Shown here in pieces: positions 1-64,000 of a stretch of 64,000 nt of DNA. The notes beneath the pieces were generated by a model. That model worked only from the letters and a program-made list of their open reading frames with translations. It was not told where the DNA came from and made no database searches. A program made the translations under genes and the position numbers. The first letter of the stretch is position 1; each line of letters begins with the position of its first letter. The stretch is from contig JABDRB010000029.1 in assembly GCA_013041925.1 (NCBI GenBank), positions 1-64,000 of the forward strand, written 5' to 3'. This DNA comes from Akkermansiaceae bacterium. Its GTDB lineage: Bacteria; Verrucomicrobiota; Verrucomicrobiia; Verrucomicrobiales; Akkermansiaceae.

Positions 1-2
1 AT

Positions 3-3000
3 GATTTGGACCAAAGCCCAACGGACCCGGTCTACGATGGCTCGCAGATCAACGGGCTGAATGTCATTCATTTCGCCGATACATGGGCTGAACTTTACCG
101 TTCTGGAATACCGGATATAAATTGCACAGAGGTATGCGTCATCTCTGTGGGAATGCCTAAAGCAGCAGGTGACTATCCTAACCTGGGATCAGTCTATAGC
201 ACAGATGGCTCTGATAAATTAAACTTAAGGCTGAAAAACAGTGCCACTTCCGGGCAGATATCTAGCGGATTAAAGTTGGATGGGGTCGCCAACAGTATAG
301 CCTCAGTGAGTAGTGCAGACATCGTGGATGACGCTCCGGTGATGTTAGCGGCTTACTATGACGGGCTAAATGGTGTTGCCAGCGTGAATGGAGGCGCACT
401 TACGAAAACCGTAAATGTTGCCGACGGCGCGACCTTCACCATCAATGAAATTCAGGTGGGTCGGGATAACAACACGCCTAGAAACTATCAGGGAGAGATG
501 ATCGTTCTTAACACATCTGATCTGACTACCATTCAGAAGGTCGAAGGCTATCTCGCCTGGAAATGGGGAACGCAAGGCAGCCTCCCTGCAGCGCATCCTT
601 ATTCAACGACCAATGCCACGAGCGGGCCGAAGAAGTCCGTTCCTTCCGCAACAGCGACATTAGCCGGGGTTGTCACCGATGCCGATGATACACCGACATA
701 CAGTTGGTCAGACACCGGCACGGGAACAGGCACTGGCACAGTGACTTTTGTCAATGTGAATGCGCTGGATACGGATGTCACATTTTCTGACGCGGGGACC
801 TACATCCTTCGCCTTACCGCAGATGATGGTAATGCCCAGATCACTGAGGATGTTGTGATTACGGTGGAACAGGCAGCCGAATATACGATCACCTACGATG
901 GCAATAACAACGGAGGTGGCTCGGTCCCCTTGGACAGCACGGAGTATGAGTTGAATGACCCCGTGACCGTTCTAAGCAATACCGGAAATTTGACTCGGAC
1001 TGGATACACGTTTGATGATTGGGATACCGAGGCTGACGGAACCGGTGATGCTTATGCGCCGAGCGATACCTTTAACATCACTGGGCGCATTACACTATTT
1101 GCGCAGTGGCTGGGTAATGACTACACGGTGACCTTTAATCAACAAAGTGGCACTGGCGGAAGCGGCAGTGTGAGTGCCACCATGGGCGCCTCGATGCCAA
1201 CGGCATCAGCACCATCACGGACTGGCTATACGTTTGGTGGCTACTATTCTGGAACCAGTGGATCGGGCACGCAGTATTATGATGGCGCGATGGCCAGCGC
1301 CAACGACTGGGATGTCGCCTCTGCAACCACACTCTATGCTTATTGGACCGCTAAAACCTACACGGTCACTCTTAACAAACAGAGTGGCACCGGTGGGGAC
1401 GGTAGTGTCACGGCGACATACAACGCGGCAATGCCATCAGCGTCGGGTCCGACGCGGTCTGGATACACCTTCGGTGGTTATTACACGGGCACCAATGGAA
1501 GTGGCACTCAGTATTACACCGCGGCCATGGACAGCGCCAATACCTGGAGCCTCACGTTGAACACCACTTTGTATGCCAAGTGGACGGCGATCGACTACAC
1601 GGTGAGTTTCGACAAGCAAGGCGGCAGCGGTGGCAGCAACAGTGTCGTTGCCACCTACGGTTCCGCGATGCCTTCGGCTACTGTGCCGACGCGTGTTGGC
1701 TACACGTTCAGTGGTTACTATACGGGGACCAACGGGAGTGGCACCCAATATTACACGGCGGGAATGGCCAGTGCCAATAACTGGGGTATTGCTTCCAATA
1801 CAACCTTGTATGCCTACTGGACGGGGAGCACCTACACGGTGACCTTCAACAAACAAAGTGGCACAGGCGGCAGCAATAGTGTCGTTGCCACCTACGGGTC
1901 CGCGATGCCTGCGGGCACGGCTCCGACCCGCACTGGGTATGCCTTTGGTGGTTACTACACGGGAGCTGATGGAGCTGGCACGCAGTATTACACGGATGCC
2001 ATGGCAAGTGCTAATAACTGGAACATCGCCTCAGCCACCACGCTCTATGCCAAGTGGACACAGGCTTATACGGTCGACTTTCAGACGGATGGAACCACGG
2101 GTTCTACGTTGAGTGGATCAACGGCTCAAGTCGTCGTTGCTGGCGGTGACTGTAACGCAGTGACGGCCAACGCGCCAGCCAACCACTATTTTGTCAACTG
2201 GACGCAAAGCGGTAGTGCTTACAGCACGGATAACCCAATCACCGTGACTGGGGTGAGTGCAGATATGACCCTCGTTGCTCATTTTTCACCGGATCCGACC
2301 ATCACGATGACCGATGACGGGCAGATCTTCGAGGCGGATGAGGATGGCGAAGCCATCTACGTCAACCTCGTGAATGGGACATTTGCTGATCCCATCACGC
2401 CAGCCAACTGGAGCCTTTCGGGCCTACCCGCCGGCGTGAGCAAAGGCAGTGTTAATCGTCTTGATGATACGACCGTCCAGGTCGTCCTCACTGGCAACCG
2501 GACTGGGGACTACGATAGCGATATCACCGGCATGTCGGTCAGCTGCACCGCAGCCGAGGTAACGGAGGCAACTTCGGTGCTTTCCGCCAATACTGGGGTG
2601 ACATTCATCGCGACCAATGATGCGGAATCGATCGAAATTGTCGATGACGGCTCAATACAGGAAGCGGCCGAAGATGGCGAGCTGATCACCGTGGTTCTAA
2701 ATGGTGGCACCTTCGCAAGTTCCCTCAGTGGATCCAACTGGACCGTGACCAACCTCCCCGCAGGTGTCTCGAAAGGCACCGTCACCCGCGTGAGCGAGAA
2801 TGTCGCCACCATCGCGCTGACGGGTAACCGGAGTGGCACCTACGGCGGTAGCGACATCACCAATGTGACCGTCTCCTGCACGACGGCGGAATATGGCGAC
2901 AGCACGGGGGGATCCTCCCTGAGTGACAACGACGGCGTGACTCTCCGCGCCCTCGTCGGTGGCACCGTCGTCCTCCAGGACGGGCTGAATAGCTACACTG

Positions 3001-4310
3001 GAACCCGCGATACTTATATAAATGGTGCGTCCACGACCAGTAACTACGGCACGCAGACAACCTTAAGTATTTACAACCGGAGCCAAGGCTCTAAATACCG
3101 CTACAGCTTCCTGAGCTATGACCTCTCTTCGATCCCCGCTGGATCAACTATCGTGTCGGCGAGTCTCGATTTGGTGCAGAACAACACCGTGGCGAACTCG
3201 GTGGACGTGTATGAACTGACGGGAAGTTGGACGGAGACAGGCGCGACTTGGTCCAACAGCAATGGACTGGTTGGCACTACTAGTTTTGGAACGGCCACGT
3301 CGCCGGGTTCCGCCGGTGGTGCCGTGCCGACTATCAACCTCAATGCCAGCGGGATTCAGAAGATTCAATCTTGGCTCGATACGCCTTCCGGCAATCACGG
3401 TTTTGGTATTAAGACAGCGAGCGGTGGTAACAACCAGAATATCGACCTCCGATCCAGTGAGCATGGCACTCAGGCACATCGGCCTAAGCTGACGATCACC
3501 TACAGCGGCAGCGGCACGGGTGCGGAGATCAATCTCCAAGGGCAAGGGGTCACCATCAACAGCGGCGATGCAACGCCTTCGACGGCCGACGATACCGACT
3601 TTGGCTCCTGCGAGCAGGGTGGCCCTACGGTGGTTCATACCTTCACCATTCAGAATCTCGGCGATGCAGCGCTTAATTTGACGGGAACTCCTCGGGTCAG
3701 CATCGGGGGGGCTCATTCTGGAGACTTTGTCGTGACGAGCACACCGGCAGCGAGCGTTGCCGCCAGCGGTTCAACGACCTTCGCGATCACCTTTACCCCA
3801 GGAGATACTGCGGCCCGCACGGCCACCGTTTCAATTACCAACAATGATTCTGATGAGGGCACCTACACCTTTTCAATTGGTGGGGAGGGCGTCGTGACCA
3901 CGGTACCTAGCCCATTCATTGTCTGGGCGGGCGGGGCTGATTTTGAAGTCGATGGTAACAACGACGGTATCGATAATGGTTTGGCATGGGTATTGGGGGC
4001 AAGCGGCATCTCAGCCGATGCCACTGCGCTGTTGCCCACATTGGACAGCAACACGGACGCTGAGTATTACATTTTCAACTTCCGCCGCAGCGATGCCGCT
4101 AATGCCGACACCAGCACGACCATCATACCGCAATACGGCAGTGACTTGGGAACTTGGACCAATGCCGTGCACGACGGCACGGATATCATCATCACCCCAG
4201 CCGATGACTTCTATGAAACGGGTGTGGACAAGGTGGAGGTGAAGGTGAAGCGCACCCTCGTTCCAAGCGATAGGTTCTTCAGTCGCCTCAACGTATCGAT
4301 TGCTCCGTAG
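3..4310 (+). CDS. Giant secreted multidomain repeat protein (5'-partial)
   Basis: The frame is open to the left edge, so the N-terminus and signal peptide lie outside the window. Numbering codons from position 6, the visible 1434 residues show: a LamG/concanavalin-like domain (about 1-205); a PKD-like segment (210-290); an InlB-type B-repeat (Listeria-Bacteroides/Flg_new) region (293-763) in which four units follow a strict 79-residue period; two Ig/Calx-beta-like repeats with a shared LPAGVSKG motif (764-985); a DNRLRE-type beta-sandwich (986-1170); a choice-of-anchor-D/ASPM-like domain (1171-1296); and a C-terminal domain ending FFSRLNVS. The architecture fits a cell-surface or secreted adhesin or polymer-binding protein. 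No catalytic domain is visible. The last domain resembles the C-terminus of the sulfotransferase-like protein at 21434-23344. Domain family names are by eye; exact function is unknown. Confidence 0.85.
1119..2066 (+). repeat. Tandem 237-bp repeats encoding InlB-type modules
   Basis: Four consecutive coding repeats begin at about 1119, 1356, 1593 and 1830, spaced exactly 237 bp (79 codons). Each starts with (D/T)YTVTFxKQSGTGG and ends in a TTLYAxW motif. Stretches near 1642 and 1879 are almost identical at the DNA level, indicating recent duplication or homogenisation. Diverged units flank the array on both sides. Confidence 0.85.
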
Positions 4311-4326
4311 TGCGATAGTAGTGGGA

Positions 4327-4887
4327 TTACGACCAGTTGACATCGACTTGGGCGATGTTGCCGTTGCGGTCCTTGTACTTAAGGTGACCGTGTTGGATTC
4401 CATATTCGTGGACCTCCTTGGTGACCTTGACGTCGTAGCAACAGTATTCGGCAATTTTCATCATCGGCTCGTTGTTGCCGGTTTTTTTATACTCTTGCCA
4501 CCAGCGTAGGGCGTCGAGGCCGTCGGCAGATTTCCCCATACCGAGGGATGCGGATGCGAGGGAGTCGAGTTTGAGGCGGTGGCCGAGGATGGTTTCGACT
4601 TCGATGAGCATATCGAGGTTCACGGTGCTTTCTGCGAGGTCGAGGATGGTGTAGCCTTGGAGGACGGGGTAGTCGAAATAGAGATGGTTGTATCCGACGA
4701 CGAGGTCGGCGCGGGTGAGCATGTTGACGAGTCCTTCGGTATCGTCTTCTCCGAAGATGTGGTATTGCTCGGTGCGGGTTGAGTAGGCGACACCGACGGA
4801 GATGCCCATTTTATCTTTATGGGCGGCGCCACCAACGTCGCCGAAGCTGCGTTGGGTTTCGAGGTCGAAGTAAACGATGTCTTTCAT
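4327..4887 (-). CDS. Predicted DEDDy-type 3'-5' exonuclease (RNase H-like fold)
   Basis: This 186-residue protein carries the DEDDy exonuclease motifs: FDLET near the N-terminus (Exo I, D and E), VVGYNHLYFDYPVL in the middle (Exo II, D), and YCCYDVKVT near the C-terminus (Exo III, Y-x3-D). These match the stand-alone RNase H-like exonuclease families related to the proofreading domain of PolB and to YprB. It is shorter than proofreading polymerases and has no other domain. It converges on the giant repeat protein with a 16-bp gap, and no partner gene is adjacent. Nuclease activity on DNA or RNA ends is inferred from the motifs; the substrate is unknown. Confidence 0.7.
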   Translation of the reverse strand: MKDIVYFDLETQRSFGDVGGAAHKDKMGISVGVAYSTRTEQYHIFGEDDTEGLVNMLTRADLVVGYNHLYFDYPVLQGYTILDLAESTVNLDMLIEVETILGHRLKLDSLASASLGMGKSADGLDALRWWQEYKKTGNNEPMMKIAEYCCYDVKVTKEVHEYGIQHGHLKYKDRNGNIAQVDVNWS

Positions 4888-5005
4888 TATGAGTTAAGGT
4901 GGAAATTTGAATGACGTATTTCTTCGGGTTGTTACTGTATTTTGGACCGCGAAAGAACGCTAAAATACGCAAAATTTTTGCTGGAAGGGGCGCACAGGGG
5001 AGGCG

Positions 5006-5905
5006 TTATCGGATGATCTCCTCGAGGCGGGAAGTGATCCAGTGGGGGGCACGGTGGTGGTGGAGGCTCTCTAAGCAGCAGCGGGCACCGGCGAGGTTCC
5101 CGAGCAGGGCGTGGGCGATACCTTGATCGGCAAGCAAGAGGGGGTCCGGTCGAGCCGAGTTGAGACGGGGGCGGATTTCCGCAAGGGCAGCGTGCAGGGC
5201 GGATGCGGCATCTGTGTTGCGTTGAAGTCCCTGAAGCGTGCGGGCACGTTTAATGAGCCAAGAGGATTTCCACCGGCGGTCGCTGAGTTCCGAGTCAATC
5301 AGTGGGAGGGCGGTTTTGTAATCGGAGGCGTCGATGAGGGCATCAACCCAGTGGGCCTTGAGCACGGCACTGTGGTGGCGGCGGTGACCAGATTTAAGGT
5401 CGGCAATACGCTGGGTGTGGAGTGCGAGTTGGCGTTGGTTTTCCGAGCGCAGGAGGAACCACTCAATTTCGCCACGCGGGACTTCTTGGAAGGCGAGTTG
5501 GACGGCTTGGAGTGAGGGTTGGTGTTGGCCGTTGAGTTGGTAGGCTTCGGCCCTGAGGATGTGCGCGCTGGCGCGTTGGCTGGGTGTGTGCGACTGCTGC
5601 AGGGCGTGGTTGGCGGAGAGCAGAGCTTGCGTGGGCTGAGCGAGTGCGAGCTGGACGCGGCAGAGTTCGAGATGGAGGTGGGGGCGCTCCGGGGCGATGG
5701 TGATGGCACTGCGGAGGTCGGCGCGGGCATTTTCTAACTGATTGAGGGCGCGGTAGGCGATGGCGCGTTGGAGGAGATTGTCAGGTGTGCGATGGGTTTG
5801 GATGTGTTTGCTGAGATGTTGCACGTTGTGTTCCGGGCTCTCGTGGGCAGTGACCGCGAGGGCGGTCAGGTGAAGAGCGAGGATGATGGACGGGCGTATC
5901 GGCAA
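5006..5905 (-). CDS. Secreted TPR-repeat protein
   Basis: A 299-residue protein with an N-terminal hydrophobic signal (residues about 1-20, ending TAHE) followed by tetratricopeptide-like helical pairs through most of its length. Recognisable units include LLQRAIAYRALNQLENARADL and LHLELCRVQLALAQPTQALLS. TPR proteins are protein-interaction scaffolds; no enzyme motif is present. It lies 14 bp downstream of the purple-acid-phosphatase-like gene on the same strand and is probably co-transcribed with it, which suggests a shared periplasmic or exported role. That link is inference. Confidence 0.7.
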   Translation of the reverse strand: MPIRPSIILALHLTALAVTAHESPEHNVQHLSKHIQTHRTPDNLLQRAIAYRALNQLENARADLRSAITIAPERPHLHLELCRVQLALAQPTQALLSANHALQQSHTPSQRASAHILRAEAYQLNGQHQPSLQAVQLAFQEVPRGEIEWFLLRSENQRQLALHTQRIADLKSGHRRHHSAVLKAHWVDALIDASDYKTALPLIDSELSDRRWKSSWLIKRARTLQGLQRNTDAASALHAALAEIRPRLNSARPDPLLLADQGIAHALLGNLAGARCCLESLHHHRAPHWITSRLEEIIR

Positions 5906-5919
5906 GAGCGTGGGCGGTT

Positions 5920-7881
5920 TTATCGGGTTTTGAGGAGGAGCGCCGGGTGCAGCGTGAAGTCAGAGCTGGTGAGCGAATGGTTGTGGCCTTCGATGGCGAT
6001 GGTATTTTTTCCCTTTTTGAGGAGGTGGGCGTAGGGGCTCAGGTCGAAGAGTTCAAACTTGTTGTGTGCATCGTGCTGGGCGATGCCGGTGGCATTTTTC
6101 CCTTCGCCTTTTCGGACGCCATTGCGGATGACCTGCTTGCCGTTGAGGTAGAGGATGAAGGCATCGTCGTAGCTGATGGAGAGCCAGAGGTTGTTGGCGT
6201 CAGATGGCTGCGCGAGGGTAAAGCTGCGGAGGATGTAAACGCTGGTGTATTTGTTACGCATGTCGAGCACGGTGGTATCGTCTGCGTCGCCGTAGCCGAA
6301 CCCAGCTTGGCCGAACTTCCATGAGGATACGTCGAAGCCGGGCGCCGTCCAGTGGGCGGGTGGAATGTCACCGGCGAGGTAGTGCCAGCGTGCATTTTTG
6401 GGGATGAGGAATGTCCCTTGGGTGGGTTTGCCGGGTTTCCATGGTTGGGCGATACGTTTCGGGGTGACGGGTTGGGATTTATCGATTTGGAATGTGTCGA
6501 CGACCTCGCCCTTGAAGTTGAGCATGCTGGCGTTGAGGGTTTGGCCGCTGATGTGGACGAGGGTGGACCCGTGCTGGAGGATGCTTCGTTTCATGACGGG
6601 TGAGTAGCCACCGCGCCTGAGACCGGTGCCCCCGTGACCGGTGACGATTTGAATGGTGCCTTGGTTGGGGGTGAGGCCGGGGCTTTTCTGGTAAGCGCCG
6701 TCGCCCTTGGGGTGGCCGTCGCCGTCGTCGAGGATGTGGTTTTCGGCGGTGGTGGGTGTATCATAGGCACCATCCATGAGCATCGACCGTTCATAGATGT
6801 GGGAGTGGCCGGTGAGGACGAGGTCGACGCCAGATGACTCGAGGATGGGCATGATGTGTTGGCGCATCTCGATGAGTTGCTTTTCCTTATCGCTGTCGTG
6901 GCTGCCTTTTGTGTAGGGGGGATGGTGCCAAAAGGCGATGAGCCAATCGGTTTTCTCAAGGGAAGTTTTGGCGAGGTCCTCGCGGAGCCATTGGGCCATG
7001 GCGGCGCTGGGTGAGCGGTCGAGGTCGTGGGAGTTTAGGACGATGAAGTGGGTGCGGCCATAATTGTAGGAGTAGTAGGATTCTTTGCCTGACGGGACGC
7101 CCCCGGCTTCGCCTTGGGTGGGGGTGATGTAGGCGTCGTAGTAGGGGCCGATCCCCGTTTTTCCTTTGGACGTGTATCCTTCGTGGTTGCCCATGGCGGG
7201 CCAGCAGACGGTATGGCGTAGGGTGGGCTCGTAGATGTTAAAGAAATTGTTTTGGAACTCAGGGTCTTTGCCGCTGCCGTAGGCCATGTCGCCGACGTGG
7301 AGATACATGTCCAGAGTGAGCTTGTGCTTGAGGTTGTAGTTCACCATCGCTTGGTGGACGTCCTTTTGCATTTGGTTGCCCCGACCGGAGTCACCGACGG
7401 CCCAGAAGTAGATGTCACGTTTGGAGCCATGCACGGGGTGAGTGCGGAAGCGGTAGGTTCCATCGTCTGGGGTAAGGCGGGTATGGCCGTCATAGATGGC
7501 GTAAAAATAGGGGGTATCGGGTGTGAGGCCGGTGAGATGGGCTTCGAACTGGGAGGTATTATCTGGGGCGCTGTGCAGCGGGTCTGTGGTCAGGGTGTTG
7601 CGCTCCTTGAGGGTTTTGCGGACGATGATTTGATTGCCCGAGCACGTTTGATCGAGATGTTGGCGTGATGTTCCGAATCGGATGCTGGGTGCCATCGGGG
7701 CTTGGCATCTCCAGGCGATGTGAATCGAGTTTTCCGTAGCGAGCTGGAGGTAGGGGGCGCGTGAGAAGTCTGCCTCAACGGGTGTCAGTAGGAGCAGGAG
7801 GGCGTGAAGGGCGAGGGTGAGAGATCGGGAGAACATGGTGAATGGTGGGTGGTGGGTGGGTGATTGTTTACTTGTTTCCAT
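5920..7881 (-). CDS. Secreted purple-acid-phosphatase-like metallophosphoesterase
   Basis: The 653-residue ORF has an N-terminal Fn3-like purple acid phosphatase domain (about 40-148), then a calcineurin-like phosphoesterase domain with the full metal-ligand set: D164 in GDSGRG, D198 and Y201 in GDMAYG, N232 in GNHEG, H319/H320 in WHHPPY, and H359 and H361 in GHSHIYER. The tyrosine is the charge-transfer ligand typical of purple acid phosphatases. A C-terminal jelly-roll module (about 500-653) resembles carbohydrate-binding or galactose-binding-like domains. The signal peptide is clearest if translation starts at M16 (position 7836), where MFSRSLTLALHALLLLL begins. It likely hydrolyses phosphomonoesters outside the cytoplasm. 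It heads a probable two-gene unit with the TPR protein downstream. Confidence 0.85.
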   Translation of the reverse strand: METSKQSPTHHPPFTMFSRSLTLALHALLLLLTPVEADFSRAPYLQLATENSIHIAWRCQAPMAPSIRFGTSRQHLDQTCSGNQIIVRKTLKERNTLTTDPLHSAPDNTSQFEAHLTGLTPDTPYFYAIYDGHTRLTPDDGTYRFRTHPVHGSKRDIYFWAVGDSGRGNQMQKDVHQAMVNYNLKHKLTLDMYLHVGDMAYGSGKDPEFQNNFFNIYEPTLRHTVCWPAMGNHEGYTSKGKTGIGPYYDAYITPTQGEAGGVPSGKESYYSYNYGRTHFIVLNSHDLDRSPSAAMAQWLREDLAKTSLEKTDWLIAFWHHPPYTKGSHDSDKEKQLIEMRQHIMPILESSGVDLVLTGHSHIYERSMLMDGAYDTPTTAENHILDDGDGHPKGDGAYQKSPGLTPNQGTIQIVTGHGGTGLRRGGYSPVMKRSILQHGSTLVHISGQTLNASMLNFKGEVVDTFQIDKSQPVTPKRIAQPWKPGKPTQGTFLIPKNARWHYLAGDIPPAHWTAPGFDVSSWKFGQAGFGYGDADDTTVLDMRNKYTSVYILRSFTLAQPSDANNLWLSISYDDAFILYLNGKQVIRNGVRKGEGKNATGIAQHDAHNKFELFDLSPYAHLLKKGKNTIAIEGHNHSLTSSDFTLHPALLLKTR

Positions 7882-7890
7882 GAAATAGGC

Positions 7891-9603
7891 TTACATATTT
7901 CTCAAAGACTTGGCGGCATCGCTGCGGGATGCGACAAGAGCAGGGACGTAGGTGGCGATGATGCACATGACAAAGGCAAAGACAAAAACGCTGATGAACT
8001 CGTCGAGCCGGATAATGGCGGGTAGACCATCGAAGCCGTTGAATTCAGACGGGAACGGGTCGAACCCCCAGGACGCGAAGAGATCGAGTAAGACTTGGCG
8101 GAATTTGATGACGAGGTAACCGAGCCCAAGGCCGACGAGCCCGCCAAAGAGGCCGATGATGACCCCTTGGTAAAGGAAGACGCGAACAAGTTGTGCGGGT
8201 GCTGCGCCAAGAGCTTTCATGACACCGATTTCTCGTTTTTTCTGGATGGTGACGGTGAACATGACGGCCATGATGGAAAAGGCGGAGACCAGCATGATGA
8301 AGGAAAGGCTGAACGACAGGAGTTGGCGTTGGGTTTTGATCAGGGAGAACTGCTGTTGGTGGTCCTCCATCCAGGTGCGGGCTCCCCATGATCCATCGGC
8401 GGGCATGTGTGGAAGGATGGTGTCATCCATCACTTGAAGGGCTTTGTAGGGGTCATCCAAGCGGAGGGCAATACCACGCACTCCATCGCCGAGGCCGGTG
8501 AGGTCTTGTCCGACGGGGAGTGGGACAAAAACATCGGGGCTGTAGGCATGGCGGGTGGCTTGATAGATGCCGATGACGGTGAGGTCTTTGGGTAGCACCA
8601 CGGTTTTCATGTGTTTGATGTCGTTGATGTCCTCGTGCTGAGTATCGACGTCACCAAGGGAGTCTAAAAGTTGGATGGTGGTGGCGAGGTGACCCGCGGT
8701 GAAGGTGTAGTCTCCGCTGTCGTCTGGTTTGGGGGTGCTCCGTTCGCCATCGGCGAGATGGCCGAGGACGGCGTCGATAATTTCTTTTTCCGCATTGCGG
8801 ATATTGAGATCCAGCAGTGGGAGGAGTTGGTTGTAGTAGATGTCTTGGAGCTCGGTGATGGCGACGGATTCCTTATTGCCCTCTGAGGTGATGGTGTGCT
8901 TGAGCTGATCTTTGATTTGCTTGAGCTGTTCGGTATGACTTTTGGCAAAGGGGGTGCTGTCGATTCGGTCGAGCACGGGCCGGATTTGTTTAAGATTTCG
9001 GTTGGTGTGAATTTGAATTTTTTCACCGACGACGATGCCAAATTTTTCAGCGGTGAGGGAGGAGATGACGGCATTTTCACCGAGACCCATATCGGCGGTC
9101 CCTTGTCCGGGCTGGATGAGGTTTTGCAGTGACTCGAGTTGGGTTGCATTGGTGGTATCGATCGCCTGCATTGAGGCTGGGGCAACAGCACCGGAGCGGT
9201 CGAGGAGGACGAAGTCATTGACCAGGGCGTAGGCGCTTTCGACGCCCTCGAGCGAGGTCATCGATTGTTCCACGGCCCGCCATTCTTGTTCGGCATTATA
9301 CTCTGGGTATTCCTCGGGATCGGGCCAGAGGGCATGGCGTTCGATGGTGATGTGAGGTGTGTAGCTGAGGACGCGATCTTTGACGAGTTGCTCAAAGCCA
9401 CCGAAGACGGACAGGACAACGACGAGGACCATGACGCCGATGGCGACGCCAGCGAGTGAGATCAGCGTGATGACGGAGACGTGGGTGCGCAGTGGGTTGA
9501 GGTAACGCAGCGCGAGCAGGAGACTGAAATTTTTTCTGACGATGGCTTGATGAAAGGTTGGTGAAGTGGCTGGAAATTGCTTGGTTCTTGGATGTTTGTC
9601 CAT
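7891..9603 (-). CDS. LolC/LolE-type lipoprotein-releasing ABC permease (FtsX family)
   Basis: A 570-residue integral membrane protein. The first membrane segment lies in VITLISLAGVAIGVMVLVVVLSV (about residues 43-65), followed by a large periplasmic (MacB-PCD-like) region. A C-terminal FtsX domain carries three membrane helices and the conserved KKREIGVMKALGAAP motif that contacts the ATPase. LolC/LolE extract outer-membrane lipoproteins from the inner membrane with the ATPase LolD. This protein is about 150 residues longer than typical LolC/E; the extra length is a charged, helical insertion in the periplasmic domain. No lolD is adjacent. It starts 15 bp after the comEC stop codon, so the two genes are probably co-transcribed. 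LolC versus LolE cannot be told apart here. Confidence 0.8.
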   Translation of the reverse strand: MDKHPRTKQFPATSPTFHQAIVRKNFSLLLALRYLNPLRTHVSVITLISLAGVAIGVMVLVVVLSVFGGFEQLVKDRVLSYTPHITIERHALWPDPEEYPEYNAEQEWRAVEQSMTSLEGVESAYALVNDFVLLDRSGAVAPASMQAIDTTNATQLESLQNLIQPGQGTADMGLGENAVISSLTAEKFGIVVGEKIQIHTNRNLKQIRPVLDRIDSTPFAKSHTEQLKQIKDQLKHTITSEGNKESVAITELQDIYYNQLLPLLDLNIRNAEKEIIDAVLGHLADGERSTPKPDDSGDYTFTAGHLATTIQLLDSLGDVDTQHEDINDIKHMKTVVLPKDLTVIGIYQATRHAYSPDVFVPLPVGQDLTGLGDGVRGIALRLDDPYKALQVMDDTILPHMPADGSWGARTWMEDHQQQFSLIKTQRQLLSFSLSFIMLVSAFSIMAVMFTVTIQKKREIGVMKALGAAPAQLVRVFLYQGVIIGLFGGLVGLGLGYLVIKFRQVLLDLFASWGFDPFPSEFNGFDGLPAIIRLDEFISVFVFAFVMCIIATYVPALVASRSDAAKSLRNM

Positions 9604-9618
9604 CGAATAGTCGATGGT

Positions 9619-11892
9619 TTAGTGTTTGAGGGTGATGGGGCGGGTGCTGTCGAGTGTGGGAGTGAGGGTGAGCTGATCATGTTCCAAGGTCAGGGTGACG
9701 GCTCCCGTTTGGAGTTGATCGAAGGTGTGGATCCCTAGTTTTTGAGTGAGGTGGATCCATCTTTCGGGGATGCGTTCACGTGCGGGAAATGGGCAGTTGC
9801 TGGTGATGATGGCTTGGGGCGTGACGGCTTGGTAAAATATCTGGCTACCAGTGAAGTCGTCACTATTTCGGCCCATGACGATGAGGTCAGCGCTGAGGTC
9901 TTTGCCGGAATCGAGCAGGCGGGTCTCGGTGATCATGCCCGCGTCTCCGGTAAAGAGGATACGCCACCCGTGCCAATGAAGGCGGATGACGAGCCCACTA
10001 TCGTCTGCGAGGCCATGGCCCTCGATTTCTACGGGAGCGTGGAGGATTTCCAAATACACACCCGGCTCGATGTGGAAAATCTGGTTTGCGTGCGGGATGA
10101 CAAGTCGGCAGTGCTCGTTTTTTGCTTGGCTGAGAAATGTACGATAGCTTTGGCTCAGGAGGTCGGAGCGTGGGATGATGGCCTGTTTCGGCTGGAAGCT
10201 GGCCAGGCAGTGGCTCATGCCGCCGCTGTGTTTGGAGTCGGCATGGCTGACAATGAGCGAGTCGGGAGTGAGTCTGAGTTGGTTTAATGTGGGCTGGACG
10301 TGGCGGGTGAAGTGATCTCGGCGACCACAATCCAGGAGGATGCCGCCACCCAGATCCAGAAAATTGGCGCCACCGCCGTAGGGGAGATCGAATACGATGA
10401 TGCGGCCATTTGGGGGTCGATGGGGTTGGTGGTAATGGTGGCCGCCGGGGATGTGGGCAAAGAAAGTGGCGGCGTGGTATGCGGTATGGGCCACAATCGC
10501 GTTGGCTTGGGTGACGGCTTTGCCGGCAGGTTCCCAGAGTGAGCCGGCGGCCAGTCCGAGCATCGCCAGTGCGAGGATGAGGAAAACGATGAGCATCAGC
10601 GGGATGCCGGCGAGGATGCCAATGGGGGTGATGATACCGAAGTGGATCCAGATAAGTGGGGCCGACCCCATCCATGCTGCGAGTGAAACCGAGAGCGAGT
10701 TGCGGAGCCATTTCCTTCCGCTCAGGATGCGTTCCTGCCATGGAGTGAGTAGGAGTCTGGGCATGAAGGGATCGATTTCTGCCATGGGTTTGAGGATTTG
10801 AATCCAGAGTCCTGTGGCGACCGCGAGAGCCAGCAGGACGCCGTAGGATAGCTGAAAGCCGGGAGTGAATATCTGATGTCCATCCCCAAGTAAAACGATG
10901 ATCGCGCTGGCGGCGAGGCTGTTGATGAGTGATGGTCGCCGTTGTATCAGAAAGCCTGATAGGAAAATCGATGCCATCAGGACAGCGCGCACGGCGGGTG
11001 GTCGTAGGCCGGTGATCCCAGCATAAAGCGCCATGCCAAGAATGATTCCGCTAATGAGGGCCCATCGGGGCGCGCGGAGGAACCAAAGCAGGCCGCCGAT
11101 CAGGGTGCCGACCATGCCGACGTGGAGTCCGCTGACCGCAAAGACATGCAAGGCGCCGCTGTTGCGAAAATTCTCGATCATCTTGGAGTCGCGTGGCGGG
11201 CGTTCACCAAGAACAACCGCTCGGATGAGCTGGGCTTCCTCGGAGTCAGGATCAAGCCCCGTGGTCATTTTTTTTCGGAGGTGATGGCGCCAGTCCGTCA
11301 GAATACGCACGGGTTTCCGGATGGGGCTAACTCCCGTGACGGTGATGGCTTGGTGGGTTTCTAGGGTGAGGTCTGCGCCTAGTCGGTGGAGCCATGCTGC
11401 ACGGTCAAAGCCGTGGGGATTACGCCTGGGAGTGACTGCGTGTAGTGTGCCATTCAAATTAATGATGTCTCCGTATTTGAGAGGTGCGTGTCGTTTGGCG
11501 TTGAGGAGGATGCGGACGCCGGACGGGAGGTCCTCTGCGTCACGGACCTTGATGAGGTAGGGGCCGCCTTGGGTGGGGCCGAGGGTCTGAATGACAACTC
11601 CTGTCAGTGCGATGTTTGCTGAGGGTTGTTTGGCCTGAACCGTCCGAAGCCATGTTGCCTGATGGTTGATGACCAAGCCATGGGTGACGTGCCCGAGCAG
11701 AGCTCCCAAAACGAGTAGGGTAATCGGAAGCTTACGAAAGCACAGCAGGGTGATGATCCCGATGATCGCGGCTAGAACGAAGTCACCCGTGCCGAATTTA
11801 TCAGCCCAACAAACGCCCGCAATGACTCCGGTAAGCAGTGGCCAGAGTGGGAATAGGGAAAAAAGCCGATCAAGGGGGGTGGGCGCGCGCAC
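9619..11892 (-). CDS. comEC: ComEC/Rec2 DNA-uptake channel protein
   Basis: A 757-residue polytopic membrane protein: N-terminal DUF4131-like segment with an OB-like portion, a central 'Competence' multi-helix domain that includes the hallmark FAVSGLHVGM (about residue 235) and GLRPPAVRAVLMA motifs, and a C-terminal metallo-beta-lactamase-like domain from about residue 500. ComEC forms the inner-membrane channel for single-stranded DNA during natural transformation. In the lactamase domain the usual HxDxDH metal motif reads SHADSKHSGG, with lysine replacing the third acidic residue, so the proposed nuclease activity may be altered. A downstream FTGDAG element is retained. Followed after 15 bp by the LolC/E-like gene. 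Confidence 0.9.
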   Translation of the reverse strand: MRAPTPLDRLFSLFPLWPLLTGVIAGVCWADKFGTGDFVLAAIIGIITLLCFRKLPITLLVLGALLGHVTHGLVINHQATWLRTVQAKQPSANIALTGVVIQTLGPTQGGPYLIKVRDAEDLPSGVRILLNAKRHAPLKYGDIINLNGTLHAVTPRRNPHGFDRAAWLHRLGADLTLETHQAITVTGVSPIRKPVRILTDWRHHLRKKMTTGLDPDSEEAQLIRAVVLGERPPRDSKMIENFRNSGALHVFAVSGLHVGMVGTLIGGLLWFLRAPRWALISGIILGMALYAGITGLRPPAVRAVLMASIFLSGFLIQRRPSLINSLAASAIIVLLGDGHQIFTPGFQLSYGVLLALAVATGLWIQILKPMAEIDPFMPRLLLTPWQERILSGRKWLRNSLSVSLAAWMGSAPLIWIHFGIITPIGILAGIPLMLIVFLILALAMLGLAAGSLWEPAGKAVTQANAIVAHTAYHAATFFAHIPGGHHYHQPHRPPNGRIIVFDLPYGGGANFLDLGGGILLDCGRRDHFTRHVQPTLNQLRLTPDSLIVSHADSKHSGGMSHCLASFQPKQAIIPRSDLLSQSYRTFLSQAKNEHCRLVIPHANQIFHIEPGVYLEILHAPVEIEGHGLADDSGLVIRLHWHGWRILFTGDAGMITETRLLDSGKDLSADLIVMGRNSDDFTGSQIFYQAVTPQAIITSNCPFPARERIPERWIHLTQKLGIHTFDQLQTGAVTLTLEHDQLTLTPTLDSTRPITLKH

Positions 11893-11961
11893 GGTGGCTC
11901 ATGTTAGTGCGCTGCTTGGGGTGGGCAAGAAAATCTTTTGTTGGGGGTTGTTAGCCGTTGA

Positions 11962-12558
11962 TTAGATTTCTTCCATTTCCCTGAGTTTGTGGGTGGCATT
12001 AGCCGAGTGGCGTGTTTCAGGGAATATCTCGATCATCTGCTGGAGGATGGAGACGCAGGACTCGCGATCCTCAAGGTCTTCGAGGTAGATCTCGGAGAGT
12101 CGACCCATGAAATAGGCAGCATCGTTGACCGGCCATTCGTGGCTTTCGAGGGCAGTGCGTAAGGTGATGATCGCGGCCTCTGGGGCTTCGAGGTTATCGT
12201 GTTGGATCTTAGCCATCTCTACCCACGGCAACCGATTGTAGGGGTCGTTTTCCGTGACTTCTTGGTAGACATCGATGGCGTCTTGATAGTCTCCGCGTGC
12301 GTGGGCAGCACGGGCATCGTGCAGGGGATCGGCTTCGACAAGCTCATTGGAGTCGAGCACCGCAGCGGTGGCCTTCTCCGTAATGGCAGGGAGAATATAG
12401 ACGACAAAAAGCACACCCAAATAGACGCCCGCTAACAGGAGGACTGGAAGTTGGGTGACAGCGCTGGCGTCATCGCTGCTGTCTGTGGTGATAAATGTTG
12501 CAGCGACGATGCCTGCCACGACGAGAAAGATGATTCCGTGTACAATCCACTTTGTCAT
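11962..12558 (-). CDS. Membrane-anchored TPR-like protein
   Basis: A 198-residue protein with two predicted membrane helices (about 5-25 and 37-60), then a cytoplasmic or periplasmic region of TPR-like helical hairpins: HDARAAHARGDYQDAIDVYQ and AAYFMGRLSEIYLEDLED. It is not recognised as a named family. It sits 69 bp upstream of comEC on the same strand and could share its transcript. An anchoring or assembly role is a guess from architecture only. Confidence 0.65.
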   Translation of the reverse strand: MTKWIVHGIIFLVVAGIVAATFITTDSSDDASAVTQLPVLLLAGVYLGVLFVVYILPAITEKATAAVLDSNELVEADPLHDARAAHARGDYQDAIDVYQEVTENDPYNRLPWVEMAKIQHDNLEAPEAAIITLRTALESHEWPVNDAAYFMGRLSEIYLEDLEDRESCVSILQQMIEIFPETRHSANATHKLREMEEI

Positions 12559-12626
12559 AAGATAATGAGGGTTATCATATTATCGGTGGGCATGAAAGGT
12601 AGAAAACAGGACGGGTGACTCGTTGA

Positions 12627-12989
12627 TTACATACGGCGCGCCTGGCGTCCTTCGTCGATGAGCTTCCAAAAATGTTTCGACTCTGCCAGTTGTTCGTCCT
12701 CTGACACGGGCATTTTTGAGCGAAACAGGAAGTCAGAGTAGGTATTTTTATTAAGAACCCTGTGGACAATCACGGATTCTTTAGTGGCCTCGAAGTAGAT
12801 GCGATAGTCATCGGTTCGGAATCGGTAGAGTGTTTTACCGTCTCGGACCATTTGGCCAAAGCGATCTCCATCGAGGTTGGAGAGGTCAGCCTCGGTGACT
12901 TTAAAGGCATCGAGTAACTCGAGTTGGGCAAGGGTGTCCATACGCGAAATTTCTGCGGCACTGATTTCGTTGAAAACTATTTGTAGCAC
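12627..12989 (-). CDS. Orphan RelE-like toxin-family protein
   Basis: A 120-residue protein with the core of the RelE/ParE fold: GKTLYRFRTDDYRIYFEATKESVIVHRVLNKNTY, resembling the toxin strand order (YR-R-gDYRi-y and a late VhrVlnK strand). Unlike the toxin genes in the cassette region it has no antitoxin ORF on either side and carries an unusual C-terminal extension ending EGRQARRM. It may be a solitary RelE-like regulator or a toxin whose antitoxin is elsewhere or lost. Family assignment is by pattern only. Confidence 0.6.
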   Translation of the reverse strand: MLQIVFNEISAAEISRMDTLAQLELLDAFKVTEADLSNLDGDRFGQMVRDGKTLYRFRTDDYRIYFEATKESVIVHRVLNKNTYSDFLFRSKMPVSEDEQLAESKHFWKLIDEGRQARRM

Positions 12990-13097
12990 ATGGGGATGAA
13001 AGCATCAGGATGACGAATGATCAAGTATTCTTGCTCGGTGAATCGGCCATGGGAGCTTGCAATCTTGCGCTATCGGCACCATGATCATCCTAGATTG

Positions 13098-14102
13098 ATG
13101 ATGAATTCTAGGTTGAGTCTGCACGCGTTACCCCATTTAGTGGTGGTTATTGCGATGGCTGCCGTGATGACATCCTGCCACCCCCCCATCCATGTAATCC
13201 CCCAAGTGAAAGGACTCCCCAAGCTCGCCAGCACACACTATGTTTCTTACGATAGCGATAAGTTTGGTTATCGGAAGTGGCTCTCGAAGCGTGGTGATAA
13301 GAAAGGTTCTCCTGAAACGGTGATCATTGGGGTGCATGGTATATCGGGATACTCGGGGGACTATGAGAACATGGGAAAACACCTGATGAAACAGCATCAG
13401 GCCGTGGCATTCTATGCGCCTGAAACCAGAGGGCAGGGAATGGACTTTGATCAATCGAGACGGGGGGACATCCGCTCTGCCAAGGAGTGGTATAAGGATT
13501 TATATACATTTACCCGATTGATTCGCAAGCTGCACCCCCGATCAAAAATTGTATGGTTTGGTGAGAGTATGGGGTCGTTGATTGTGATGCACGCCTATAG
13601 CAGCATGCCGGCTGGTGAGGTGCACCCGGACGGGTTGATCGTGTCCTCGCCTATTGTGGATGTGAAGTCTCGTCTCCCCGCGTGGAAATTGATGGCGATC
13701 CGTGTGAGCCGGATGTTGATGCCGAAGCTGCGCATTTCCTTGGAAAGTCTATCGGAGGGTGAGCGTCCCGTTGTGACCAAGGATGATATTCACGAGAAGC
13801 AAGCGGCGAAAAACCCATGGTATATTCGACGTTATACCCTGCGTCTTTTGCTGGAGCTTGGGGACATGGCCTCTGATATGGGGCAGAAGGCGGCTCGGGT
13901 GCAATGCCCCGTTCTTGTCCTCCACGGGGGGAAAGATATTTTTACTCGGGAAGCGAGTGTTGAGCGGTTTTACCAACAATTCCCAGTGGGGGTGGATAAA
14001 ACGAGGAAATTTTACCCAGGATCGTATCACCTCCTGATGTATGATCATGATCGCGATAAGATATTTCGTGATGTTTCGAGCTGGCTTAAAAAAATGAAAT
14101 GA
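13098..14102 (+). CDS. Lipoprotein-type alpha/beta hydrolase (monoacylglycerol lipase-like)
   Basis: Start chosen at 13098 (an ATG is also present at 13101) because the signal sequence begins there; the frame stays open to 13017. Residues 1-27 form a lipoprotein signal with lipobox-like VMTSC (C27). The alpha/beta-hydrolase core follows: GVHGISGYSGDY (oxyanion region, about 78-89), nucleophile elbow WFGESMG (S157), acid in LHGGKDIF and histidine in GSYHLLMYDHD. The order fits the 'hydrolase_4' serine aminopeptidase/monoglyceride lipase family. It probably acts on ester substrates at the membrane or cell envelope. The gene stands alone between the RelE-like gene on the other strand and the TPR gene. 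Confidence 0.8.
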   Translation: MMNSRLSLHALPHLVVVIAMAAVMTSCHPPIHVIPQVKGLPKLASTHYVSYDSDKFGYRKWLSKRGDKKGSPETVIIGVHGISGYSGDYENMGKHLMKQHQAVAFYAPETRGQGMDFDQSRRGDIRSAKEWYKDLYTFTRLIRKLHPRSKIVWFGESMGSLIVMHAYSSMPAGEVHPDGLIVSSPIVDVKSRLPAWKLMAIRVSRMLMPKLRISLESLSEGERPVVTKDDIHEKQAAKNPWYIRRYTLRLLLELGDMASDMGQKAARVQCPVLVLHGGKDIFTREASVERFYQQFPVGVDKTRKFYPGSYHLLMYDHDRDKIFRDVSSWLKKMK

Positions 14103-14188
14103 TTCCACGCTTGGTGTCGATTTCACCATGGCAAATGCTTGGGGTGAGGGCTCATTTTACTAATATCATTGCAAATTGAAACGTAGGA

Positions 14189-16930
14189 ATGAGTGTCAAA
14201 AATATGAATGCGATAGGGGTAAACCAACACAAGGGCCGAGCTGCCACGCTGGTGTTGGGTGCTGTGATGGTTTCTGTTGCCTTGGTATCCTCGTTTGTGT
14301 TGGGTGATGACGTTGATGTAGCCCAAGGGAATGAGCTGACGGACGCGACCCCCGTGGCGGCTGCAGAGATAATGGGTTGGGTTGGAAAACTGAGCGATGA
14401 TGCTTATCTTGTGCGCGAACAGGCGATGAAGGACCTGTGGAAATCCGGAGTGGCTGCCTTGCCCGCCCTGCGCCAAGCGGCTGGTGCTGGTGACCCTGAG
14501 TTGACGGATCGCTCTAACGAACTCATTCTCTATATCTCGGCCGGTGTCCTTATTGAGAGCCCCGACGCGATCAAGAAGCTGGTGCTTGAGTTTTCCCATA
14601 GCCCGATCAAGGAGAAGCTGGTGATCCTCCGGAAACTCATGGATTTAGGGCAGTGGAAACAAGTCCTGCACTTGGCCAAGCTCGAACGCCGACCTGAGGT
14701 CCGCACCCAGCTGGCTGATATTGTCAAAACCACCGCGGCCCGCGCGGCCCGCAATGCCATCGCCCAAGGTGACTATGAACAGGCGGCAGAAATCCTTCAA
14801 ATGGGCGCCGATGATGCCAAGCTGATGGTCATGCGGGCGTGGTTCCATGCATGCCGAGGCCGGCTCCAGCAAGAACTTGAAAAAGCGGCCGACATACCCG
14901 GAAAAGAGGGCGCACTTTGGCGTATGTCGCTGCATCGTGCGGCTGGCGATGTCGGTGATGCCGTGCGCGAGGCACAGAAAGCTGGCCGAAATGACATTGC
15001 GGACGCCCTGCGTGTGTTGGAGGGCGATGCGCTACCGTGGCTCCAGAGGGGAGTGGACCGGAGTGGTATGGATGCGGTTTACAGCATGGGGTGTCGGATT
15101 CAGTTAGCCCGATTGGCAGGAGATGACAAGAGGGCGGCTGCCATGGCCCGTGAACTTGTCACCTTGGCGGTGAACCCTGAAACAGAGGCTCGTGCCGTGA
15201 CCTGCCTCGCGGCAAATGGTTTCCGTAAGGAGGCGGTTGAGATCATGGTAAAACAGGATGTTGACTCCGCATTTGAATATTACGATATGACGGAATCCCC
15301 TCAGCGGTGTTTGGAGATACTGGGTATCCCACGGAATGCAAAGCCACCCTACACGGCATGGGTGAAAAAATTTACGGATCATGCGATTGAGGAAGATGAA
15401 GAGATTCTCTTTAATCGGCTGGTTACGTTGGCTGGTTTTTTGGTGAGTCGGGGTCAGGGTGAACATGCCTTGGCTGTGCTATCGCCGATGATGTCCGCTC
15501 TTGAAGAGGATGGTGCCGATGAGTGGTTTGATCTGCTCACCACGATGTTGGACTATAATCTGGGGGCGGTGGCGATCCATTTGGTGCAGCAACGAGGCAA
15601 CGAACACGGCGATGCTGACTTTTGCGTCAAGAAGATGTTTGAGGACATCCCCAGCAAGTTGTTAAACCATCTATGGACGGCACTCAAAAAGCGTAACCCG
15701 CAAGACGTGACCCAAGCACTTCATGAGTTGGCCTTGTTGTCCGGCGTCATTGCCGACCCCGATAGCGAGGTGGACAAGCTGCACAAGTCGCTTAGGGATG
15801 AGGTGGCTGACGAGGGAGCAAAGGCGAAAGAACTCCGGATGATTGCGCTTTTTAAATTTGCCGCCAAGCGCAACGATATCGCCACCGCTTCTCGGATGGC
15901 GGATGCCTTAGCGGCCGGAAATGATCACTGGACAAGTAGTAAAACTTACCTGGATGCCGGCCTGCTGCGGTGGGAAAAAATAGAACCTCACTACGCAGAT
16001 CTTGTGGAGAAAAACCCCGCAGATTACTTGAGCCTTACCCGCTTATACATCACCATGCGTAAGCTTGGTCGTGACCAGCAAGCCGAAAAAATGTATCAAC
16101 GCGCCCTCATGGCCAGCATGGGCGGGGTGAGTGAACTCAGTAGGATCGGATGGGAACTGCACGATGCCGGATATCAAGACAAAGCGGCCGATCTCTGGAT
16201 GCGTGCCGCCATGATGGCAGACCCTGGGAATGAAAATTACGATCGGGTCATGGTCTACCTCGCGCATTACGGTCAGGCGATCTACCGCAGTAAGCAGTGG
16301 AAAAAGGCGGCGGCTATCGCTGAGGTGAACACACAGCTGATGATGCGCGGGCGTGGCAGTCGTCCGCTGCATAGTATTCTCCGCACTCGGTTTTACGCAG
16401 AGTTCAGCCATGGGATGCACTTGTTGCAGCGCGGAAAGAAAGCGCGTGCGATGAACACGCTCGATGCCGCCCGCCAGCTCATCCCAGGTGACGGCACGCT
16501 CGCGGATGAATTTTTCCCCAGCCTGCGCGCGGCGGGTATTGGCCAATATTATGATCGATGGTTTGACGACAGCTACCGGCATATTGCAGCCGCGTGTAAG
16601 TTATACCCGAAATCGCACAACACACAAAACACAGCAGCATGGTTGGCGTCGAGGTCGGTTAGGCGACTCGATGATGCCGAGAAACACGCTGAGGCGGCCT
16701 TGAAAATGCGCCCTCACCAAGGGGCATACCTTGACACCATGGCAGAGGTGTGGTTTGCCAAAGGCGATCGAGCCAAAGCACTCGAATGGTCGCAAAAAGC
16801 CATCAAAGGAAGTATTTCCAATGCCCAAGGGAGCCCTCGCAGTGAAACCATGGTCATCAGTAATTTTAAACAGCTTCATCAACAACACGAACGGTTCAAA
16901 AACGACTCGCTTCCCCGTGCCGACCGTTGA
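14189..16930 (+). CDS. Large TPR protein with N-terminal signal anchor
   Basis: A 913-residue protein. Residues about 20-40 form a hydrophobic signal or membrane anchor (TLVLGAVMVSVALVSSFVLG), and a HEAT-like segment (about 60-130) precedes many TPR-like helical pairs to the C-terminus, including YQDKAADLWMRAAMMADPGNENY and DAEKHAEAALKMRPHQGAYLDTMAEVW. An AGGA-type ribosome site lies just before the ATG. No catalytic motif is seen. It is followed by a small membrane protein and ftsZ on the same strand. PVC genomes often carry large secreted TPR proteins of unknown role; a link to division is suggested only by position. Confidence 0.75.
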   Translation: MSVKNMNAIGVNQHKGRAATLVLGAVMVSVALVSSFVLGDDVDVAQGNELTDATPVAAAEIMGWVGKLSDDAYLVREQAMKDLWKSGVAALPALRQAAGAGDPELTDRSNELILYISAGVLIESPDAIKKLVLEFSHSPIKEKLVILRKLMDLGQWKQVLHLAKLERRPEVRTQLADIVKTTAARAARNAIAQGDYEQAAEILQMGADDAKLMVMRAWFHACRGRLQQELEKAADIPGKEGALWRMSLHRAAGDVGDAVREAQKAGRNDIADALRVLEGDALPWLQRGVDRSGMDAVYSMGCRIQLARLAGDDKRAAAMARELVTLAVNPETEARAVTCLAANGFRKEAVEIMVKQDVDSAFEYYDMTESPQRCLEILGIPRNAKPPYTAWVKKFTDHAIEEDEEILFNRLVTLAGFLVSRGQGEHALAVLSPMMSALEEDGADEWFDLLTTMLDYNLGAVAIHLVQQRGNEHGDADFCVKKMFEDIPSKLLNHLWTALKKRNPQDVTQALHELALLSGVIADPDSEVDKLHKSLRDEVADEGAKAKELRMIALFKFAAKRNDIATASRMADALAAGNDHWTSSKTYLDAGLLRWEKIEPHYADLVEKNPADYLSLTRLYITMRKLGRDQQAEKMYQRALMASMGGVSELSRIGWELHDAGYQDKAADLWMRAAMMADPGNENYDRVMVYLAHYGQAIYRSKQWKKAAAIAEVNTQLMMRGRGSRPLHSILRTRFYAEFSHGMHLLQRGKKARAMNTLDAARQLIPGDGTLADEFFPSLRAAGIGQYYDRWFDDSYRHIAAACKLYPKSHNTQNTAAWLASRSVRRLDDAEKHAEAALKMRPHQGAYLDTMAEVWFAKGDRAKALEWSQKAIKGSISNAQGSPRSETMVISNFKQLHQQHERFKNDSLPRADR

Positions 16931-16992
16931 CCCGCCCCGTGTCTGGTTTTTGCCTTCGATCCCGAGATTCTTGATTCCGCCCTACTTCAAAC

Positions 16993-17637
16993 ATGCACCG
17001 ACTTCTGCTTATACTTTCACTGCTGCCCTTACTGGCAGCACTTATTTTGAGGAAACTCAATGCGGATAGGGCATTGAGGCTCGCGTGTGATACGCGCTTG
17101 AGCGTGACCGCCAACACGCTGGCACGAAAAATGTTAGACTCAACCGGGCACAAGGAGGTTGAGTTAAAAACGAGAAAACGTTCATGGATCGGTGCCGATG
17201 TGATAGGTAACGGCTGGATCAGCCTGCCGGCGGCCGAGGCGGAAGGGGTGACCGCCCGTGCTCATGGCCAAGCTGCTCTGCGTGTGGGCCTTTACCTCGT
17301 CTCCTTAAAAAACCCAGCGGTCATCTCGCGCCGCCGCTGGGCGCTTCGTTTCGGGCACGTCTTTCCCGTGTTTACCACCCTGGTCGTTGTTTTTGCCCTG
17401 ATGGTCAAACTCCCTGCGCTCTGGGCAATAAGTATCGTTGTCGGCTCGTTCGGGCTTGCTTGCTGTGCCCAGATCCTCACGGTCGTTGCTGAGCTTCAGG
17501 CGGCGTCGATTGCTTGTGTCTTACTAGAAAAAAAACGGACCTTACCACGTTTAAGCGATGAGCAGGCGGTGGTTGCCGCCACCCGTGCCTGGGCATGGTA
17601 TGCCATCGTCCCCGGTCTGCTGTCCCGGCTGATGTAG
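16993..17637 (+). CDS. Degenerate YugP-like (Zn_peptidase_2) membrane protein
   Basis: A 214-residue protein with an N-terminal membrane helix and two more near residues 118-160. The overall pattern resembles the YugP/DUF membrane zinc-metallopeptidase family: SVTANTLARKMLDSTGHKEVEL matches the N-terminal family region, and AELQAASIACVLLE the later acidic motif. The zinc-binding helix, normally AHEVGHA, is replaced by AHGQAAL, so the catalytic glutamate and second histidine are missing. It is therefore likely a pseudoenzyme if the family call is right. It lies between the large TPR gene and ftsZ on the same strand, separated from ftsZ by 171 bp. Confidence 0.5.
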   Translation: MHRLLLILSLLPLLAALILRKLNADRALRLACDTRLSVTANTLARKMLDSTGHKEVELKTRKRSWIGADVIGNGWISLPAAEAEGVTARAHGQAALRVGLYLVSLKNPAVISRRRWALRFGHVFPVFTTLVVVFALMVKLPALWAISIVVGSFGLACCAQILTVVAELQAASIACVLLEKKRTLPRLSDEQAVVAATRAWAWYAIVPGLLSRLM

Positions 17638-17808
17638 TCGCTCTAGGTTCAGGGTGCCAGATTTCCTCCTCGCCACGCGGGTGGGTTTTTGGTAAGGATC
17701 ACTTAATTAAATAATCGGGCTGCCATTGACCTTGTCCTGTCGGCGACGGCAGGCCCGCACGTCGACTCAGATTGTTCATTATCACTTACCCTAGAACCTA
17801 CCCAAAAA

Positions 17809-19443
17809 ATGATTTCCTACGACCGCGACCCACAGCAGGCCATCCCTGAATCATCCGTTAAAATCATTGGCCTCGGTGGTGCTGGGGCTAATATGCTTGA
17901 TCGTGCCGCGCTTGACGGGATGACCGGTGCTGAGATGCTCTGTGTGAATACCGACATGCGCACCCTTTCCAGCTCGGTGGCGGGTGAGAAGATTCAGATT
18001 GGAAAAAACCTGACCAAGGGGCTTGGTTCCGGTGGTGATCCTGCGTTGGGCTTGCAGGCGGCGCAAGAATCGGAGATTGAAATTCGTGACGCTCTGCGTG
18101 GCCGGAAGATGGTCTTCATCTGTGTGGGCCTCGGTGGCGGCACTGGCTCGGGTGCGGCTCCGTTGATCACCCGCCTTGCCCGTGAAGAAGATGCCTTTGT
18201 GGTTGTTTTTGCCACCATGCCCTTTGGCTTTGAAGGTCAGCGGCGCCGGGATCAGGCGGAGAGAGCATTGAATGAACTGGCTGTGCTCGCCAACGCGCTG
18301 GTCACTTTTGATAACGGTCGTATGGGTGAACTTGTGCTCGCCAAACAGGGGATCCATGAAGCATTTGCCGCTGCGGATCGTATGATTTCCGAGTCGATCA
18401 AGGCCGTGACTCGCTTGGTCGTCCGCCCTGGCTTGATTAATGTGGGATTGGATGATCTGATGGCGGCCTTGCGCACCACGCGCTCACGCTGTCTCTTTGG
18501 TTCTGGGATTGCTGATGGTGAGAACCGTTCCCAGCTGGCACTGGAAAATGCACTGACCAGCCCGCTTTTAGACAAAGGAAGTTTGTTGGAGGATGCAACC
18601 ACCGTGCTGGTGCATATCTGTGGGGGTGAGAGCCTGACCCTTTACGAAGTTGAGCTGTTAATGCAGGGGCTTGCGAAGTATGTGCCGTCCTCTGCCCATA
18701 TTCTATTGGGTGCTGCCGTTGATCCCGCGATGGGGGATAGCCTCAGCGTGACCCTGATCAGTGCCTTACCTGAGGATAAACTGAATCCAGCTGATCTGGA
18801 TCAAAAACTTTCTGATGAGAAGGAGCCAGAGACCAAGGTCGAGCTAACCACCCCAGCGGCGGTGGCTGCCACATCCACTCTGATCGACAATCCAGTGGGC
18901 GAGGAGATGATGGAGCCGAGCGAAGGTTTTACGGTAACGGGTGAGAGCCCATGGGGGGACGATGCGGACCCTGATGACGTGCTTAGCGATGAACCGGACG
19001 ATTTTTCATCACCCGCAGAGCCCGCTGCCGAGGATGAAGTGATTGACGATGACGTGCAGGACCTCGATGAGGAAATAGATGTGGCCAATGATGATCAAGC
19101 CGACAATCCATTTTTTAGCAAGGAGGGCGAACAGGCACCCTTTGCGGAAACGGAAAGTGAGGCCGAGGAAAGCGACGTTGAGGAAAGCGAGAGTGAAAAT
19201 GCTGATGAGGCCAGAGATTCGTTGGATGACATCCCGTGGGACGGCAACTCGATGGAGCTCGATAAAGATGAACAGGAAGAAAAACCTTTTCTGCCGCCAC
19301 GCCGTGATGGGAAAAATCAAAAATCACAAGGGGAACTCGAACTCGATGGCGGACCCAAAGGGAAATTTGAGGGTGAAACACCTAATTTTCATGAAGGCGA
19401 AGACCTTGATATCCCACCTTTTCTAAGAAAAAAACGGCGCTAG
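17809..19443 (+). CDS. ftsZ: Cell division protein FtsZ
   Basis: A 544-residue tubulin homologue that polymerises with GTP to form the division ring. The nucleotide-binding GLGGAGANML lies at 21-30, the tubulin signature GGGTGSG at 109-115, and the T7 synergy region at NVGLDDLMAAL. The globular part ends near residue 320. About 210 residues of very acidic linker follow, with many D/E-rich runs, before a conserved C-terminal peptide DLDIPPFLRKKRR, the anchor site for FtsA or ZipA-like partners. The linker is much longer than in Escherichia coli. No ftsA, ftsQ or mur genes are next to it; the upstream neighbours are a TPR protein and a YugP-like protein. Confidence 0.97.
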   Translation: MISYDRDPQQAIPESSVKIIGLGGAGANMLDRAALDGMTGAEMLCVNTDMRTLSSSVAGEKIQIGKNLTKGLGSGGDPALGLQAAQESEIEIRDALRGRKMVFICVGLGGGTGSGAAPLITRLAREEDAFVVVFATMPFGFEGQRRRDQAERALNELAVLANALVTFDNGRMGELVLAKQGIHEAFAAADRMISESIKAVTRLVVRPGLINVGLDDLMAALRTTRSRCLFGSGIADGENRSQLALENALTSPLLDKGSLLEDATTVLVHICGGESLTLYEVELLMQGLAKYVPSSAHILLGAAVDPAMGDSLSVTLISALPEDKLNPADLDQKLSDEKEPETKVELTTPAAVAATSTLIDNPVGEEMMEPSEGFTVTGESPWGDDADPDDVLSDEPDDFSSPAEPAAEDEVIDDDVQDLDEEIDVANDDQADNPFFSKEGEQAPFAETESEAEESDVEESESENADEARDSLDDIPWDGNSMELDKDEQEEKPFLPPRRDGKNQKSQGELELDGGPKGKFEGETPNFHEGEDLDIPPFLRKKRR

Positions 19444-19657
19444 GACAGATTTCAGCACAGACGTTGAGTCCCTGGCACGCGGCGCGGCGCGTATCCGAAT
19501 ACAAATCGCAGAAGTAGGGCGATAGGGGGGGGCATTTTTTATGGGCATCCGCTCACCTCAACCGACCCAAGACAAACTGCCGGTCCATTCACATGGTCAT
19601 TCAGTGGGGGATCGAAACCCCCTCCTCCTCGAACGGATAATGGCCTGTTGTGCCTGT
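19444..19657. other. Intergenic region after ftsZ with a T-arm-like hairpin
   Basis: No gene is seen. A perfect 5-bp G/C hairpin with a 7-base loop lies at about 19605-19621 (GGGGG, loop ATCGAAA, CCCCC), which looks like an isolated tRNA T-arm. No acceptor, D or anticodon arm can be built around it. It sits at the boundary where base composition shifts to the A+T-richer block. Confidence 0.35.
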
Positions 19658-21040
19658 TTACCTGTAGAATTGTTTTTTGTGATTCTCTGCATATGCTTTT
19701 AGTTTTGCGGCAATATCAGGATGCTTTTTAATTAAATTAATGGATTCGTCAGGATCATTATTTAGGTCAAAGAGTGATAGCTCAATCTTGAGTCTGCTTG
19801 TGCGTCCGGGCATTCCATCCTTACCCGCTTCAGTAACATGCCTGTATTTGTGCGGCAAATGAAGTTTCCAGCGTCCGTCACCACTAATGACAGCTTCAAA
19901 ATTTCTTCCGCTTGAGACCGGGTAATAGTCATGAGGATTTTCTGCGTTTTTGCTTCCCGATATTAGTGGCCATACGTTCTTTCCATCGATTTCGTTATCT
20001 GGGAGAGGACTGTGGGTCAGCTGCGCGAGTGTCGGGAGCAGGTCGACTGAACCAATTATCCTGTTCATCCCAGAGCCACCCTGAATCTTTCCAGGGTATT
20101 TCATGATTGTCGCCGATCGAATCCCACCGTCGAAACTGGTAGTTTTATGTTCCCTGAACGGCGTGACGCCGGCATGATCCCCATACTCAGACCATGGCCC
20201 GTTGTCTGAACTAAATATAAGGATGGTGTTTTTTTCTATGCCTGCATTTTTAATGGCCTTCATTACCTCTCCAACTGACCAGTCGAGTTCCATCATGACA
20301 TCTCCGTACAGGCCTACGCCGGATTTACCGAGGAATTTATCACTGCAGAAAATAGGCACGTGTGGCATCGAATGAGCCAAGTAGAGAAAGAAGGGGTTTT
20401 TACTGTTACGATGAATGAAATCAACAGCGTAATCAGTTGACCATGTTGTCAGTTGTGTCTGATCTTTTTTTGATACGGCTTTAATTTTGATCCTACTGTT
20501 CTCCCAGTATTGCAAAGGATGCTTGCCCCAATGCTTGGGATTCTTAGGGTGATAGTTCCACATGTCATTGGAGTACATGAGACCAGCATGTTCATCAAAA
20601 CCTCTGGCTGTGGGCCGTGTCTGTGGCGTGTCACCACAATGCCATTTGCCGAAATGTGCTGTTGCATATCCGTTTCTCTTGAACATTTCCGCCATAGTCA
20701 TAAATTTCGGATCAAGCCCTTTGCCATTTGGACCATGAGCTCCGAATACCTTAGTGCGGCCAGGGAAACAGCCACTCAAAAGGGCGGAGCGTGAGGCAGA
20801 ACAAACCGCTTGTGGAACGTAGAACTTATTCAGGCGCATACCTTCTGACGCAAGCTTCTGAACATTAGGAGTCGGGTAAGAAGGATTTCCGAAGGGATGA
20901 AAATCGCCATAGCCCGAATCATCTAGGAAAATAATGACAACATTGGGTCGCTGCGATGATTTCGCCTGCACCTGCCCTGTGATCGTTGCACTGAAAGCAA
21001 TTACACATCCCAGTATTCTAATTAAAGTCGAACTAGTCAT
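19658..21040 (-). CDS. Secreted type I sulfatase (arylsulfatase family)
   Basis: A 460-residue protein with a signal peptide (residues 1-26, ending VQA). Sulfatase hallmarks: metal-binding NVVIIFLDDSGYGD (D40, D41), the formylglycine motif C80-S-A-S-R84 followed by SALLSG, the HFGKWHCG lysine/histidine motif, and SSDNGPW for the later metal ligands. The cysteine would need oxidation to formylglycine by a separate enzyme. It likely removes sulfate from a polysaccharide or small sulfate ester outside the cytoplasm. The gene is visibly more A+T-rich than ftsZ upstream, suggesting acquisition. The next gene upstream on the same strand is sulfotransferase-like, but a 393-bp gap separates them. Confidence 0.92.
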   Translation of the reverse strand: MTSSTLIRILGCVIAFSATITGQVQAKSSQRPNVVIIFLDDSGYGDFHPFGNPSYPTPNVQKLASEGMRLNKFYVPQAVCSASRSALLSGCFPGRTKVFGAHGPNGKGLDPKFMTMAEMFKRNGYATAHFGKWHCGDTPQTRPTARGFDEHAGLMYSNDMWNYHPKNPKHWGKHPLQYWENSRIKIKAVSKKDQTQLTTWSTDYAVDFIHRNSKNPFFLYLAHSMPHVPIFCSDKFLGKSGVGLYGDVMMELDWSVGEVMKAIKNAGIEKNTILIFSSDNGPWSEYGDHAGVTPFREHKTTSFDGGIRSATIMKYPGKIQGGSGMNRIIGSVDLLPTLAQLTHSPLPDNEIDGKNVWPLISGSKNAENPHDYYPVSSGRNFEAVISGDGRWKLHLPHKYRHVTEAGKDGMPGRTSRLKIELSLFDLNNDPDESINLIKKHPDIAAKLKAYAENHKKQFYR

Positions 21041-21433
21041 ATTTTTTGCAGGTCGAGGTAAGGGGTCTGATTATCCTGAATAAGCTCCGAAATACCAAAT
21101 CGATCCCCCATCAGTCAACACCCAATAACTCTTCACACCGACGCGGATATCAGATGCCTTTCACCGTCTTGTTCGATATAGAGAGAAGTTGAGAAAGTAT
21201 CCGATCCCTAGATTCATCGCCTATCTTAGACGATAGGCTAGCTAGGCAAGCACCTCGACCAGTAATGATGTGTAGAGCTCCTGCAGTCTCAACAATACTT
21301 GGAACATCCCCCTGAATTAGGGTCATTTCGGAACTGGGCGACTGGATCAACAAAGAACCATCGCAATTCATATCAATCTTAACTTCACCAAAGCTCTCTC
21401 ACACTGTGAATTCCGGTCTGGCCAAACGGGTGC
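21041..21433. other. 393-bp gap between sulfatase and sulfotransferase-like genes
   Basis: Mostly unassigned. One 73-codon minus-strand ORF lies inside (described separately). No tRNA-like fold, convincing promoter or terminator was found by eye. Confidence 0.4.
21150..21371 (-). CDS. Possible small protein, unrecognised
   Basis: A 73-residue ORF in the gap between two larger genes on the same strand. It has no signal peptide or membrane segment and no family I recognise. The only support is its intergenic position, an ATG start and a weak purine-rich GGTGAAG about 15 bases upstream. It may be spurious or the decayed end of a longer gene. Confidence 0.2.
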   Translation of the reverse strand: MNCDGSLLIQSPSSEMTLIQGDVPSIVETAGALHIITGRGACLASLSSKIGDESRDRILSQLLSISNKTVKGI

Positions 21434-23344
21434 TCAATTTGCCGAAATTTTCAGGCGAATGAACAGCTTGTCACTCACTACATTGCTGAATGTCACGAGC
21501 ACAGTTTCCGTGCCGTCCAGATTGTCGGTGGTCTGTTCCGTGTAATCACTGTCAGGAATGGAAGGGTGCCAAGTATCCAAGTCTGTACTGTGCTCATAAC
21601 TGAAAGGCTGGTCACTGAAGTTGTCTGCCCGAGTGTATTCCACAACAAACTCATTGCCCACCATGCTCACCGCCTTGAGTAAATGATCAAGCTCGCCGTC
21701 AATTGACTTAAAGGGGTCCATTTTGAGCGCGTGTTCTACGAGGTTCACGACACCGTTGTTGTCCAAATCGTCCAGCATGCCGGTTCCCGGGACGTTGGTC
21801 ATGCAGAATACACTCTTCACCCATGCATTGTATGATTCAGCAAGGGTCTGGTTCAAGTTGGTCAAGCGTGCTAATCCGGTGTAGTTCAGCGGGTATTTCT
21901 GTGCTTTGAAGACCTGACCTCCACGCTCTGATTCCAGACGATCCAACTGAAGCAGTTCCAGATCAAAATCCCAGACGAGATTTCCACTCTCATCATGCTC
22001 ACCAAGCCAGAACTTGGCGGCGGAAGTTGAAAAGATGTGCCCGTTAGCCAATTTTTGCCCCCCACCGGAAAACGTACTATTCAAGACGTTGCTGTTCGCT
22101 GCATTGTATTCTGCCAGGATCGTCGGTGCACTCGGCCCGAATGGGGCACCCGTTGTATAGGCGTATCCATCGCCATCATAGGGCACGGCGATTTCCTGCA
22201 CTTGAGAATGAGCATTAAACTGCCCCGGAGGCTTCGAGTCGGTGGTGGATCTATTGTTGTGGATCGTGATATTTCCACTGCCATCACAAAGCCAACGGGC
22301 GTCATGTTGGGTGTCCGTCCACTGCCATTCGCCATAAAGGTTGGTGTCACCGCCGCCGTAATCATATGCTTCAGGATTTCCCCATCGATAGAGGATATCT
22401 CCACCTTTCCCTCGGTTTCCGCCACTTGAAGATTCCGCCTCTGCGATAGTCGTGCTGTGATCAATCACGTAGATTTCATTGTAGGTTGCGGAACTGATGA
22501 GTATTTCATCTCTCAACGGATTATAGTCAATTGAGTCTATGTGCGAGTGGCTTCCAAGAAGAATAGGCAGGGGAACGCTCGACGAATCATAATAGTGCAG
22601 ATCGAATTTCTCGGGGTGATTAGAAATATTGTCGACGTAATTAGGCAGCGCCGGATTGAGATCCTGGACAACATGGTCGATCCACTCCCATTTCCATACG
22701 ATCTCGGTGGAGCCGTCGCTGAGGTTGGGTCTTAATTCGTATATCACATCCATGTAGAGCTTCTCTTGAGCAGGGAAATTCCACCCAAACTCCGCACCTG
22801 CTGTTGTGGGATCGTATCGATGATACGCGGCAACAAGGATATTTCCGTTGGGCAGGAGCTCCGCATCGTGGTGAAAGCACTCCGTGGCATCCGAGCCATC
22901 ATATTCCCACAGGACCGTCCCATCCCAATCCACTAGCTGAAGCTTACCCCATTTTCCTACAGGCCAGCTGTTTGTCCTGGCGGAATCACTCATAATCCCA
23001 CGCAAAAAGTGCCCATTCGGTGTCAGATAGCCCGGCGCCGTCTCGGGCGACGTGATACCGCTATTGTCCCATTGGTGCAGCACATCACCGTCCGAATTGA
23101 TGATATAAGCATCCTGCGCCTTATCCTGGTCCCCGGCCACCCCGTTCATGTAGAGGAAAATGAGGTGGTCTGGATCCTGGAGCTGAGCAAAGCCGGGGGC
23201 GGCCGAGAAGAGGAAAGCGAAGGCGAGGCATGTTGATGCTAGGAACTTGCTTTTTTGTATAGTGGCGAGAATGCCCCCAGCTGTTCGCCCGTTAAAGGGC
23301 AAAGGGGAGTCGGTCTTGGGGTGTCCCTTGGATAGTCGGTTCAT
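21434..23344 (-). CDS. Secreted arylsulfotransferase (ASST)-like beta-propeller protein
   Basis: A 636-residue protein with a late signal peptide (hydrophobic stretch about 35-53, ending GFAQ). The body matches the ASST/arylsulfotransferase propeller pattern: blades with repeated 'xLVDWDGTVLWEY', 'HHDAELLPNGNIL', 'HSHIDSIDYNP' and 'DILYRWGNP' elements, where the conserved histidines line the propeller centre. Known ASSTs transfer sulfate between phenolic compounds without PAPS. The C-terminal 110 residues carry a D-x-N-x-G segment and end DKLFIRLKISAN, similar to the end of the giant repeat protein at the start of the window, and may be a shared sorting or anchoring domain. It borders the cassette array. 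Confidence 0.75.
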   Translation of the reverse strand: MNRLSKGHPKTDSPLPFNGRTAGGILATIQKSKFLASTCLAFAFLFSAAPGFAQLQDPDHLIFLYMNGVAGDQDKAQDAYIINSDGDVLHQWDNSGITSPETAPGYLTPNGHFLRGIMSDSARTNSWPVGKWGKLQLVDWDGTVLWEYDGSDATECFHHDAELLPNGNILVAAYHRYDPTTAGAEFGWNFPAQEKLYMDVIYELRPNLSDGSTEIVWKWEWIDHVVQDLNPALPNYVDNISNHPEKFDLHYYDSSSVPLPILLGSHSHIDSIDYNPLRDEILISSATYNEIYVIDHSTTIAEAESSSGGNRGKGGDILYRWGNPEAYDYGGGDTNLYGEWQWTDTQHDARWLCDGSGNITIHNNRSTTDSKPPGQFNAHSQVQEIAVPYDGDGYAYTTGAPFGPSAPTILAEYNAANSNVLNSTFSGGGQKLANGHIFSTSAAKFWLGEHDESGNLVWDFDLELLQLDRLESERGGQVFKAQKYPLNYTGLARLTNLNQTLAESYNAWVKSVFCMTNVPGTGMLDDLDNNGVVNLVEHALKMDPFKSIDGELDHLLKAVSMVGNEFVVEYTRADNFSDQPFSYEHSTDLDTWHPSIPDSDYTEQTTDNLDGTETVLVTFSNVVSDKLFIRLKISAN

Positions 23345-23408
23345 GGGCGGGGTATTGGATGCTGATGAGTAAACCCGTGCGGAAGGAAAAGTTGCGGACT
23401 TTTTTCTC

Positions 23409-23533
23409 AGCGAGCGTAAAGTTCACCCGTGGCGATGAACCTGAGATGAAATGATTAAAGTTTCTATACTCAAGAACAGACTTCAAACCTGACACGGTAG
23501 CTACTACCCATCGGGGGCAACGTCGTGTTGCTA
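23409..23533 (-). repeat. attC-like site A (degenerate, about 125 bp)
   Basis: Follows the Txe-type toxin gene. On the plus strand it runs from GCGAGCGTAAAG to CGTCGTGTTGC. It shares the internal ATGATTAAAGTTTC block with the sites at 24081, 26268 and 26954. The terminal boxes are imperfect, so it may no longer recombine well. It is the array end next to the sulfotransferase-like gene. Confidence 0.6.
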
Positions 23534-23537
23534 TATT

Positions 23538-23795
23538 TTATTCATAGTGCGTCCAAAGTCGTAAAACCCTGATAACACTTTCATCGATCGAATAAACCAG
23601 TCGATGCTGTATATTGATACGCCTTGAATATGCCCCCATAAGGTCCCCCACTAAGGCTTCAAAAGGCGGAGGGTCCGCAAATGGGTCTTCAGATATGATC
23701 TCAAGCACTTCTTTGGCTTTCTTCGCCATGTGCGTTCCTTTAAGCTTCTTCGCGTCCTTTTTGGCCTGACGCGCATAAACGAGCTTATAACTCAC
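23538..23795 (-). CDS. Txe/YoeB-family mRNA interferase toxin
   Basis: An 85-residue RelE-fold toxin. Starting at the GTG at 23795 gives VSYKLVYARQAKKDAKKLKG and overlaps the antitoxin stop as GTGA, the usual coupling in such operons. Family features: N-terminal KLVYARQAKKDAKKL, the central PFADPPPFEALVGDLMGAYSRRINIQHRLVY and the C-terminal LRLWTHYE, equivalent to the YoeB/Txe RMWTHYE end that carries catalytic residues. It would cleave mRNA on the ribosome when free. It forms one integron cassette with the Phd/YefM antitoxin upstream and an attC-like site downstream. Confidence 0.88.
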   Translation of the reverse strand: MSYKLVYARQAKKDAKKLKGTHMAKKAKEVLEIISEDPFADPPPFEALVGDLMGAYSRRINIQHRLVYSIDESVIRVLRLWTHYE

Positions 23796-24034
23796 AGATC
23801 GATCTCCTCCGAACAATCATCAATATCTTCAGCCATTCCTTGAATGATTGATTCTCTCATCCCTGGAATCCCCAGCAAATAAATAGTCTCTTGAATTGAG
23901 CGCCAATCATCTTCGGAAACCAAAACAGCGTTGCCACGCTTTCCTGTAATCTGCACAGGCTCATGCGTAGATTGCGCTGAATCGATGATTCTATATAGAT
24001 CTGAGCGTGCGGATGTCGCTGTAATCGTCTTCAT
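23792..24034 (-). CDS. Phd/YefM-family antitoxin
   Basis: An 80-residue protein beginning MKTITATSARSDLYRIIDSA, the classic Phd/YefM DNA-binding N-terminus, followed by EPVQITGKRGNAVLVSEDDWRSIQETIYLL and an acidic C-terminal tail (EDIDDCSEEIDL) that would wrap the toxin. It precedes and overlaps the Txe-type toxin by 4 bp. The pair likely represses its own promoter and neutralises the toxin, which penalises loss of the cassette. Confidence 0.9.
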   Translation of the reverse strand: MKTITATSARSDLYRIIDSAQSTHEPVQITGKRGNAVLVSEDDWRSIQETIYLLGIPGMRESIIQGMAEDIDDCSEEIDL

Positions 24035-24080
24035 GTGTCAAACGTGCGCTATAACGTGCGTTTTAGCAAGCTGAATTTTT

Positions 24081-24208
24081 TAGCCAGCGTAAAGCACACC
24101 GGCCGTGATGGAATGGCAGATGGGCGAATTAAAGTTTCAATCCTGCAAAACAGCCGAAAAAACCTGGCTACTCAGCGATTAACGGTCGGGTGCTGCGACT
24201 TATGGGGC
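24081..24208 (-). repeat. attC-like site B (degenerate, about 128 bp)
   Basis: Plus-strand ends are TAGCCAGCGTAAAG and CGACTTATGGGGC. It shares GCGTAAAG, AATTAAAGTTTCAAT and ACAGCCGAAAAA blocks with sites E and F. The core AAC/GTT bases of both boxes are changed, so it is probably inactive or weak. It directly follows the stop of the secreted 152-residue protein. Confidence 0.55.
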
Positions 24209-24658
24209 TTTTTTTTGAGTGAGATGAACGTAGACAGACTCTTTACGAGTATCAAAAACGATAACCGAATCCTTAAAATTCATCTTGCGAAGAGCGAACG
24301 CAAAAGCATGTAACCCAGATGATCCAAATTCCTTGTAATTATGAAGCGGGAAATCTCCAACCTGAAACTTCTTTCCGTTCTTTATGGTGTAAACATGCAC
24401 CGCAAGCACTAGATCCTTAGCCCACGCTGATGGAATGAGAATGGCTGAATGAAACATATCGTCATCTTTTAGTTTCTTCAGGTTCTGCTTTGAGTGAATT
24501 TTGATATCTTTATCTGTTGTCTCAATCATAAAGCCCTTCTGCTCAGTGAGGTAAACGTCACGATGTTCTCCCGCCAGCTTGTCATCATGAGCTAATACCG
24601 GTATCAGTTGAAGAAATAGTACAGCGATGCTGATTGTGAAGTGTGGTATAAGGTTCAT
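24200..24658 (-). CDS. Secreted protein of unknown function (cassette gene)
   Basis: A 152-residue protein with a clear signal peptide (MNLIPHFTISIAVLFLQLIPVLAHD). The mature part is basic and strand-rich, with repeated VYLTEQKGF, SAILIPSAWAKDLVLAVHVYTIKNGKKFQVGDF and VYVHLTQKKAP segments. I do not recognise the family. It stands alone in its cassette, between the collapsed attC at 24664 and the degenerate attC at 24081, whose right end overlaps its stop region. Confidence 0.65.
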   Translation of the reverse strand: MNLIPHFTISIAVLFLQLIPVLAHDDKLAGEHRDVYLTEQKGFMIETTDKDIKIHSKQNLKKLKDDDMFHSAILIPSAWAKDLVLAVHVYTIKNGKKFQVGDFPLHNYKEFGSSGLHAFAFALRKMNFKDSVIVFDTRKESVYVHLTQKKAP

Positions 24659-24663
24659 TTTTT

Positions 24664-24683
24664 ACCCAACGTCTTGTTCAATC
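24664..24683 (-). repeat. Collapsed attC remnant C
   Basis: On the minus strand, R''-like ATTGAAC plus AAGAC runs straight into ACGTTGGGT, an R'-like box (GTTGGGT fits GTTRRRY). The whole central hairpin region of an attC is missing. It lies exactly where the attC of the AbrB-PIN cassette should be, between that gene pair and the next cassette. Confidence 0.4.
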
Positions 24684-25068
24684 ACTTTCTTTTGGAGTGT
24701 CTAACATAGATCACATTAGGCAAACCCTCCATATCCGCGTCTTGAGTCATCAACTCGGCACCTTGATGCTTAGCGGTGGTGTAAATAATACCATCTGCCA
24801 ATGGCAATTTATGCCTATGACTAATTTCAGCAGCTAGAATCGAAATCTGATCGTCAAGCGGAACAACCTTGCCCTGCTTCATGGCTGCTGCAGCTGCAAG
24901 AGCTTCGGATTCTGAAGCTTCCCTCAGCATCCATCGATACACTTCGGTAAGCGTAATAGAGGGAATAATCAAATTCTCGGTGTCCTCAATCGCCGCTGCA
25001 AAACGATCAGCGTTGGGGCCATCGACGAAATACTCGATCCATCCAGAGGAGTCGACTATGATAGGCAT
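24682..25068 (-). CDS. VapC-like PIN-domain ribonuclease toxin
   Basis: A 128-residue PIN-domain protein. The acidic active-site residues are visible in order: IIVDSSGWIEYF (D6), SITLTEVYRWML (the conserved E), LADGIIYTTAKHQGAELMTQDADM (two further aspartates). VapC toxins cut tRNA or rRNA. It overlaps the AbrB-type antitoxin gene upstream by 13 bp, so the two are co-translated. The two genes form one cassette whose downstream attC appears collapsed. Confidence 0.88.
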   Translation of the reverse strand: MPIIVDSSGWIEYFVDGPNADRFAAAIEDTENLIIPSITLTEVYRWMLREASESEALAAAAAMKQGKVVPLDDQISILAAEISHRHKLPLADGIIYTTAKHQGAELMTQDADMEGLPNVIYVRHSKRK

Positions 25069-25268
25069 CGGTCTGACTCTCTCTCAAATGTGTTTTTCAA
25101 GCCTTTGATAAAACCTTTAAGAGCCTTCGCTGGACGTATGGGGACAAGCTCGATTCTTCCATCTAATTCAATCATCTCAACCTTATCGCCTGGAAGAAGG
25201 GCATACTTCTCCCTGACGGCCTTTGGGATGACGACCTGATATTTTGGGGATATTGTTACCGTTGGCAT
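25056..25268 (-). CDS. AbrB/SpoVT-type antitoxin (VapB-like)
   Basis: A 70-residue protein with the swapped-hairpin AbrB DNA-binding motif: MPTVTISPKYQVVIPKAVREKY followed by LLPGDKVEMIELDGRIELVPI. The C-terminal part (AKALKGFIKGLKNTFERESDR) is the likely toxin-binding segment. It precedes the PIN-domain toxin and overlaps it by 13 bp. It should bind and inhibit the toxin and repress the operon. Confidence 0.88.
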   Translation of the reverse strand: MPTVTISPKYQVVIPKAVREKYALLPGDKVEMIELDGRIELVPIRPAKALKGFIKGLKNTFERESDRCLS

Positions 25269-25327
25269 ATCGATATGAAGATCGTAATACCAAATGTTGA
25301 TCGATGCAAGTGGATTATCTTATTCTT

Positions 25328-25382
25328 ACCGAACGTAAACTGTGGCACGGCTTTAGCCGTTGCCACCACTGCCTTGTTGGGC
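25328..25382 (-). repeat. attC site D (short, 55 bp, near-perfect hairpin)
   Basis: Minus strand: R'' GCCCAAC (fits RYYYAAC), AAGGCAG, a stem of about 11 bp (GTGGCAACGGCT / AGCCGTGCCAC) with one bulged base and a 4-base loop region, then R' GTTCGGT. The bulge and the short imperfect stem are what integrase recognises in folded single-stranded attC. The 3' end of the FkbM gene lies inside it. Confidence 0.9.
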
Positions 25383-26255
25383 CTTTTTTTTGGATATTTC
25401 GACTGCCTGTGGATTCTCGATGGAATGGTGTTTAGCAACAATCAATCCATCATATGAAAAAGTCTCTTTCATGTCAGCGTCAGCTAGAATGACATATCCG
25501 AAAGATTTCAGCTTCTCGATGCAGTCAATGTGGAGCTTAGTTGAGTGAGTTGATATAAAAACGAAATCCGCATTTCCTTTTGTCAGTAGATTGCTGGCTC
25601 CTTCGAGCATAGCCAACTCGTAACCCTGGATATCTGAGTGAAGCATATGCAGATGGTCTATATTGTGTTCTCTGCAAAACGAATCTACGGAAATAGTTCT
25701 AGGGTTATCTTTTGGACTTCTGTCGACACTCGCTTGAGTGAAAATGCCTTTCCTTCCGTTTAAGCGAAAGTTTATTCTTCCACTAATCAGGTTCTGTGTC
25801 TCTGGCTCGACCAAGAAACAAGTTGCTTTAGGCCTCTGCTGCAAAAGCGATAAAGAATAAAAGCCCCAGTAAGCTCCTAGCTCAAGCATTACGCACTGAT
25901 CCGGAAGTAGACGGATAATTTCTTCAAATGCTCGTTCTTCCTGAGGTTCGTGAACTCCCTTGTTTTCTATCAACATATTCAGAATTCCGGCACCATAGTA
26001 TCCGTTTGCACAAACCCGCACGTCGTTATGCATCGTGATCGTATAGCCTTTAAGTTGACCCGCACTTGGGTGTCGAGGAATGTGAGCATTGTCGGGTGAT
26101 GAAATCACGTCATCGATCCTATCGCGCCAGTAGCTGTCGACTTTACCCACGGCATTCGCTGCAATGCTTGAAGATGTTAAACTATTTCTTGAACGAACTC
26201 GCCTAAGTTGCTCGAGGAGAGGGGTTGGTATTAGTCGCTTTATTAGTTGTTTCAT
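25353..26255 (-). CDS. FkbM-family SAM-dependent methyltransferase
   Basis: A 300-residue protein when started at the ATG at 26255. The frame runs on to 26285, but that part lies in the preceding attC site. SAM-binding motif I is VMLELGAYWGFYSLSLL, followed by FLVEPE (motif II acidic) and the FkbM signature HSDIQGYELAMLEGA. An additional helical N-terminus (IKRLIPTPLLEQLRRVRSRN) precedes it. FkbM enzymes O-methylate sugars, polyketides or glycans; this one may modify a surface polysaccharide. The last dozen residues (KKKAQQGSGGNG) are encoded by the attC hairpin itself, indicating read-in after cassette formation. It is the largest single-gene cassette apart from mrr. Confidence 0.85.
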   Translation of the reverse strand: MKQLIKRLIPTPLLEQLRRVRSRNSLTSSSIAANAVGKVDSYWRDRIDDVISSPDNAHIPRHPSAGQLKGYTITMHNDVRVCANGYYGAGILNMLIENKGVHEPQEERAFEEIIRLLPDQCVMLELGAYWGFYSLSLLQQRPKATCFLVEPETQNLISGRINFRLNGRKGIFTQASVDRSPKDNPRTISVDSFCREHNIDHLHMLHSDIQGYELAMLEGASNLLTKGNADFVFISTHSTKLHIDCIEKLKSFGYVILADADMKETFSYDGLIVAKHHSIENPQAVEISKKKAQQGSGGNG

Positions 26256-26267
26256 TTTTCTTTTATA

Positions 26268-26392
26268 GCCGAACGTAAAGCTCACTGGCGGCGATGAAAC
26301 CGATGATGAGCGATTAAAGTTTTAATTTGTAGAACAGCCGAAAAACCTGACAACTTAGCCACTAGCCTTCGAGTGCAGCGTCTTGTTCTGCT
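26268..26392 (-). repeat. attC site E (about 125 bp, VCR-like)
   Basis: Plus-strand ends: GCCGAACGTAAAG and GCGTCTTGTTCTGC, giving minus-strand R'' GCAGAAC and R' GTTCGGC. It is closely similar over its whole length to site F and more distantly to A and B. The length and internal similarity recall the long repeats of Vibrio chromosomal integrons. Confidence 0.8.
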
Positions 26393-26398
26393 GGTTTT

Positions 26399-26656
26399 TT
26401 AGTAGTGGTATCTTGCCTGAGCCACTTGAATGATGTCGTCGCAAACTCGATATACCAATCTGTGCTCATCATTTATCCGCCTAGACCAGAACCCAGAAAA
26501 AGCATGCTTTAGAGGCTCCGGCTTCCCGATTCCCTCATATGGATTGTCTCGACCAATATCAGATAAAAGAGCGTTAATTTTTTTAACCAGTCTACGATCG
26601 TATTGCTGCCAATGGGTATAATCCTCCCAAGCTCGGTCAGAAAATTGGACATTCAT
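26399..26656 (-). CDS. YoeB-family mRNA interferase toxin
   Basis: An 85-residue RelE-fold toxin with strong YoeB features: VQFSDRAWEDYTHWQQYDRRLVKKINALL at the N-terminus, PLKHAFSGFWSRRINDEHRLVYRV in the centre, and a C-terminal ARYHY, the family's catalytic end. It would cut mRNA at the ribosomal A site. It overlaps the YefM-like antitoxin by 4 bp, and the pair forms one cassette bounded by sites F and E. Confidence 0.93.
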   Translation of the reverse strand: MNVQFSDRAWEDYTHWQQYDRRLVKKINALLSDIGRDNPYEGIGKPEPLKHAFSGFWSRRINDEHRLVYRVCDDIIQVAQARYHY

Positions 26657-26910
26657 AGTAACTCATCCAAGCTCTTTACAACGCCCTGCCCCTTCTCAAG
26701 CTGAGAAATGCCTTCCGAAAGCCTAGTAGCGTTCTTAGGCGAACGTAATAGGTAAGCAGTCTCTTGTAGAGACTCATAGTCTTCCAAAGAAACCATTACC
26801 ACTGCTTGATCACGCTTACGAGTAATGATCACAGGGTCGTGATCCTCGCAAACCTGACTCATTGTAGAAGCGAGATTTTCTCTTGCTGCGGTATAAGTCA
26901 TAGCTTTCAT
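26653..26910 (-). CDS. YefM-family antitoxin
   Basis: An 85-residue protein beginning MKAMTYTAARENLASTMSQV with the conserved ITRKRDQAVVMVSLEDYESLQETAYLLRSPKN block, typical of YefM. The C-terminus would fold over the YoeB toxin. It sits upstream of the toxin with a 4-bp overlap, so translation is coupled. It likely represses its own promoter together with the toxin. Confidence 0.93.
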   Translation of the reverse strand: MKAMTYTAARENLASTMSQVCEDHDPVIITRKRDQAVVMVSLEDYESLQETAYLLRSPKNATRLSEGISQLEKGQGVVKSLDELL

Positions 26911-26953
26911 ATGGACAGGATAACGTCCATGTGCGGTTTGTCTAATATTTTTT

Positions 26954-27079
26954 GCCGAACGTAAAGTTCGCCCGCGGCGATGAAACCGCAGATGAGATGA
27001 TTAAAGTTTCAATTCTGATTAACAGCCACACATCTGACACTGCAGCTACTAGCCGTCGAGTGCAGCGTCTTGTTGAACA
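26954..27079 (-). repeat. attC site F (about 126 bp, VCR-like)
   Basis: Plus-strand ends: GCCGAACGTAAAG and GCGTCTTGTTGAAC. The minus-strand R' is GTTCGGC; the R'' end has diverged. The interior matches site E nearly base for base, including the CGGCGATGAAACCG and CTAGCC-TCGAGTGCAGCG blocks. It closes the cassette that carries the IS91-type remnant. Confidence 0.8.
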
Positions 27080-27173
27080 GAGCCGCTGCGCGGCGAGGTT
27101 AGTTCTGCTAGGTTGAAGGTTGTAGGCGGCTACCTCATTTTTCTTTGTGTCATGAATACTAAAAAAAATCATA

Positions 27174-27377
27174 CGATGTGGTCACCTCCGGCATTACGGG
27201 TTCCTGGGTGGCGCGGCTAAAAAGACGAGAATCCGAGTCAGGGCCTACTTTGGAGAAATGGTTGAACCTCTCCCCAAGCTCCCTGAACGAACGCCCTTCA
27301 GCTGTCCACACTGCGAGGGCGAACTCAACTTCATCCGCAGCATCAAACGCAGCTACCCCGACCGCGGCCCACCATGA
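27174..27377 (+). pseudogene. IS91-family transposase remnant (C-terminal end)
   Basis: One open frame encodes RCGHLRHYGFLGGAAKKTRI, then RVRAYFGEMVE and, near its end, CPHCEGELNFIRSIKRS before the stop at 27375. The RHYGFL motif and a late CPHC zinc-finger half are characteristic of the C-terminal region of Y1/Y2 rolling-circle transposases (IS91/IS801/ISCR type). Only about 67 codons remain, with no start codon and an in-frame stop just upstream (27153), so it is a fragment. It is the only clear coding remnant on the plus strand inside the cassette array. Confidence 0.6.
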
Positions 27378-27676
27378 TTTGCTCACTAACAAAACTCAAT
27401 GAACAGCAAACGCATCACGAATGATCAGCGATCCGAGGCATGGCGAACAGAGGCTACGTCTAGAGAACGAGCACCCTTAAAAAGGTTAGGATGGGTTATC
27501 CGGGACGAAACACACGACCAAAGGGCCACGGGAGAGGATGGCAGGGGTGGGGCATCCCCCGGGATGTTACGAACCGCCTTGCGCCTCGTCACATCGGAGG
27601 CAACACCGCGCTTAAAGCATGCACAGAGGGTCATGCTTCATCGTAACCCATTGAGCCTAAGTCGTAAATTAAAATT
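27378..27676. other. 299-bp non-coding stretch next to the IS91-type remnant
   Basis: No credible gene; the overlapping ORFs on both strands look like chance frames. It may hold the terminal end of the former IS91-type element, but I cannot point to a confirmed terminus. Composition is more G+C-rich than the flanking cassettes, consistent with a different origin. Confidence 0.35.
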
Positions 27677-27800
27677 ACAGAACTAGCCGCCTGCGTCTGC
27701 TCCACCCAACCATGGGCCGGTTCAACAACCGATAGCTCTCATGCTCCGCTATCGCTCCGATAAGAAGCTATCTTTGGGGTTGGGTTTGTTTTGTTAGAAC
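27677..27800 (-). repeat. attC-like site G (about 124 bp)
   Basis: Minus strand begins with an R''-like TTCTAACAA, contains nested inverted repeats (ACCCAACC/GGTTGGGT and GATAGC/GCTATC), and ends with R'-like GTTCTGT. The terminal boxes fit the consensus only partly. It directly follows the YafQ gene, whose stop codon lies in the R'' box. Confidence 0.65.
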
Positions 27801-28057
27801 AAGTCTGAATGTGTGCCCGTCCGCCCTAGAGTAAGGGACTCTGGAGTCAACTTATACAGCAACAGCCAATCAGGTTCGATATGACAATCTCTCCATCCAT
27901 TCCAATTACCGCTCAGCCCATGATCGAGATAGCGTTGTGGCATTACTTCGCCAGAAACCAAAAGATCGATCACTTCTTTTAGCTTAACGAGATCCTTCCC
28001 CCGCTTCTTCTGTCGTTTGACGTCCTTCTTAAATGCGGACGGCTGAATTACCCTCAT
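27794..28057 (-). CDS. YafQ-family mRNA interferase toxin
   Basis: An 87-residue RelE-superfamily toxin with YafQ-type features: PSAFKKDVKRQKKRGKDLVKLKEVIDLL at the N-terminus, LDHGLSGNWNGWRDCHIEPDWLLLYK with the catalytic histidine and arginine region, and LGRTGTHSDLF at the C-terminus. YafQ cuts mRNA in translating ribosomes. It overlaps the DinJ-type antitoxin stop by 1 bp. The stop codon falls within the R'' box of the downstream attC. Confidence 0.93.
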   Translation of the reverse strand: MRVIQPSAFKKDVKRQKKRGKDLVKLKEVIDLLVSGEVMPQRYLDHGLSGNWNGWRDCHIEPDWLLLYKLTPESLTLGRTGTHSDLF

Positions 28058-28314
28058 TAGTCCCAGGAAGCGTAAAGGTCATCAGTGTTGTCGAAGGTCT
28101 CGATATCCTCGCCGCGATCAGCCTTAGCTAAAGCGGCGGCAGTCTCCACGTTGGGGATACGCAATTCAACGGGGAATTCGCCCCTCATGGCAATCTGACG
28201 ATAAAGCAGTCGGATCGCTTCGGTCGGCGTGATACCTAGGGCATCAAGCACTCTTTCGGTTGCAGCCTTCGTATCTGGATCAATACGGGCATGTATGACA
28301 GCAGTCTGGGACAT
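28057..28314 (-). CDS. DinJ/RelB-family antitoxin
   Basis: An 85-residue ribbon-helix-helix protein: AVIHARIDPDTKAATERVLDALGITPTEAIRLLYRQIAMRGEFPVEL matches the RelB/DinJ N-terminal DNA-binding domain. The acidic C-terminal part (RGEDIETFDNTDDLYASWD) would bind YafQ. A 7-bp inverted repeat lies just upstream and is the likely autoregulatory operator. Together with YafQ it forms one cassette. Confidence 0.93.
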   Translation of the reverse strand: MSQTAVIHARIDPDTKAATERVLDALGITPTEAIRLLYRQIAMRGEFPVELRIPNVETAAALAKADRGEDIETFDNTDDLYASWD

Positions 28315-28322
28315 GGCAATAA

Positions 28323-28340
28323 TGTATCACGTTTGATACA
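28323..28340. promoter_or_regulatory. Probable operator upstream of dinJ-yafQ
   Basis: Perfect inverted repeat TGTATCA-CGTT-TGATACA, 9 bp upstream of the antitoxin start. RelB/DinJ antitoxins bind such palindromes with their ribbon-helix-helix dimers. It lies between the gene start and the R' box of attC site H, so it travels with the cassette and gives the toxin-antitoxin pair its own promoter region. Confidence 0.6.
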
Positions 28341-28359
28341 CGTGTCAATTCTTATTATT

Positions 28360-28429
28360 GCTGAACGTGGAGGTGTATCACGGAGAGGAGCGCAGCGACA
28401 CGGAGTTGATACCACCGCCTTGTTGTGCC
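28360..28429 (-). repeat. attC site H (70 bp)
   Basis: Minus strand: R'' GCACAAC, AAGGCGG, a stem pairing GGTGGTATCAA with TGATACACC and CTCCGTG with its partner, then ACGTTCAGC with R' GTTCAGC. It has the compact hairpin form of classical attC sites and follows the mrr gene without a gap. Confidence 0.85.
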
Positions 28430-29350
28430 TTAGTTTTCTTCAAAGTAGTCGGAGTCGATTTTTTTCAATTCGTAAATCCCTGATGTAGAGACTCCAACAG
28501 AGTGCTCAAACATTAGTGATGAAAGTCTTTCGCCATCCATGAGTATAATCTTGGAATCTATCATACTGACATACTCCAGCGCTTGACTTGAGAAGCTAGA
28601 AGTAGTGATGAATATTCCTTTTCTCGCTCTCTGCCCTTGGAGGGCTCCTGCGAATTTCTGGATTTCTGGTCTACCTACACTTCCTTCCCATCTCTTTGCT
28701 TGAAGGTAAATTACATCTAAACCTAATTTATCTTCGTTGATGATACCATCGATTCCTCCATCACCGCTTTTGCCGATCGCTCTGCCAGCATCAGATCGAC
28801 TGCCTCCATATCCCATACGCACGATTAGATCGATCACCAGTCTTTCGAAGAAAGCTGGGGATGAATTCATAATATTCTCAAGAATTTCTTTTTGAATTCC
28901 AGACTTTATCGTCCTGTATGCTGATGCAATTTGATCTTCGGGAGTTTGGTCTGAATCTATTGTTGTTTCGATTGTATCAGTTGATTGGGTGTCATCCTTT
29001 TTCTTTTTTCTGTTTTTGAAATCTTGAAACTCCTCAAACTGCTCAAGCACTGAATTATCAATTCTGGAGATACCAGAACCCAATAATTCCTTTCCTCTTG
29101 GAGTGATTTGAAAGAAACCACGTTTGGGTGAATCTAGTAAACCAGCTTGCTTGAGGTATGATCGTGCCCAGCCGACTCTATTATCAAAAACTGCTTGTGA
29201 TCCACTTGGTAATAGTTCTCTTCTCTCCTCATCTGTGAGTGAAAATTCATCAGCTAGTATTTCTATCGAATCCCTAAATTTGTGGGTGTTCCCATCCTCT
29301 GATATTTTCAGGACTGGAAGCATTAAGGTTTGGTAATCGGGAATGGGCAT
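28430..29350 (-). CDS. mrr: Mrr-type restriction endonuclease
   Basis: A 306-residue protein with the two-domain layout of Mrr. The N-terminal winged-helix Mrr_N domain (about 1-95) includes DEERRELLPSGSQAVFDNRVGWARSYLKQAGLL. A charged linker follows, then the catalytic Mrr_cat domain: FFERLVIDLIVRMGYGG, the active-site GDGGIDGIINEDKLGLDVIYLQAKRW (D and QxK of the PD-(D/E)XK fold), and GIFITTSSFSSQALEY. Mrr cuts DNA carrying certain modified bases and is therefore a phage- or modification-dependent defence enzyme. No methyltransferase partner is present, as expected for type IV enzymes. It is a single-gene cassette between attC sites I and H. Confidence 0.95.
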   Translation of the reverse strand: MPIPDYQTLMLPVLKISEDGNTHKFRDSIEILADEFSLTDEERRELLPSGSQAVFDNRVGWARSYLKQAGLLDSPKRGFFQITPRGKELLGSGISRIDNSVLEQFEEFQDFKNRKKKKDDTQSTDTIETTIDSDQTPEDQIASAYRTIKSGIQKEILENIMNSSPAFFERLVIDLIVRMGYGGSRSDAGRAIGKSGDGGIDGIINEDKLGLDVIYLQAKRWEGSVGRPEIQKFAGALQGQRARKGIFITTSSFSSQALEYVSMIDSKIILMDGERLSSLMFEHSVGVSTSGIYELKKIDSDYFEEN

Positions 29351-29363
29351 TATATTTTATTTT

Positions 29364-29491
29364 ACTCAACGTCCTAGCATAGCCACCACCTACGGAGAGG
29401 GCGAATGTGAACGAAGAGGTTGATGTTGTAATTAAGGAAAAACTTGGCAGAAAAGGCGCCGTAGGGGGTTGGCTGCTGAGACTTGTTAGGC
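29364..29491 (-). repeat. attC site I (128 bp)
   Basis: Minus strand: R'' GCCTAAC and R' GTTGAGT, both exact matches to the RYYYAAC and GTTRRRY consensus. Internal inverted repeats pair CAGCAGCCAACCCCCTACGG with CCGTAGGTGGTGGCTATG. The stop codon of the preceding gene is inside R''. Its R'' is exactly complementary to the R' half at the start of the same cassette (site J). Confidence 0.9.
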
Positions 29492-30007
29492 ATTTTTATT
29501 GTCTAGTTCGATGGCGGATAAGATTAGGTCCCATTGATCCTCATATTGTTCTAACTCTGAAATACTGATCGAGCAATGAGTGGATTTAGGTGCTCTGGGT
29601 CTTATGCCTCCATGCTTCTTGAGGTATGCTGTATGATGAGCTACTATTACGTCAGATAGTTCCTGCCAAGAAAATACAAAAAATCTATCTGTTTTACTAT
29701 TCTCACCTAGAGCGACAAAAACACAATATAAATTAGGGTATGGCTCTTTAGCAGGATCACCCAGAATCTGTTGATCACCGTTCATTGTGATCTCGACATA
29801 TTTACTAGCATCGAATTGCCAGTTAAGCTTATTGATCGCTTTGACTTGTATAACTAAGTGACCTCCATAATCATCTGAGGCGATGATGTCATAATGCGGA
29901 ACATTACCAGAAAATGGTGTAGAGAGTAAACCTCTTCGGCAAAGTTCAGCTGAAACTAAAAACTCTCCGATTGCTCCTGTTAATTTTGTGCTTCGTCCTG
30001 TTGCCAT
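29486..30007 (-). CDS. Predicted PD-(D/E)XK-like protein (cassette gene)
   Basis: A 173-residue protein. The N-terminal half carries a PD-(D/E)XK-like arrangement: GAIGEFLVSAELCRRGLL (possible E), HYDIIASDDYGGHLVIQVKAIN (D, then Q-x-K). This resembles small nuclease-like proteins often found as integron cassettes. The C-terminal half (RFFVFSWQELSDVIVAHHTAYLKKHGG) is not recognised. No signal peptide. Its cassette start (TTAGGC in site J) and end (GCCTAAC in site I) are exactly complementary, a mark of an intact cassette. A role in DNA defence or repair is inferred only from the fold pattern. Confidence 0.65.
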   Translation of the reverse strand: MATGRSTKLTGAIGEFLVSAELCRRGLLSTPFSGNVPHYDIIASDDYGGHLVIQVKAINKLNWQFDASKYVEITMNGDQQILGDPAKEPYPNLYCVFVALGENSKTDRFFVFSWQELSDVIVAHHTAYLKKHGGIRPRAPKSTHCSISISELEQYEDQWDLILSAIELDNKNA

Positions 30008-30044
30008 AATTACTTTGTATTTACCAGTAAGGGTCGCATTCTTA

Positions 30045-30171
30045 GCCTAACGTCTGAGTCCACGCGGTCGCTGACCAACTGCGCACTCCGACTGGGGTTA
30101 AGACTTATTAATCACAAAAAGAGCTCGAAAACAACAGCGGGGAAGCGATCGCGTGCGACGCCTTGTTCGCC
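30045..30171 (-). repeat. attC site J (127 bp)
   Basis: Minus strand: R'' GGCGAAC, AAGGCGTCGCACGCG, inner arms, then CGCGTGGACTCAGAC and R' GTTAGGC (exact consensus). Outer arms pair through GCGCACGC/GCGTG-type complementarity. The R'' is exactly complementary to the R' (GTTCGCC) of site K, which starts the same cassette. Confidence 0.88.
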
Positions 30172-30178
30172 AATTTTG

Positions 30179-30550
30179 TTAAAATATGCCTGTCTTGATC
30201 TCTGGTGTCGAATCAGTGAAAGTGTAATCCTTCACTCGGTCTTGCTCATCAAAGGTCACCATCAGCATCTGTTGTCTCATATCTATTCCTCCGCTGAATG
30301 CTCCAACGATGGGGATGAAATTTTGAGCTTTGTTCTTAACTGTGTTGTGGTGCCACATTGCAGTCTTAGTTCCTCCCTGAATTCCTACATTCATTGGGGG
30401 GCCAAATTGGGCTATTAAATCGCTCCTAGTAGTTTGTCCCTTCTTGATTTGCTGGACTTGAGAAGAGTTCATCTCTGTGCCGACAGAAGCACAGCTAGTC
30501 ATGCCTATAAGGCACAGAAGTGAGGAGAGTAAGATTAGCGTAATTTTCAT
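30179..30550 (-). CDS. SmpA/OmlA-like small lipoprotein (cassette gene)
   Basis: A 123-residue lipoprotein: signal with lipobox GMTSC (C20), then a BamE/SmpA-like fold pattern, QIKKGQTTRSDLIAQFGPPMNVGIQGGTKTAMWHH, in which 'I-xxGxT-xxdlxxxfGxP' is the hallmark, and QMLMVTFDEQDRVKDYTFTDS as the closing strands. BamE-like proteins support outer-membrane assembly, but many small relatives have unknown roles. Its start codon overlaps the stop of a possible 42-codon ORF upstream (TAATG). Confidence 0.78.
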   Translation of the reverse strand: MKITLILLSSLLCLIGMTSCASVGTEMNSSQVQQIKKGQTTRSDLIAQFGPPMNVGIQGGTKTAMWHHNTVKNKAQNFIPIVGAFSGGIDMRQQMLMVTFDEQDRVKDYTFTDSTPEIKTGIF

Positions 30551-30678
30551 TATTTGGAGGATGTGATATCTTTGATGTAAGCTGGCTTAACGGGTTGCTT
30601 GATTGACTTAACTTGTTTAGCGGAGTGAAGTAAGCGCTTCCCTGTTACCTTCAGTGTAAGATTATGATTTGTGGGCAT
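30550..30678 (-). CDS. Possible 42-residue basic peptide upstream of lipoprotein
   Basis: An ATG-initiated ORF encodes a 42-residue lysine-rich peptide (MPTNHNLTLKVTGKRLLHSA at the start). It ends in TAATG, sharing the A of the lipoprotein start codon, so the two could be translationally coupled. No family is recognised and the ribosome site is weak. It lies inside the same cassette. It may be a real short gene, a leader peptide or chance. Confidence 0.3.
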   Translation of the reverse strand: MPTNHNLTLKVTGKRLLHSAKQVKSIKQPVKPAYIKDITSSK

Positions 30679-30763
30679 GTCTACCAAGTAACGGAAAGGC
30701 TTTCAGATTGCTAGTAGAGAAACCTGTGACTTCAGTGATCACTTAATCTAGCGGAGTTTTTTA

Positions 30764-30900
30764 GGCGAACGTTCAAGTGCAGCTAGGCTGGACGCCTCAG
30801 TGCACTCCACCACATCTACCACGCCCAAATTTCCTGTCAATAAGTTACCCACCAGAGCGGTCGAGAGCGGTCGGACTTAGCTGGCACGCCTTGTTCGCCC
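30764..30900 (-). repeat. attC site K (137 bp)
   Basis: Minus strand: R'' GGCGAAC preceded by G, AAGGCGTGCCAGCTAAGTCC, inner arms, then AGCCTAGCTGCACTTGAAC and R' GTTCGCC. Arms CCAGCTA/TAGCTGCA and CGACCGCTCTCGACC give internal hairpins. It closes the array on its high-coordinate side. Confidence 0.85.
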
Positions 30901-30920
30901 GTTCCAGCACTGCCTACACC

Positions 30921-31247
30921 CTATGACTCCTCCAACCCGTATTTTTCACGAAGGTCCGAAAACGATATCATGAAATCTTGATAAAGCCTTTTGGCTACCT
31001 CTGTTCGTGCTTTCCGTGGATTTGTCGTAATCTGAATATTTCTGTGAGTCCCGCTAGCTCGTGAAAGAGATTGAGCCTCAGAAAAGGGAACGTCAAAGAA
31101 GACGTATGGCTCTCGGTCAGCATAACTCTCTCTGTGCCTCTCATCGGATTGACCAACTAGCAGAATAAATGATGCCAGGCATCTGGTGATGGGGTTATTG
31201 ATGCGTTTTGTTGGGAGGGGTTCATGGGGGAGTCTATATGCCGTGAT
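30921..31247 (-). pseudogene. 5'-truncated ORF at the array end
   Basis: A 108-codon open frame with no ATG, GTG or TTG start before the in-frame stop at 31248-31250. The protein-like part includes SFILLVGQSDERHRESYADR, EPYVFFDVPF and NIQITTNPRKARTEVAKRLY and ends KYGLEES. I do not recognise the family. It precedes attC site K in cassette orientation, so it looks like a cassette gene whose 5' part was lost where the array meets ordinary chromosome. Confidence 0.4.
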
Positions 31248-31393
31248 TTATGCGGGGGAGGGAGTGTTGATGGACCTTGATGAGGGGCGGTGGTAAGGCG
31301 GATTAACTGGGGTAGGTTGGATCCAGCTGGAATCTTAATCTGCTGGAATCTATTCTTGCCGTGGCGGGGTCAAGGTGCTAGTTCATAAGCGTT

Positions 31394-32236
31394 ATGATAA
31401 ACATCGGAACGATACTACTTCTCATTGTCTGCGTCGGTATAGGGTATGTGCTGGAGCCTATCTTCTTTTCAGGGAGTGAGGGGAGTTCCAAAAATCCTGT
31501 GGAGGATACAGCGCTTGAGGGTGACGATTCAGTGACGGGGGTTGGGGCGGTTGCTCCTGACGCTCCTATTCCTGGAGATTCGACGTCCACTGAGCCAGCC
31601 CTGGAGGTGGACCTCAGCAAGGTTTTACCCGAGGATTTCCCTGCGAAGGTGGCTCTTAAAGCATCTCATACGATTTCAGACGCAAACAGCGGAGTGACGA
31701 TGAAGCTTGAAAAGGGGGTTAATGTGAAGCCTCTACGCCTTGAGGGTGATCGGCTCGTGATTCAACCGGTGGGTCTTCCGATCGAGAGCTTGATTGATGT
31801 TGATCGGACCAACTTCAAGGAGCTTGCGGTGCCGCGGATGTTGAAGCGGCTTCAGGCCGCGGTGGTAAAAAAGATTCGCGAGCCCGAGCCGCCTGTCACG
31901 CCTGAGCCACCTGTGGTGGTTGCTCCGCCGTCGCCGCCTACGCCACCGACGCCGCCACCTGTTGCGGCTGGGGTTGAGCTGGATGCGGCTACGATAGTGG
32001 CGCTGCTCAAGGCGGATGTTCAAGCTGGCAAAGTCACGGAGTTTCAAGCGAGTCAGGTAACGGAATGGAAAGCGGGTGAAGAAATGGAATTTGACGGGAA
32101 GACCTACCAGACGGGTCTGGTTTCCTTTAAGGCGGAGACGATTCTTGGCGTGCAGGAGCATGAAGCGGTTGCCCTGATTGAGGATGGCAACGTTTACAAG
32201 TGGATGTGGGCCAAGACGAAGTTGGAAATGAGGTAG
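31394..32236 (+). CDS. Membrane-anchored protein with proline-rich linker
   Basis: A 280-residue protein: an N-terminal membrane anchor (INIGTILLLIVCVGIGYVLEPIFF), a long acidic/serine linker, a small beta-rich domain (about 85-140), a proline-rich stretch (PEPPVTPEPPVVVAPPSPPT and following, about 165-195) and a C-terminal domain (ATIVALLKADVQAGKVTEFQASQV to the end). The Pro-rich linker suggests it spans the periplasm. No family is recognised. The gene is the first plus-strand gene beyond the cassette array and ends at a 24-bp tandem duplication. Confidence 0.65.
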   Translation: MINIGTILLLIVCVGIGYVLEPIFFSGSEGSSKNPVEDTALEGDDSVTGVGAVAPDAPIPGDSTSTEPALEVDLSKVLPEDFPAKVALKASHTISDANSGVTMKLEKGVNVKPLRLEGDRLVIQPVGLPIESLIDVDRTNFKELAVPRMLKRLQAAVVKKIREPEPPVTPEPPVVVAPPSPPTPPTPPPVAAGVELDAATIVALLKADVQAGKVTEFQASQVTEWKAGEEMEFDGKTYQTGLVSFKAETILGVQEHEAVALIEDGNVYKWMWAKTKLEMR

Positions 32237-32276
32237 CCTGCCCTAGGCTGGGTGAGGTAGCCTGCCCCAAGCTGGG
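32229..32276 (+). repeat. 24-bp tandem duplication at gene end
   Basis: Two copies of TGAGGTAGCCTGCCCyArGCTGGG, differing at two positions, lie back to back. The first copy contains the stop codon of the preceding gene. It looks like a recent local duplication rather than a terminator. Confidence 0.7.
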
Positions 32277-32290
32277 TATGGGAGTTCGCT

Positions 32291-33748
32291 CTAGGCGAGG
32301 ATTTGATCAATCACGCGTGCTGGTTCGGTGACGCCGGGTAGGGTTTGGTCGAGCCCTTGGAAGGGATAGGTCAGTTTGTTGTGTTTGAGGCCGAGCAGGT
32401 GGAGGATGGTGGCTTGGAGGTCCTGAGTGGATACTGGGTTTTGGGTAGCTTTGTTGCCGATGGGATCGGTTTCGCCGTAGCTGATGCCGGGTTTGATGCC
32501 GGCGCCGGCCAGCCACATGGTAAAGGCACCAGGGTTGTGATCGCGGCCGATGAGTTTCATTTCCTTTCCGCCGCGGTTTTCACGCATGGGGGTGCGACCA
32601 AACTCACCGCCCCAGACGACGAGGGTGTCTTCAAGCAGGCCGCGCTGTTTGAGGTCGGTGAGTAGGGCGTGCATCGGTTGGTCGACCTCTTGGCATTTCT
32701 TTTTAAATCCGGTGTTGAGGGCTTCATTGGCGCCGGCGCCGTGTGAGTCCCAGCCCCAGTCGAAGAGCTGGATATAGCGCACGCCTCGCTCGGCGAGGCG
32801 GCGAGCGAGCAGGCAGTTATTGGCAAAGGATTCCTTACCGGGTTCGGTGCCGTAGAGGTTGTGGATGTGTTGGGGTTCCTCCTTGAGGTTGAATGCCTCG
32901 TTGGCGTGGATCTGCATGCGAAAGGCTAACTCGTATTGGGCGATGCGGGTGAGTGTTTCGGGGTCGTTGGTTTCTGCGTGTGCTTGCTGGTTGATTTGGG
33001 TGATGGTATCGATGGTGGCACGGCGTAGATTGCGTGGCACGCCTTTTGGGTTGGAGAGGTAGAGCACGGGGTCACCTTTGGATCGGCACTGCACGCCTTG
33101 GTAAACGGAGGGGAGGAATCCAGACCCCCAGACGGATTTGCCGGCGGAGGGGGTTTTACCACCTGAGACGAGGGAGATGTAGCCGGGTAGGTTTTCGTTT
33201 TCGCTGCCGAGGCCGTAGGTGACCCAGGAGCCAATGGATGGGTTGCCGAGGTTGGCATTCCCTGTGTGTAGGAGGAGCTGGGCGGGGGCGTGGTTGAACT
33301 GGTTGGTGTGCATCGATTTGATGAAGCAGACGTCATCGATGACTTTCTCGAAGTGCGGTAAGCGGTCGGAGATCCACTGGCCGGATTCGCCAGCCTGGTG
33401 GAATGGGTAGATGGAGTTGAGTAGCTTGGGAACCCCTTGGATAAAGGCGAAGCGTTGTCCCTCAAGGTATTCCATGGGGGTGGGTTTGCCATCGAGTTTT
33501 TTGAGTTCAGGTTTGAAATCGAAAAGTTCTAACTGTGACGGGGCGCCGGCCATGTGGAGGAAAATGACACGTTTGGCTTTGGGGGCGATGTGGGAGAGCT
33601 GTGGGTGGTGGAGGGCGTCTGAGCCGATGACTTGATCGGTGATGGAGCTGAGCCAAGCGGCACCGACACCGGCGACACATTTGGAGAGGAATTGTCGGCG
33701 CGATTGGTGTTGGAGGTAATCGTGCTGAAGTTGTTGGGAGAGGTTCAT
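32291..33748 (-). CDS. DUF1501 protein (sulfatase-fold relative), Tat-exported
   Basis: A 485-residue protein with a twin-arginine-type export signal (QSRRQFLSKCVAGVGAAWL). The DUF1501 body is recognisable from KRVIFLHMAGAPSQLELFDFKP, GPSIGSWVTYGLGS-like elements (here NPSIGSWVTYGLGSEN), WGWDSHGAGANEA, LVVWGGEFGRTPM and GRDHNPGAFTMWLAGAGIKPG. DUF1501 proteins share the alkaline-phosphatase/sulfatase fold and are typical of Planctomycetes and Verrucomicrobia; their reaction is unknown. It follows a DUF1549/DUF1553 protein by 25 bp on the same strand, the standard pairing, and probably acts with it. Confidence 0.9.
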   Translation of the reverse strand: MNLSQQLQHDYLQHQSRRQFLSKCVAGVGAAWLSSITDQVIGSDALHHPQLSHIAPKAKRVIFLHMAGAPSQLELFDFKPELKKLDGKPTPMEYLEGQRFAFIQGVPKLLNSIYPFHQAGESGQWISDRLPHFEKVIDDVCFIKSMHTNQFNHAPAQLLLHTGNANLGNPSIGSWVTYGLGSENENLPGYISLVSGGKTPSAGKSVWGSGFLPSVYQGVQCRSKGDPVLYLSNPKGVPRNLRRATIDTITQINQQAHAETNDPETLTRIAQYELAFRMQIHANEAFNLKEEPQHIHNLYGTEPGKESFANNCLLARRLAERGVRYIQLFDWGWDSHGAGANEALNTGFKKKCQEVDQPMHALLTDLKQRGLLEDTLVVWGGEFGRTPMRENRGGKEMKLIGRDHNPGAFTMWLAGAGIKPGISYGETDPIGNKATQNPVSTQDLQATILHLLGLKHNKLTYPFQGLDQTLPGVTEPARVIDQILA

Positions 33749-33773
33749 GGCGTTGAAGTGCTTGTGGGGCCAC

Positions 33774-36665
33774 TTACTTGGTGAGTGCGGCGTCGAGGTT
33801 GAGCAGGGTGTTGGCGATGAGGGTGAGTGCGGCTTGTTCGGGGGTATCCGCGATGGCTTGGCTCTCGGTGAGATGGGATTGGTAGTGGTGGAGAAACTGA
33901 GTGTGAAGCTGGGTGAGGAGGTGGGTGGTGGCGGGGGTGGGGAGTTGCTGGGTGGCGAGGCGGTGGCCGTGGTGAATTTGTTGGCGGATGCCAGGGCCCG
34001 CCTCGCGGGTCATGCGCTGGGCAAGGGCGCGTGAGCACTCGAGGTAGACGGGGTCGTTGAGTGTGATCAGAGCATGGAGTGGGGTGTTGGTCGGGATGCG
34101 CTGTGCGCTGCAGAGCTCGCGCGTGGGGGCGTCGAAGGTGATCATGGACGGGTAGGGGGAAGTGCGTTTCCAGTAGGTGTAGACGGCGCGGCGGTAGCGG
34201 TCTGGGCCGGTGGCGTTTTTCCACTTGGCGCCACTGTAGGTGCTTTGCCAGAGGCCATCGGGCTGTGGCGGCATCACGGACGGGCCACCGGTGGTGGTGG
34301 TGAGGAGGCCGGATATTTTCAGGGCATGATCGCGTATCATTTCGGCATTGAGGCGGGTGCGTGGGCCGCGTGCGAGGAGACGGTTTCCGGGGTCGGATTG
34401 AGCGAGTTCGGGGGTGGTGTTGTGGTGCTGGCGGTAGGTGGCGCTGAGGGCGATGGTGCGGAGCAGGGATTTGATGGACCACTGGTGGGTGGTTTGGAAC
34501 TCGATGGCGAGGTGGTCGAGTAGGGCGAGGTTGGACGGGTTGGTGCCGGTGGAGCCAAAATCGCCGAGGGATTCGACGATGCCACGGCCAAACATCTCGG
34601 CGAAGAGTCGGTTGGCCATCACTCTTGCGGTGAGTGGGTTGTCGGTGGATGTGAGCCACTGTGCCATGTCTAGGCGGGTGGTGGTTTTGATTTGTTGGCT
34701 GTTGAGGAGCCTAGGCACGCCGGGGTGTAGGATTTCACCTTTATTGAGCCAGAGGCCGCCGATGAAGAGTCGGGTTTCACGGGTGGCGCTGGCGGGGCGT
34801 TCTTGCATCACGGGGATGTGGGTGCCTTTGATGGCTTGGTATTGATTAAGCGCTTGGGCGTGTTGTTGAATGAGTTTGTTGTGGTCTGGGTTTTGGATGA
34901 GGCGGGTCCAGCGGGGGTTATTGGAGGTGTCGATGCGGAAGCGTCGCAGTGTGCATGCTTGGCTTCCGGTGGTGCTTGCTCCGTGTTGGATGGTAATTTC
35001 CAATGATTCGCCTTTGAGGAAAGTGACGGGGGATGCGGGGACGATGACGGCGTGGCGTTTGCGGAAGAGTTTGGGGTAGGCGCCGAATCCGCGGCCACCT
35101 TTTTGTTGGTTGAGTGATTCTTGGGCGTGAAAGGGGCCAGTGGTGGAATCGGCGAAGAGGTAGGCGAGTTGGATTTTTTTGGCGGTGCCGTCGGGATTGA
35201 TTTTTTTCAGGGTGATGGAAGAGATGACGGACCCGCGCTCGGGGAGTGCGGCGGGGTTTTGGGTTTCGGGGATGATGGTGATACGGAGTGCGGAGAAGTT
35301 GTGGGCGGTGGCGGTGAGGGTGTAGCGGGTGCGGGTGGGGAATGTGCCGGATGCGCGGATTTCCCCCTCGGGGGTCGCCGTCAGTTTTCCGTGACTGCTC
35401 TGGGTGGTCGTGTACTTGACGGGGTCCCAGGTTGGGGTGGTGGCGAGTGCTTGGCGGCCGGGTTCATTGATGGCGCGGCGCAGCTGGGGGATTTGTTGGT
35501 GGAGGTGTGCGGCGAGGGGACGTTGGTCGATGGCGTGTGCTACTTTAAAGTGCGGGAAGTCGTTATCGAGGTCCGCGTCTTCGGAGGAATTAAAGAAGGC
35601 AAAGAAGCGGTAGAAATCGGTGTGTGGGATGGGTTCGTAGGGGTGATCGTGGCATTGCACACAACCGAAGGTGATGGCCTGGGTGGCGGACCAGGTGGTG
35701 TTGATGCGGTCGATGACGGCGGCAACTCTAAACTCCTCGTCGTCGGTGCCGCCCTCGGTATTGGTCTGGGTGTTGCGGTGAAAAGCGGTGGCGGTGAGTG
35801 ATTCCGTGGTGGGGTTTTCGAAGAGGTCGCCGGCGAGTTGTTCGCGCAGGAACTGATCGTAGGGTTTATCTTGGTTAAAGGATTGGATGAGGTAGTCGCG
35901 GTAGGGCCAGATGTTGCGATGAGGGTCTTTTTCGTAGCCTTGGGTATCGGAGTAGCGCGCGAGGTCCATCCAGACGGACGCCCAGCGTTCTCCGAAGTGG
36001 GGGGAAGCGAGCAGCCGGTCCGTTTCTTTTCCGAAGGCATCGGGTGCTTGGTTGGTGGTAAAGGCGTCGAGCTCTGAGAGGGTGGGTGGGATGCCGGTGA
36101 GATCGAGAGAGGCGCGGCGGAGCCACTGGGCGCGATCGGCGGGGGCGTTCGGTTGGTGGTGGTTACGCTCGAGTCGGCTGAGGACGTAATGATCCATGGG
36201 GGTTTGGGGCCACGATTTATTGTTGAGTGGGGGGATCGGGTGGTTGATGGGTGGGGTGTATGCCCAGTGTTCTTCCCAGTGTGCGCCTTGTTCGATCCAT
36301 TGCCGAATCAGGGTGATTTGTTGATCGTTGAGTGGGGTATCGGCATGATCCCCTTCTTGGAGTGGCATCTTATCATCGATGTCATCGGTGGTGATGCGGC
36401 GGTAAAGCTCGGATTGATCCGGTTGACCGGGGGTGATGATGGTTTTTCCTGATTTGCCTTGGCCGAGGACCTCGGATCGATAGATCAGGGAGAGGTCGCC
36501 ATCGGCCTTGGCTCCGCCGTGGCATTGGGTGCACTTGGCGATAAAAAGAGGACGGATGTGGGTATTGAACGATATTTTTTGCTCCGCCTGTGCATGGGGG
36601 GTGCCGCAGAGGATTGACAGGATGGCTGCGCAGGTGGTGCGTGTGGAGCGATGGAGCGTGATCAT
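33774..36665 (-). CDS. Planctomycete-type cytochrome c / DUF1549 / DUF1553 protein
   Basis: A 963-residue secreted protein with a signal peptide (to about residue 28, AQA). The N-terminal PSCyt1-type domain has one haem-c motif, C45-TQC-H49. DUF1549 follows (about 133-395; RRASLDLTGIPPT, DLARYSDTQGYEKD, REQLAGDLF, CVQCHDHPYEPI, which gives a second CxxCH), then a beta-rich middle part, and DUF1553 (about 680-940; NRLFAEMFGRGIVESLGDFGSTG, RGPRTRLNAEMIRDHAL). Such proteins are abundant in PVC bacteria and are suspected to act on complex polysaccharides, but no reaction is proven. It heads a two-gene unit with the DUF1501 protein. Confidence 0.9.
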   Translation of the reverse strand: MITLHRSTRTTCAAILSILCGTPHAQAEQKISFNTHIRPLFIAKCTQCHGGAKADGDLSLIYRSEVLGQGKSGKTIITPGQPDQSELYRRITTDDIDDKMPLQEGDHADTPLNDQQITLIRQWIEQGAHWEEHWAYTPPINHPIPPLNNKSWPQTPMDHYVLSRLERNHHQPNAPADRAQWLRRASLDLTGIPPTLSELDAFTTNQAPDAFGKETDRLLASPHFGERWASVWMDLARYSDTQGYEKDPHRNIWPYRDYLIQSFNQDKPYDQFLREQLAGDLFENPTTESLTATAFHRNTQTNTEGGTDDEEFRVAAVIDRINTTWSATQAITFGCVQCHDHPYEPIPHTDFYRFFAFFNSSEDADLDNDFPHFKVAHAIDQRPLAAHLHQQIPQLRRAINEPGRQALATTPTWDPVKYTTTQSSHGKLTATPEGEIRASGTFPTRTRYTLTATAHNFSALRITIIPETQNPAALPERGSVISSITLKKINPDGTAKKIQLAYLFADSTTGPFHAQESLNQQKGGRGFGAYPKLFRKRHAVIVPASPVTFLKGESLEITIQHGASTTGSQACTLRRFRIDTSNNPRWTRLIQNPDHNKLIQQHAQALNQYQAIKGTHIPVMQERPASATRETRLFIGGLWLNKGEILHPGVPRLLNSQQIKTTTRLDMAQWLTSTDNPLTARVMANRLFAEMFGRGIVESLGDFGSTGTNPSNLALLDHLAIEFQTTHQWSIKSLLRTIALSATYRQHHNTTPELAQSDPGNRLLARGPRTRLNAEMIRDHALKISGLLTTTTGGPSVMPPQPDGLWQSTYSGAKWKNATGPDRYRRAVYTYWKRTSPYPSMITFDAPTRELCSAQRIPTNTPLHALITLNDPVYLECSRALAQRMTREAGPGIRQQIHHGHRLATQQLPTPATTHLLTQLHTQFLHHYQSHLTESQAIADTPEQAALTLIANTLLNLDAALTK

Positions 36666-36838
36666 ATCGGATACGGAAAGTGGGGCAGGGAAGTCGGGTC
36701 CACGGTGGCGGGCACGATGGCGCAGGGGATCTCCAAAGATACACGTTTTTGGTCATGTTTCTTACGAAAAATGACGCGTGGAGGAATCCGCCGTGCTAGG
36801 GAGGCGGCGGGAAATCTGAGTGGGTGAGGGCGGATGCG

Positions 36839-38134
36839 CTAGGATAAGCGGATGCTGACCGATTTTCCATGGGCATCGAGGCCTTCCACGCGGGCAAAGG
36901 TGTCCACGGTCGCCTGTGATTTTTTGAGTGCCTGATGATCCATGCGAACGATGCTGGCGCGGCGCTGGAACTGGTCGGCACGGAGGCCGGAGAAGGATTT
37001 GCCGGAGCCGCCAGTTGGCAGTGTGTGGCTGGGGCCTGCGACGAAGTCACCGACGGCGACGGTGGACAGGGCACCGACGTAAATGGCGCCCGCGGTGCGG
37101 ATTTTATCGAGCCACGTGTGTTCGTCCTCGACGATGAGTGACAGGTGTTCGGGGGCAAAGGCATTGCAGATGTCGACGGCCTCCTGCAGGTTTTTGGTGA
37201 GCAGGCAGAACGTTCCTTTTTTCAGCACCTCACGGATATATTTTTCGCGTGAGAGGGTAGGGGTTTGCAGTTTGATTTCTTGTTGGACCTGATTGAGGAG
37301 ACGTTTTGAGTTGGTAGCGAACCCCACCACGCTATCGCCGGCGTGTTCGGCTTGGGCGAGCATGTCCGCTGCGATGTAGCGCGGGTTAGCTGACTTGTCG
37401 GCGACGATGAGGACTTCGCTGGGTCCAGGCAGCAGGTCGATGGAGACGGCTCCGACGAGTTGGCGTTTGGCCTCGACCACAAAGACGTTGCCGGGGCCGA
37501 AGATTTTTTCGACGGGATGGATGGATTGGGTTCCTAGGGCCATGGCGGCGATGGCTTGGGCTCCGCCGACCTTGATGACCTCGGTGGCACCGGATTCGAT
37601 CAGGGCGTAGAGGAGGGCGGGGTTGATTTTCCCATCGGATCCGGCGGGAGTGGCGGCGAGGATTTCAGGCACGCCAGCGGCCTGGGCGAAGGCGGCGGTC
37701 ATTAATGCGGAGGAGACGAGTGGGGCTTTACCGCCGGGGACGTAGACGCCAACGCGATCGTAGGGGGTGAAGCGTTCGCCGACTTCGACGCCTTGTGGGT
37801 TTTTGGTTTTCCAATCCTTACGGAGGCTGCGTTTGCTGAAGGCGTGGATGTTGCGCTTGCTGATGGCGACGGCTTTTTTGACCTCCTCGTCGACTGCGGC
37901 GTAAGCGTCGTCGATTTCAGCTTGGCTGACAAACAGGGATTTGGCCGTGAGTTTAAGTCCGTCAAAACGCGCGGTGTAATCGAACACGGCCGTGTTTCCT
38001 CGTTTTTGGACATCGGTGATGATGGACGCGACGATTTGCTCAACTTTTTGACCTGAGCCACCTGGGGTGGCACGGCGGTCGAGTTTGCGAACGAATCGGG
38101 TGTAGGCGGCATCCTTGTGACTCAGGACTTTCAT
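36839..38134 (-). CDS. hisD: Histidinol dehydrogenase HisD
   Basis: A 431-residue enzyme, using the ATG at 38134 (an in-frame ATG at 38170 would add 12 unlikely residues). It catalyses the last two steps of histidine synthesis, oxidising L-histidinol to L-histidine with two NAD+. Signatures: FGPGNVFVVEAKRQLVGAVSID, DLLPGPSEVLIVAD, DMLAQAEHAGDS with zinc-ligand residues, NAFAPEHLSLIVED with the catalytic glutamate and histidine, and GDFVAGPSHTLPTGG. No other his genes are nearby; its upstream neighbour is an FHA protein 48 bp away on the same strand. Confidence 0.96.
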   Translation of the reverse strand: MKVLSHKDAAYTRFVRKLDRRATPGGSGQKVEQIVASIITDVQKRGNTAVFDYTARFDGLKLTAKSLFVSQAEIDDAYAAVDEEVKKAVAISKRNIHAFSKRSLRKDWKTKNPQGVEVGERFTPYDRVGVYVPGGKAPLVSSALMTAAFAQAAGVPEILAATPAGSDGKINPALLYALIESGATEVIKVGGAQAIAAMALGTQSIHPVEKIFGPGNVFVVEAKRQLVGAVSIDLLPGPSEVLIVADKSANPRYIAADMLAQAEHAGDSVVGFATNSKRLLNQVQQEIKLQTPTLSREKYIREVLKKGTFCLLTKNLQEAVDICNAFAPEHLSLIVEDEHTWLDKIRTAGAIYVGALSTVAVGDFVAGPSHTLPTGGSGKSFSGLRADQFQRRASIVRMDHQALKKSQATVDTFARVEGLDAHGKSVSIRLS

Positions 38135-38182
38135 GTCAGTGCGCATACATGCTGGATGCCGTTTCTGCAAGTGCAGGATGAG

Positions 38183-38566
38183 TCAGGATGATTCATCTTG
38201 ATCGATTGTTTCATCTTTTTTGACCTCTTTACGTTTTTTAAAGCGTTCCTCGGTGAGGTAATCACATTCTTCTTCGGTGAGGGTGAAAACGGCGGGGATA
38301 TCGCCGATTTGAAGTTCCATGCCGTTGGTCAGGGTGATGGATTCTTGGCGTTCATCGTCGAGTTTGATCCCGTTGGTTGAGCCGTTGTCTCGGATGACAT
38401 AGCCCCCTTTGAGTCGATCAATGAAGCAGTGGTTTTTAGAGACGGATCGATGGTCGATGGTAATATCGGAGCTGCTACTGCGACCGAGTGTGATGCGCAT
38501 ACGTTTGAGATCGAAGCGATAGGCTTGGCTGGCTTGGCTGGGTTCGGTGATATTGATGCGTGGCAT
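38183..38566 (-). CDS. FHA-domain protein
   Basis: A 127-residue protein consisting almost entirely of a forkhead-associated domain: MRITLGRSSSSDITIDHRSVSKNHCFID contains the conserved GRS and SxxH motifs, and VIRDNGSTNGIKLD the NG motif. FHA domains bind phosphothreonine peptides, so a Ser/Thr kinase signalling role is inferred; no kinase is in the window. The charged C-terminus (EERFKKRKEVKKDETIDQDE) is low complexity. It is 48 bp upstream of hisD and probably co-transcribed. Confidence 0.9.
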   Translation of the reverse strand: MPRINITEPSQASQAYRFDLKRMRITLGRSSSSDITIDHRSVSKNHCFIDRLKGGYVIRDNGSTNGIKLDDERQESITLTNGMELQIGDIPAVFTLTEEECDYLTEERFKKRKEVKKDETIDQDESS

Positions 38567-38804
38567 AGGATTATGGCTGGCTGTCAGTATTTCTGATATG
38601 GCAGGGGATGAGAAGGATTATTTTGGCCGGCACTTTTTGTGCTTATTCCTTGCATGATGGTTTTGCTTTCGCCATGGTTATAACTCGCGCCATGGCCATG
38701 GGATATTCTCGATTCCAGGGGCGGGTGCACCTATTTCACCTTGAGTGAATGACGAACTGTGAATGACCCACTAACCAACAACGAATCAACAACGAATCAA
38801 TATC

Positions 38805-39572
38805 ATGAAAACCACATTAATGACGACCCTTGCAGCTTGTGCCCTTTTGGGCTTATCGATCACCTCATCATGGGCAGAGGGAAAGGGAGGAGGGAATGGC
38901 CTTTTACGAGCGGCGGAAAGCTATGCGAAGCAGGGTCAAATGGCACAAAAGGCAGGGAACCTCAAAGATGCGGCGATTTACTTTAAGTTGAGCCAGATGA
39001 AGAAAGACGCGGCATCAGCCGCAGCAAATGGGGAATCGTATGACTGGAGCCATTATTCAAAACTGAGAGCTGAGCTTTCAGGCAAGAAAAATGCAGGCAA
39101 GAAAAATGCAGGCAAGAAAAAAAATGGGGGTTTGAATGCTGCCGCTGAGCGATACGCAAAGATGGCAGGAAAAGCGAAAGCCGCTGGAAACCATGAGCAT
39201 GCTCAGATCTATGGTCGGCTATCACAGATCAAGCGTGATGCTGCGGCTCACAAGGGTCCTGGAAGTTTTGACTGGAGCGAGTATTCTAAGCTGAAAAAGG
39301 CGCTTTATAGCGGTAAAAAAACAGCGAAAGACAAAGGTGCGCACTTAGGCGGCCTTGTGAAAAAACCGAAGAAGTCGACCGGGAATGGGTTTCTCGATTC
39401 CGCGGCACGTTATACGGAAAAAGCCAATGCGGCGATGCAAGCTGGAGATGAAAAGAGAGCCATGATTTACACCCAAATGGCGGGGATGAAACGTGAAGCG
39501 GCGGCCGCTTCGAAGCAAGGGAAAGCCTATGATTGGACCGCATACTTTGCGTTGAAAAAGCAGCTTAAGTAG
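38805..39572 (+). CDS. Secreted protein with three tandem ~58-residue repeats
   Basis: A 255-residue protein: signal peptide (residues 1-24, ending SWA), then three copies of one module. Each starts 'L-x-A-A-xx-Y-x(K/E)', has a helical AGNxxxAxIYxxLSQMKxDAA core and closes with (Y/F)DW(S/T)xYxxLKxxL. The copies begin near residues 32, 108 and 196. Lysine-rich linkers join them; the first is a threefold GKKNA repeat. The module pattern resembles a short helical hairpin unit, and I do not recognise a named family. The protein is basic and exported, so binding of an anionic polymer or envelope component is possible but speculative. It stands alone between opposite-strand genes. Confidence 0.75.
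   Translation: MKTTLMTTLAACALLGLSITSSWAEGKGGGNGLLRAAESYAKQGQMAQKAGNLKDAAIYFKLSQMKKDAASAAANGESYDWSHYSKLRAELSGKKNAGKKNAGKKKNGGLNAAAERYAKMAGKAKAAGNHEHAQIYGRLSQIKRDAAAHKGPGSFDWSEYSKLKKALYSGKKTAKDKGAHLGGLVKKPKKSTGNGFLDSAARYTEKANAAMQAGDEKRAMIYTQMAGMKREAAAASKQGKAYDWTAYFALKKQLK
39080..39121 (+). repeat. 15-bp tandem repeats encoding Lys-rich linker
   Basis: Three near-identical copies of CAGGCAAGAAAAATG in tandem encode the GKKNA linker between the first and second modules of the three-repeat protein. Such a tract could change copy number by slippage while staying in frame. Confidence 0.75.
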
Positions 39573-41067
39573 GCTTGGCCATCGGGGAGTGGTCGAGGAT
39601 ATCGGTGACGACCCGGGCGGGCTCGACACCCGTGAGGCGGAAGTCGAGCCCCTGATGTTTGAATGTCAGTTTGTGGTGGTCCATGCCGCAGCGCTCTAGG
39701 ATGGTTGCGTGCAGGTCACGGACGTGGACTTTCTGGTCGGGTGTGGTGATATTGAACGAGTATTCGTCTGTATCGCCATACGTCATACCGCCTTTGACAC
39801 CCGCGCCCGCCATCCAAAGTGAGAATGCGCGCGGGTGGTGGTCGCGACCATAATTCGACTCGGTTAGGTTTCCTTGAGAGTAGACGGTGCGACCAAACTC
39901 GCCACCGAAAATGACCAAGGTATCCTCGAGTAGTCCCCGGCGTTTGAGGTCTTGTATGAGGCCGTAGACGCCTTGATCGACATCCTTGCACTGAGATGAG
40001 ATATCGCGTGGGAGGTTGCCATGCTGGTCCCATCCACGGTGGAAAATCTGGGTGAAACGCACACCGCGCTCGGCGAGGCGGCGAGCCATGAGTGCGGTGT
40101 AGGCGAAGGTGCCTGGTTTTTTTGAGTCAGGCCCGTAGAGGTCATAGGTTTCTTCCGTCTCTTCGGACATATCGGTGAGTTCAGGGACGGACATCTGCAT
40201 CCGGTAGGCCATTTCGTATTGTTGGATACGGTTTTGGATCTCGGGGTCGCCGATGTTTTCTAAAGTTTTTTGGTTGAGCGCTGACAGTCCGTCTAACATC
40301 TCACGGCGCAACTTGCGATCGATGCCTGGAGCGTCTTTGAGGTAGAGCACGGGGTCTCCATGGGAGCGTAAGTTAACGCCAGCATGTTTACCGGGGATGA
40401 AGGTCGATCCCCAGAGTCGAGCAGAGATGGCTTGCACGTTGGCTTTGGGGTTCGAGTGCTGGGCGTGTAGCACACAAAATGTGGGGAGGTCCTGATTGAG
40501 TGATCCGAGACCATAAGAGAGCCAGGACCCCATGGAGGGTCGGCCTGCGACCATGCTCCCGGTGTACATCAACTGGTTTGCGGGTTCGTGGTTGATGGCA
40601 TCGGTATGCATCGACTTGATCACGCAGATATCGTCTGCCATTTTTCCGGTCCATGGGAGGAGGTCTGAGACCCATGTGCCGCATTCACCATATTGTTTGA
40701 ATCCTGTAAACGAAGGAGCCACAGGGAATTTGGATTGTTTGGCCGTCATTCCGGTGAGGCGTTGACCTGATTTCACGAGGAAGTCCTTGATGTCCTTCTT
40801 GAACTCCTTTTGTAAGTGAGGTTTGTAATCGAATGTCTCAAACTGTGAAGGGGCGCCGATGAGAGAGATGTAAATCACGCGTTTCGCCCGGGCAGGGAAG
40901 TGGGATGTGCCAGGGGTTGCCTCGGAGATGGCCCCCATGAGTTCCTTGGGCAGCAGGGACGCCAGCGCGGCGCTACCAAGTCCCATGGCATTTCTGCGGA
41001 AGAACTGTCTGCGCGTGAGAGAGGTATCGTGCAGGTCGACGGTTTTAGCGATGTCGGAGTGATTCAT
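39565..41067 (-). CDS. DUF1501 protein (sulfatase-fold relative), Tat-exported
   Basis: A 500-residue paralogue of the DUF1501 protein at 32291-33748. It has a twin-arginine export signal (SLTRRQFFRRNAMGLGSAALASLL) and the same core motifs: KRVIYISLIGAPSQFETFDYKP, GRPSMGSWLSYGLGSLN, FHRGWDQHGNLP, LVIFGGEFGRTVY, GRDHHPRAFSLWMAGAGVKGG. The reaction is unknown. It follows the second DUF1549/DUF1553 protein by 7 bp, so the two are surely co-transcribed. Its 3' end overlaps the last codons of the convergent three-repeat gene by 8 bp. Confidence 0.9.
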   Translation of the reverse strand: MNHSDIAKTVDLHDTSLTRRQFFRRNAMGLGSAALASLLPKELMGAISEATPGTSHFPARAKRVIYISLIGAPSQFETFDYKPHLQKEFKKDIKDFLVKSGQRLTGMTAKQSKFPVAPSFTGFKQYGECGTWVSDLLPWTGKMADDICVIKSMHTDAINHEPANQLMYTGSMVAGRPSMGSWLSYGLGSLNQDLPTFCVLHAQHSNPKANVQAISARLWGSTFIPGKHAGVNLRSHGDPVLYLKDAPGIDRKLRREMLDGLSALNQKTLENIGDPEIQNRIQQYEMAYRMQMSVPELTDMSEETEETYDLYGPDSKKPGTFAYTALMARRLAERGVRFTQIFHRGWDQHGNLPRDISSQCKDVDQGVYGLIQDLKRRGLLEDTLVIFGGEFGRTVYSQGNLTESNYGRDHHPRAFSLWMAGAGVKGGMTYGDTDEYSFNITTPDQKVHVRDLHATILERCGMDHHKLTFKHQGLDFRLTGVEPARVVTDILDHSPMAKPT

Positions 41068-41074
41068 GGCGGGG

Positions 41075-44000
41075 TTATTTGTTGAGAGTTTCGTCCATGT
41101 TGAGGATCTGGTTTGCCACCATGGTTAAAGCGGCGAGATCTGTTGGGGATAGATGAGGGTCTGGTTTGGACTCACCCACGGTGATCAATTTTTGAGCGGC
41201 TTCCGGTGTCGTGGTGAATTTTTTCTTAGCCCGATCGAAGGTGCGTTTGACGATGATGAGTTCGTCGTTGTTCATGGGACGAGCAAGAAGTGCTACGGCC
41301 ATGGCATGGATACGAGCGTCGGGTGATTTGGCTTCTTTCATGACGCGCTCGGCAAGGCGTCGGGATGCTTCCACAAACTGAGGGTCGTTCATCAGGACAA
41401 ACGCCTGCAGGGGGGTGTTGGTTAACTCTCTGCGAACGCAGGAAATTTCTCTGACTGGGGCGTTGAGGATATCCATGGCCGGGTGGGGTGCGGTACGTTT
41501 CCAGAAGGTGTAGAGCGAGCGGCGGTAAAGACTCTCTCCTGTGTCGCGCTGGTATTTTTTGGTGTTCGAGCTGGGCATGGCCACGGCCGACCAAATACCT
41601 TCTGGTTGGTAGGGTTTGACGGAAGGTCCGCCGACCTTGTGATGGAGCAATTGGGAGGCTTTGAGGGCGAGGTCACGGATTTGCTCGGCATCGAGGCGGT
41701 ATCGTGGTCCTCGTGAGAGCAGGATATTCTCTGGATCGATTTTGAGGTGATTGTCGGTGATGACGGAGCGTTGGCGGTAGGTTGAGGAGGTGACGATGGT
41801 GCGCAGCAGGTGGTGGAGATCCCAATTGTTTTCCACGAAATCGACGGCGAGCCAATCGAGGAGCTTGGGGTGGCTGGGGCGGGCACCCATGACGCCGAAG
41901 TCGCCCGTGGTTTCAACGATGCCGCGACCGAAGAGGTAATACCAGTAGCGGTTGACGGTGATCCGTGCAGGGAGTGGATTCTCGGGCATGGTGAGCCACT
42001 GAGCGAGGCCGAGTCGGTTTTTAGGCAGATCTCCCATGGGTGGGAGGGATGCGGGGGTGTCTGGGAAAACCTGATCTAGTTTCTCAGTGTAATTGCCACG
42101 ACTCAGGATGTGAGCGAAGGGTTTTTTATCCACATTTTCCTTCATGACCAAGGTGACGGGCGCTTTGCTGTCGTGGGTCTTCTTTTTCTGTTTGAGTGTC
42201 GCAATTTTTTGGCTGAGCTCGATGCTTTGGTGATCGATGGTGCCGAAGTAATGATCTCGGATTTTCTGGAGTTGTTGAGCATCGGGTGATGGCAGTGCCA
42301 TCAACTGATCGATCAGGGAGTGCTTGCCGAGGGTGAGGCATTCTTCTGGAGTGAGGGTGCGGTTGTAGATCTGGAGTCCGGTGACCTTCATGGAGCGTGC
42401 ATGGGGCGCCTTGTGGCGGCGGCCAATGGTGAGCGGGGTGTTGTTTGTGATGCTGCCATTGAGGCTGTCCCTGATGATGCCGAGTTTGACCGATTTGCCG
42501 TTGATGTAGATTTTCAAACCTGACGCTTTACGGCTGCCATCGTAGGTGACCATGGCGTGGAACCAGGTCTTGTGTGGGAATGCGTCTTTCATGATCACCT
42601 TCAGGGAGTCGTCAGGGAATTCGCTGATGATGTGCGCATAAAGTTTGTTGCCATTGACCCAGAGGTCAAAGCCGCGGTTATGATGATCGATGTCGATCTT
42701 CGCAATGAGTCCGGCGATTCCTCGGTTTGGGAGGTTGAGCCATGCGCCGTAGGAAAATGCTTGGTCGCTCTCGAAAGATGGGGCTGGCTGGACGATGATG
42801 GCATTGTCCTGAAGGTGTGCGGCCTTGGCGATGGGTCCATCGGTCCATTGAACGGGTTTTTCGGTAGTGTGTTTGATGCCAGAGCTATCGATGATGCCTT
42901 TGTCCTGGATTTGATTGAGTGGGAGTTCGAGGACAGGGGCGGGGAGGCTGTGTGTGTGAGGCGTGCGAGATTGTTGCGTTTCGAGCCATTGTTGGAAATC
43001 GGGTTCGGACGTTTTTTGGTGCTCGGCGAGTGTTTTTTCCGTATGGGTAATTTGTTGGGCGAGTGATGCGGATGTGATTTGCTCCTCCTTAGTCTGCACC
43101 ATGACGTTCGGCGGGTGCTGCGCATTGTTGCGATCGAGCGCTGACATCGGGGTGTTGCGGAAAAATGCGGTGAGTTGGTAGTTTTCTTTGGTGGAAATGG
43201 CATCGAACTTATGGTCGTGGCATGCGGCGCATCCGGTGGTCAGGCCAAGCCATGCGGCGGCGGTGGTGTCGGTTCGGTCTTGCGCGTAGATGGCATTGTA
43301 TTCCTCGGCAATGGCGCCCCCTTCTCCGGTAGTGGGCAGGCAGCGATTGAAGCCGGTGGCGATGATTTGATCGAGTGTGGCATCGGGCATCATATCACCT
43401 GCCATCTGCTCACGCGTGAATTGGTCAAAGGGCATGTTTTTTTTGAATGCCTTGATCACCCAGTCACGGTAGGGCCAGATTGAGCGGTAGTTATCGATAT
43501 GAATCCCATGGGTGTCGGCGTAGCGAGCGACATCGAGCCAGTGGCGGGCCCAGTGCTCTGCGTAGGCGTCGGTCTTGAGTAGTTGATCGACGGTCTCGTT
43601 GTAGACGGTATCAAATTCGCGTGGGTCGTTGAGTCGATTCTCGAGTTCCTCTGCGGTAGGAGGGAGGCCTGTAAGGTCAAAGAAGAGTCGGCGGTAGAGG
43701 CGTGCGGGTTTTTCCTGTGGGCTGGGTTGGAGGCCGGATTTTTCAAATGCGGCAGCAACAAAGGAATCGATAGGATGGTTTCTTGCCCAGTCCTTGTTAT
43801 CGACTTCGGGGAGGGCTTGTTTTTCGGGAGCGATGTAGGCCCAGTGGTCCTCGAAGGCGGCGCCCTCTTCGATCCAGCGGCGGATCAGGGTGATTTCCTC
43901 GGGTTTCATGATTTTTCCATGCGGGTTGTGATCCGGATGGGGAGGCATGACCTTCTCCTTGTCGTCAGACTCGAGCAGTTCGATGAGGTAAGATGCGTCT

Positions 44001-44335
44001 GGTTTGCCTTTGATGATGACGGGTTTGCCATTTTCACGGGCTGTGAACGCGTCCTCCTCCAGATCGAGGCGTAGGGGGTTTTTTTCAGGCTGACGGGAAC
44101 CGGCGTCCGGTCCGTGGCAGTGGTAGCAGTAGGATGAAAGGATCGGCTGAATGTGCTCGTTAAACGAGACGGGGAGCCCTGCTTTGACGTTGACCGTTGA
44201 GTTTGCCTGCTGGGGTGGGGGCGATTGGCTTGGTGCTGAATCGGTCGATTGTGAATCGTCTTTCTCCTTATTTTTTTCGCACGAGACCAGAGCAAGACAT
44301 GCAATGGAGCAAATGAAGATGGTGGGTTTCAGCAT
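41075..44335 (-). CDS. Lipoprotein PSCyt1 / DUF1549 / LamG / DUF1553 protein
   Basis: A 1086-residue protein with a lipoprotein signal (lipobox LVSC, C19). PSCyt1 domain with haem-c motif C70-YHC-H74; DUF1549 (about 165-390) with a second CxxCH in CAACHDHKFDAI; a LamG/concanavalin-like insertion (about 490-660; FSYGAWLNLPNRG, DLWVNGNKLYAHI, TWFHAMVTYDG, GLKIYINGKSV); and DUF1553 (about 770-1060; RYWYYLFGRGIVETTGDFGVMG). The LamG module is absent from the paralogue at 33774-36665 and may bind a polysaccharide. The lipid anchor also differs from that paralogue's cleavable signal peptide. It heads a unit with its DUF1501 partner. Confidence 0.9.
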   Translation of the reverse strand: MLKPTIFICSIACLALVSCEKNKEKDDSQSTDSAPSQSPPPQQANSTVNVKAGLPVSFNEHIQPILSSYCYHCHGPDAGSRQPEKNPLRLDLEEDAFTARENGKPVIIKGKPDASYLIELLESDDKEKVMPPHPDHNPHGKIMKPEEITLIRRWIEEGAAFEDHWAYIAPEKQALPEVDNKDWARNHPIDSFVAAAFEKSGLQPSPQEKPARLYRRLFFDLTGLPPTAEELENRLNDPREFDTVYNETVDQLLKTDAYAEHWARHWLDVARYADTHGIHIDNYRSIWPYRDWVIKAFKKNMPFDQFTREQMAGDMMPDATLDQIIATGFNRCLPTTGEGGAIAEEYNAIYAQDRTDTTAAAWLGLTTGCAACHDHKFDAISTKENYQLTAFFRNTPMSALDRNNAQHPPNVMVQTKEEQITSASLAQQITHTEKTLAEHQKTSEPDFQQWLETQQSRTPHTHSLPAPVLELPLNQIQDKGIIDSSGIKHTTEKPVQWTDGPIAKAAHLQDNAIIVQPAPSFESDQAFSYGAWLNLPNRGIAGLIAKIDIDHHNRGFDLWVNGNKLYAHIISEFPDDSLKVIMKDAFPHKTWFHAMVTYDGSRKASGLKIYINGKSVKLGIIRDSLNGSITNNTPLTIGRRHKAPHARSMKVTGLQIYNRTLTPEECLTLGKHSLIDQLMALPSPDAQQLQKIRDHYFGTIDHQSIELSQKIATLKQKKKTHDSKAPVTLVMKENVDKKPFAHILSRGNYTEKLDQVFPDTPASLPPMGDLPKNRLGLAQWLTMPENPLPARITVNRYWYYLFGRGIVETTGDFGVMGARPSHPKLLDWLAVDFVENNWDLHHLLRTIVTSSTYRQRSVITDNHLKIDPENILLSRGPRYRLDAEQIRDLALKASQLLHHKVGGPSVKPYQPEGIWSAVAMPSSNTKKYQRDTGESLYRRSLYTFWKRTAPHPAMDILNAPVREISCVRRELTNTPLQAFVLMNDPQFVEASRRLAERVMKEAKSPDARIHAMAVALLARPMNNDELIIVKRTFDRAKKKFTTTPEAAQKLITVGESKPDPHLSPTDLAALTMVANQILNMDETLNK

Positions 44336-44510
44336 GGAAATAATGAATGGGTGGCGGCATGAAAAGCATTCTTGGGCTGATCCAGCATTAGGCAGTGCGG
44401 GATCGCTTTAAGATGAAGCATACGTGCCGAAATTCAAATTATTTCGTCAAATGTCTGCGTTTGTGGCGCAACACGGTGGTGTTCCTGTTCCCCCAAGAAG
44501 TGGCCGCGTT

Positions 44511-46400
44511 TTATGTGAGGTAGGGGGTGACCAAGTTGATGGCGTTGTCAGCGGTCAGGCCGTGTTTTTCACGGAGTTCATCGACCTTGCCGTGATCGAC
44601 AAATTGATCGGGCCAGCCGATACGGACGACTGGGGTGTGGATATCGTTGTCGCTGAGGAGTTCGACGACGCTGGCGCCGAAGCCGTTGGCGAGCACGTGG
44701 TCTTCCATGGTGCAGACGATTTTACATTTCTCTGCGTATGTCTGGATAAGGTCAGCATCGAGGGGTTTGATGAATCGTGGGTTGATGAGAGCGACGGAGT
44801 GGCCGAGTGCTTCGAGTTGCTCCTTGGTTTCAAGTGCGGTTTCATACATGTGGCCGAGGCTGATGATGGCGACATCGCTGCCGTCTTGAATGACTTCACC
44901 TTGGCCTATTTCCAGCATTACGGGTTCGGCCTTCGGGCGGGTGCCCATACCGGCGCCGCGTGGGTAGCGGATGGCGGTGGGGCCGTCATCGTAGTTGGCC
45001 ATGGTCCAGAGCATGTCGATGAATTCGTCTTCATCCTTCGCCTGCATGTGGATGAGGCCGGGGACAGCGCGCAGGTAGGCGATGTCAAAGAGTCCGTGGT
45101 GGGTTGGGCCATCGTCGCCGCTGAGTCCGCCGCGATCCATGCAGAGTCTAACGGGGAGGTTTTGCAGTGCGATATCGTGGATGATCATATCGATCGCACG
45201 TTGCATGAAGGTCGAGTAGATGGCGAGGAAGGGGCGGAAGCCTTGGGTGGCGTGGCCACAGGCAAAGAGAGCGGCATGTTCCTCGGCGATACCGACATCA
45301 AAGTAGCGTTCGTTGATTTCCTCTTTAAAGATTTCGAGTTTGGTTCCGCCGGGCATCGCGGCGGTGATCGCGGTGATTTTGGGATCTTTTTTGGCGAAGT
45401 CGGTGACGGCGCGGCCGAAGAGCTCGGAGTATGATGGCGTTTCGGCGGCGGCGGTGGAGCCGTCCTCAATTTTGTAAGTGCCGAGGCCGTGGAATTTTCC
45501 GGGGTTGGCGAGAGCTGGATCGTAACCGCGTCCTTTTTCGGTGATGATGTGAAGGATGACAGGTTCGTTTTGGGTTTTAAGGTGCTCGAACGTGCGGATG
45601 AGTAGCGGGAGGTCGTGGCCATCGATGGGGCCGTAATAGCGCATCCCAAATTTTTCGAAGAGGACGTTGGGGACGATCAGGTTTTTGGTATTACGTTCGA
45701 CCTTGTGGGCAAATTTACGGACGCTCTCGCCACCGATTTTTCCGACAAATTCTGCGGCTTTGTGTCTGACGGAGGAAAATGTCGGGTGGGTTTGCAGGGC
45801 GTTGAAGTACTTTGCCATGGCTCCGACGTTGCGGTCGATCGACCACTCGTTGTCATTGAGGACGACGATGAATTTTTTGGTGGTTTCCTCCACGTTATTC
45901 ATTGCTTCGAGGGTGGTGCCACAGGTGAAAGCGGCATCGCCAGCGACGGCGACAACGTGATTATCATCGCCCTTGAGGTCACGGGCGGAGGCCATGCCCA
46001 GTGCTGCGGAAAGGGCGGTGCCTGCATGGCCAGCGCCATAGCAGTCGTGTTCGGACTCGGTGCGAAGCAGGAAGCCATTGAGGCCACCTGGTGTGCGGAT
46101 GGTGTGGATGGTGTCGGCGCGGCCGGTCAGCATCTTGTGGACGTACCCTTGGTGGGAGACGTCGAAGAGGAATTTGTCTTCAGGGCTATCAAAGACGCGG
46201 TGGAGGGCGACGGTGAGCTCGATGACACCGAGGTTCGGGCCGAGGTGTCCACCTGTGCGAGACAGGGAGTGGATGAGGGTGTGCCGGATTTCTTCGCAGA
46301 GGTTATCGAGTTGGTCATCGGGCAGTGCCTTGACATCCTCGGGGCCATGAATCTGAGAGAGAAGTTCGGGGAGTTCAAAAGAGCCGGATTTCGTCGTCAT
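44511..46400 (-). CDS. dxs: 1-deoxy-D-xylulose-5-phosphate synthase DXS
   Basis: A 629-residue thiamine-diphosphate enzyme joining pyruvate and glyceraldehyde-3-phosphate, the first step of the MEP isoprenoid pathway. The start at 46400 (MTTKSGSFELPELL) is favoured; upstream frame lies in xseB. Family motifs: SLSRTGGHLGPNLGVIELTVALH, DVSHQGYVHKMLTGR, AGHAGTALSAALGMASAR, GDAAFTCGTTLEAMNN (the TPP GD...N motif), NDNEWSID, then the transketolase pyrimidine part DVGIAEEHAALFACG with catalytic glutamate, and DRGGLSGDDGPTHHG. The first 26 bp overlap the end of xseB, implying translational coupling. Confidence 0.95.
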   Translation of the reverse strand: MTTKSGSFELPELLSQIHGPEDVKALPDDQLDNLCEEIRHTLIHSLSRTGGHLGPNLGVIELTVALHRVFDSPEDKFLFDVSHQGYVHKMLTGRADTIHTIRTPGGLNGFLLRTESEHDCYGAGHAGTALSAALGMASARDLKGDDNHVVAVAGDAAFTCGTTLEAMNNVEETTKKFIVVLNDNEWSIDRNVGAMAKYFNALQTHPTFSSVRHKAAEFVGKIGGESVRKFAHKVERNTKNLIVPNVLFEKFGMRYYGPIDGHDLPLLIRTFEHLKTQNEPVILHIITEKGRGYDPALANPGKFHGLGTYKIEDGSTAAAETPSYSELFGRAVTDFAKKDPKITAITAAMPGGTKLEIFKEEINERYFDVGIAEEHAALFACGHATQGFRPFLAIYSTFMQRAIDMIIHDIALQNLPVRLCMDRGGLSGDDGPTHHGLFDIAYLRAVPGLIHMQAKDEDEFIDMLWTMANYDDGPTAIRYPRGAGMGTRPKAEPVMLEIGQGEVIQDGSDVAIISLGHMYETALETKEQLEALGHSVALINPRFIKPLDADLIQTYAEKCKIVCTMEDHVLANGFGASVVELLSDNDIHTPVVRIGWPDQFVDHGKVDELREKHGLTADNAINLVTPYLT

Positions 46401-46704
46401 TATTATCGTTAGATTCTTGAGTGCTTTCTGTTGAGCTCTCTTGGGTTGAGTTATTACGGGGGCCTTCCTTACTTTGTGTGGAAGGTTTGAGGGTGATGAG
46501 TTCGAGTCTTTTGCGAGCATCGTCAAGGACGGCCTCGCAATGCGAGATGAGGGCAGCACCGCGCTCGTAATGGGTGATGAGCTTTTCCAGTGGAAGTTGT
46601 CCGGATTCCATGGTGTCCACCATTGTTTCAAGCTCTTCCAGAGCGACCTCAAAGCTGGGTGCTTTTTCTGCTGGGGAAGGATTTTCTTTTTTTGGATTGG
46701 ACAT
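46375..46704 (-). CDS. xseB: Exodeoxyribonuclease VII small subunit XseB
   Basis: A 109-residue protein. The XseB core is SFEVALEELETMVDTMESGQLPLEKLITHYERGAALISHCEAVLDDARKRLELI (about 17-70); the remainder is a low-complexity Ser/Thr/Asn/Asp tail. Exonuclease VII degrades single-stranded DNA from both ends. The large subunit XseA is not in the window. xseB next to dxs is a common bacterial arrangement; here it overlaps dxs by 26 bp. Confidence 0.9.
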   Translation of the reverse strand: MSNPKKENPSPAEKAPSFEVALEELETMVDTMESGQLPLEKLITHYERGAALISHCEAVLDDARKRLELITLKPSTQSKEGPRNNSTQESSTESTQESNDNNDDEIRLF

Positions 46705-46724
46705 GGTTTGAAAGGAAAAAAAGA

Positions 46725-48542
46725 TTACTCGGGGGATTCGACGACTGGTCTGCTTGAGTAATACGTGATGTAGCCGTAGCTGAAGAGAGGTTGCTTGTGT
46801 TGATAGCGTTGGGACAATGACTTGAACTGGGGGTGTAAGTCGATAAAGTTAGGTGAGTAGCCAAATCTTGCCCAGGCGCCATACACGAGTGGGTAAAGAT
46901 CACCGTAGTTGGCGTTTGGTGATCCGGTGCTGAGGATTTTATCGCTGTTAAAGGAGTAGGGGGAGATGACGATTCCGCTGACGGGGTTTTGTTGGTTGCT
47001 GGCGAGGGTTTCGATTTCCTCGATCTGTTCGAGGTTTTTGGGGAGCCAGACGGACATGCGGTCGGCATACCATGCCACGGCCCATGGGGTGTCACTGATG
47101 ATGATGTCTTGGGGGGAGGTGTTATCAGCCAAGGTGCGATTGAATGCCTTGGGGAAGTAGGGGGGCCAGTTGGGGAATCCTCCGATGTTCTCTGCGTCGA
47201 TTCCCCGTTTGATGTTTTTGAACAAGGGGAGGGTCATGGGGCCTGCGCTGATGGCGACGATGAGGATGAGGTGAGCATAGCGGAGCGCATGCATGGACGG
47301 CGGGATGTTGAGTCGGGCCCACAGGATGGCGATCATGGCGAGGCCGTAGGCGGACATGAGGGGGGCGAACAGGATGTGGATTTGGTTGGAGTCCATGGCT
47401 CCGTTACGGATGCCGTAGATGGACATGCCGATGCCTGCGAAGATCCACATCAGCAGGATGAGCCAGCGGAATGATGCGAGTGTCGCGCGTTTGAACGGGT
47501 GCAGCAGGGCGATGAAGAAGATGGGGGCCACAAGAATGGCGCCAAAGTTCCGGTGCAGGTCGGATATTTGCCTGAGGGTGGTCGCCAGAATGTTGAGCAG
47601 GAGGCCTTGGAGGCCGAGTTCCTCTGTGGCGGGAGAGAGGGAGCGCATGATCGAGTCCTCGCCTGAGCCAAGGCCATTGTGGATGGCGTAGTAGGCTGTT
47701 CCGAACGGGCTGCCTGTGGGGGTGACATAAAGGAAGTAGACGACGGGAACGACGAACAGAGCCAGCATGCCGGCGAGGACGCCAGCGATGACGCCACGCG
47801 GTTTGAAGTAAACCGCGGTAAAGATCAGATAGCCGATGTACATCCAGAGTGTGATCCAGTGGGTAAGCACGAGAAGGCACATGAAGACACCGGAGATGAG
47901 GATCTGGCTCAAGGCCGATTTGTTTTCTTCTGCGTTCTCAATGGCGCGCCAGAGGAAGAACATGGAGCAAGAGAAGAGCATGAGCATGAGCATTTGCGGT
48001 AGACCTGACTGGGAGAGCTTCCACATGAGCTCGCAGAAGAGCATCAACAAGGCGGTGACCGAGGCGATGGTGGTATCAAATATCCTAGAGACAAGGAGGT
48101 AGTTGACCCCGATCGATATCAGGAAAAAAATGACGCAGGTTGCTGCGATGACGCGGTCGAGCTGGTAGATGTTTGATTTTTGGGGCATCCTCCAGCGTTT
48201 TCCGTCGTTGGCATCGGTGGCTTTGAGGACGGCTGCGTAGACGCAGGGGTTGAGTGGGGCGTGATAGGTATCTGGGAGGTTTTCCAAGCTGGGCTTTTCT
48301 TTGTTGGCGTCCTCCATCTGCTTGAGGGCAAGGGGGCGAATGACCTTGGTGGAGTATCCGTGTCCCCGTGCGATCTCCCGTCCGATTTGTGCTTGTTCCA
48401 TGCCGCGAGGTGCTGACAGGCCTTTAAAAGTAAAGAAGATGGAGATGATGGCGAGGCTGACGAGGACGACGAAGAAGGTTATCCGCCTGATGATGACGGC
48501 GGGGTCGTAGGTTATAGTCCCTGAAGGATTATGGTTGCTCAT
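46725..48542 (-). CDS. GT-C-like polytopic membrane protein (PMT/ArnT-type)
   Basis: A 605-residue membrane protein with about ten hydrophobic helices between residues 20 and 450 and a soluble C-terminal domain. The N-terminal loop GMEQAQIGREIARGHGYSTKVIRPLAL resembles the first periplasmic loop of GT39/ArnT-type glycosyltransferases, where an acidic residue (here E in place of the usual D) acts in catalysis. The predicted substrate would be a polyprenyl-phosphate sugar and an envelope acceptor; this is inference. It lies 20 bp upstream of xseB-dxs on the same strand, and no lipid-carrier gene is adjacent. Confidence 0.65.
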   Translation of the reverse strand: MSNHNPSGTITYDPAVIIRRITFFVVLVSLAIISIFFTFKGLSAPRGMEQAQIGREIARGHGYSTKVIRPLALKQMEDANKEKPSLENLPDTYHAPLNPCVYAAVLKATDANDGKRWRMPQKSNIYQLDRVIAATCVIFFLISIGVNYLLVSRIFDTTIASVTALLMLFCELMWKLSQSGLPQMLMLMLFSCSMFFLWRAIENAEENKSALSQILISGVFMCLLVLTHWITLWMYIGYLIFTAVYFKPRGVIAGVLAGMLALFVVPVVYFLYVTPTGSPFGTAYYAIHNGLGSGEDSIMRSLSPATEELGLQGLLLNILATTLRQISDLHRNFGAILVAPIFFIALLHPFKRATLASFRWLILLMWIFAGIGMSIYGIRNGAMDSNQIHILFAPLMSAYGLAMIAILWARLNIPPSMHALRYAHLILIVAISAGPMTLPLFKNIKRGIDAENIGGFPNWPPYFPKAFNRTLADNTSPQDIIISDTPWAVAWYADRMSVWLPKNLEQIEEIETLASNQQNPVSGIVISPYSFNSDKILSTGSPNANYGDLYPLVYGAWARFGYSPNFIDLHPQFKSLSQRYQHKQPLFSYGYITYYSSRPVVESPE

Positions 48543-48611
48543 GGGTGAGGGGGGGGCGAAAGGGTGGATGAGGGGGTGGGTGAGGGTGCGAAAGGACAGG
48601 AGGTGACCGGC

Positions 48612-50039
48612 TTAGACTTGGGGGTCGTTTTGAAGTTCCTTGAGTTTGCGTTGCAGGGTGCGGCGGCTTATGCCGAGCAGTTGGGCAGCATCGGTGCGGT
48701 TGTCGTCGGTGTGTTGGAGTGCGCGCTGGATCGTGCGCAGCTCCAGCGCATGCAAGTTGAATTCCCCCTCGGAGGCAAGCGAGTTTTCCTTCTTTTCGAA
48801 TATTTGCGGTGTATCAGGTGCTCCAGTAGAGGGGGCACCGTCTGCCGTGTTGAGGAAGTAGGGGAGGTGGTGGATCCCGATGATGGGGTCGTTACTCATC
48901 ACGACGCCGTGCTCGATGGCGGTGCGGAGTTCGCGGACGTTACCGGGCCACGGGTAGGATCTGAGTTGCGCGAGGGCTTGGTCGCTGAGGGGTTTGATTT
49001 CCTTGTTGTTCTCAAGGGAGAATTCTCGGAGGAAGGCTTGGGAGAGCAGGATGACATCCTCGGATCGGGCCCTTAATGTCGGCATCAGGACGCGGACGAC
49101 GTTGAGGCGAAAAAAGAGATCCTCGCGGAACTCGCCCTTACTGACGAGGCTGCGGAGGTTTTGATTGGTGGCGGTGATGACGCGGACATCGACATTGACG
49201 GGGGTGTTGGAGCCGACGCGCTCGATGGTGCGCTCGCCGAGGACACGGAGGAGTTTGACCTGAGTGGCTTGGTCGATTTCGCCGATTTCATCGAGGAAAA
49301 TGGTGCCTCCGTCGGCTTGTTCAAAGCGGCCGATCCGTTTCTGGGTGGCTCCGGTGAAGGCACCTTTTTCGTGGCCGAAGAGTTCGCTTTCCAAGAGTTG
49401 GGGTGAGAGTGCGGCGCAGTTGACCACGAGGAGCTTGTCGGCGGGTCGGCCGCTGAGTTGGTGGATGGCATGGGCGACGAGTTCCTTACCTGTGCCGCTT
49501 TCGCCCTCGATGAGCACGGTGGCACGTGTCGGGGCGACTTGGCTGACGAGGTCGCCAATGTGTTGCATGGCGGGGGATTTTCCGATGAGGCTTTCTAGTC
49601 CGTGTTTGCTGGTGCCACTTTTCTCGCGGAGGTCCTGGACTTCGTGTTCGAGGCGGACGTTATCTTTTTCGAGTGAGCGGCTGCGGAGGGCGCGGTTGAG
49701 GAGGAGTTCGACTTCGTCGAGGTTGAGGGGTTTGGTGACGAAGTTCCATGCACCGCGTCGCATGGCCTCTACGGCTGTATCGACGGAGCCGTAGGCGGTC
49801 ATCATGATGGCAACGGGTGGACGTGGCAGCGCGAGTGCTTGATCGAGGAGGTCCATGCCGCTGTCTCCTGCGAGTCGAAGGTCAGTGAGCAGGAGGTCGA
49901 TCGGCTCGGACTTGAGTAGCCCGATGGCTTGTTTGATGTCGGCGGCGACATAACAATCGAAGCGGTCCTCGAGGGCCATGCGCAAGCCGTCGCGGGTGGA
50001 TTTTTCATCATCGACGATGAGGAGTGTGGCGGAAGTCAT
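48612..50039 (-). CDS. NtrC-family sigma-54 response regulator
   Basis: A 475-residue regulator in the usual three parts. Receiver domain (1-120) with acidic pocket D10/D11, phospho-acceptor D53 (LLLTDLRL), T81 and K103. AAA+ sigma-54 interaction domain (about 150-390) with Walker A GESGTGKE (179-186), GAFTGA loop (226-231) and Walker B TIFLDEIGE. C-terminal Fis-type HTH (DAAQLLGISRRTLQRKLKEL). It should activate sigma-54 promoters when phosphorylated by the kinase encoded immediately upstream (6 bp gap). Target genes are not visible here. Confidence 0.95.
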   Translation of the reverse strand: MTSATLLIVDDEKSTRDGLRMALEDRFDCYVAADIKQAIGLLKSEPIDLLLTDLRLAGDSGMDLLDQALALPRPPVAIMMTAYGSVDTAVEAMRRGAWNFVTKPLNLDEVELLLNRALRSRSLEKDNVRLEHEVQDLREKSGTSKHGLESLIGKSPAMQHIGDLVSQVAPTRATVLIEGESGTGKELVAHAIHQLSGRPADKLLVVNCAALSPQLLESELFGHEKGAFTGATQKRIGRFEQADGGTIFLDEIGEIDQATQVKLLRVLGERTIERVGSNTPVNVDVRVITATNQNLRSLVSKGEFREDLFFRLNVVRVLMPTLRARSEDVILLSQAFLREFSLENNKEIKPLSDQALAQLRSYPWPGNVRELRTAIEHGVVMSNDPIIGIHHLPYFLNTADGAPSTGAPDTPQIFEKKENSLASEGEFNLHALELRTIQRALQHTDDNRTDAAQLLGISRRTLQRKLKELQNDPQV

Positions 50040-50045
50040 GGCTGA

Positions 50046-51245
50046 TTAGGGGGTGGGGGGTGTGGTGTCGACCTCGATGCATGATGACCGGTTGTCCTCG
50101 AGGAGTCTGACGTTCCGGTTTTGGCGCGGGAGTGAGAGGGTGACGGTGGTGCCCTTGTTGGTTTGGCTATCGAGTTCGATCTCGCCTCCGTGTTCACGGA
50201 TGATGCGGCGGACAATGAGGAGTCCGAGGCCGGTGCCGGATTTTTTGGTGCTGTTGTAGGGTTCGAAAATCGACCCCATGACCTCGGGGGGGATCCCAGA
50301 GCCGTGGTCGCGGACGGTGAGCGTCATCTCGTAGTCGGTGACATGGGAGAGGATGTCGATTTGTCCACCGCTCGCGGGGAGGGCTTGGGAGGCATTTTTG
50401 AGGACGTTGTAGAGGGCTTGTTTGATTTGATTTTCATCGAGCTCGAGTAGTGGTGTGGTTTCCGCGAGGTCAAGGGTCACCTTGACGTGGCGTTGTTCAA
50501 ACTCGGGGGCGAGCAGGGTGAGGGTGTCCCGCAGGAGGTCGTGAAGCTGAAGGGGGCTGCGTTCTGGTTGGCTCGGGCGGATGGCTTGGAGGAATTGTTT
50601 AAGGATGGTATCGAGTCGTCTGATCTCGCCTTGGGCGGTATGCAGGTGGTGGGTGAGGTTTGTTTGTTCGTTCTCGGGGAGTTTTTTGAGTTTTCGCTCG
50701 AGCAGTTGCAAGTGGATATCCAGTGAGTTGAGTGGGTTGCCAATTTCATGGGCGACGCCGGCAGCGAGCAGGGTGAGGGCATTGAGCTTTTCACTTTCCA
50801 CATTTTCCTCCGCCAGTTTGCGTGATCGGGTGATGTCACGCACTAAAAGAACGTAGCCGAGGAGGTGGTCGTCATTTTCCACTTCGCCGCGCATGGGTGA
50901 GAGGTAGAAGTTAATGAAGCGCTGCTCGGGGTAGAGGATCTCCATGTCCCTGCTGACGATGCGTCCGGGGTCGGCGAGTTTTTTCCAGTTCAGTCCGCGC
51001 ACGGTTTTGGCGAGGCTTTGGCCAATGCTTTTTGTTGGGTTGATACCGAAGATGCGGGAGGCGGAGTGGTTGACAAAGGTGATCTGTCCGTCTGGGTCAA
51101 GGATGAGGACGCCTTCTTGGAGTGCTTCAAAGACGCTTTCGAGAAAGCCTTTTTCTCGCACCAAGCGCATCACGAGCCGTTGAACCTCCGCGGGGTCGAC
51201 TTGGTCGAGGCGGGCGATGAGTTTATCGAGGAAGCCAGATTTCAT
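50046..51245 (-). CDS. Soluble PAS sensor histidine kinase
   Basis: A 399-residue kinase when started at the ATG at 51245; the longer frame to 51419 reads into the divergent cutA gene. There is no membrane segment, so it senses a cytoplasmic signal. PAS domain about 35-140 (EGVLILDPDGQITFVNHSASRIFG). HisKA with H166 in GVAHEIGNPLNSL, then HATPase_c with the N box (LYNVLKNASQAL), G1 (VRDHGSGIP) and GTGLGL. It precedes the sigma-54 regulator by 6 bp and is its cognate kinase. The NtrB-like layout suggests it also acts as a phosphatase, but the signal is unknown. Confidence 0.93.
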   Translation of the reverse strand: MKSGFLDKLIARLDQVDPAEVQRLVMRLVREKGFLESVFEALQEGVLILDPDGQITFVNHSASRIFGINPTKSIGQSLAKTVRGLNWKKLADPGRIVSRDMEILYPEQRFINFYLSPMRGEVENDDHLLGYVLLVRDITRSRKLAEENVESEKLNALTLLAAGVAHEIGNPLNSLDIHLQLLERKLKKLPENEQTNLTHHLHTAQGEIRRLDTILKQFLQAIRPSQPERSPLQLHDLLRDTLTLLAPEFEQRHVKVTLDLAETTPLLELDENQIKQALYNVLKNASQALPASGGQIDILSHVTDYEMTLTVRDHGSGIPPEVMGSIFEPYNSTKKSGTGLGLLIVRRIIREHGGEIELDSQTNKGTTVTLSLPRQNRNVRLLEDNRSSCIEVDTTPPTP

Positions 51246-51318
51246 GGTGGTGCGGTGCCTTGGTGAAAGTGAGGTTGAATGGTTGCAGGACGATGAGGAA
51301 TCCTCTAGTGTGGTTGCT

Positions 51319-51639
51319 ATGACGGAGGCACTGGTGGTATTATGCGCGTTCCCCGATGCGGAGAAGGCGCGACAGATTGGCACACATTTGGTGGAAAGGC
51401 AATACGCGGGCTGCATCAATATTATTCCTGGTGTGGAATCGATCTACCAGTGGCGTGGGGAGCTTTGCCAAGATCGGGAGGTGATGGCGGTGATTAAGAC
51501 GACCCGCCAAGCTTTTGCGGTGATGAGTCGTGAGTTAGCTGCGCTTCATCCCTACGACGAGCCTGAGATTATCGCGATGCCGGTGGTTGATGGGTCAGCG
51601 GGGTATCTGGCATGGCTTCATGATCGGGCGAGGGGGTGA
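51319..51639 (+). CDS. cutA: CutA-family protein
   Basis: A 106-residue protein with the CutA trimer pattern: LVVLCAFPDAEKARQIGTHLVERQYAGCINIIPGVESIYQWRGELCQDREVMAVIKT is close to the family consensus (CxN/I-P-xxS-Y-W-G-x-v-xxxxEv-ll-iKT), and HPYDEPEIIAMPVVDGSAGYLAWL closes it. CutA is linked to divalent-metal tolerance in Escherichia coli, though its molecular role is unsettled. The start at 51319 is preferred; the frame upstream overlaps the divergent histidine-kinase gene. Confidence 0.93.
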   Translation: MTEALVVLCAFPDAEKARQIGTHLVERQYAGCINIIPGVESIYQWRGELCQDREVMAVIKTTRQAFAVMSRELAALHPYDEPEIIAMPVVDGSAGYLAWLHDRARG

Positions 51640-51863
51640 GGGGAGGTGATGGGTGGGCGGCGATATGTTTTTATGTGCTTTTTATTGCATGAAATTAAAA
51701 ACCAGCTATATCATAATGCCCCCAAGTTCCGGGTTGCTTTTTTTTCGATAGGTATCGGAGAAGATGGTGCGCCCGGTTTTTACGCGTTGAGGGTTTGCCT
51801 ATGAGGCAATCATTGAATGCGGGGTAAGATCATTATTTTAAACACAGCAACCTATTCCAAGGA

Positions 51864-54800
51864 ATGAATCCAGATAGAGCGACACTGAACTTTCTCAATA
51901 GTTTTCCCGAAAAATCTCGTGACCGTGGCGATGCCCTCCAAGAGGACGGTGCGGTGACTCAAATTTTTGGAAATCACTTATTCATTCAAGGCCGGGTGGA
52001 GGATTCTACCGGGGTGTTCCGGACCAGCTTACGTCTTCAGGGGAACCGATGGTTTGGTAGTTGTACGGCGGAAGATGAGGTGGTGGCGGGCGCATGTATG
52101 TATGCCACGATGATGGAGCGGATGCACCGTGGTGAGGATCTTCCTGAGAGTCCAAACGAATTTGATGACACGCCGATCATTGATGTGATCGAGGAGAAAC
52201 TGGGTCACGAGCTGGACGATAAGGAGGCTGACTTCGTTAATAAGCTTGAGAAACGATACCGCCGATACGTGATTGAAGGGGAGATCCATGATCACGATTT
52301 GGTGCGGTTGAACCCCCGATGGGAAATTGTCAGCTATGAGCCATTGGAACTCTGGCCAATGCCTCCTGGTGACATCCTTGAGTTTTGGAACTACATTGCT
52401 TATGCCTTTTATAAAAAGAGGCTGCCCTATCCTGAGTTTCTGAATGCCATTACCGACCTTGAGGCGGTGCAGAAGAAGATGCATGAGTGGGAGAGGGAGC
52501 GTGAAGTGGCCGCTTGGTATGATCGGATCGAGAGTGTGAATGAACGTCCGCCGATTGATAAACCTGTTTATGCTGAGTTCCGTATACTCTCTACGATCAA
52601 TGAGGCGCGGGTTGAGTTCCGTGAGCGGGAGGGCGCGTGGTTGCCACTGCTTGAAAAAGGCGACATCGATCGTTTTCTTACGCTCTTTGAGGACTCCGCC
52701 TTGCGGATGGATGCATCCAGTCAGCTGATTTGGGAGCACTTTATTACCTTTTATCAAAAAGAAGGGGACTCACGCTTCGATCTGGATCAGGAGCCGGCAT
52801 GTCAATTTATGAACCGCATCTTCCGTCAGCCTGCGCTGAAGGGGTATGTGGTCAACCTCGATGAGCGTGAGTTCAAGGTGGTTGACAAACCTCTGAAGTG
52901 GATCTGCGAAGATGACCCATACGTGCCTAATTGTTTTGCCCTTCAACTGGTCACCTCGGCCAAGGAACATGTTACCCACTCAGTGCGCCTGCTTCCTGGA
53001 CGTGAAGTGCTCTATCAATCGGATGAAACCGTATTTCCTGGTCCCCCACGGTGGTTGTCAGACACGGATATTCAACCGCGTTATCACATCCCGAAAGATG
53101 TGATCGACAGCCTAGAGGGTGTCGAGTTTCTCAGGAAAATCGGGTCGAGCCTGCCCGAGTCCTTACGCCGTCGGGTGACGGACCTAGATCTTTACCCACG
53201 CTTCAAGATGAAGATTGAGCAGGGTTTGACTGCCGCTGAGACCGAACACCTTGTCATTGATGTGCGTGCCCTTGAGAAAAAAGAGCGCCGCGAAGAAAAA
53301 CGTATCAAGGACCAGTGGGAGCTTGTTGAACAAAAGCCTGTCAAAGGGAAACAGTTACTCCGTTTTGCGCGGGAGGAGCTTTACGTCGTGCCTGCTCTGT
53401 TGGCGCAGATGGGTCTCACCTACGATGAGAAGCTGGATGCGTTTAAATCAAGGATCACCAAGCTTTTTCCAGAGAAGTTTTCCGAGTGGGCCAAGGCTCT
53501 TCCAGAGTCTTTGGTGGCTCAAATGGACGGAAAATTACAAACGCTTCTTGCTGACCCCGTCACCGCAGCGATCCGCTTCGAGGTGGTGAATCAGGAAATC
53601 GATTGGTTCGACCTGCGTATTGTGATCGATGTCGAGGGTGTCACTCTGTCGAATGCCCAAATCCGTTCACTTGTCGCCGCGCGTGGTGGCTACGTCCGCA
53701 TGGACGACGGCGGTTGGATGCGCTTGGAGATCAAGCTGGATGCTGATCAGCGTGATGCGGTGACCCGTCTGGGGCTTGACCCCTTCGATCTCACTGGTGA
53801 AACTCACCGGATGCATGCTCTGCAGCTTGCTGATCCGAAGGCGGCTGAGGTCTTTGATCCGAAGGCGTGGAAGCGTATCAAGGATCGTGCCCGCGATATT
53901 CAAATCGAAGTTACCCCGCCGGTGCCCAAGAACCTCAAGGCGGACCTCCGTCCCTACCAGGTCGAAGGTTTCCATTTCCTTTGTTATCTGGCGACCAACC
54001 GCTTCGGTGGCCTGCTTGCGGATGATATGGGACTGGGTAAAACCGTTCAGTCGATCACCTACCTCCTCTGGCTCCGTGATGAGGAGGCCAAGGAAAAAGG
54101 ATCCATGGCGAAGGTGTCGCCCTCACTGGTTGTCTGTCCGAAGTCCGTGATCGACGTTTGGCATTCCGAGACAGAAAAATTTGCGCCTGAACTTCGGGTT
54201 AAGATTCTCCGGACCCGCGATGATCTCGATCTCAAGCTGTTGGAAACCGAGGTGGACATCTTCGTTCTCAACTACGCGCAGCTTCGCCTTTGTGGCGAGG
54301 AGCTCGCCAAGGTGAAGTGGTTGACCACCATCCTCGACGAAGGCCAGCAGATTAAGAACCCGGATTCCAAGGCCGCCAAGGCCGCTCGCGAGCTCAACTC
54401 GAAAAACCGTCTGGTCCTTACCGGAACGCCTATCGAGAACCGCCTGATGGATATGTGGTCGCTGATGTCGTTTGCCATGCCCGGTGTGCTGGGAAGTCGC
54501 GCATACTTCAAGAAACGTTTTGATAAACGTAAGGACCCCGGTGCCCAGAGTCGCCTGGCTTCCCGTCTGCGTCCCTTCCTTCTCCGCCGGACCAAGCTTC
54601 AGGTGGCCAAGGATCTTCCACCACGGACCGAAGAAGAAGTTTTTGCTGAAATGGAAGGTGTGCAAGCTGAGCTCTACAAGGCGGAGCTTAAGCGCATCCA
54701 GAAGGCATTGTTGGGATTTGAGTCCGACGAGGCGGTTAAGAAAAACTCCTTTGCGATTCTTCAGGGGTTGATGCGTCTGCGCCAGATTTGTTGTCACCCA

Positions 54801-55508
54801 GGCCTGATTGATCCCAAGTTCCTCAAGGAGGAGAGCGCTAAAATGAATGCTCTGTTTTACTTGCTCGATCAGCTCCGCGAGGAAGGGCACAAGGTGCTCG
54901 TCTTTTCTCAGTTTGTTTCCATGCTTGATATCATCAAGGCTCGCCTTGAAGTGGAGAGCCGACCGTTCAACTACCTCACGGGTCAAACCAAGGACCGTAA
55001 GGGGGAAATTGAGAATTTCCAGACGACCAAGGATCCGTCCGTGTTTATGCTGTCACTGAAGGCGGGTGGTGCCGGTCTTAACCTCACTTCAGCCTCCTAC
55101 GTCATCCTCTATGATCCATGGTGGAACCCAGCTGTGGAGAACCAAGCGATCGACCGAACTCACCGTATTGGTCAGAAAAACAAGGTGATCGCATACCGCC
55201 TTCTCACTCGGGAGACCGTGGAGGAGAAAATCCGTATCCTGCAGCACCAAAAAACGCAGCTTGTCACCAATGTGTTGGGCGATGAAGGGTTTGCGACCAG
55301 TCTTGCCATGGACGATCTCGCCTTCATTCTCGGTGCCGGCGGCGGTTTTGAGGAAGAGGAGGAACCACCGAAGAAGCGCGCAGCCAAGAAAACGGCCAGC
55401 GACCTGATCGATGTGATCCCAGTGGATAAGCCAGCAGCCAAAAAAGCGACCAAAAAGGCGGCCAAGAAATCCGCTAAAAAGGCGGCCAAAAAATCCGCTA
55501 AAAAGTAG
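51864..55508 (+). CDS. SNF2/SWI2-family helicase-like ATPase with histone H1-like tail
   Basis: A 1214-residue protein. The N-terminal 650 residues are poorly conserved but helical and charged. The SNF2 ATPase (about 690-1150) has motif I DDMGLGKTVQS (about 720), motif II LDEGQQIKN (about 824), LTGTPIENRLMDMWSL, and the helicase C part with VFSQFVSMLDI, LSLKAGGAGLNLT and DRTHRIGQ (about 1096). The last 45 residues are a KAAKKSAKKAAKK tract like eukaryotic H1 or bacterial Hc1/HU-like tails that bind DNA. HepA/RapA-type members recycle RNA polymerase; this long form is common in Verrucomicrobia and its role is unclear. A clear AAGGA site precedes the ATG. Confidence 0.9.
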   Translation: MNPDRATLNFLNSFPEKSRDRGDALQEDGAVTQIFGNHLFIQGRVEDSTGVFRTSLRLQGNRWFGSCTAEDEVVAGACMYATMMERMHRGEDLPESPNEFDDTPIIDVIEEKLGHELDDKEADFVNKLEKRYRRYVIEGEIHDHDLVRLNPRWEIVSYEPLELWPMPPGDILEFWNYIAYAFYKKRLPYPEFLNAITDLEAVQKKMHEWEREREVAAWYDRIESVNERPPIDKPVYAEFRILSTINEARVEFREREGAWLPLLEKGDIDRFLTLFEDSALRMDASSQLIWEHFITFYQKEGDSRFDLDQEPACQFMNRIFRQPALKGYVVNLDEREFKVVDKPLKWICEDDPYVPNCFALQLVTSAKEHVTHSVRLLPGREVLYQSDETVFPGPPRWLSDTDIQPRYHIPKDVIDSLEGVEFLRKIGSSLPESLRRRVTDLDLYPRFKMKIEQGLTAAETEHLVIDVRALEKKERREEKRIKDQWELVEQKPVKGKQLLRFAREELYVVPALLAQMGLTYDEKLDAFKSRITKLFPEKFSEWAKALPESLVAQMDGKLQTLLADPVTAAIRFEVVNQEIDWFDLRIVIDVEGVTLSNAQIRSLVAARGGYVRMDDGGWMRLEIKLDADQRDAVTRLGLDPFDLTGETHRMHALQLADPKAAEVFDPKAWKRIKDRARDIQIEVTPPVPKNLKADLRPYQVEGFHFLCYLATNRFGGLLADDMGLGKTVQSITYLLWLRDEEAKEKGSMAKVSPSLVVCPKSVIDVWHSETEKFAPELRVKILRTRDDLDLKLLETEVDIFVLNYAQLRLCGEELAKVKWLTTILDEGQQIKNPDSKAAKAARELNSKNRLVLTGTPIENRLMDMWSLMSFAMPGVLGSRAYFKKRFDKRKDPGAQSRLASRLRPFLLRRTKLQVAKDLPPRTEEEVFAEMEGVQAELYKAELKRIQKALLGFESDEAVKKNSFAILQGLMRLRQICCHPGLIDPKFLKEESAKMNALFYLLDQLREEGHKVLVFSQFVSMLDIIKARLEVESRPFNYLTGQTKDRKGEIENFQTTKDPSVFMLSLKAGGAGLNLTSASYVILYDPWWNPAVENQAIDRTHRIGQKNKVIAYRLLTRETVEEKIRILQHQKTQLVTNVLGDEGFATSLAMDDLAFILGAGGGFEEEEEPPKKRAAKKTASDLIDVIPVDKPAAKKATKKAAKKSAKKAAKKSAKK

Positions 55509-55560
55509 GCTGTCACACGGAGGTCTTTGCGTATTTCTGGATGCAGGGTAAGGTGAGTGC

Positions 55561-55797
55561 ATGAAAAGCATTCTCGTTGCCGTGGTCGCCTTGTGTTGCG
55601 CCGTGTATCTTCTGAACCCAGGTTTTGGTCAGGTTGAGCTAATCAATGACCTGCTACCTATCATTGGGAATATTGATGAGGCGACGGCGATGGCGGTATT
55701 GATTGCCTGTGCTCGATATTTCGGGTTGGATCTTTCCACGTTTTTGGGCCGGAGGAATCAGGGTGGGGCAAAGGGTGAGGTCGTTGATGTTGATTAG
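55561..55797 (+). CDS. DUF1232-like small membrane protein
   Basis: A 78-residue protein with an N-terminal hydrophobic segment and the DUF1232 (YkvA-type) pattern YLLNPGFGQVELINDLLPIIGNIDEATAMAVLI, where the 'D-xLP-xxG-xxD(E)' part is characteristic. Function of the family is unknown. It lies 52 bp after the SNF2 gene on the same strand and may be read from the same transcript. Confidence 0.7.
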   Translation: MKSILVAVVALCCAVYLLNPGFGQVELINDLLPIIGNIDEATAMAVLIACARYFGLDLSTFLGRRNQGGAKGEVVDVD

Positions 55798-56037
55798 GGT
55801 GGTGGGTCATTTTTCGATTGCCGCGCCGTGATTTCGGTGGTATTTCTGTATGCGCAATGTATTCATGGACTCAACTCCATGGTTGCGTCCGCGTGGAAAT
55901 TCTGTCTGATTCGTTTTTGGAAAGTCTGAGCACATTATGGAATGGCCAGATTGACCAAGGAGGAACGATGGACACATGGGATGATGCCATTGTATCATCT
56001 TTAAAATGAAATGCTAAATCATAAACGTATAGACCCG

Positions 56038-56643
56038 ATGAAGATACAAACGAAACGAGCCCAAGGATTTACTCTAGTTGAACTGTTAGTAGTGATTGCG
56101 ATTATTGCGGCGCTTGCGGTGATTGCCACCCCCGCTGTTCTCAGGGCGTTGACGAAGGCAAAAATAACCAGGGTTTCGGCTATTTGTAAAAGTGTGGAAA
56201 TGGCGGTGGACGGCTTTGAAGGCGAGTATAATTTCCTTCCTTATGGTGGGAATGATTATCCTGCGACAGAAGATGAGCTCAGTGATGCCGATAATGATGG
56301 GCTGATGGCGGTGCTTGCCGGCCTGGAGGACGAAATCAATATGAAAAGCATCACGTATTTCACTCAGGAGGAGCCCAAGGGGAACAGTGATGCCACCTAC
56401 AAGGATGGAATGCATGTTGATAGGGGCGCAGGCACAGCGGCGCTGTATGACCCATGGGGTGATCGTTATCGGATCATGCTTGATTATATTCAGGGTGGGG
56501 ATGATGACGGCATTGAGCACCCTTATAATGCGAGTGAAATCATCAGGCGCAAGATTGTCATCTATAGCTATGGCCCTGACGGGAAAGTTGACACGACGAG
56601 TATTACCAATCGTGACAACAAGGACAACCCCTCTAATTTTTAG
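56038..56643 (+). CDS. Type II/IV pseudopilin-like protein (prepilin)
   Basis: A 201-residue protein starting at ATG 56038 with a type IV prepilin leader: short basic leader ending QG, then FTLVELLVVIAIIAALAVIA with the conserved E5. The mature region has GspG-like features (LTKAKITRVSAICKSVEMAVDGFEGEYNFLP, LYDPWGDRYRIMLD and IVIYSYGPDGKVDT). It would be cleaved by a prepilin peptidase and assemble into a pseudopilus or pilus. No other secretion or pilus genes are close, a common feature in PVC genomes, which scatter many such pseudopilins. Confidence 0.88.
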   Translation: MKIQTKRAQGFTLVELLVVIAIIAALAVIATPAVLRALTKAKITRVSAICKSVEMAVDGFEGEYNFLPYGGNDYPATEDELSDADNDGLMAVLAGLEDEINMKSITYFTQEEPKGNSDATYKDGMHVDRGAGTAALYDPWGDRYRIMLDYIQGGDDDGIEHPYNASEIIRRKIVIYSYGPDGKVDTTSITNRDNKDNPSNF

Positions 56644-56697
56644 GGAAGCCAGATGGGGGTAATTTTTCGCGTGGCACGGGTGCTTGCGTGTCCCTTT

Positions 56698-57327
56698 TCA
56701 GCGTTGGTAACGTAGACGATGGATGGTTTTCCCCTGACTTTCCCAGTGGCGTTGGAAGTCGGTTTTAGGATAGAAAAGGGCATCCTGCTCGCCATCGGCG
56801 GGCCATGGGAGCTGGCTGAATTTTCCGCCTGACTGGGCGAAGGTGTCCATTTCCTCGCAGACCCATTCGAAATATTCGGGGTGGTCGGTTTTAAAGAGGA
56901 ACTCGCCATCGGGGGTGAGGACATTTTCGAGGATGGTGAGGAATTCCTGTTGGACGAGTCGGCGTTTATGGTGGCGGGCCTTTGGCCATGGATCGGGGCA
57001 GAGGAGGTGAAGACGTGAGACGGAATGTTTGGCGAGGAGCCACTCCAGGGTATATTGACTTTCGAGTCGGAGCACTTTGGCGTTGGTGAGCCCGAGGGCT
57101 TGGATACGTTTGCAGACGCCGCGGACGCGACCGAGGAGTCGTTCCACACCGAGGAAGTTGCGTTCCGGGTAATGTTGGGCCATTTCGATGAGGAAGGTGC
57201 CATCGCCGCAGCCGAGGTCGATTTCGAGTGGGTGGTTATGAGGGAAGATGTCGTCGGGTGAATGCCTGCGGAAAAAGTCATCGGGCATAAATTCGCAGGG
57301 TTCTGGGGTGCGGGCGCAGGCGGGCAT
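56698..57327 (-). CDS. trmB: tRNA (guanine-N7-)-methyltransferase TrmB
   Basis: A 209-residue SAM-dependent enzyme forming m7G46 in tRNA variable loops. Start at 57327 chosen because the upstream frame runs into the divergent hydrolase gene. Motifs: LEIDLGCGDGTFLIEMAQHYPERNFLGVE (SAM site), LHLLCPDPWPKARHHKRRLVQQEFL (the family's PDPWPK(R/A)HxKRR signature) and FKTDHPEYFEWV. The gene starts 23 bp from the divergent hydrolase start. Confidence 0.95.
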   Translation of the reverse strand: MPACARTPEPCEFMPDDFFRRHSPDDIFPHNHPLEIDLGCGDGTFLIEMAQHYPERNFLGVERLLGRVRGVCKRIQALGLTNAKVLRLESQYTLEWLLAKHSVSRLHLLCPDPWPKARHHKRRLVQQEFLTILENVLTPDGEFLFKTDHPEYFEWVCEEMDTFAQSGGKFSQLPWPADGEQDALFYPKTDFQRHWESQGKTIHRLRYQR

Positions 57328-57350
57328 GGCAGAAGGTTGAAGATTTATGT

Positions 57351-58499
57351 GTGAAGTTTGAAGCATTAAGTTATGGAGCGGGCGTGAATTTGCCCGAATT
57401 AGAGAAAGCCTTTGAGAAAAATTTCGCGCAGCGTGGTGAGTTGGGGGCCTCGGTAAGTGTCTGGCGTCATGGGGAGGAAGTGGTTTCTCTGGCGCATGGG
57501 TGGTGTGAGCGTGAGCGTGAGAGGGAGTGGACGGCAGAGACGTTGGTCCCCTTTTACTCAACCACCAAGGGTTTGGCGGCGGCGACTTTGCTGATGCTGC
57601 TTGAGGAGCGGGGGATGACACCTGATGATGAGGTGGGTGATGTTTGGCCTCGGTTTCCGGTAGAGGGTGCGACGTTTGCCCAGCTTATGTCGCATCGTTT
57701 GGGGTTGGCGGCATTGGATGAGAAGGTGTCGGTATGGGACCATGACGAGGTGATTGGGGCGGTCGAGCGGCAATCGCCGAATTGGCCGCTGGGCTCGGGG
57801 CACGGCTACCACCCGCGGGTGCTGGGTTTTATTCAGGATGAAATCGTGCGTCGATTGGCGGGTAAGACCTTGGGTGCGTTATGGTGGGAAAAAATTGCAG
57901 AGCCATTGGGGCTTGAGGTGTGGATGGGTCTGCCAGAGTCTGAGATTCATCGGGTGGCGTCGCTTTACCCTGGTAAGCAGGATAAATCCGACCTCGAGAG
58001 TGGTTTTTACCGTGACTTGCATACGCCGGGATCGTTGGTGAAGCGTGCCTTTTTCTCGCTTCGCGGGATGCACTCGGTGCGGGAGATGAATGATGTGCGT
58101 GCTTGGCGTGCGGGGTTTCCGGCGATGGGTGGGATCGGGACGGCAAAGGGCGTGGCGAAGTTTTACCAAGCGGCCTGCGGGGCGATTCCGTTTTTCTCAC
58201 CGAAGCTTCGGGAGTGGATGGGCACGGTGAGGAGCAGTGGCGAGGATAAGGTGTTAAAGACAAAGACGGCCTTTACCTGTGGGTTCCAATGTGATCCGGT
58301 CGATGGATTTGGGCGGAAAGATCGTCATCACTACGGGCTGTCGCGCCGTGCTTTTGGTCATCCTGGTGCGGGGGGGAGTCATGCCTTTGGTGATCCTGAG
58401 TCGGGGATATCCTTTACCTACGTCATGAATCAAATGGAGTTGAGTCCACTGCCAGGTGAGAAGTGTCTGGATATGGTCAAAGCGATCTATGTCATGTAA
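57351..58499 (+). CDS. Serine beta-lactamase/esterase family hydrolase
   Basis: A 382-residue protein with a GTG start at 57351. It belongs to the class C beta-lactamase-like/EstB family: the catalytic S70-T-T-K73 (FYSTTKGLAAATLLMLLEERG), Y in GHGYHPRVLGF as the likely second base, and C-terminal HPGAGGSHAFGDPESGISFTYVMN in place of the KTG box. No signal peptide is visible, so it is probably cytoplasmic and more likely an esterase than an antibiotic-resistance enzyme. It sits between trmB (divergent) and lysA (same strand). Confidence 0.85.
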   Translation: MKFEALSYGAGVNLPELEKAFEKNFAQRGELGASVSVWRHGEEVVSLAHGWCEREREREWTAETLVPFYSTTKGLAAATLLMLLEERGMTPDDEVGDVWPRFPVEGATFAQLMSHRLGLAALDEKVSVWDHDEVIGAVERQSPNWPLGSGHGYHPRVLGFIQDEIVRRLAGKTLGALWWEKIAEPLGLEVWMGLPESEIHRVASLYPGKQDKSDLESGFYRDLHTPGSLVKRAFFSLRGMHSVREMNDVRAWRAGFPAMGGIGTAKGVAKFYQAACGAIPFFSPKLREWMGTVRSSGEDKVLKTKTAFTCGFQCDPVDGFGRKDRHHYGLSRRAFGHPGAGGSHAFGDPESGISFTYVMNQMELSPLPGEKCLDMVKAIYVM

Positions 58500-58555
58500 A
58501 CACCGCATTTGCAGTGAGCTAGGCACTTGCAAATTTTCTTGTGCTGGTACAAACG

Positions 58556-59860
58556 ATGGGCATGCACTCATTTCACTACCAGAATGGATCCTTGCATTGC
58601 GAGGATGTTGATCTTGTCTCGCTTGCTGATACACACGGCACGCCGGCGTATGTCTACAGCGCGAATACGATCCGCGACCACTACGGTCGGCTCGACCAAG
58701 CGCTGGCTGAGATTGATCACGGTATCGAGTATGCGGTGAAGGCGAATTCAAACCTTTCGGTGCTGAAGTTGCTTGTCGAAGAAGGGAGTGGATTTGATAT
58801 TGTGTCCGGGGGGGAATTGCGCCGAGTGATCGAGGCGGGTGGTGATGCCGGGAAGTGCACATTTGCGGGTGTAGGTAAGACCCGCGAGGAAATTGAGTAT
58901 GCATTAGCCGAAGGGATCTACTGCTTTAATGCCGAGAGTGAAGAGGAAGTGGTCTTTATCGACAAGGTGGCAGGTGAGATGGGGAAAGTCGCCCCTGTGG
59001 CATTCCGCGTGAACCCGAATGTCGATGCCAAAACGCATAAGTATATCTCGACAGGGAAATCGGAAAACAAGTTTGGTGTGGATTTTGCATCCATCGACGA
59101 CGCCTATGCACGCGCCTCAAAACTAGCCAACGTCCGGCTTCGGGGGTTGCAGATGCATATTGGTTCGCAGCTCACCTCCTTGCAGCCGTTTATAGAAGCG
59201 GTTGAAAAGGTGGCCCCACTCGCGGTTCGACTCAAGGACACCTACGGGATTGAGTTTTTCTCCATCGGTGGTGGTGTCGGGATCGTCTATGACTCGGCCT
59301 TGGAGTCGGGGCCGACGGAGTGGTGGTCGGACCAGGATGAGGACCAAAGGCCGCTGACGATCAGCCAGTATGCTGCGGGTGTGGTTCCTGTCTTGAAGGA
59401 GACAGGGTTGAAGATCCTCCTCGAGCCGGGGCGCTATATTGTCGGGAATGCCGGCGTTTTATTAACGCGTTGCCTCTACGAGAAAAAGGGATCGGCGAAA
59501 ACATTCCGTATTGTGGATGCGGGCATGAATGACCTGATTCGGCCGGCCCTTTACGAAGGTCACCATGACATTGTGCCGCTCCGTGAGTCGACGGGGGAGT
59601 CATCAATGGTCGATGTGGTCGGCCCCGTGTGCGAAACGGGCGACTTCTTCTGCCAGGACCGTGAACTGCCTGATTTTGCCCCTGGTGAGGCGATTGCCCT
59701 GCTCAGTGCGGGTGCCTATGGATTTGTGATGGCATCGAACTACAATTCCCGCCCGCTTCCGGTGGAGATCCTCGTTGATGGGGGTGAAGCTCGTGTGATT
59801 CGCCCGAGGCAGACGATGGATGACATCCTCGCCAGCGAGAAGTCGGCGATGTTGTCATGA
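58556..59860 (+). CDS. lysA: Diaminopimelate decarboxylase LysA
   Basis: A 434-residue PLP enzyme converting meso-diaminopimelate to lysine, the last step of lysine synthesis. Start placed at ATG 58556; another ATG at 58562 is equally possible, and a GTG at 58541 keeps the frame. Motifs: EYAVKANSNLSVLKLL with the PLP lysine, GSGFDIVSGGELRRV, LRGLQMHIGSQL, FFSIGGGVGI (phosphate site), LLEPGRYIVGNAG, and GPVCETGDFF with the active-site cysteine of the partner subunit. The gene lies upstream of the ribosomal operon on the same strand but is separated from it by about 200 bp. Confidence 0.95.
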   Translation: MGMHSFHYQNGSLHCEDVDLVSLADTHGTPAYVYSANTIRDHYGRLDQALAEIDHGIEYAVKANSNLSVLKLLVEEGSGFDIVSGGELRRVIEAGGDAGKCTFAGVGKTREEIEYALAEGIYCFNAESEEEVVFIDKVAGEMGKVAPVAFRVNPNVDAKTHKYISTGKSENKFGVDFASIDDAYARASKLANVRLRGLQMHIGSQLTSLQPFIEAVEKVAPLAVRLKDTYGIEFFSIGGGVGIVYDSALESGPTEWWSDQDEDQRPLTISQYAAGVVPVLKETGLKILLEPGRYIVGNAGVLLTRCLYEKKGSAKTFRIVDAGMNDLIRPALYEGHHDIVPLRESTGESSMVDVVGPVCETGDFFCQDRELPDFAPGEAIALLSAGAYGFVMASNYNSRPLPVEILVDGGEARVIRPRQTMDDILASEKSAMLS

Positions 59861-59921
59861 AGAAAAAGGCAGGAATTTCGGTGAATAGTCGCTTGGAAAG
59901 TGATAAATCGTCAGTTCTCGC

Positions 59922-59949
59922 TTGCCAGATGAAATATCTCTGCTAAATA
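59922..59949 (+). promoter_or_regulatory. Candidate promoter of the ribosomal operon
   Basis: TTGCCA (59922-59927) and TAAATA (59944-59949) are spaced 16 bp and sit about 110 bp upstream of rpsM, consistent with a housekeeping-type promoter and a leader that could host ribosomal autoregulation. Spotted by eye only. Confidence 0.35.
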
Positions 59950-60061
59950 CCCCGTCCCGCGCGGTGTGCAGGATGTCCAGACGGACTATCATTCATGAGG
60001 AAATTCTCCGGAATGAGCGCACCTACCCACTACAAAAAACAATCCAGCTAAAACAAGGATC

Positions 60062-60430
60062 ATGGCACGTATATTCGGCACAGAAATCCCGAATGAGAAG
60101 CGCATCGAAGCTTCTCTTCCCTACATTTATGGCATAGGTCAAACGACCTCCAAGCGTATTCTCGAGCAAGCAGGAGTGGATCCCGATATCCGCACCGGCG
60201 AGCTTACTGAGGAGCAGCTTGTTAAAATTGCCCAAGTAATCACCTCAGAGACGATTCTCATTGAAGGTGACCTCCGTCGCGAAAAGCAAGCCGCTATGAA
60301 GCGTCTGCAAGCGATTAACTGCTACCGTGGCATCCGCCACAAGGTAGGTCTCCCCGTCCGTGGTCAACGCACCAGCACGAACGCACGCACCCGTAAGGGT
60401 AAGAAGCGCACCGTAGGTGTGAAGAAGTAA
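60062..60430 (+). CDS. rpsM: Ribosomal protein S13
   Basis: A 122-residue S13 with ARIFGTEIPNEKRIEASLPYIYGIGQTTSKRIL at the N-terminus and the RNA-binding C-terminal GLPVRGQRTSTNARTRKGKKRTVGVKK. It contacts 16S rRNA and 5S-adjacent regions in the head of the small subunit. An AAGGAUC site precedes the ATG. It is first in the S13-S11-S4 unit; no rpmJ is directly upstream. Confidence 0.97.
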   Translation: MARIFGTEIPNEKRIEASLPYIYGIGQTTSKRILEQAGVDPDIRTGELTEEQLVKIAQVITSETILIEGDLRREKQAAMKRLQAINCYRGIRHKVGLPVRGQRTSTNARTRKGKKRTVGVKK

Positions 60431-60457
60431 CCCACTGACCCAACATTATTTATTATT

Positions 60458-61024
60458 ATGTCTGAAGAAGAAATCAAAGACGACGCCGCAGCGACACCTG
60501 CTGAGGTTCCTGCCGAAGCTCCTGCTGCGGATGAGCCCAAAGCTGAATCAGCTGAAGCGCCAGCCGCCCCTGCTGAAGAGGCGCCCAAGGCACCTGAAAA
60601 GAAGCGTGACATTTTTGCTGAAATCGCCGGTGGCGAGGAAGAGCAAATCCGCATTCACAAGGCGAAGAAGAGCAAAAACATCCAGACGGGTGTGGTGCAC
60701 GTCATCGCTACCTTTAACAACACACTTGTAACGGTCACTGACCTGAATGGTAACTCCATCGGATGGTCCAGTGCTGGAAAGATGGGATTCAAGGGGTCAC
60801 GTAAGAGCACCGCGTATGCGGCTCAGGTTGTTTCCCAAGATGCTTGTCGCCAAGCGATGAGTCACGGTCTTAAAGAAGTAGAAGTTCGCGTTAAGGGACC
60901 TGGTTCCGGTCGTGAATCTGCTGTGCGTGCCGTGCAAGGTCTCGGTATCAACATCACTGCGATCAAGGACGTTACTCCTATTCCTCACAACGGCTGTCGC
61001 CCTAAGAAAGCTCGCCGCGTGTAA
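60458..61024 (+). CDS. rpsK: Ribosomal protein S11 with acidic N-terminal extension
   Basis: A 188-residue protein whose last 125 residues are standard S11: [37 protein letters not shown] through [20 protein letters not shown]. The first 62 residues are an Ala/Glu/Pro-rich acidic extension ([20 protein letters not shown] and following), absent from Escherichia coli S11. It lies 27 bp after rpsM. The body makes the platform of the 30S subunit, near the E-site codon. Confidence 0.96.
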
Positions 61025-61062
61025 TTAACCATTATTTTTTAACTCTTTAACTTACTTATATT

Positions 61063-61674
61063 ATGGCTCGTTACACTGGCCCCAAAGATAAAATCAGTCG
61101 CCGTTTCGGTGTCGCCCTATTCGGACCTTCCAAAGCGCTTGAGCGTCGTTCCTTCCCCCCTGGCCAGCACGGTGTGCGTGCAGGACGTCGGAAGAAGTCA
61201 GACTACGCGGTTGCACTGGGAGAGAAGCAGAAGCTTCGTTTCCAGTTCGGTGTGCTTGAGAAACAATTCCGTCTCTACTATGCAGAGGCAAGTCGTCGCC
61301 GCGGTATTACCGGTGAGGTGCTTTGTCAGCTGCTTGAACTACGTCTCGACAACGTTTGCTACCGTCTCGGCCTTGGCAACACGCGTTCTGCGGCACGTCA
61401 AATGGTCAACCATGGCCACATTGAAGTGAATGGAAAGCGTGTTGATATCCCGAGTTATCAGTGCAAGCCTGGTGACACCATCACGGTGCAGGACAAGCCG
61501 AGCTCACAGCAGCTCGGTCTGCGCTACATGGACCTCACCCAAGCGGTGCCATTGAAAGAATGGCTTACACTTGATCGTGCTGACATGAAGGGCAAGATCG
61601 TCCGCGTGCCTGAAAACGATGACTTTGATCACCAAGTCAACGTGCAGCTCGTGGTGGAACTTTACTCACGATAA
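61063..61674 (+). CDS. rpsD: Ribosomal protein S4
   Basis: A 203-residue S4 with the normal layout: ARYTGPKDKISRRFGVALFG, the ERRSFPPGQHG motif and RLDNVCYRLGLGNTRSAARQMVNHGHIEVNGKRVDIPSYQCKPGDTITV as the S4 RNA-binding fold. It is an early-binding assembly protein and in many bacteria a translational regulator of its operon. The gene is followed by a strong hairpin terminator; rpoA and rplQ, its usual next genes, are missing. Confidence 0.97.
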   Translation: MARYTGPKDKISRRFGVALFGPSKALERRSFPPGQHGVRAGRRKKSDYAVALGEKQKLRFQFGVLEKQFRLYYAEASRRRGITGEVLCQLLELRLDNVCYRLGLGNTRSAARQMVNHGHIEVNGKRVDIPSYQCKPGDTITVQDKPSSQQLGLRYMDLTQAVPLKEWLTLDRADMKGKIVRVPENDDFDHQVNVQLVVELYSR

Positions 61675-61695
61675 TCGAGAATTATCCTCATTTCA

Positions 61696-61731
61696 AAACG
61701 GCGGTTTACTTTGGTATTCCGCCGTTTTTTT
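61696..61731 (+). terminator. Rho-independent terminator after rpsD
   Basis: A 9-bp stem (AAACGGCGG / CCGCCGTTT) with a 14-base loop is followed by a run of T. It ends the S13-S11-S4 transcript. Confidence 0.88.
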
Positions 61732-61856
61732 GGGTTTAAAATGTGTGCTTTCTGCGGGTCGACTCGCAGGGGCTTGCTGCGCACATTGAACCCGCCTCCG
61801 CCATGTCAGTGCAGACAGGCTCTGGGCATCGTCTCCACGTGGGTGATCAATGCGGG

Positions 61857-63575
61857 TTAAGAGAGGAATGATTGTTTTGACAGGGTGGCATATTTGCCGC
61901 CTCGGGCGAGCAGCTCGTCGTGGGTGCCACTTTCGATAATCTGTCCCGCGTCGAGCACGTGAATGCAGTCGGCATTGCGGATAGTTGACAAGCGGTGTGC
62001 AATGACAAAGGCGGTGCGGTTTTCCATCAAGTGATCGAGTGCCTCTTGGATAAGCCGCTCGGTCTCGCTATCGACGGAAGCGGTGGCTTCATCCAGCAAT
62101 AAAATCGGTGGGTTTTTCAGGAGTGCTCGGGCGATCGAGAGTCGTTGTCGTTCGCCGCCGGATAGTTTGACGCCGCGTTCACCGACGGAGGTATCGAGTC
62201 CATCGGGGAGATCGCGGACGAACCCGTCGGCATTGGCGGATTTGAGGGCCGACCACATTTCTTGATCGGTGGCATTACGTTTGCCCAGGTGGAGGTTTTC
62301 GCGGACGGGGCCATTGAAAAGAAAGGCGTCTTGGGTGACGTAGCCGATGACAGAGCGCAGGGAAGGTTTGGCGATGGTGTTGAGTTCGGTTCCATCGATG
62401 GTGATTGAGCCGCGATCGTATTCGTAGAAACGCGACAGCAGGCTGACGACGGTGGATTTTCCGGCACCCGTTGAGCCTACGAGGGCGATGGTTTGTCCGG
62501 GCTGAGCTTCGAGGCTGATCCCCCGAAGGGTCGGTTCATCCGCGTAGGCAAAGTGCATATCATCGAACTTCACGTGACCACGGATTGGCTCGCCTAATTG
62601 GGCACCGTCGGAGGTGTGAATTTCATCCTCTTCATCGAGAATGCTGAACACACGCTCCGCAGCGGCCCGCGACGATTGGGTCATTTGATTCAGCTGGTGG
62701 AGTCGTCCCAGTGGCTCGTAGAGTGCCCAGATGATGGTGAAAAATTCCAATAACACGGCATGGTCGAGCCCGTGGTAATAGATTTGCCATGCGCCGACGC
62801 CGAGAACGAGCGCGTAGCCGATGGAGTTGGCAAAACTCATACTGGGTGAGTAGAGCGCCCATGCTTTCATGACGGTGAGGTTGGCGTCACGCACTTTTGA
62901 CGATGATTGGTTGAAGCTGGCGAGTTCATCGTCCTCGGCGGCATAGGATTTGATTTGTCGGATGCCGGCGATGTTATCGTGCAGCATGGCATTCATTTCG
63001 CCTGTGGCTTTTCGGACGATTCGATACCGGGTTGATGCGTGGCGCGAGTAGAGCCAAGCGCCGACGACGAGCAGTGGCAGTGGGGCGAGGGCTGCAAGTG
63101 CCAGGATCGGGGAGCGGGTAATGAGGAAGATGGTGACGATCAGGACTTGGAGTAAGGCAACGAGTCCCTGCTCGATCCCATCGATGAGGATGCGTTCCAT
63201 CTGCGGAACATCCTCGGCGACCCGGGTCATGATGTCGCCTGTGCGGCGTTGGTCGAACCAGTTGAGCCGGAGCCGTTGTAGTTTGTTGTAGAGTTGGGAG
63301 CGGAGGTCGAAGACGGCCTTTTGCTCGAAGGTATTGTTGATGAGAATGCGTAAGTAGTTAAAGAAATCGCGTAAAAAGAACGCGACCAAGACGATGGCGA
63401 TGAATGGGATGAGTTTGTCGATTTGTTGCCCGTCGATGACCTCGCGCTTGACTCGGCCTGTCATCACGGGGAATGCGAGCAGCATGAATGTCATTAGGAT
63501 CGCGCATAGCAGTTGCGCAGACGCGAGCTTTGGGTATTTGCCAAGGTAGGAAAAGATACGGAAAATCGTCTTCAT
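61857..63575 (-). CDS. MsbA/multidrug-type ABC half-transporter
   Basis: A 572-residue fused permease-ATPase. Six membrane helices in the N-terminal half (exporter type I domain, about 15-300). The ATPase has Walker A GSTGAGKST, Q-loop GYVTQDAFLFNG, signature LSGGERQRLS, Walker B PPILLLDEATAS and switch histidine in AHRLST. It would dimerise to flip lipids, lipid A-linked molecules or drugs outward. The closest subfamily by eye is MsbA-like/heterodimer multidrug exporters; the substrate cannot be told from sequence. It converges on the ribosomal operon. Confidence 0.9.
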   Translation of the reverse strand: MKTIFRIFSYLGKYPKLASAQLLCAILMTFMLLAFPVMTGRVKREVIDGQQIDKLIPFIAIVLVAFFLRDFFNYLRILINNTFEQKAVFDLRSQLYNKLQRLRLNWFDQRRTGDIMTRVAEDVPQMERILIDGIEQGLVALLQVLIVTIFLITRSPILALAALAPLPLLVVGAWLYSRHASTRYRIVRKATGEMNAMLHDNIAGIRQIKSYAAEDDELASFNQSSSKVRDANLTVMKAWALYSPSMSFANSIGYALVLGVGAWQIYYHGLDHAVLLEFFTIIWALYEPLGRLHQLNQMTQSSRAAAERVFSILDEEDEIHTSDGAQLGEPIRGHVKFDDMHFAYADEPTLRGISLEAQPGQTIALVGSTGAGKSTVVSLLSRFYEYDRGSITIDGTELNTIAKPSLRSVIGYVTQDAFLFNGPVRENLHLGKRNATDQEMWSALKSANADGFVRDLPDGLDTSVGERGVKLSGGERQRLSIARALLKNPPILLLDEATASVDSETERLIQEALDHLMENRTAFVIAHRLSTIRNADCIHVLDAGQIIESGTHDELLARGGKYATLSKQSFLS

Positions 63576-63732
63576 GGTGGGTGTTGCTAGTACGCTTGCG
63601 GTTATGCCAATGTAAAGACAAGTAAAAATAAGAGGAAATTAGGGAAATTAGGCATTGCCGCCCCCCCCTTAGGGCATCTAGTTTATCCATAACACGCGAG
63701 AAACCCCCGAGCTCAACTCACAGTAATCAATC

Positions 63733-64000
63733 ATGTCAAAAGTATTTGGAACCATCGCAGTCGTCATCTTAGCTGTCGCTGCATTTATTGCATGGAAAAA
63801 TATGGACGCTCTCGTGAGAGAGGCCGGAAATAAAAAGGAAGATCCACCGGTGGAAGGCCGACTTCAAGTGGCTCAGAAGTTAGAAAAGAGCACGATCAAG
63901 GAATTGGCTGCCCAGCGGAAGCGCCGTGATGATGCTGCGGCATTGAGGGATAGCTATACCGCGGAGACCGTGAAGATTCAGGCAGAGCTCGACGAGGTGA
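63733..64000 (+). CDS. Membrane-anchored coiled-coil protein (3'-partial)
   Basis: Starts at ATG 63733 and runs off the window. The first residues MSKVFGTIAVVILAVAAFIAW form a membrane anchor; the rest (KLEKSTIKELAAQRKRRDDAAALRD, then VKIQAELDEV) is charged and coiled-coil-like. No family recognised in the 89 visible codons. Confidence 0.75.
   Translation, partial: MSKVFGTIAVVILAVAAFIAWKNMDALVREAGNKKEDPPVEGRLQVAQKLEKSTIKELAAQRKRRDDAAALRDSYTAETVKIQAELDEV

Follow-up and report, generated by a model that had tools for sequence, protein, structure and literature searches.

The stretch of DNA analysed here (64,000 nucleotides of a contig from an Akkermansiaceae bacterium; hereafter, the window) carries on its minus strand an array of small genes separated by attC-type recombination sites. 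Two neighbouring cassettes of this array encode an Mrr-type restriction endonuclease and a stand-alone protein of 173 residues with a predicted nuclease fold. The features are given by their positions in the window.

25328-25382, minus strand: attC of the FkbM-methyltransferase cassette
25353-26285, minus strand: FkbM methyltransferase gene (Pfam Methyltransf_21)
26268-26391, minus strand: attC of the yefM-yoeB cassette
26399-26910, minus strand: cassette of the YefM/Phd antitoxin (26653-26910) and the YoeB toxin (26399-26656) (Pfam)
26954-27078, minus strand: attC upstream of yefM-yoeB
27794-28314, minus strand: RelB antitoxin (28057-28314) and YafQ toxin (27794-28057) (Pfam); no clear attC directly after
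28360-28428, minus strand: short-form attC of the Mrr cassette; the pattern matches exactly here and at one other place in the genome
28430-29350, minus strand: Mrr-type (type IV) restriction endonuclease, 306 residues (Pfam, PADLOC, motif positions)
29364-29491, minus strand: attC of the 173-residue cassette, R'' overlapping the stop codon; above 100 of 100 shuffles; resembles the attC of relative L002
29486-30007, minus strand: stand-alone protein of 173 residues, predicted PD-(D/E)XK fold, QxK variant (AlphaFold2 model, Foldseek, VIA-align, conservation)
29963-29965, 29888-29890, 29846-29848 and 29840-29842, minus strand: its predicted catalytic codons E15, D40, Q54 and K56, respectively
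30045-30171, minus strand: attC of the cassette upstream of the 173-residue gene; above 100 of 100 shuffles
30179-30550, minus strand: BamE-like lipoprotein cassette, 123 residues (Pfam BamE 1.2e-4, 22.3 bits against a cut-off of 23.2; PHROG 3135, 1.6e-18)
30764-30899, minus strand: attC upstream of the BamE-like cassette

Architecture of the cassette array

Ten proteins of the array were scanned, all of them encoded on the minus strand: the two nucleases, RelB-YafQ, YefM-YoeB, a PIN protein, the FkbM methyltransferase, the BamE-like lipoprotein and an unassigned protein of 152 residues. Integron arrays commonly carry toxin-antitoxin modules as passengers. Seven clear attC sites have the paired ends AACAAG ... 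ACGTT and outer arms that are partly complementary; since the sites were picked by these ends, the identity of the aligned ends is partly a matter of choice. Two further sites, at ~24.1 and 23.5 kb, are degenerate, and one attC between two cassettes (24663-24680) has collapsed to ~18 bases, as if its arms had been deleted.

The attC pattern matched 11 times on the minus strand and 5 times on the plus strand of the window, compared to ~2.9 matches per strand (maximum 8) after shuffling, and 8 of the 11 minus-strand matches fall within 24.5-30.9 kb (i.e., 6.4 of the 64 kb). A first palindrome scanner was unspecific, yielding 12 minus-strand and 13 plus-strand matches in the window, with five of those 12 corresponding to array sites. 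Folding of the seven sites as single-stranded DNA gave z-scores between -1.7 and +1.1 (three of them positive) and was no better than for shuffled sequences. Because of these weak folding scores and the unspecific scanner, our attC calls rely on end conservation, clustering and position between open reading frames, not on fold energy. A structured attC model recovered two of its own seven training sites from the window in full and four as short pieces, and missed one; it gave one match outside the window array and nothing convincing on 32 relative loci, where it fails because the attC ends differ between species.

The array has the form of a CALIN, i.e., open reading frames in one orientation with attC sites and no adjacent integrase, the exceptions being relB-yafQ and the collapsed and degenerate sites. 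Two integron integrases, one on contig C7 and one on C11, scored above the TIGR02249 cut-off, with partial matches below it on C7 and C28; the same search gave no match on the window's own contig (C17). As the C7 integrase match begins 443 bases from a contig end, part of an array may be absent from the assembly. Another attC-like site of the same type was observed elsewhere in the genome (G000:C31:64727-64794; L098), and a second cassette cluster may therefore exist.

The Mrr gene is, as read from its sequence, a classical, complete type IV restriction enzyme. Both domains are present (Mrr_N, 2.4e-34; Mrr_cat, 2e-35; Pfam), the PADLOC model mREase_IV matches residues 1-304 of 306 (2.6e-99), and the D...QxK site is intact, with GDGGIDG at residues 196-202 (28745-28765) and QAKRW at residues 217-221 (28688-28702). 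These matches in a complete gene agree with the first-pass annotation of this stretch, which had described an intact GDGGIDG...QAKRW active site and had placed a second nuclease-like protein in the neighbouring cassette. The cassette arrangement holds as well: each of the two genes is followed by an attC-type site, and the 173-residue gene is also preceded by one, both sites around the latter being shuffle-tested.

Fold, conservation and family of the 173-residue protein

The AlphaFold2 model of the 173-residue protein, built from a 19-row alignment, reached a mean pLDDT of 92.6 and a pTM of 0.86. A Foldseek search ranked four chains of I-Ssp6803I first (E-values of 7e-6 to 6e-5; TM-score of ~0.5 by query length), followed by Hjc and SPARDA chains. 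In VIA-align, I-Ssp6803I superposed with a Z-score of 12.9 and an rmsd of 4.5 over 133 aligned residues (23% identity); the runners-up were SPARDA DREN (Z 9.6) and an Hjc-type enzyme (Z 9.4), which we count as tied. I-Ssp6803I has QxK residues in its active site. In the 173-residue protein, the core fold (predicted model against PDB structures) coincides with conserved acidic and lysine residues of a predicted catalytic site, and a PD-(D/E)XK nuclease fold is well supported by the model. I-Ssp6803I itself is described as a PD-(D/E)XK enzyme in PMC1995217, and PMC12205087 gives D41, Q60 and K62 as the catalytic residues of DREN and reports its similarity to I-Ssp6803I.

At the sequence level, the protein carries E15 within GEF, D40, and QVK at positions 54-56. 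Among 35 aligned family proteins with identities down to 31%, D40, Q54 and K56 are each kept in 35 and E15 in 34, the sole exception being L018. Such conservation lifts the GEF...D...QVK pattern beyond chance, and the copy in the window is complete and retains each of the four catalytic residues. The first-pass annotation had pointed out this pattern and had made its proposal depend on a nuclease-like fold and on conservation of the residues in homologues; comparison of the predicted structure with known folds (AlphaFold2, Foldseek, VIA-align) and the family alignment bear it out in both respects.

When one genome per species was scanned, 21 family loci came up in at least 10 phyla or candidate phyla. 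The window protein and those of 18 of the 21 loci constitute the 19-protein alignment, which contains 33 invariant columns; the three relatives left out (L018, L021 and L022) are broken or lack E15. The broken copy at L022 (4576-4758) is 91% identical to the window protein over its first 33 residues and then continues into unrelated sequence. At L011 (5001-6090), two diverged family members are arranged in tandem (profile match 1.1e-19). Overall, the family is patchy: it was found in 3 of 98 relatives, including the own genome and one partial match of 60 residues, in 12 of 296 genomes of another phylum sample, two of the 12 being known before, and in 1 of 392 genomes of a third sample, which is the centre genome itself. 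dN/dS was computed on ten gene pairs, six of them saturated. The four with finite dS (0.17, 0.45, 2.03 and 1.14) yielded dN/dS of 0.041, 0.071, 0.076 and 0.126, respectively; the pair of window and L002 was saturated (pS 0.755, pN 0.182).

Judged by sequence searches, the family is without a name in Pfam (at the cut-off), PADLOC, NCBIfam and PHROGs. The only Pfam match of the 173-residue protein at E ≤ 1 was PDDEXK_5 (PF11645; E-value 0.005), whose 17.3 bits lie under the gathering cut-off of 26.1 and thus outside membership; the same model matched 13 of the 19 family members at E ≤ 0.1 (best 9.5e-4). Scans with PADLOC and NCBIfam returned nothing at E ≤ 1, in line with the earlier statement that the protein belongs to no known defence family, and the PHROGs matches were weak, to three families without an assigned function (best 7.8e-5). 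Sequence searches of the PDB, with the single protein or the family profile, produced chance-like matches only. Phage records gave no match at E ≤ 1e-3, and a plasmid search gave two weak ones. A literature search on integrons and nucleases gave no description of the family among the matches listed, which does not prove its absence.

Genomic contexts of the relatives

Cassette placement was assessed by a palindrome scan with 100 shuffles per side at 31 loci (62 sides). Six loci (the window, L002, L008, L009, L012 and L021) scored above every shuffle on at least one side; p-values of 0.01 to 0.05 on further sides (L006, L014, L015, L017, L018 and L087) are at about chance level for 62 sides. 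Together with L015, placed by eye, and L082, where the gene lies between near-identical direct repeats of 125 bp with attC-like ends, 8 of 31 loci are cassette-like, the others being without attC by these means. At L020 (4900-5610), the family gene is flanked on both sides by diverged direct repeats of ~97 bases that are not recognisably attC.

The homologous cassette at L002 is likewise followed by an Mrr gene. Its attC and that of the window's 173-residue cassette are identical in 93 of 135 columns (score 37.5; shuffle maximum 6.5), compared to scores of 4.0 to 7.5 for four other window sites against the L002 site, and the genes beyond the shared cassettes differ by eye. Since the two sites are alike and the outer genes are different, family gene and attC appear to share descent as one cassette. 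Of the mobile defence-type set proposed in the first-pass annotation, the mobile cassettes stand on attC sites, shuffles and the L002 homologue, and the defence role of the 173-residue protein is a reading of its context; joint action of the toxin-antitoxin modules and the nucleases as one set would be a supposition.

Mrr_cat was matched 22 times in 22 genomes (98 Mb) and lies within 5 kb of a family gene in 4 of the 22 (G000, G098, G104 and G110), where 0.05 are expected by density. The Poisson tail is 3e-7 for four cases and 2e-5 for three, the latter being the fairer figure if window and L002 count as one event; three Mrr neighbours had been seen before the density was measured, and ten family-positive genomes lie outside the density control. 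A neighbour scan that takes in loci of nine of those ten found Mrr_cat in only 2 of 148 proteins within 3.5 kb (L002 and L015). The Mrr at L009 is interrupted by another open reading frame, and the one at L015 is only 27% identical. These data show co-location with Mrr-family genes, not partnership, and the co-location may reflect only a clustering of defence genes. The gene order at L015 is a BrxL-type open reading frame (placed by its N-terminus), an open reading frame with a weak family match, Mrr and the family gene. The second of these, a short cassette open reading frame of 172 residues (L015:3320-3838; GAEYLV...YDLI...QVK), adjoins the Mrr cassette, its family-profile match being weak (probability 45.6).

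Identified neighbours of relatives include, in the families listed, many housekeeping genes, such as those for RuBisCO, a chorismate enzyme, LepA and cytochrome c552. GmrSD_N and DpdF appear among the neighbour-protein families listed (best 25 of 134 and best 25 of 137), and a motif search to place these two in the family loci found none. At L086 (249-1228), the family gene lies beside an apparent truncated restriction-helicase fragment on the opposite strand side, as seen by eye. L003 contains a relative near an endolysin gene and L035 one near a holin gene.

A tape-measure gene and the gene after it flank the family gene, itself encoded on the opposite strand, at L016, L019 and L032-L034; the tape-measure gene of L019 has a PHROG tail match of 2e-72. 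Judging from L016 and L019, the hosts of this (pro)phage lineage are probably Verrucomicrobiota. Viral contigs with the gene after the tape-measure gene numbered 64, with both flanks present in 62, and near-duplicates may be included. Among these 62, the junction is empty in 55 (22-58 bases between the aligned ends) and holds the nuclease gene in three and other inserts in four (gaps of 342-2251 bases). In genome G111, the junction occurs three times, once with the nuclease and twice empty, and G1016 carries another insert at this position. One of the four other viral inserts, L132, is a recognised defence pair, consisting of a ShosA-type DprA (3e-71) together with a HAD protein that matches ShosT (5e-15), i.e., a ShosTA-like pair. 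By eye, the inserts of L143 and L145 were not identified as defence, and the open reading frame of the L148 insert had no match in Pfam and PADLOC. The latter (L148:3553-3945, 130 residues) may be another QxK nuclease by its E...D...QxK pattern as seen by eye, but it had no family match, a negative profile comparison and a poor model (pLDDT 52.6). A short repeat like TTCGGTTGA was noted by eye near both edges of the junction after the tape-measure gene (L099, L119, L159, L132, L143, L145 and L148). For a P2 hotspot, protection against T7 and lambda by DprA together with a PRTase is described in PMC9122126.

The junction bears on an unlikely alternative, namely that the protein is a free-standing homing endonuclease, which would spread selfishly through cleavage of a conserved site close to where its gene is inserted and would not be protective. 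Its best fold match is indeed a homing endonuclease, the protein is highly conserved, and, in one phage lineage, its gene occupies precisely the junction that most contigs leave empty; in G111, two junctions are empty and one is occupied. However, the same junction accepts unrelated genes including the ShosTA-like pair, and a site that accepts at least one pair of defence type speaks for cargo rather than homing. Moreover, the insertion contexts vary between attC cassettes, the tail junction and the vicinity of endolysin or holin genes, so that no single target adjoins the family gene, and the window, when searched against Rfam at gathering score, gave no match that would mark the gene as intron-encoded.

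A candidate stand-alone anti-phage endonuclease

The reading that we favour, with a probability of roughly 0.55, is that of a single-gene, horizontally moving endonuclease directed against phage or other foreign DNA, the defence role being suggested by context. Nuclease activity as such is very probable from fold and residues. A one-gene anti-virus role gains probability because relatives occupy a phage insertion spot that also takes a known defence pair. Fold, conserved residues, low dN/dS, patchiness, Mrr proximity and the phage junction count in its favour; the moderate TM-score, the housekeeping neighbours, the lack of a PADLOC model and the single recognised defence pair among four inserts count against it. 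Restriction-type enzymes engaged in an arms race are expected to be less conserved than this protein.

In the mechanism that we propose, the attC cluster holds Mrr and, in the next cassette, a predicted I-Ssp6803I/DREN-like QxK endonuclease, which would most likely act as a dimer or tetramer. E15, D40 and Q54 would hold a metal ion, and K56 would help to activate water for the DNA cut. This metal-dependent cutting would be confined to a selective target, for which a modified base, a structure formed during phage replication or a long site of rare occurrence are candidates; as no methylase or antitoxin lies beside the gene, such selectivity is how the host would be spared. Host or prophage would gain an anti-phage benefit, and the gene would be passed from one bacterium to another both as an integron cassette and within prophages. 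An extended version, in which an undescribed, widespread single-gene anti-phage family alternates between integron cassettes and phage hotspots and forms, together with Mrr, two layers of screening for phage DNA that is modified or replicating, with both genes staying together through cassette shuffling, is put forward tentatively and strikes us as doubtful.

A junction-resolving or recombination nuclease of the Hjc/RecU kind, acting on branched DNA such as attC hairpins or recombination intermediates of integrons and phages, is quite improbable. Branched intermediates occur in integron and phage DNA, sequence conservation would suit a structure-specific enzyme, and Hjc is among the next best structures, level with DREN; yet I-Ssp6803I fits better (Z 12.9 versus 9.4), and only 8 of 31 loci show cassette placement. 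We judge it very unlikely that the gene is a passenger with a nuclease fold and no function in its present array, as might be argued from the mostly silent state of cassettes distant from a promoter, from a contig without an integrase above the cut-off and from the three relatives that are broken or lack E15, because the window copy is intact in length and catalytic residues, and both the substitutions relative to L002 and the dN/dS of 0.04-0.13 in four other pairs argue against it.

Should the anti-phage endonuclease reading be correct, a small unnamed nuclease family of many phyla would be a defence gene on integrons and phages alike, linking two mobile defence stores, and would offer a compact enzyme for studying host-sparing by a stand-alone nuclease. 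With its empty, nuclease and ShosTA-like alleles, the phage junction provides a direct means to separate defence from homing.

Compared to known systems, the Mrr cassette encodes a type IV Mrr enzyme with both domains and no sequence difference that we could see. The closest fold to the 173-residue protein is I-Ssp6803I (PDB 2ost), a homing endonuclease from a group I intron of Synechocystis; in contrast, the window has no Rfam match at gathering score, and the gene described here is integron cassette or phage cargo. With SPARDA DREN, the protein has the D...Q-x-K set in common. DREN is joined to APAZ and paired with a short Argonaute, whereas the 173-residue protein stands alone, and it was not assigned to SPARDA, having one weak Pfam match of its own and no Argonaute among the ten array proteins scanned. 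The PD-(D/E)XK core is common to the 173-residue protein and archaeal Hjc Holliday junction resolvases, which score 3.5 Z units under I-Ssp6803I. The phage junction resembles the defence hotspots of P2-like phages and P4-like satellites as described in PMC9122126, in that a fixed junction receives alternative cargo, here including a pair of the DprA and PRTase type; it differs from the hotspots described there in its phage lineage and in its position after the tape-measure gene. That integrons store anti-phage genes, among them restriction genes of types II and IV, is already set out in a review (PMC12409362), which refers to Darracq 2025, Kieffer 2025 and Getz 2025 for cassettes as anti-phage libraries. 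Like the cassettes described there, the array places small defence-type genes between attC sites; unlike them, the 173-residue family is not represented in any family library scanned and is carried by phages too.
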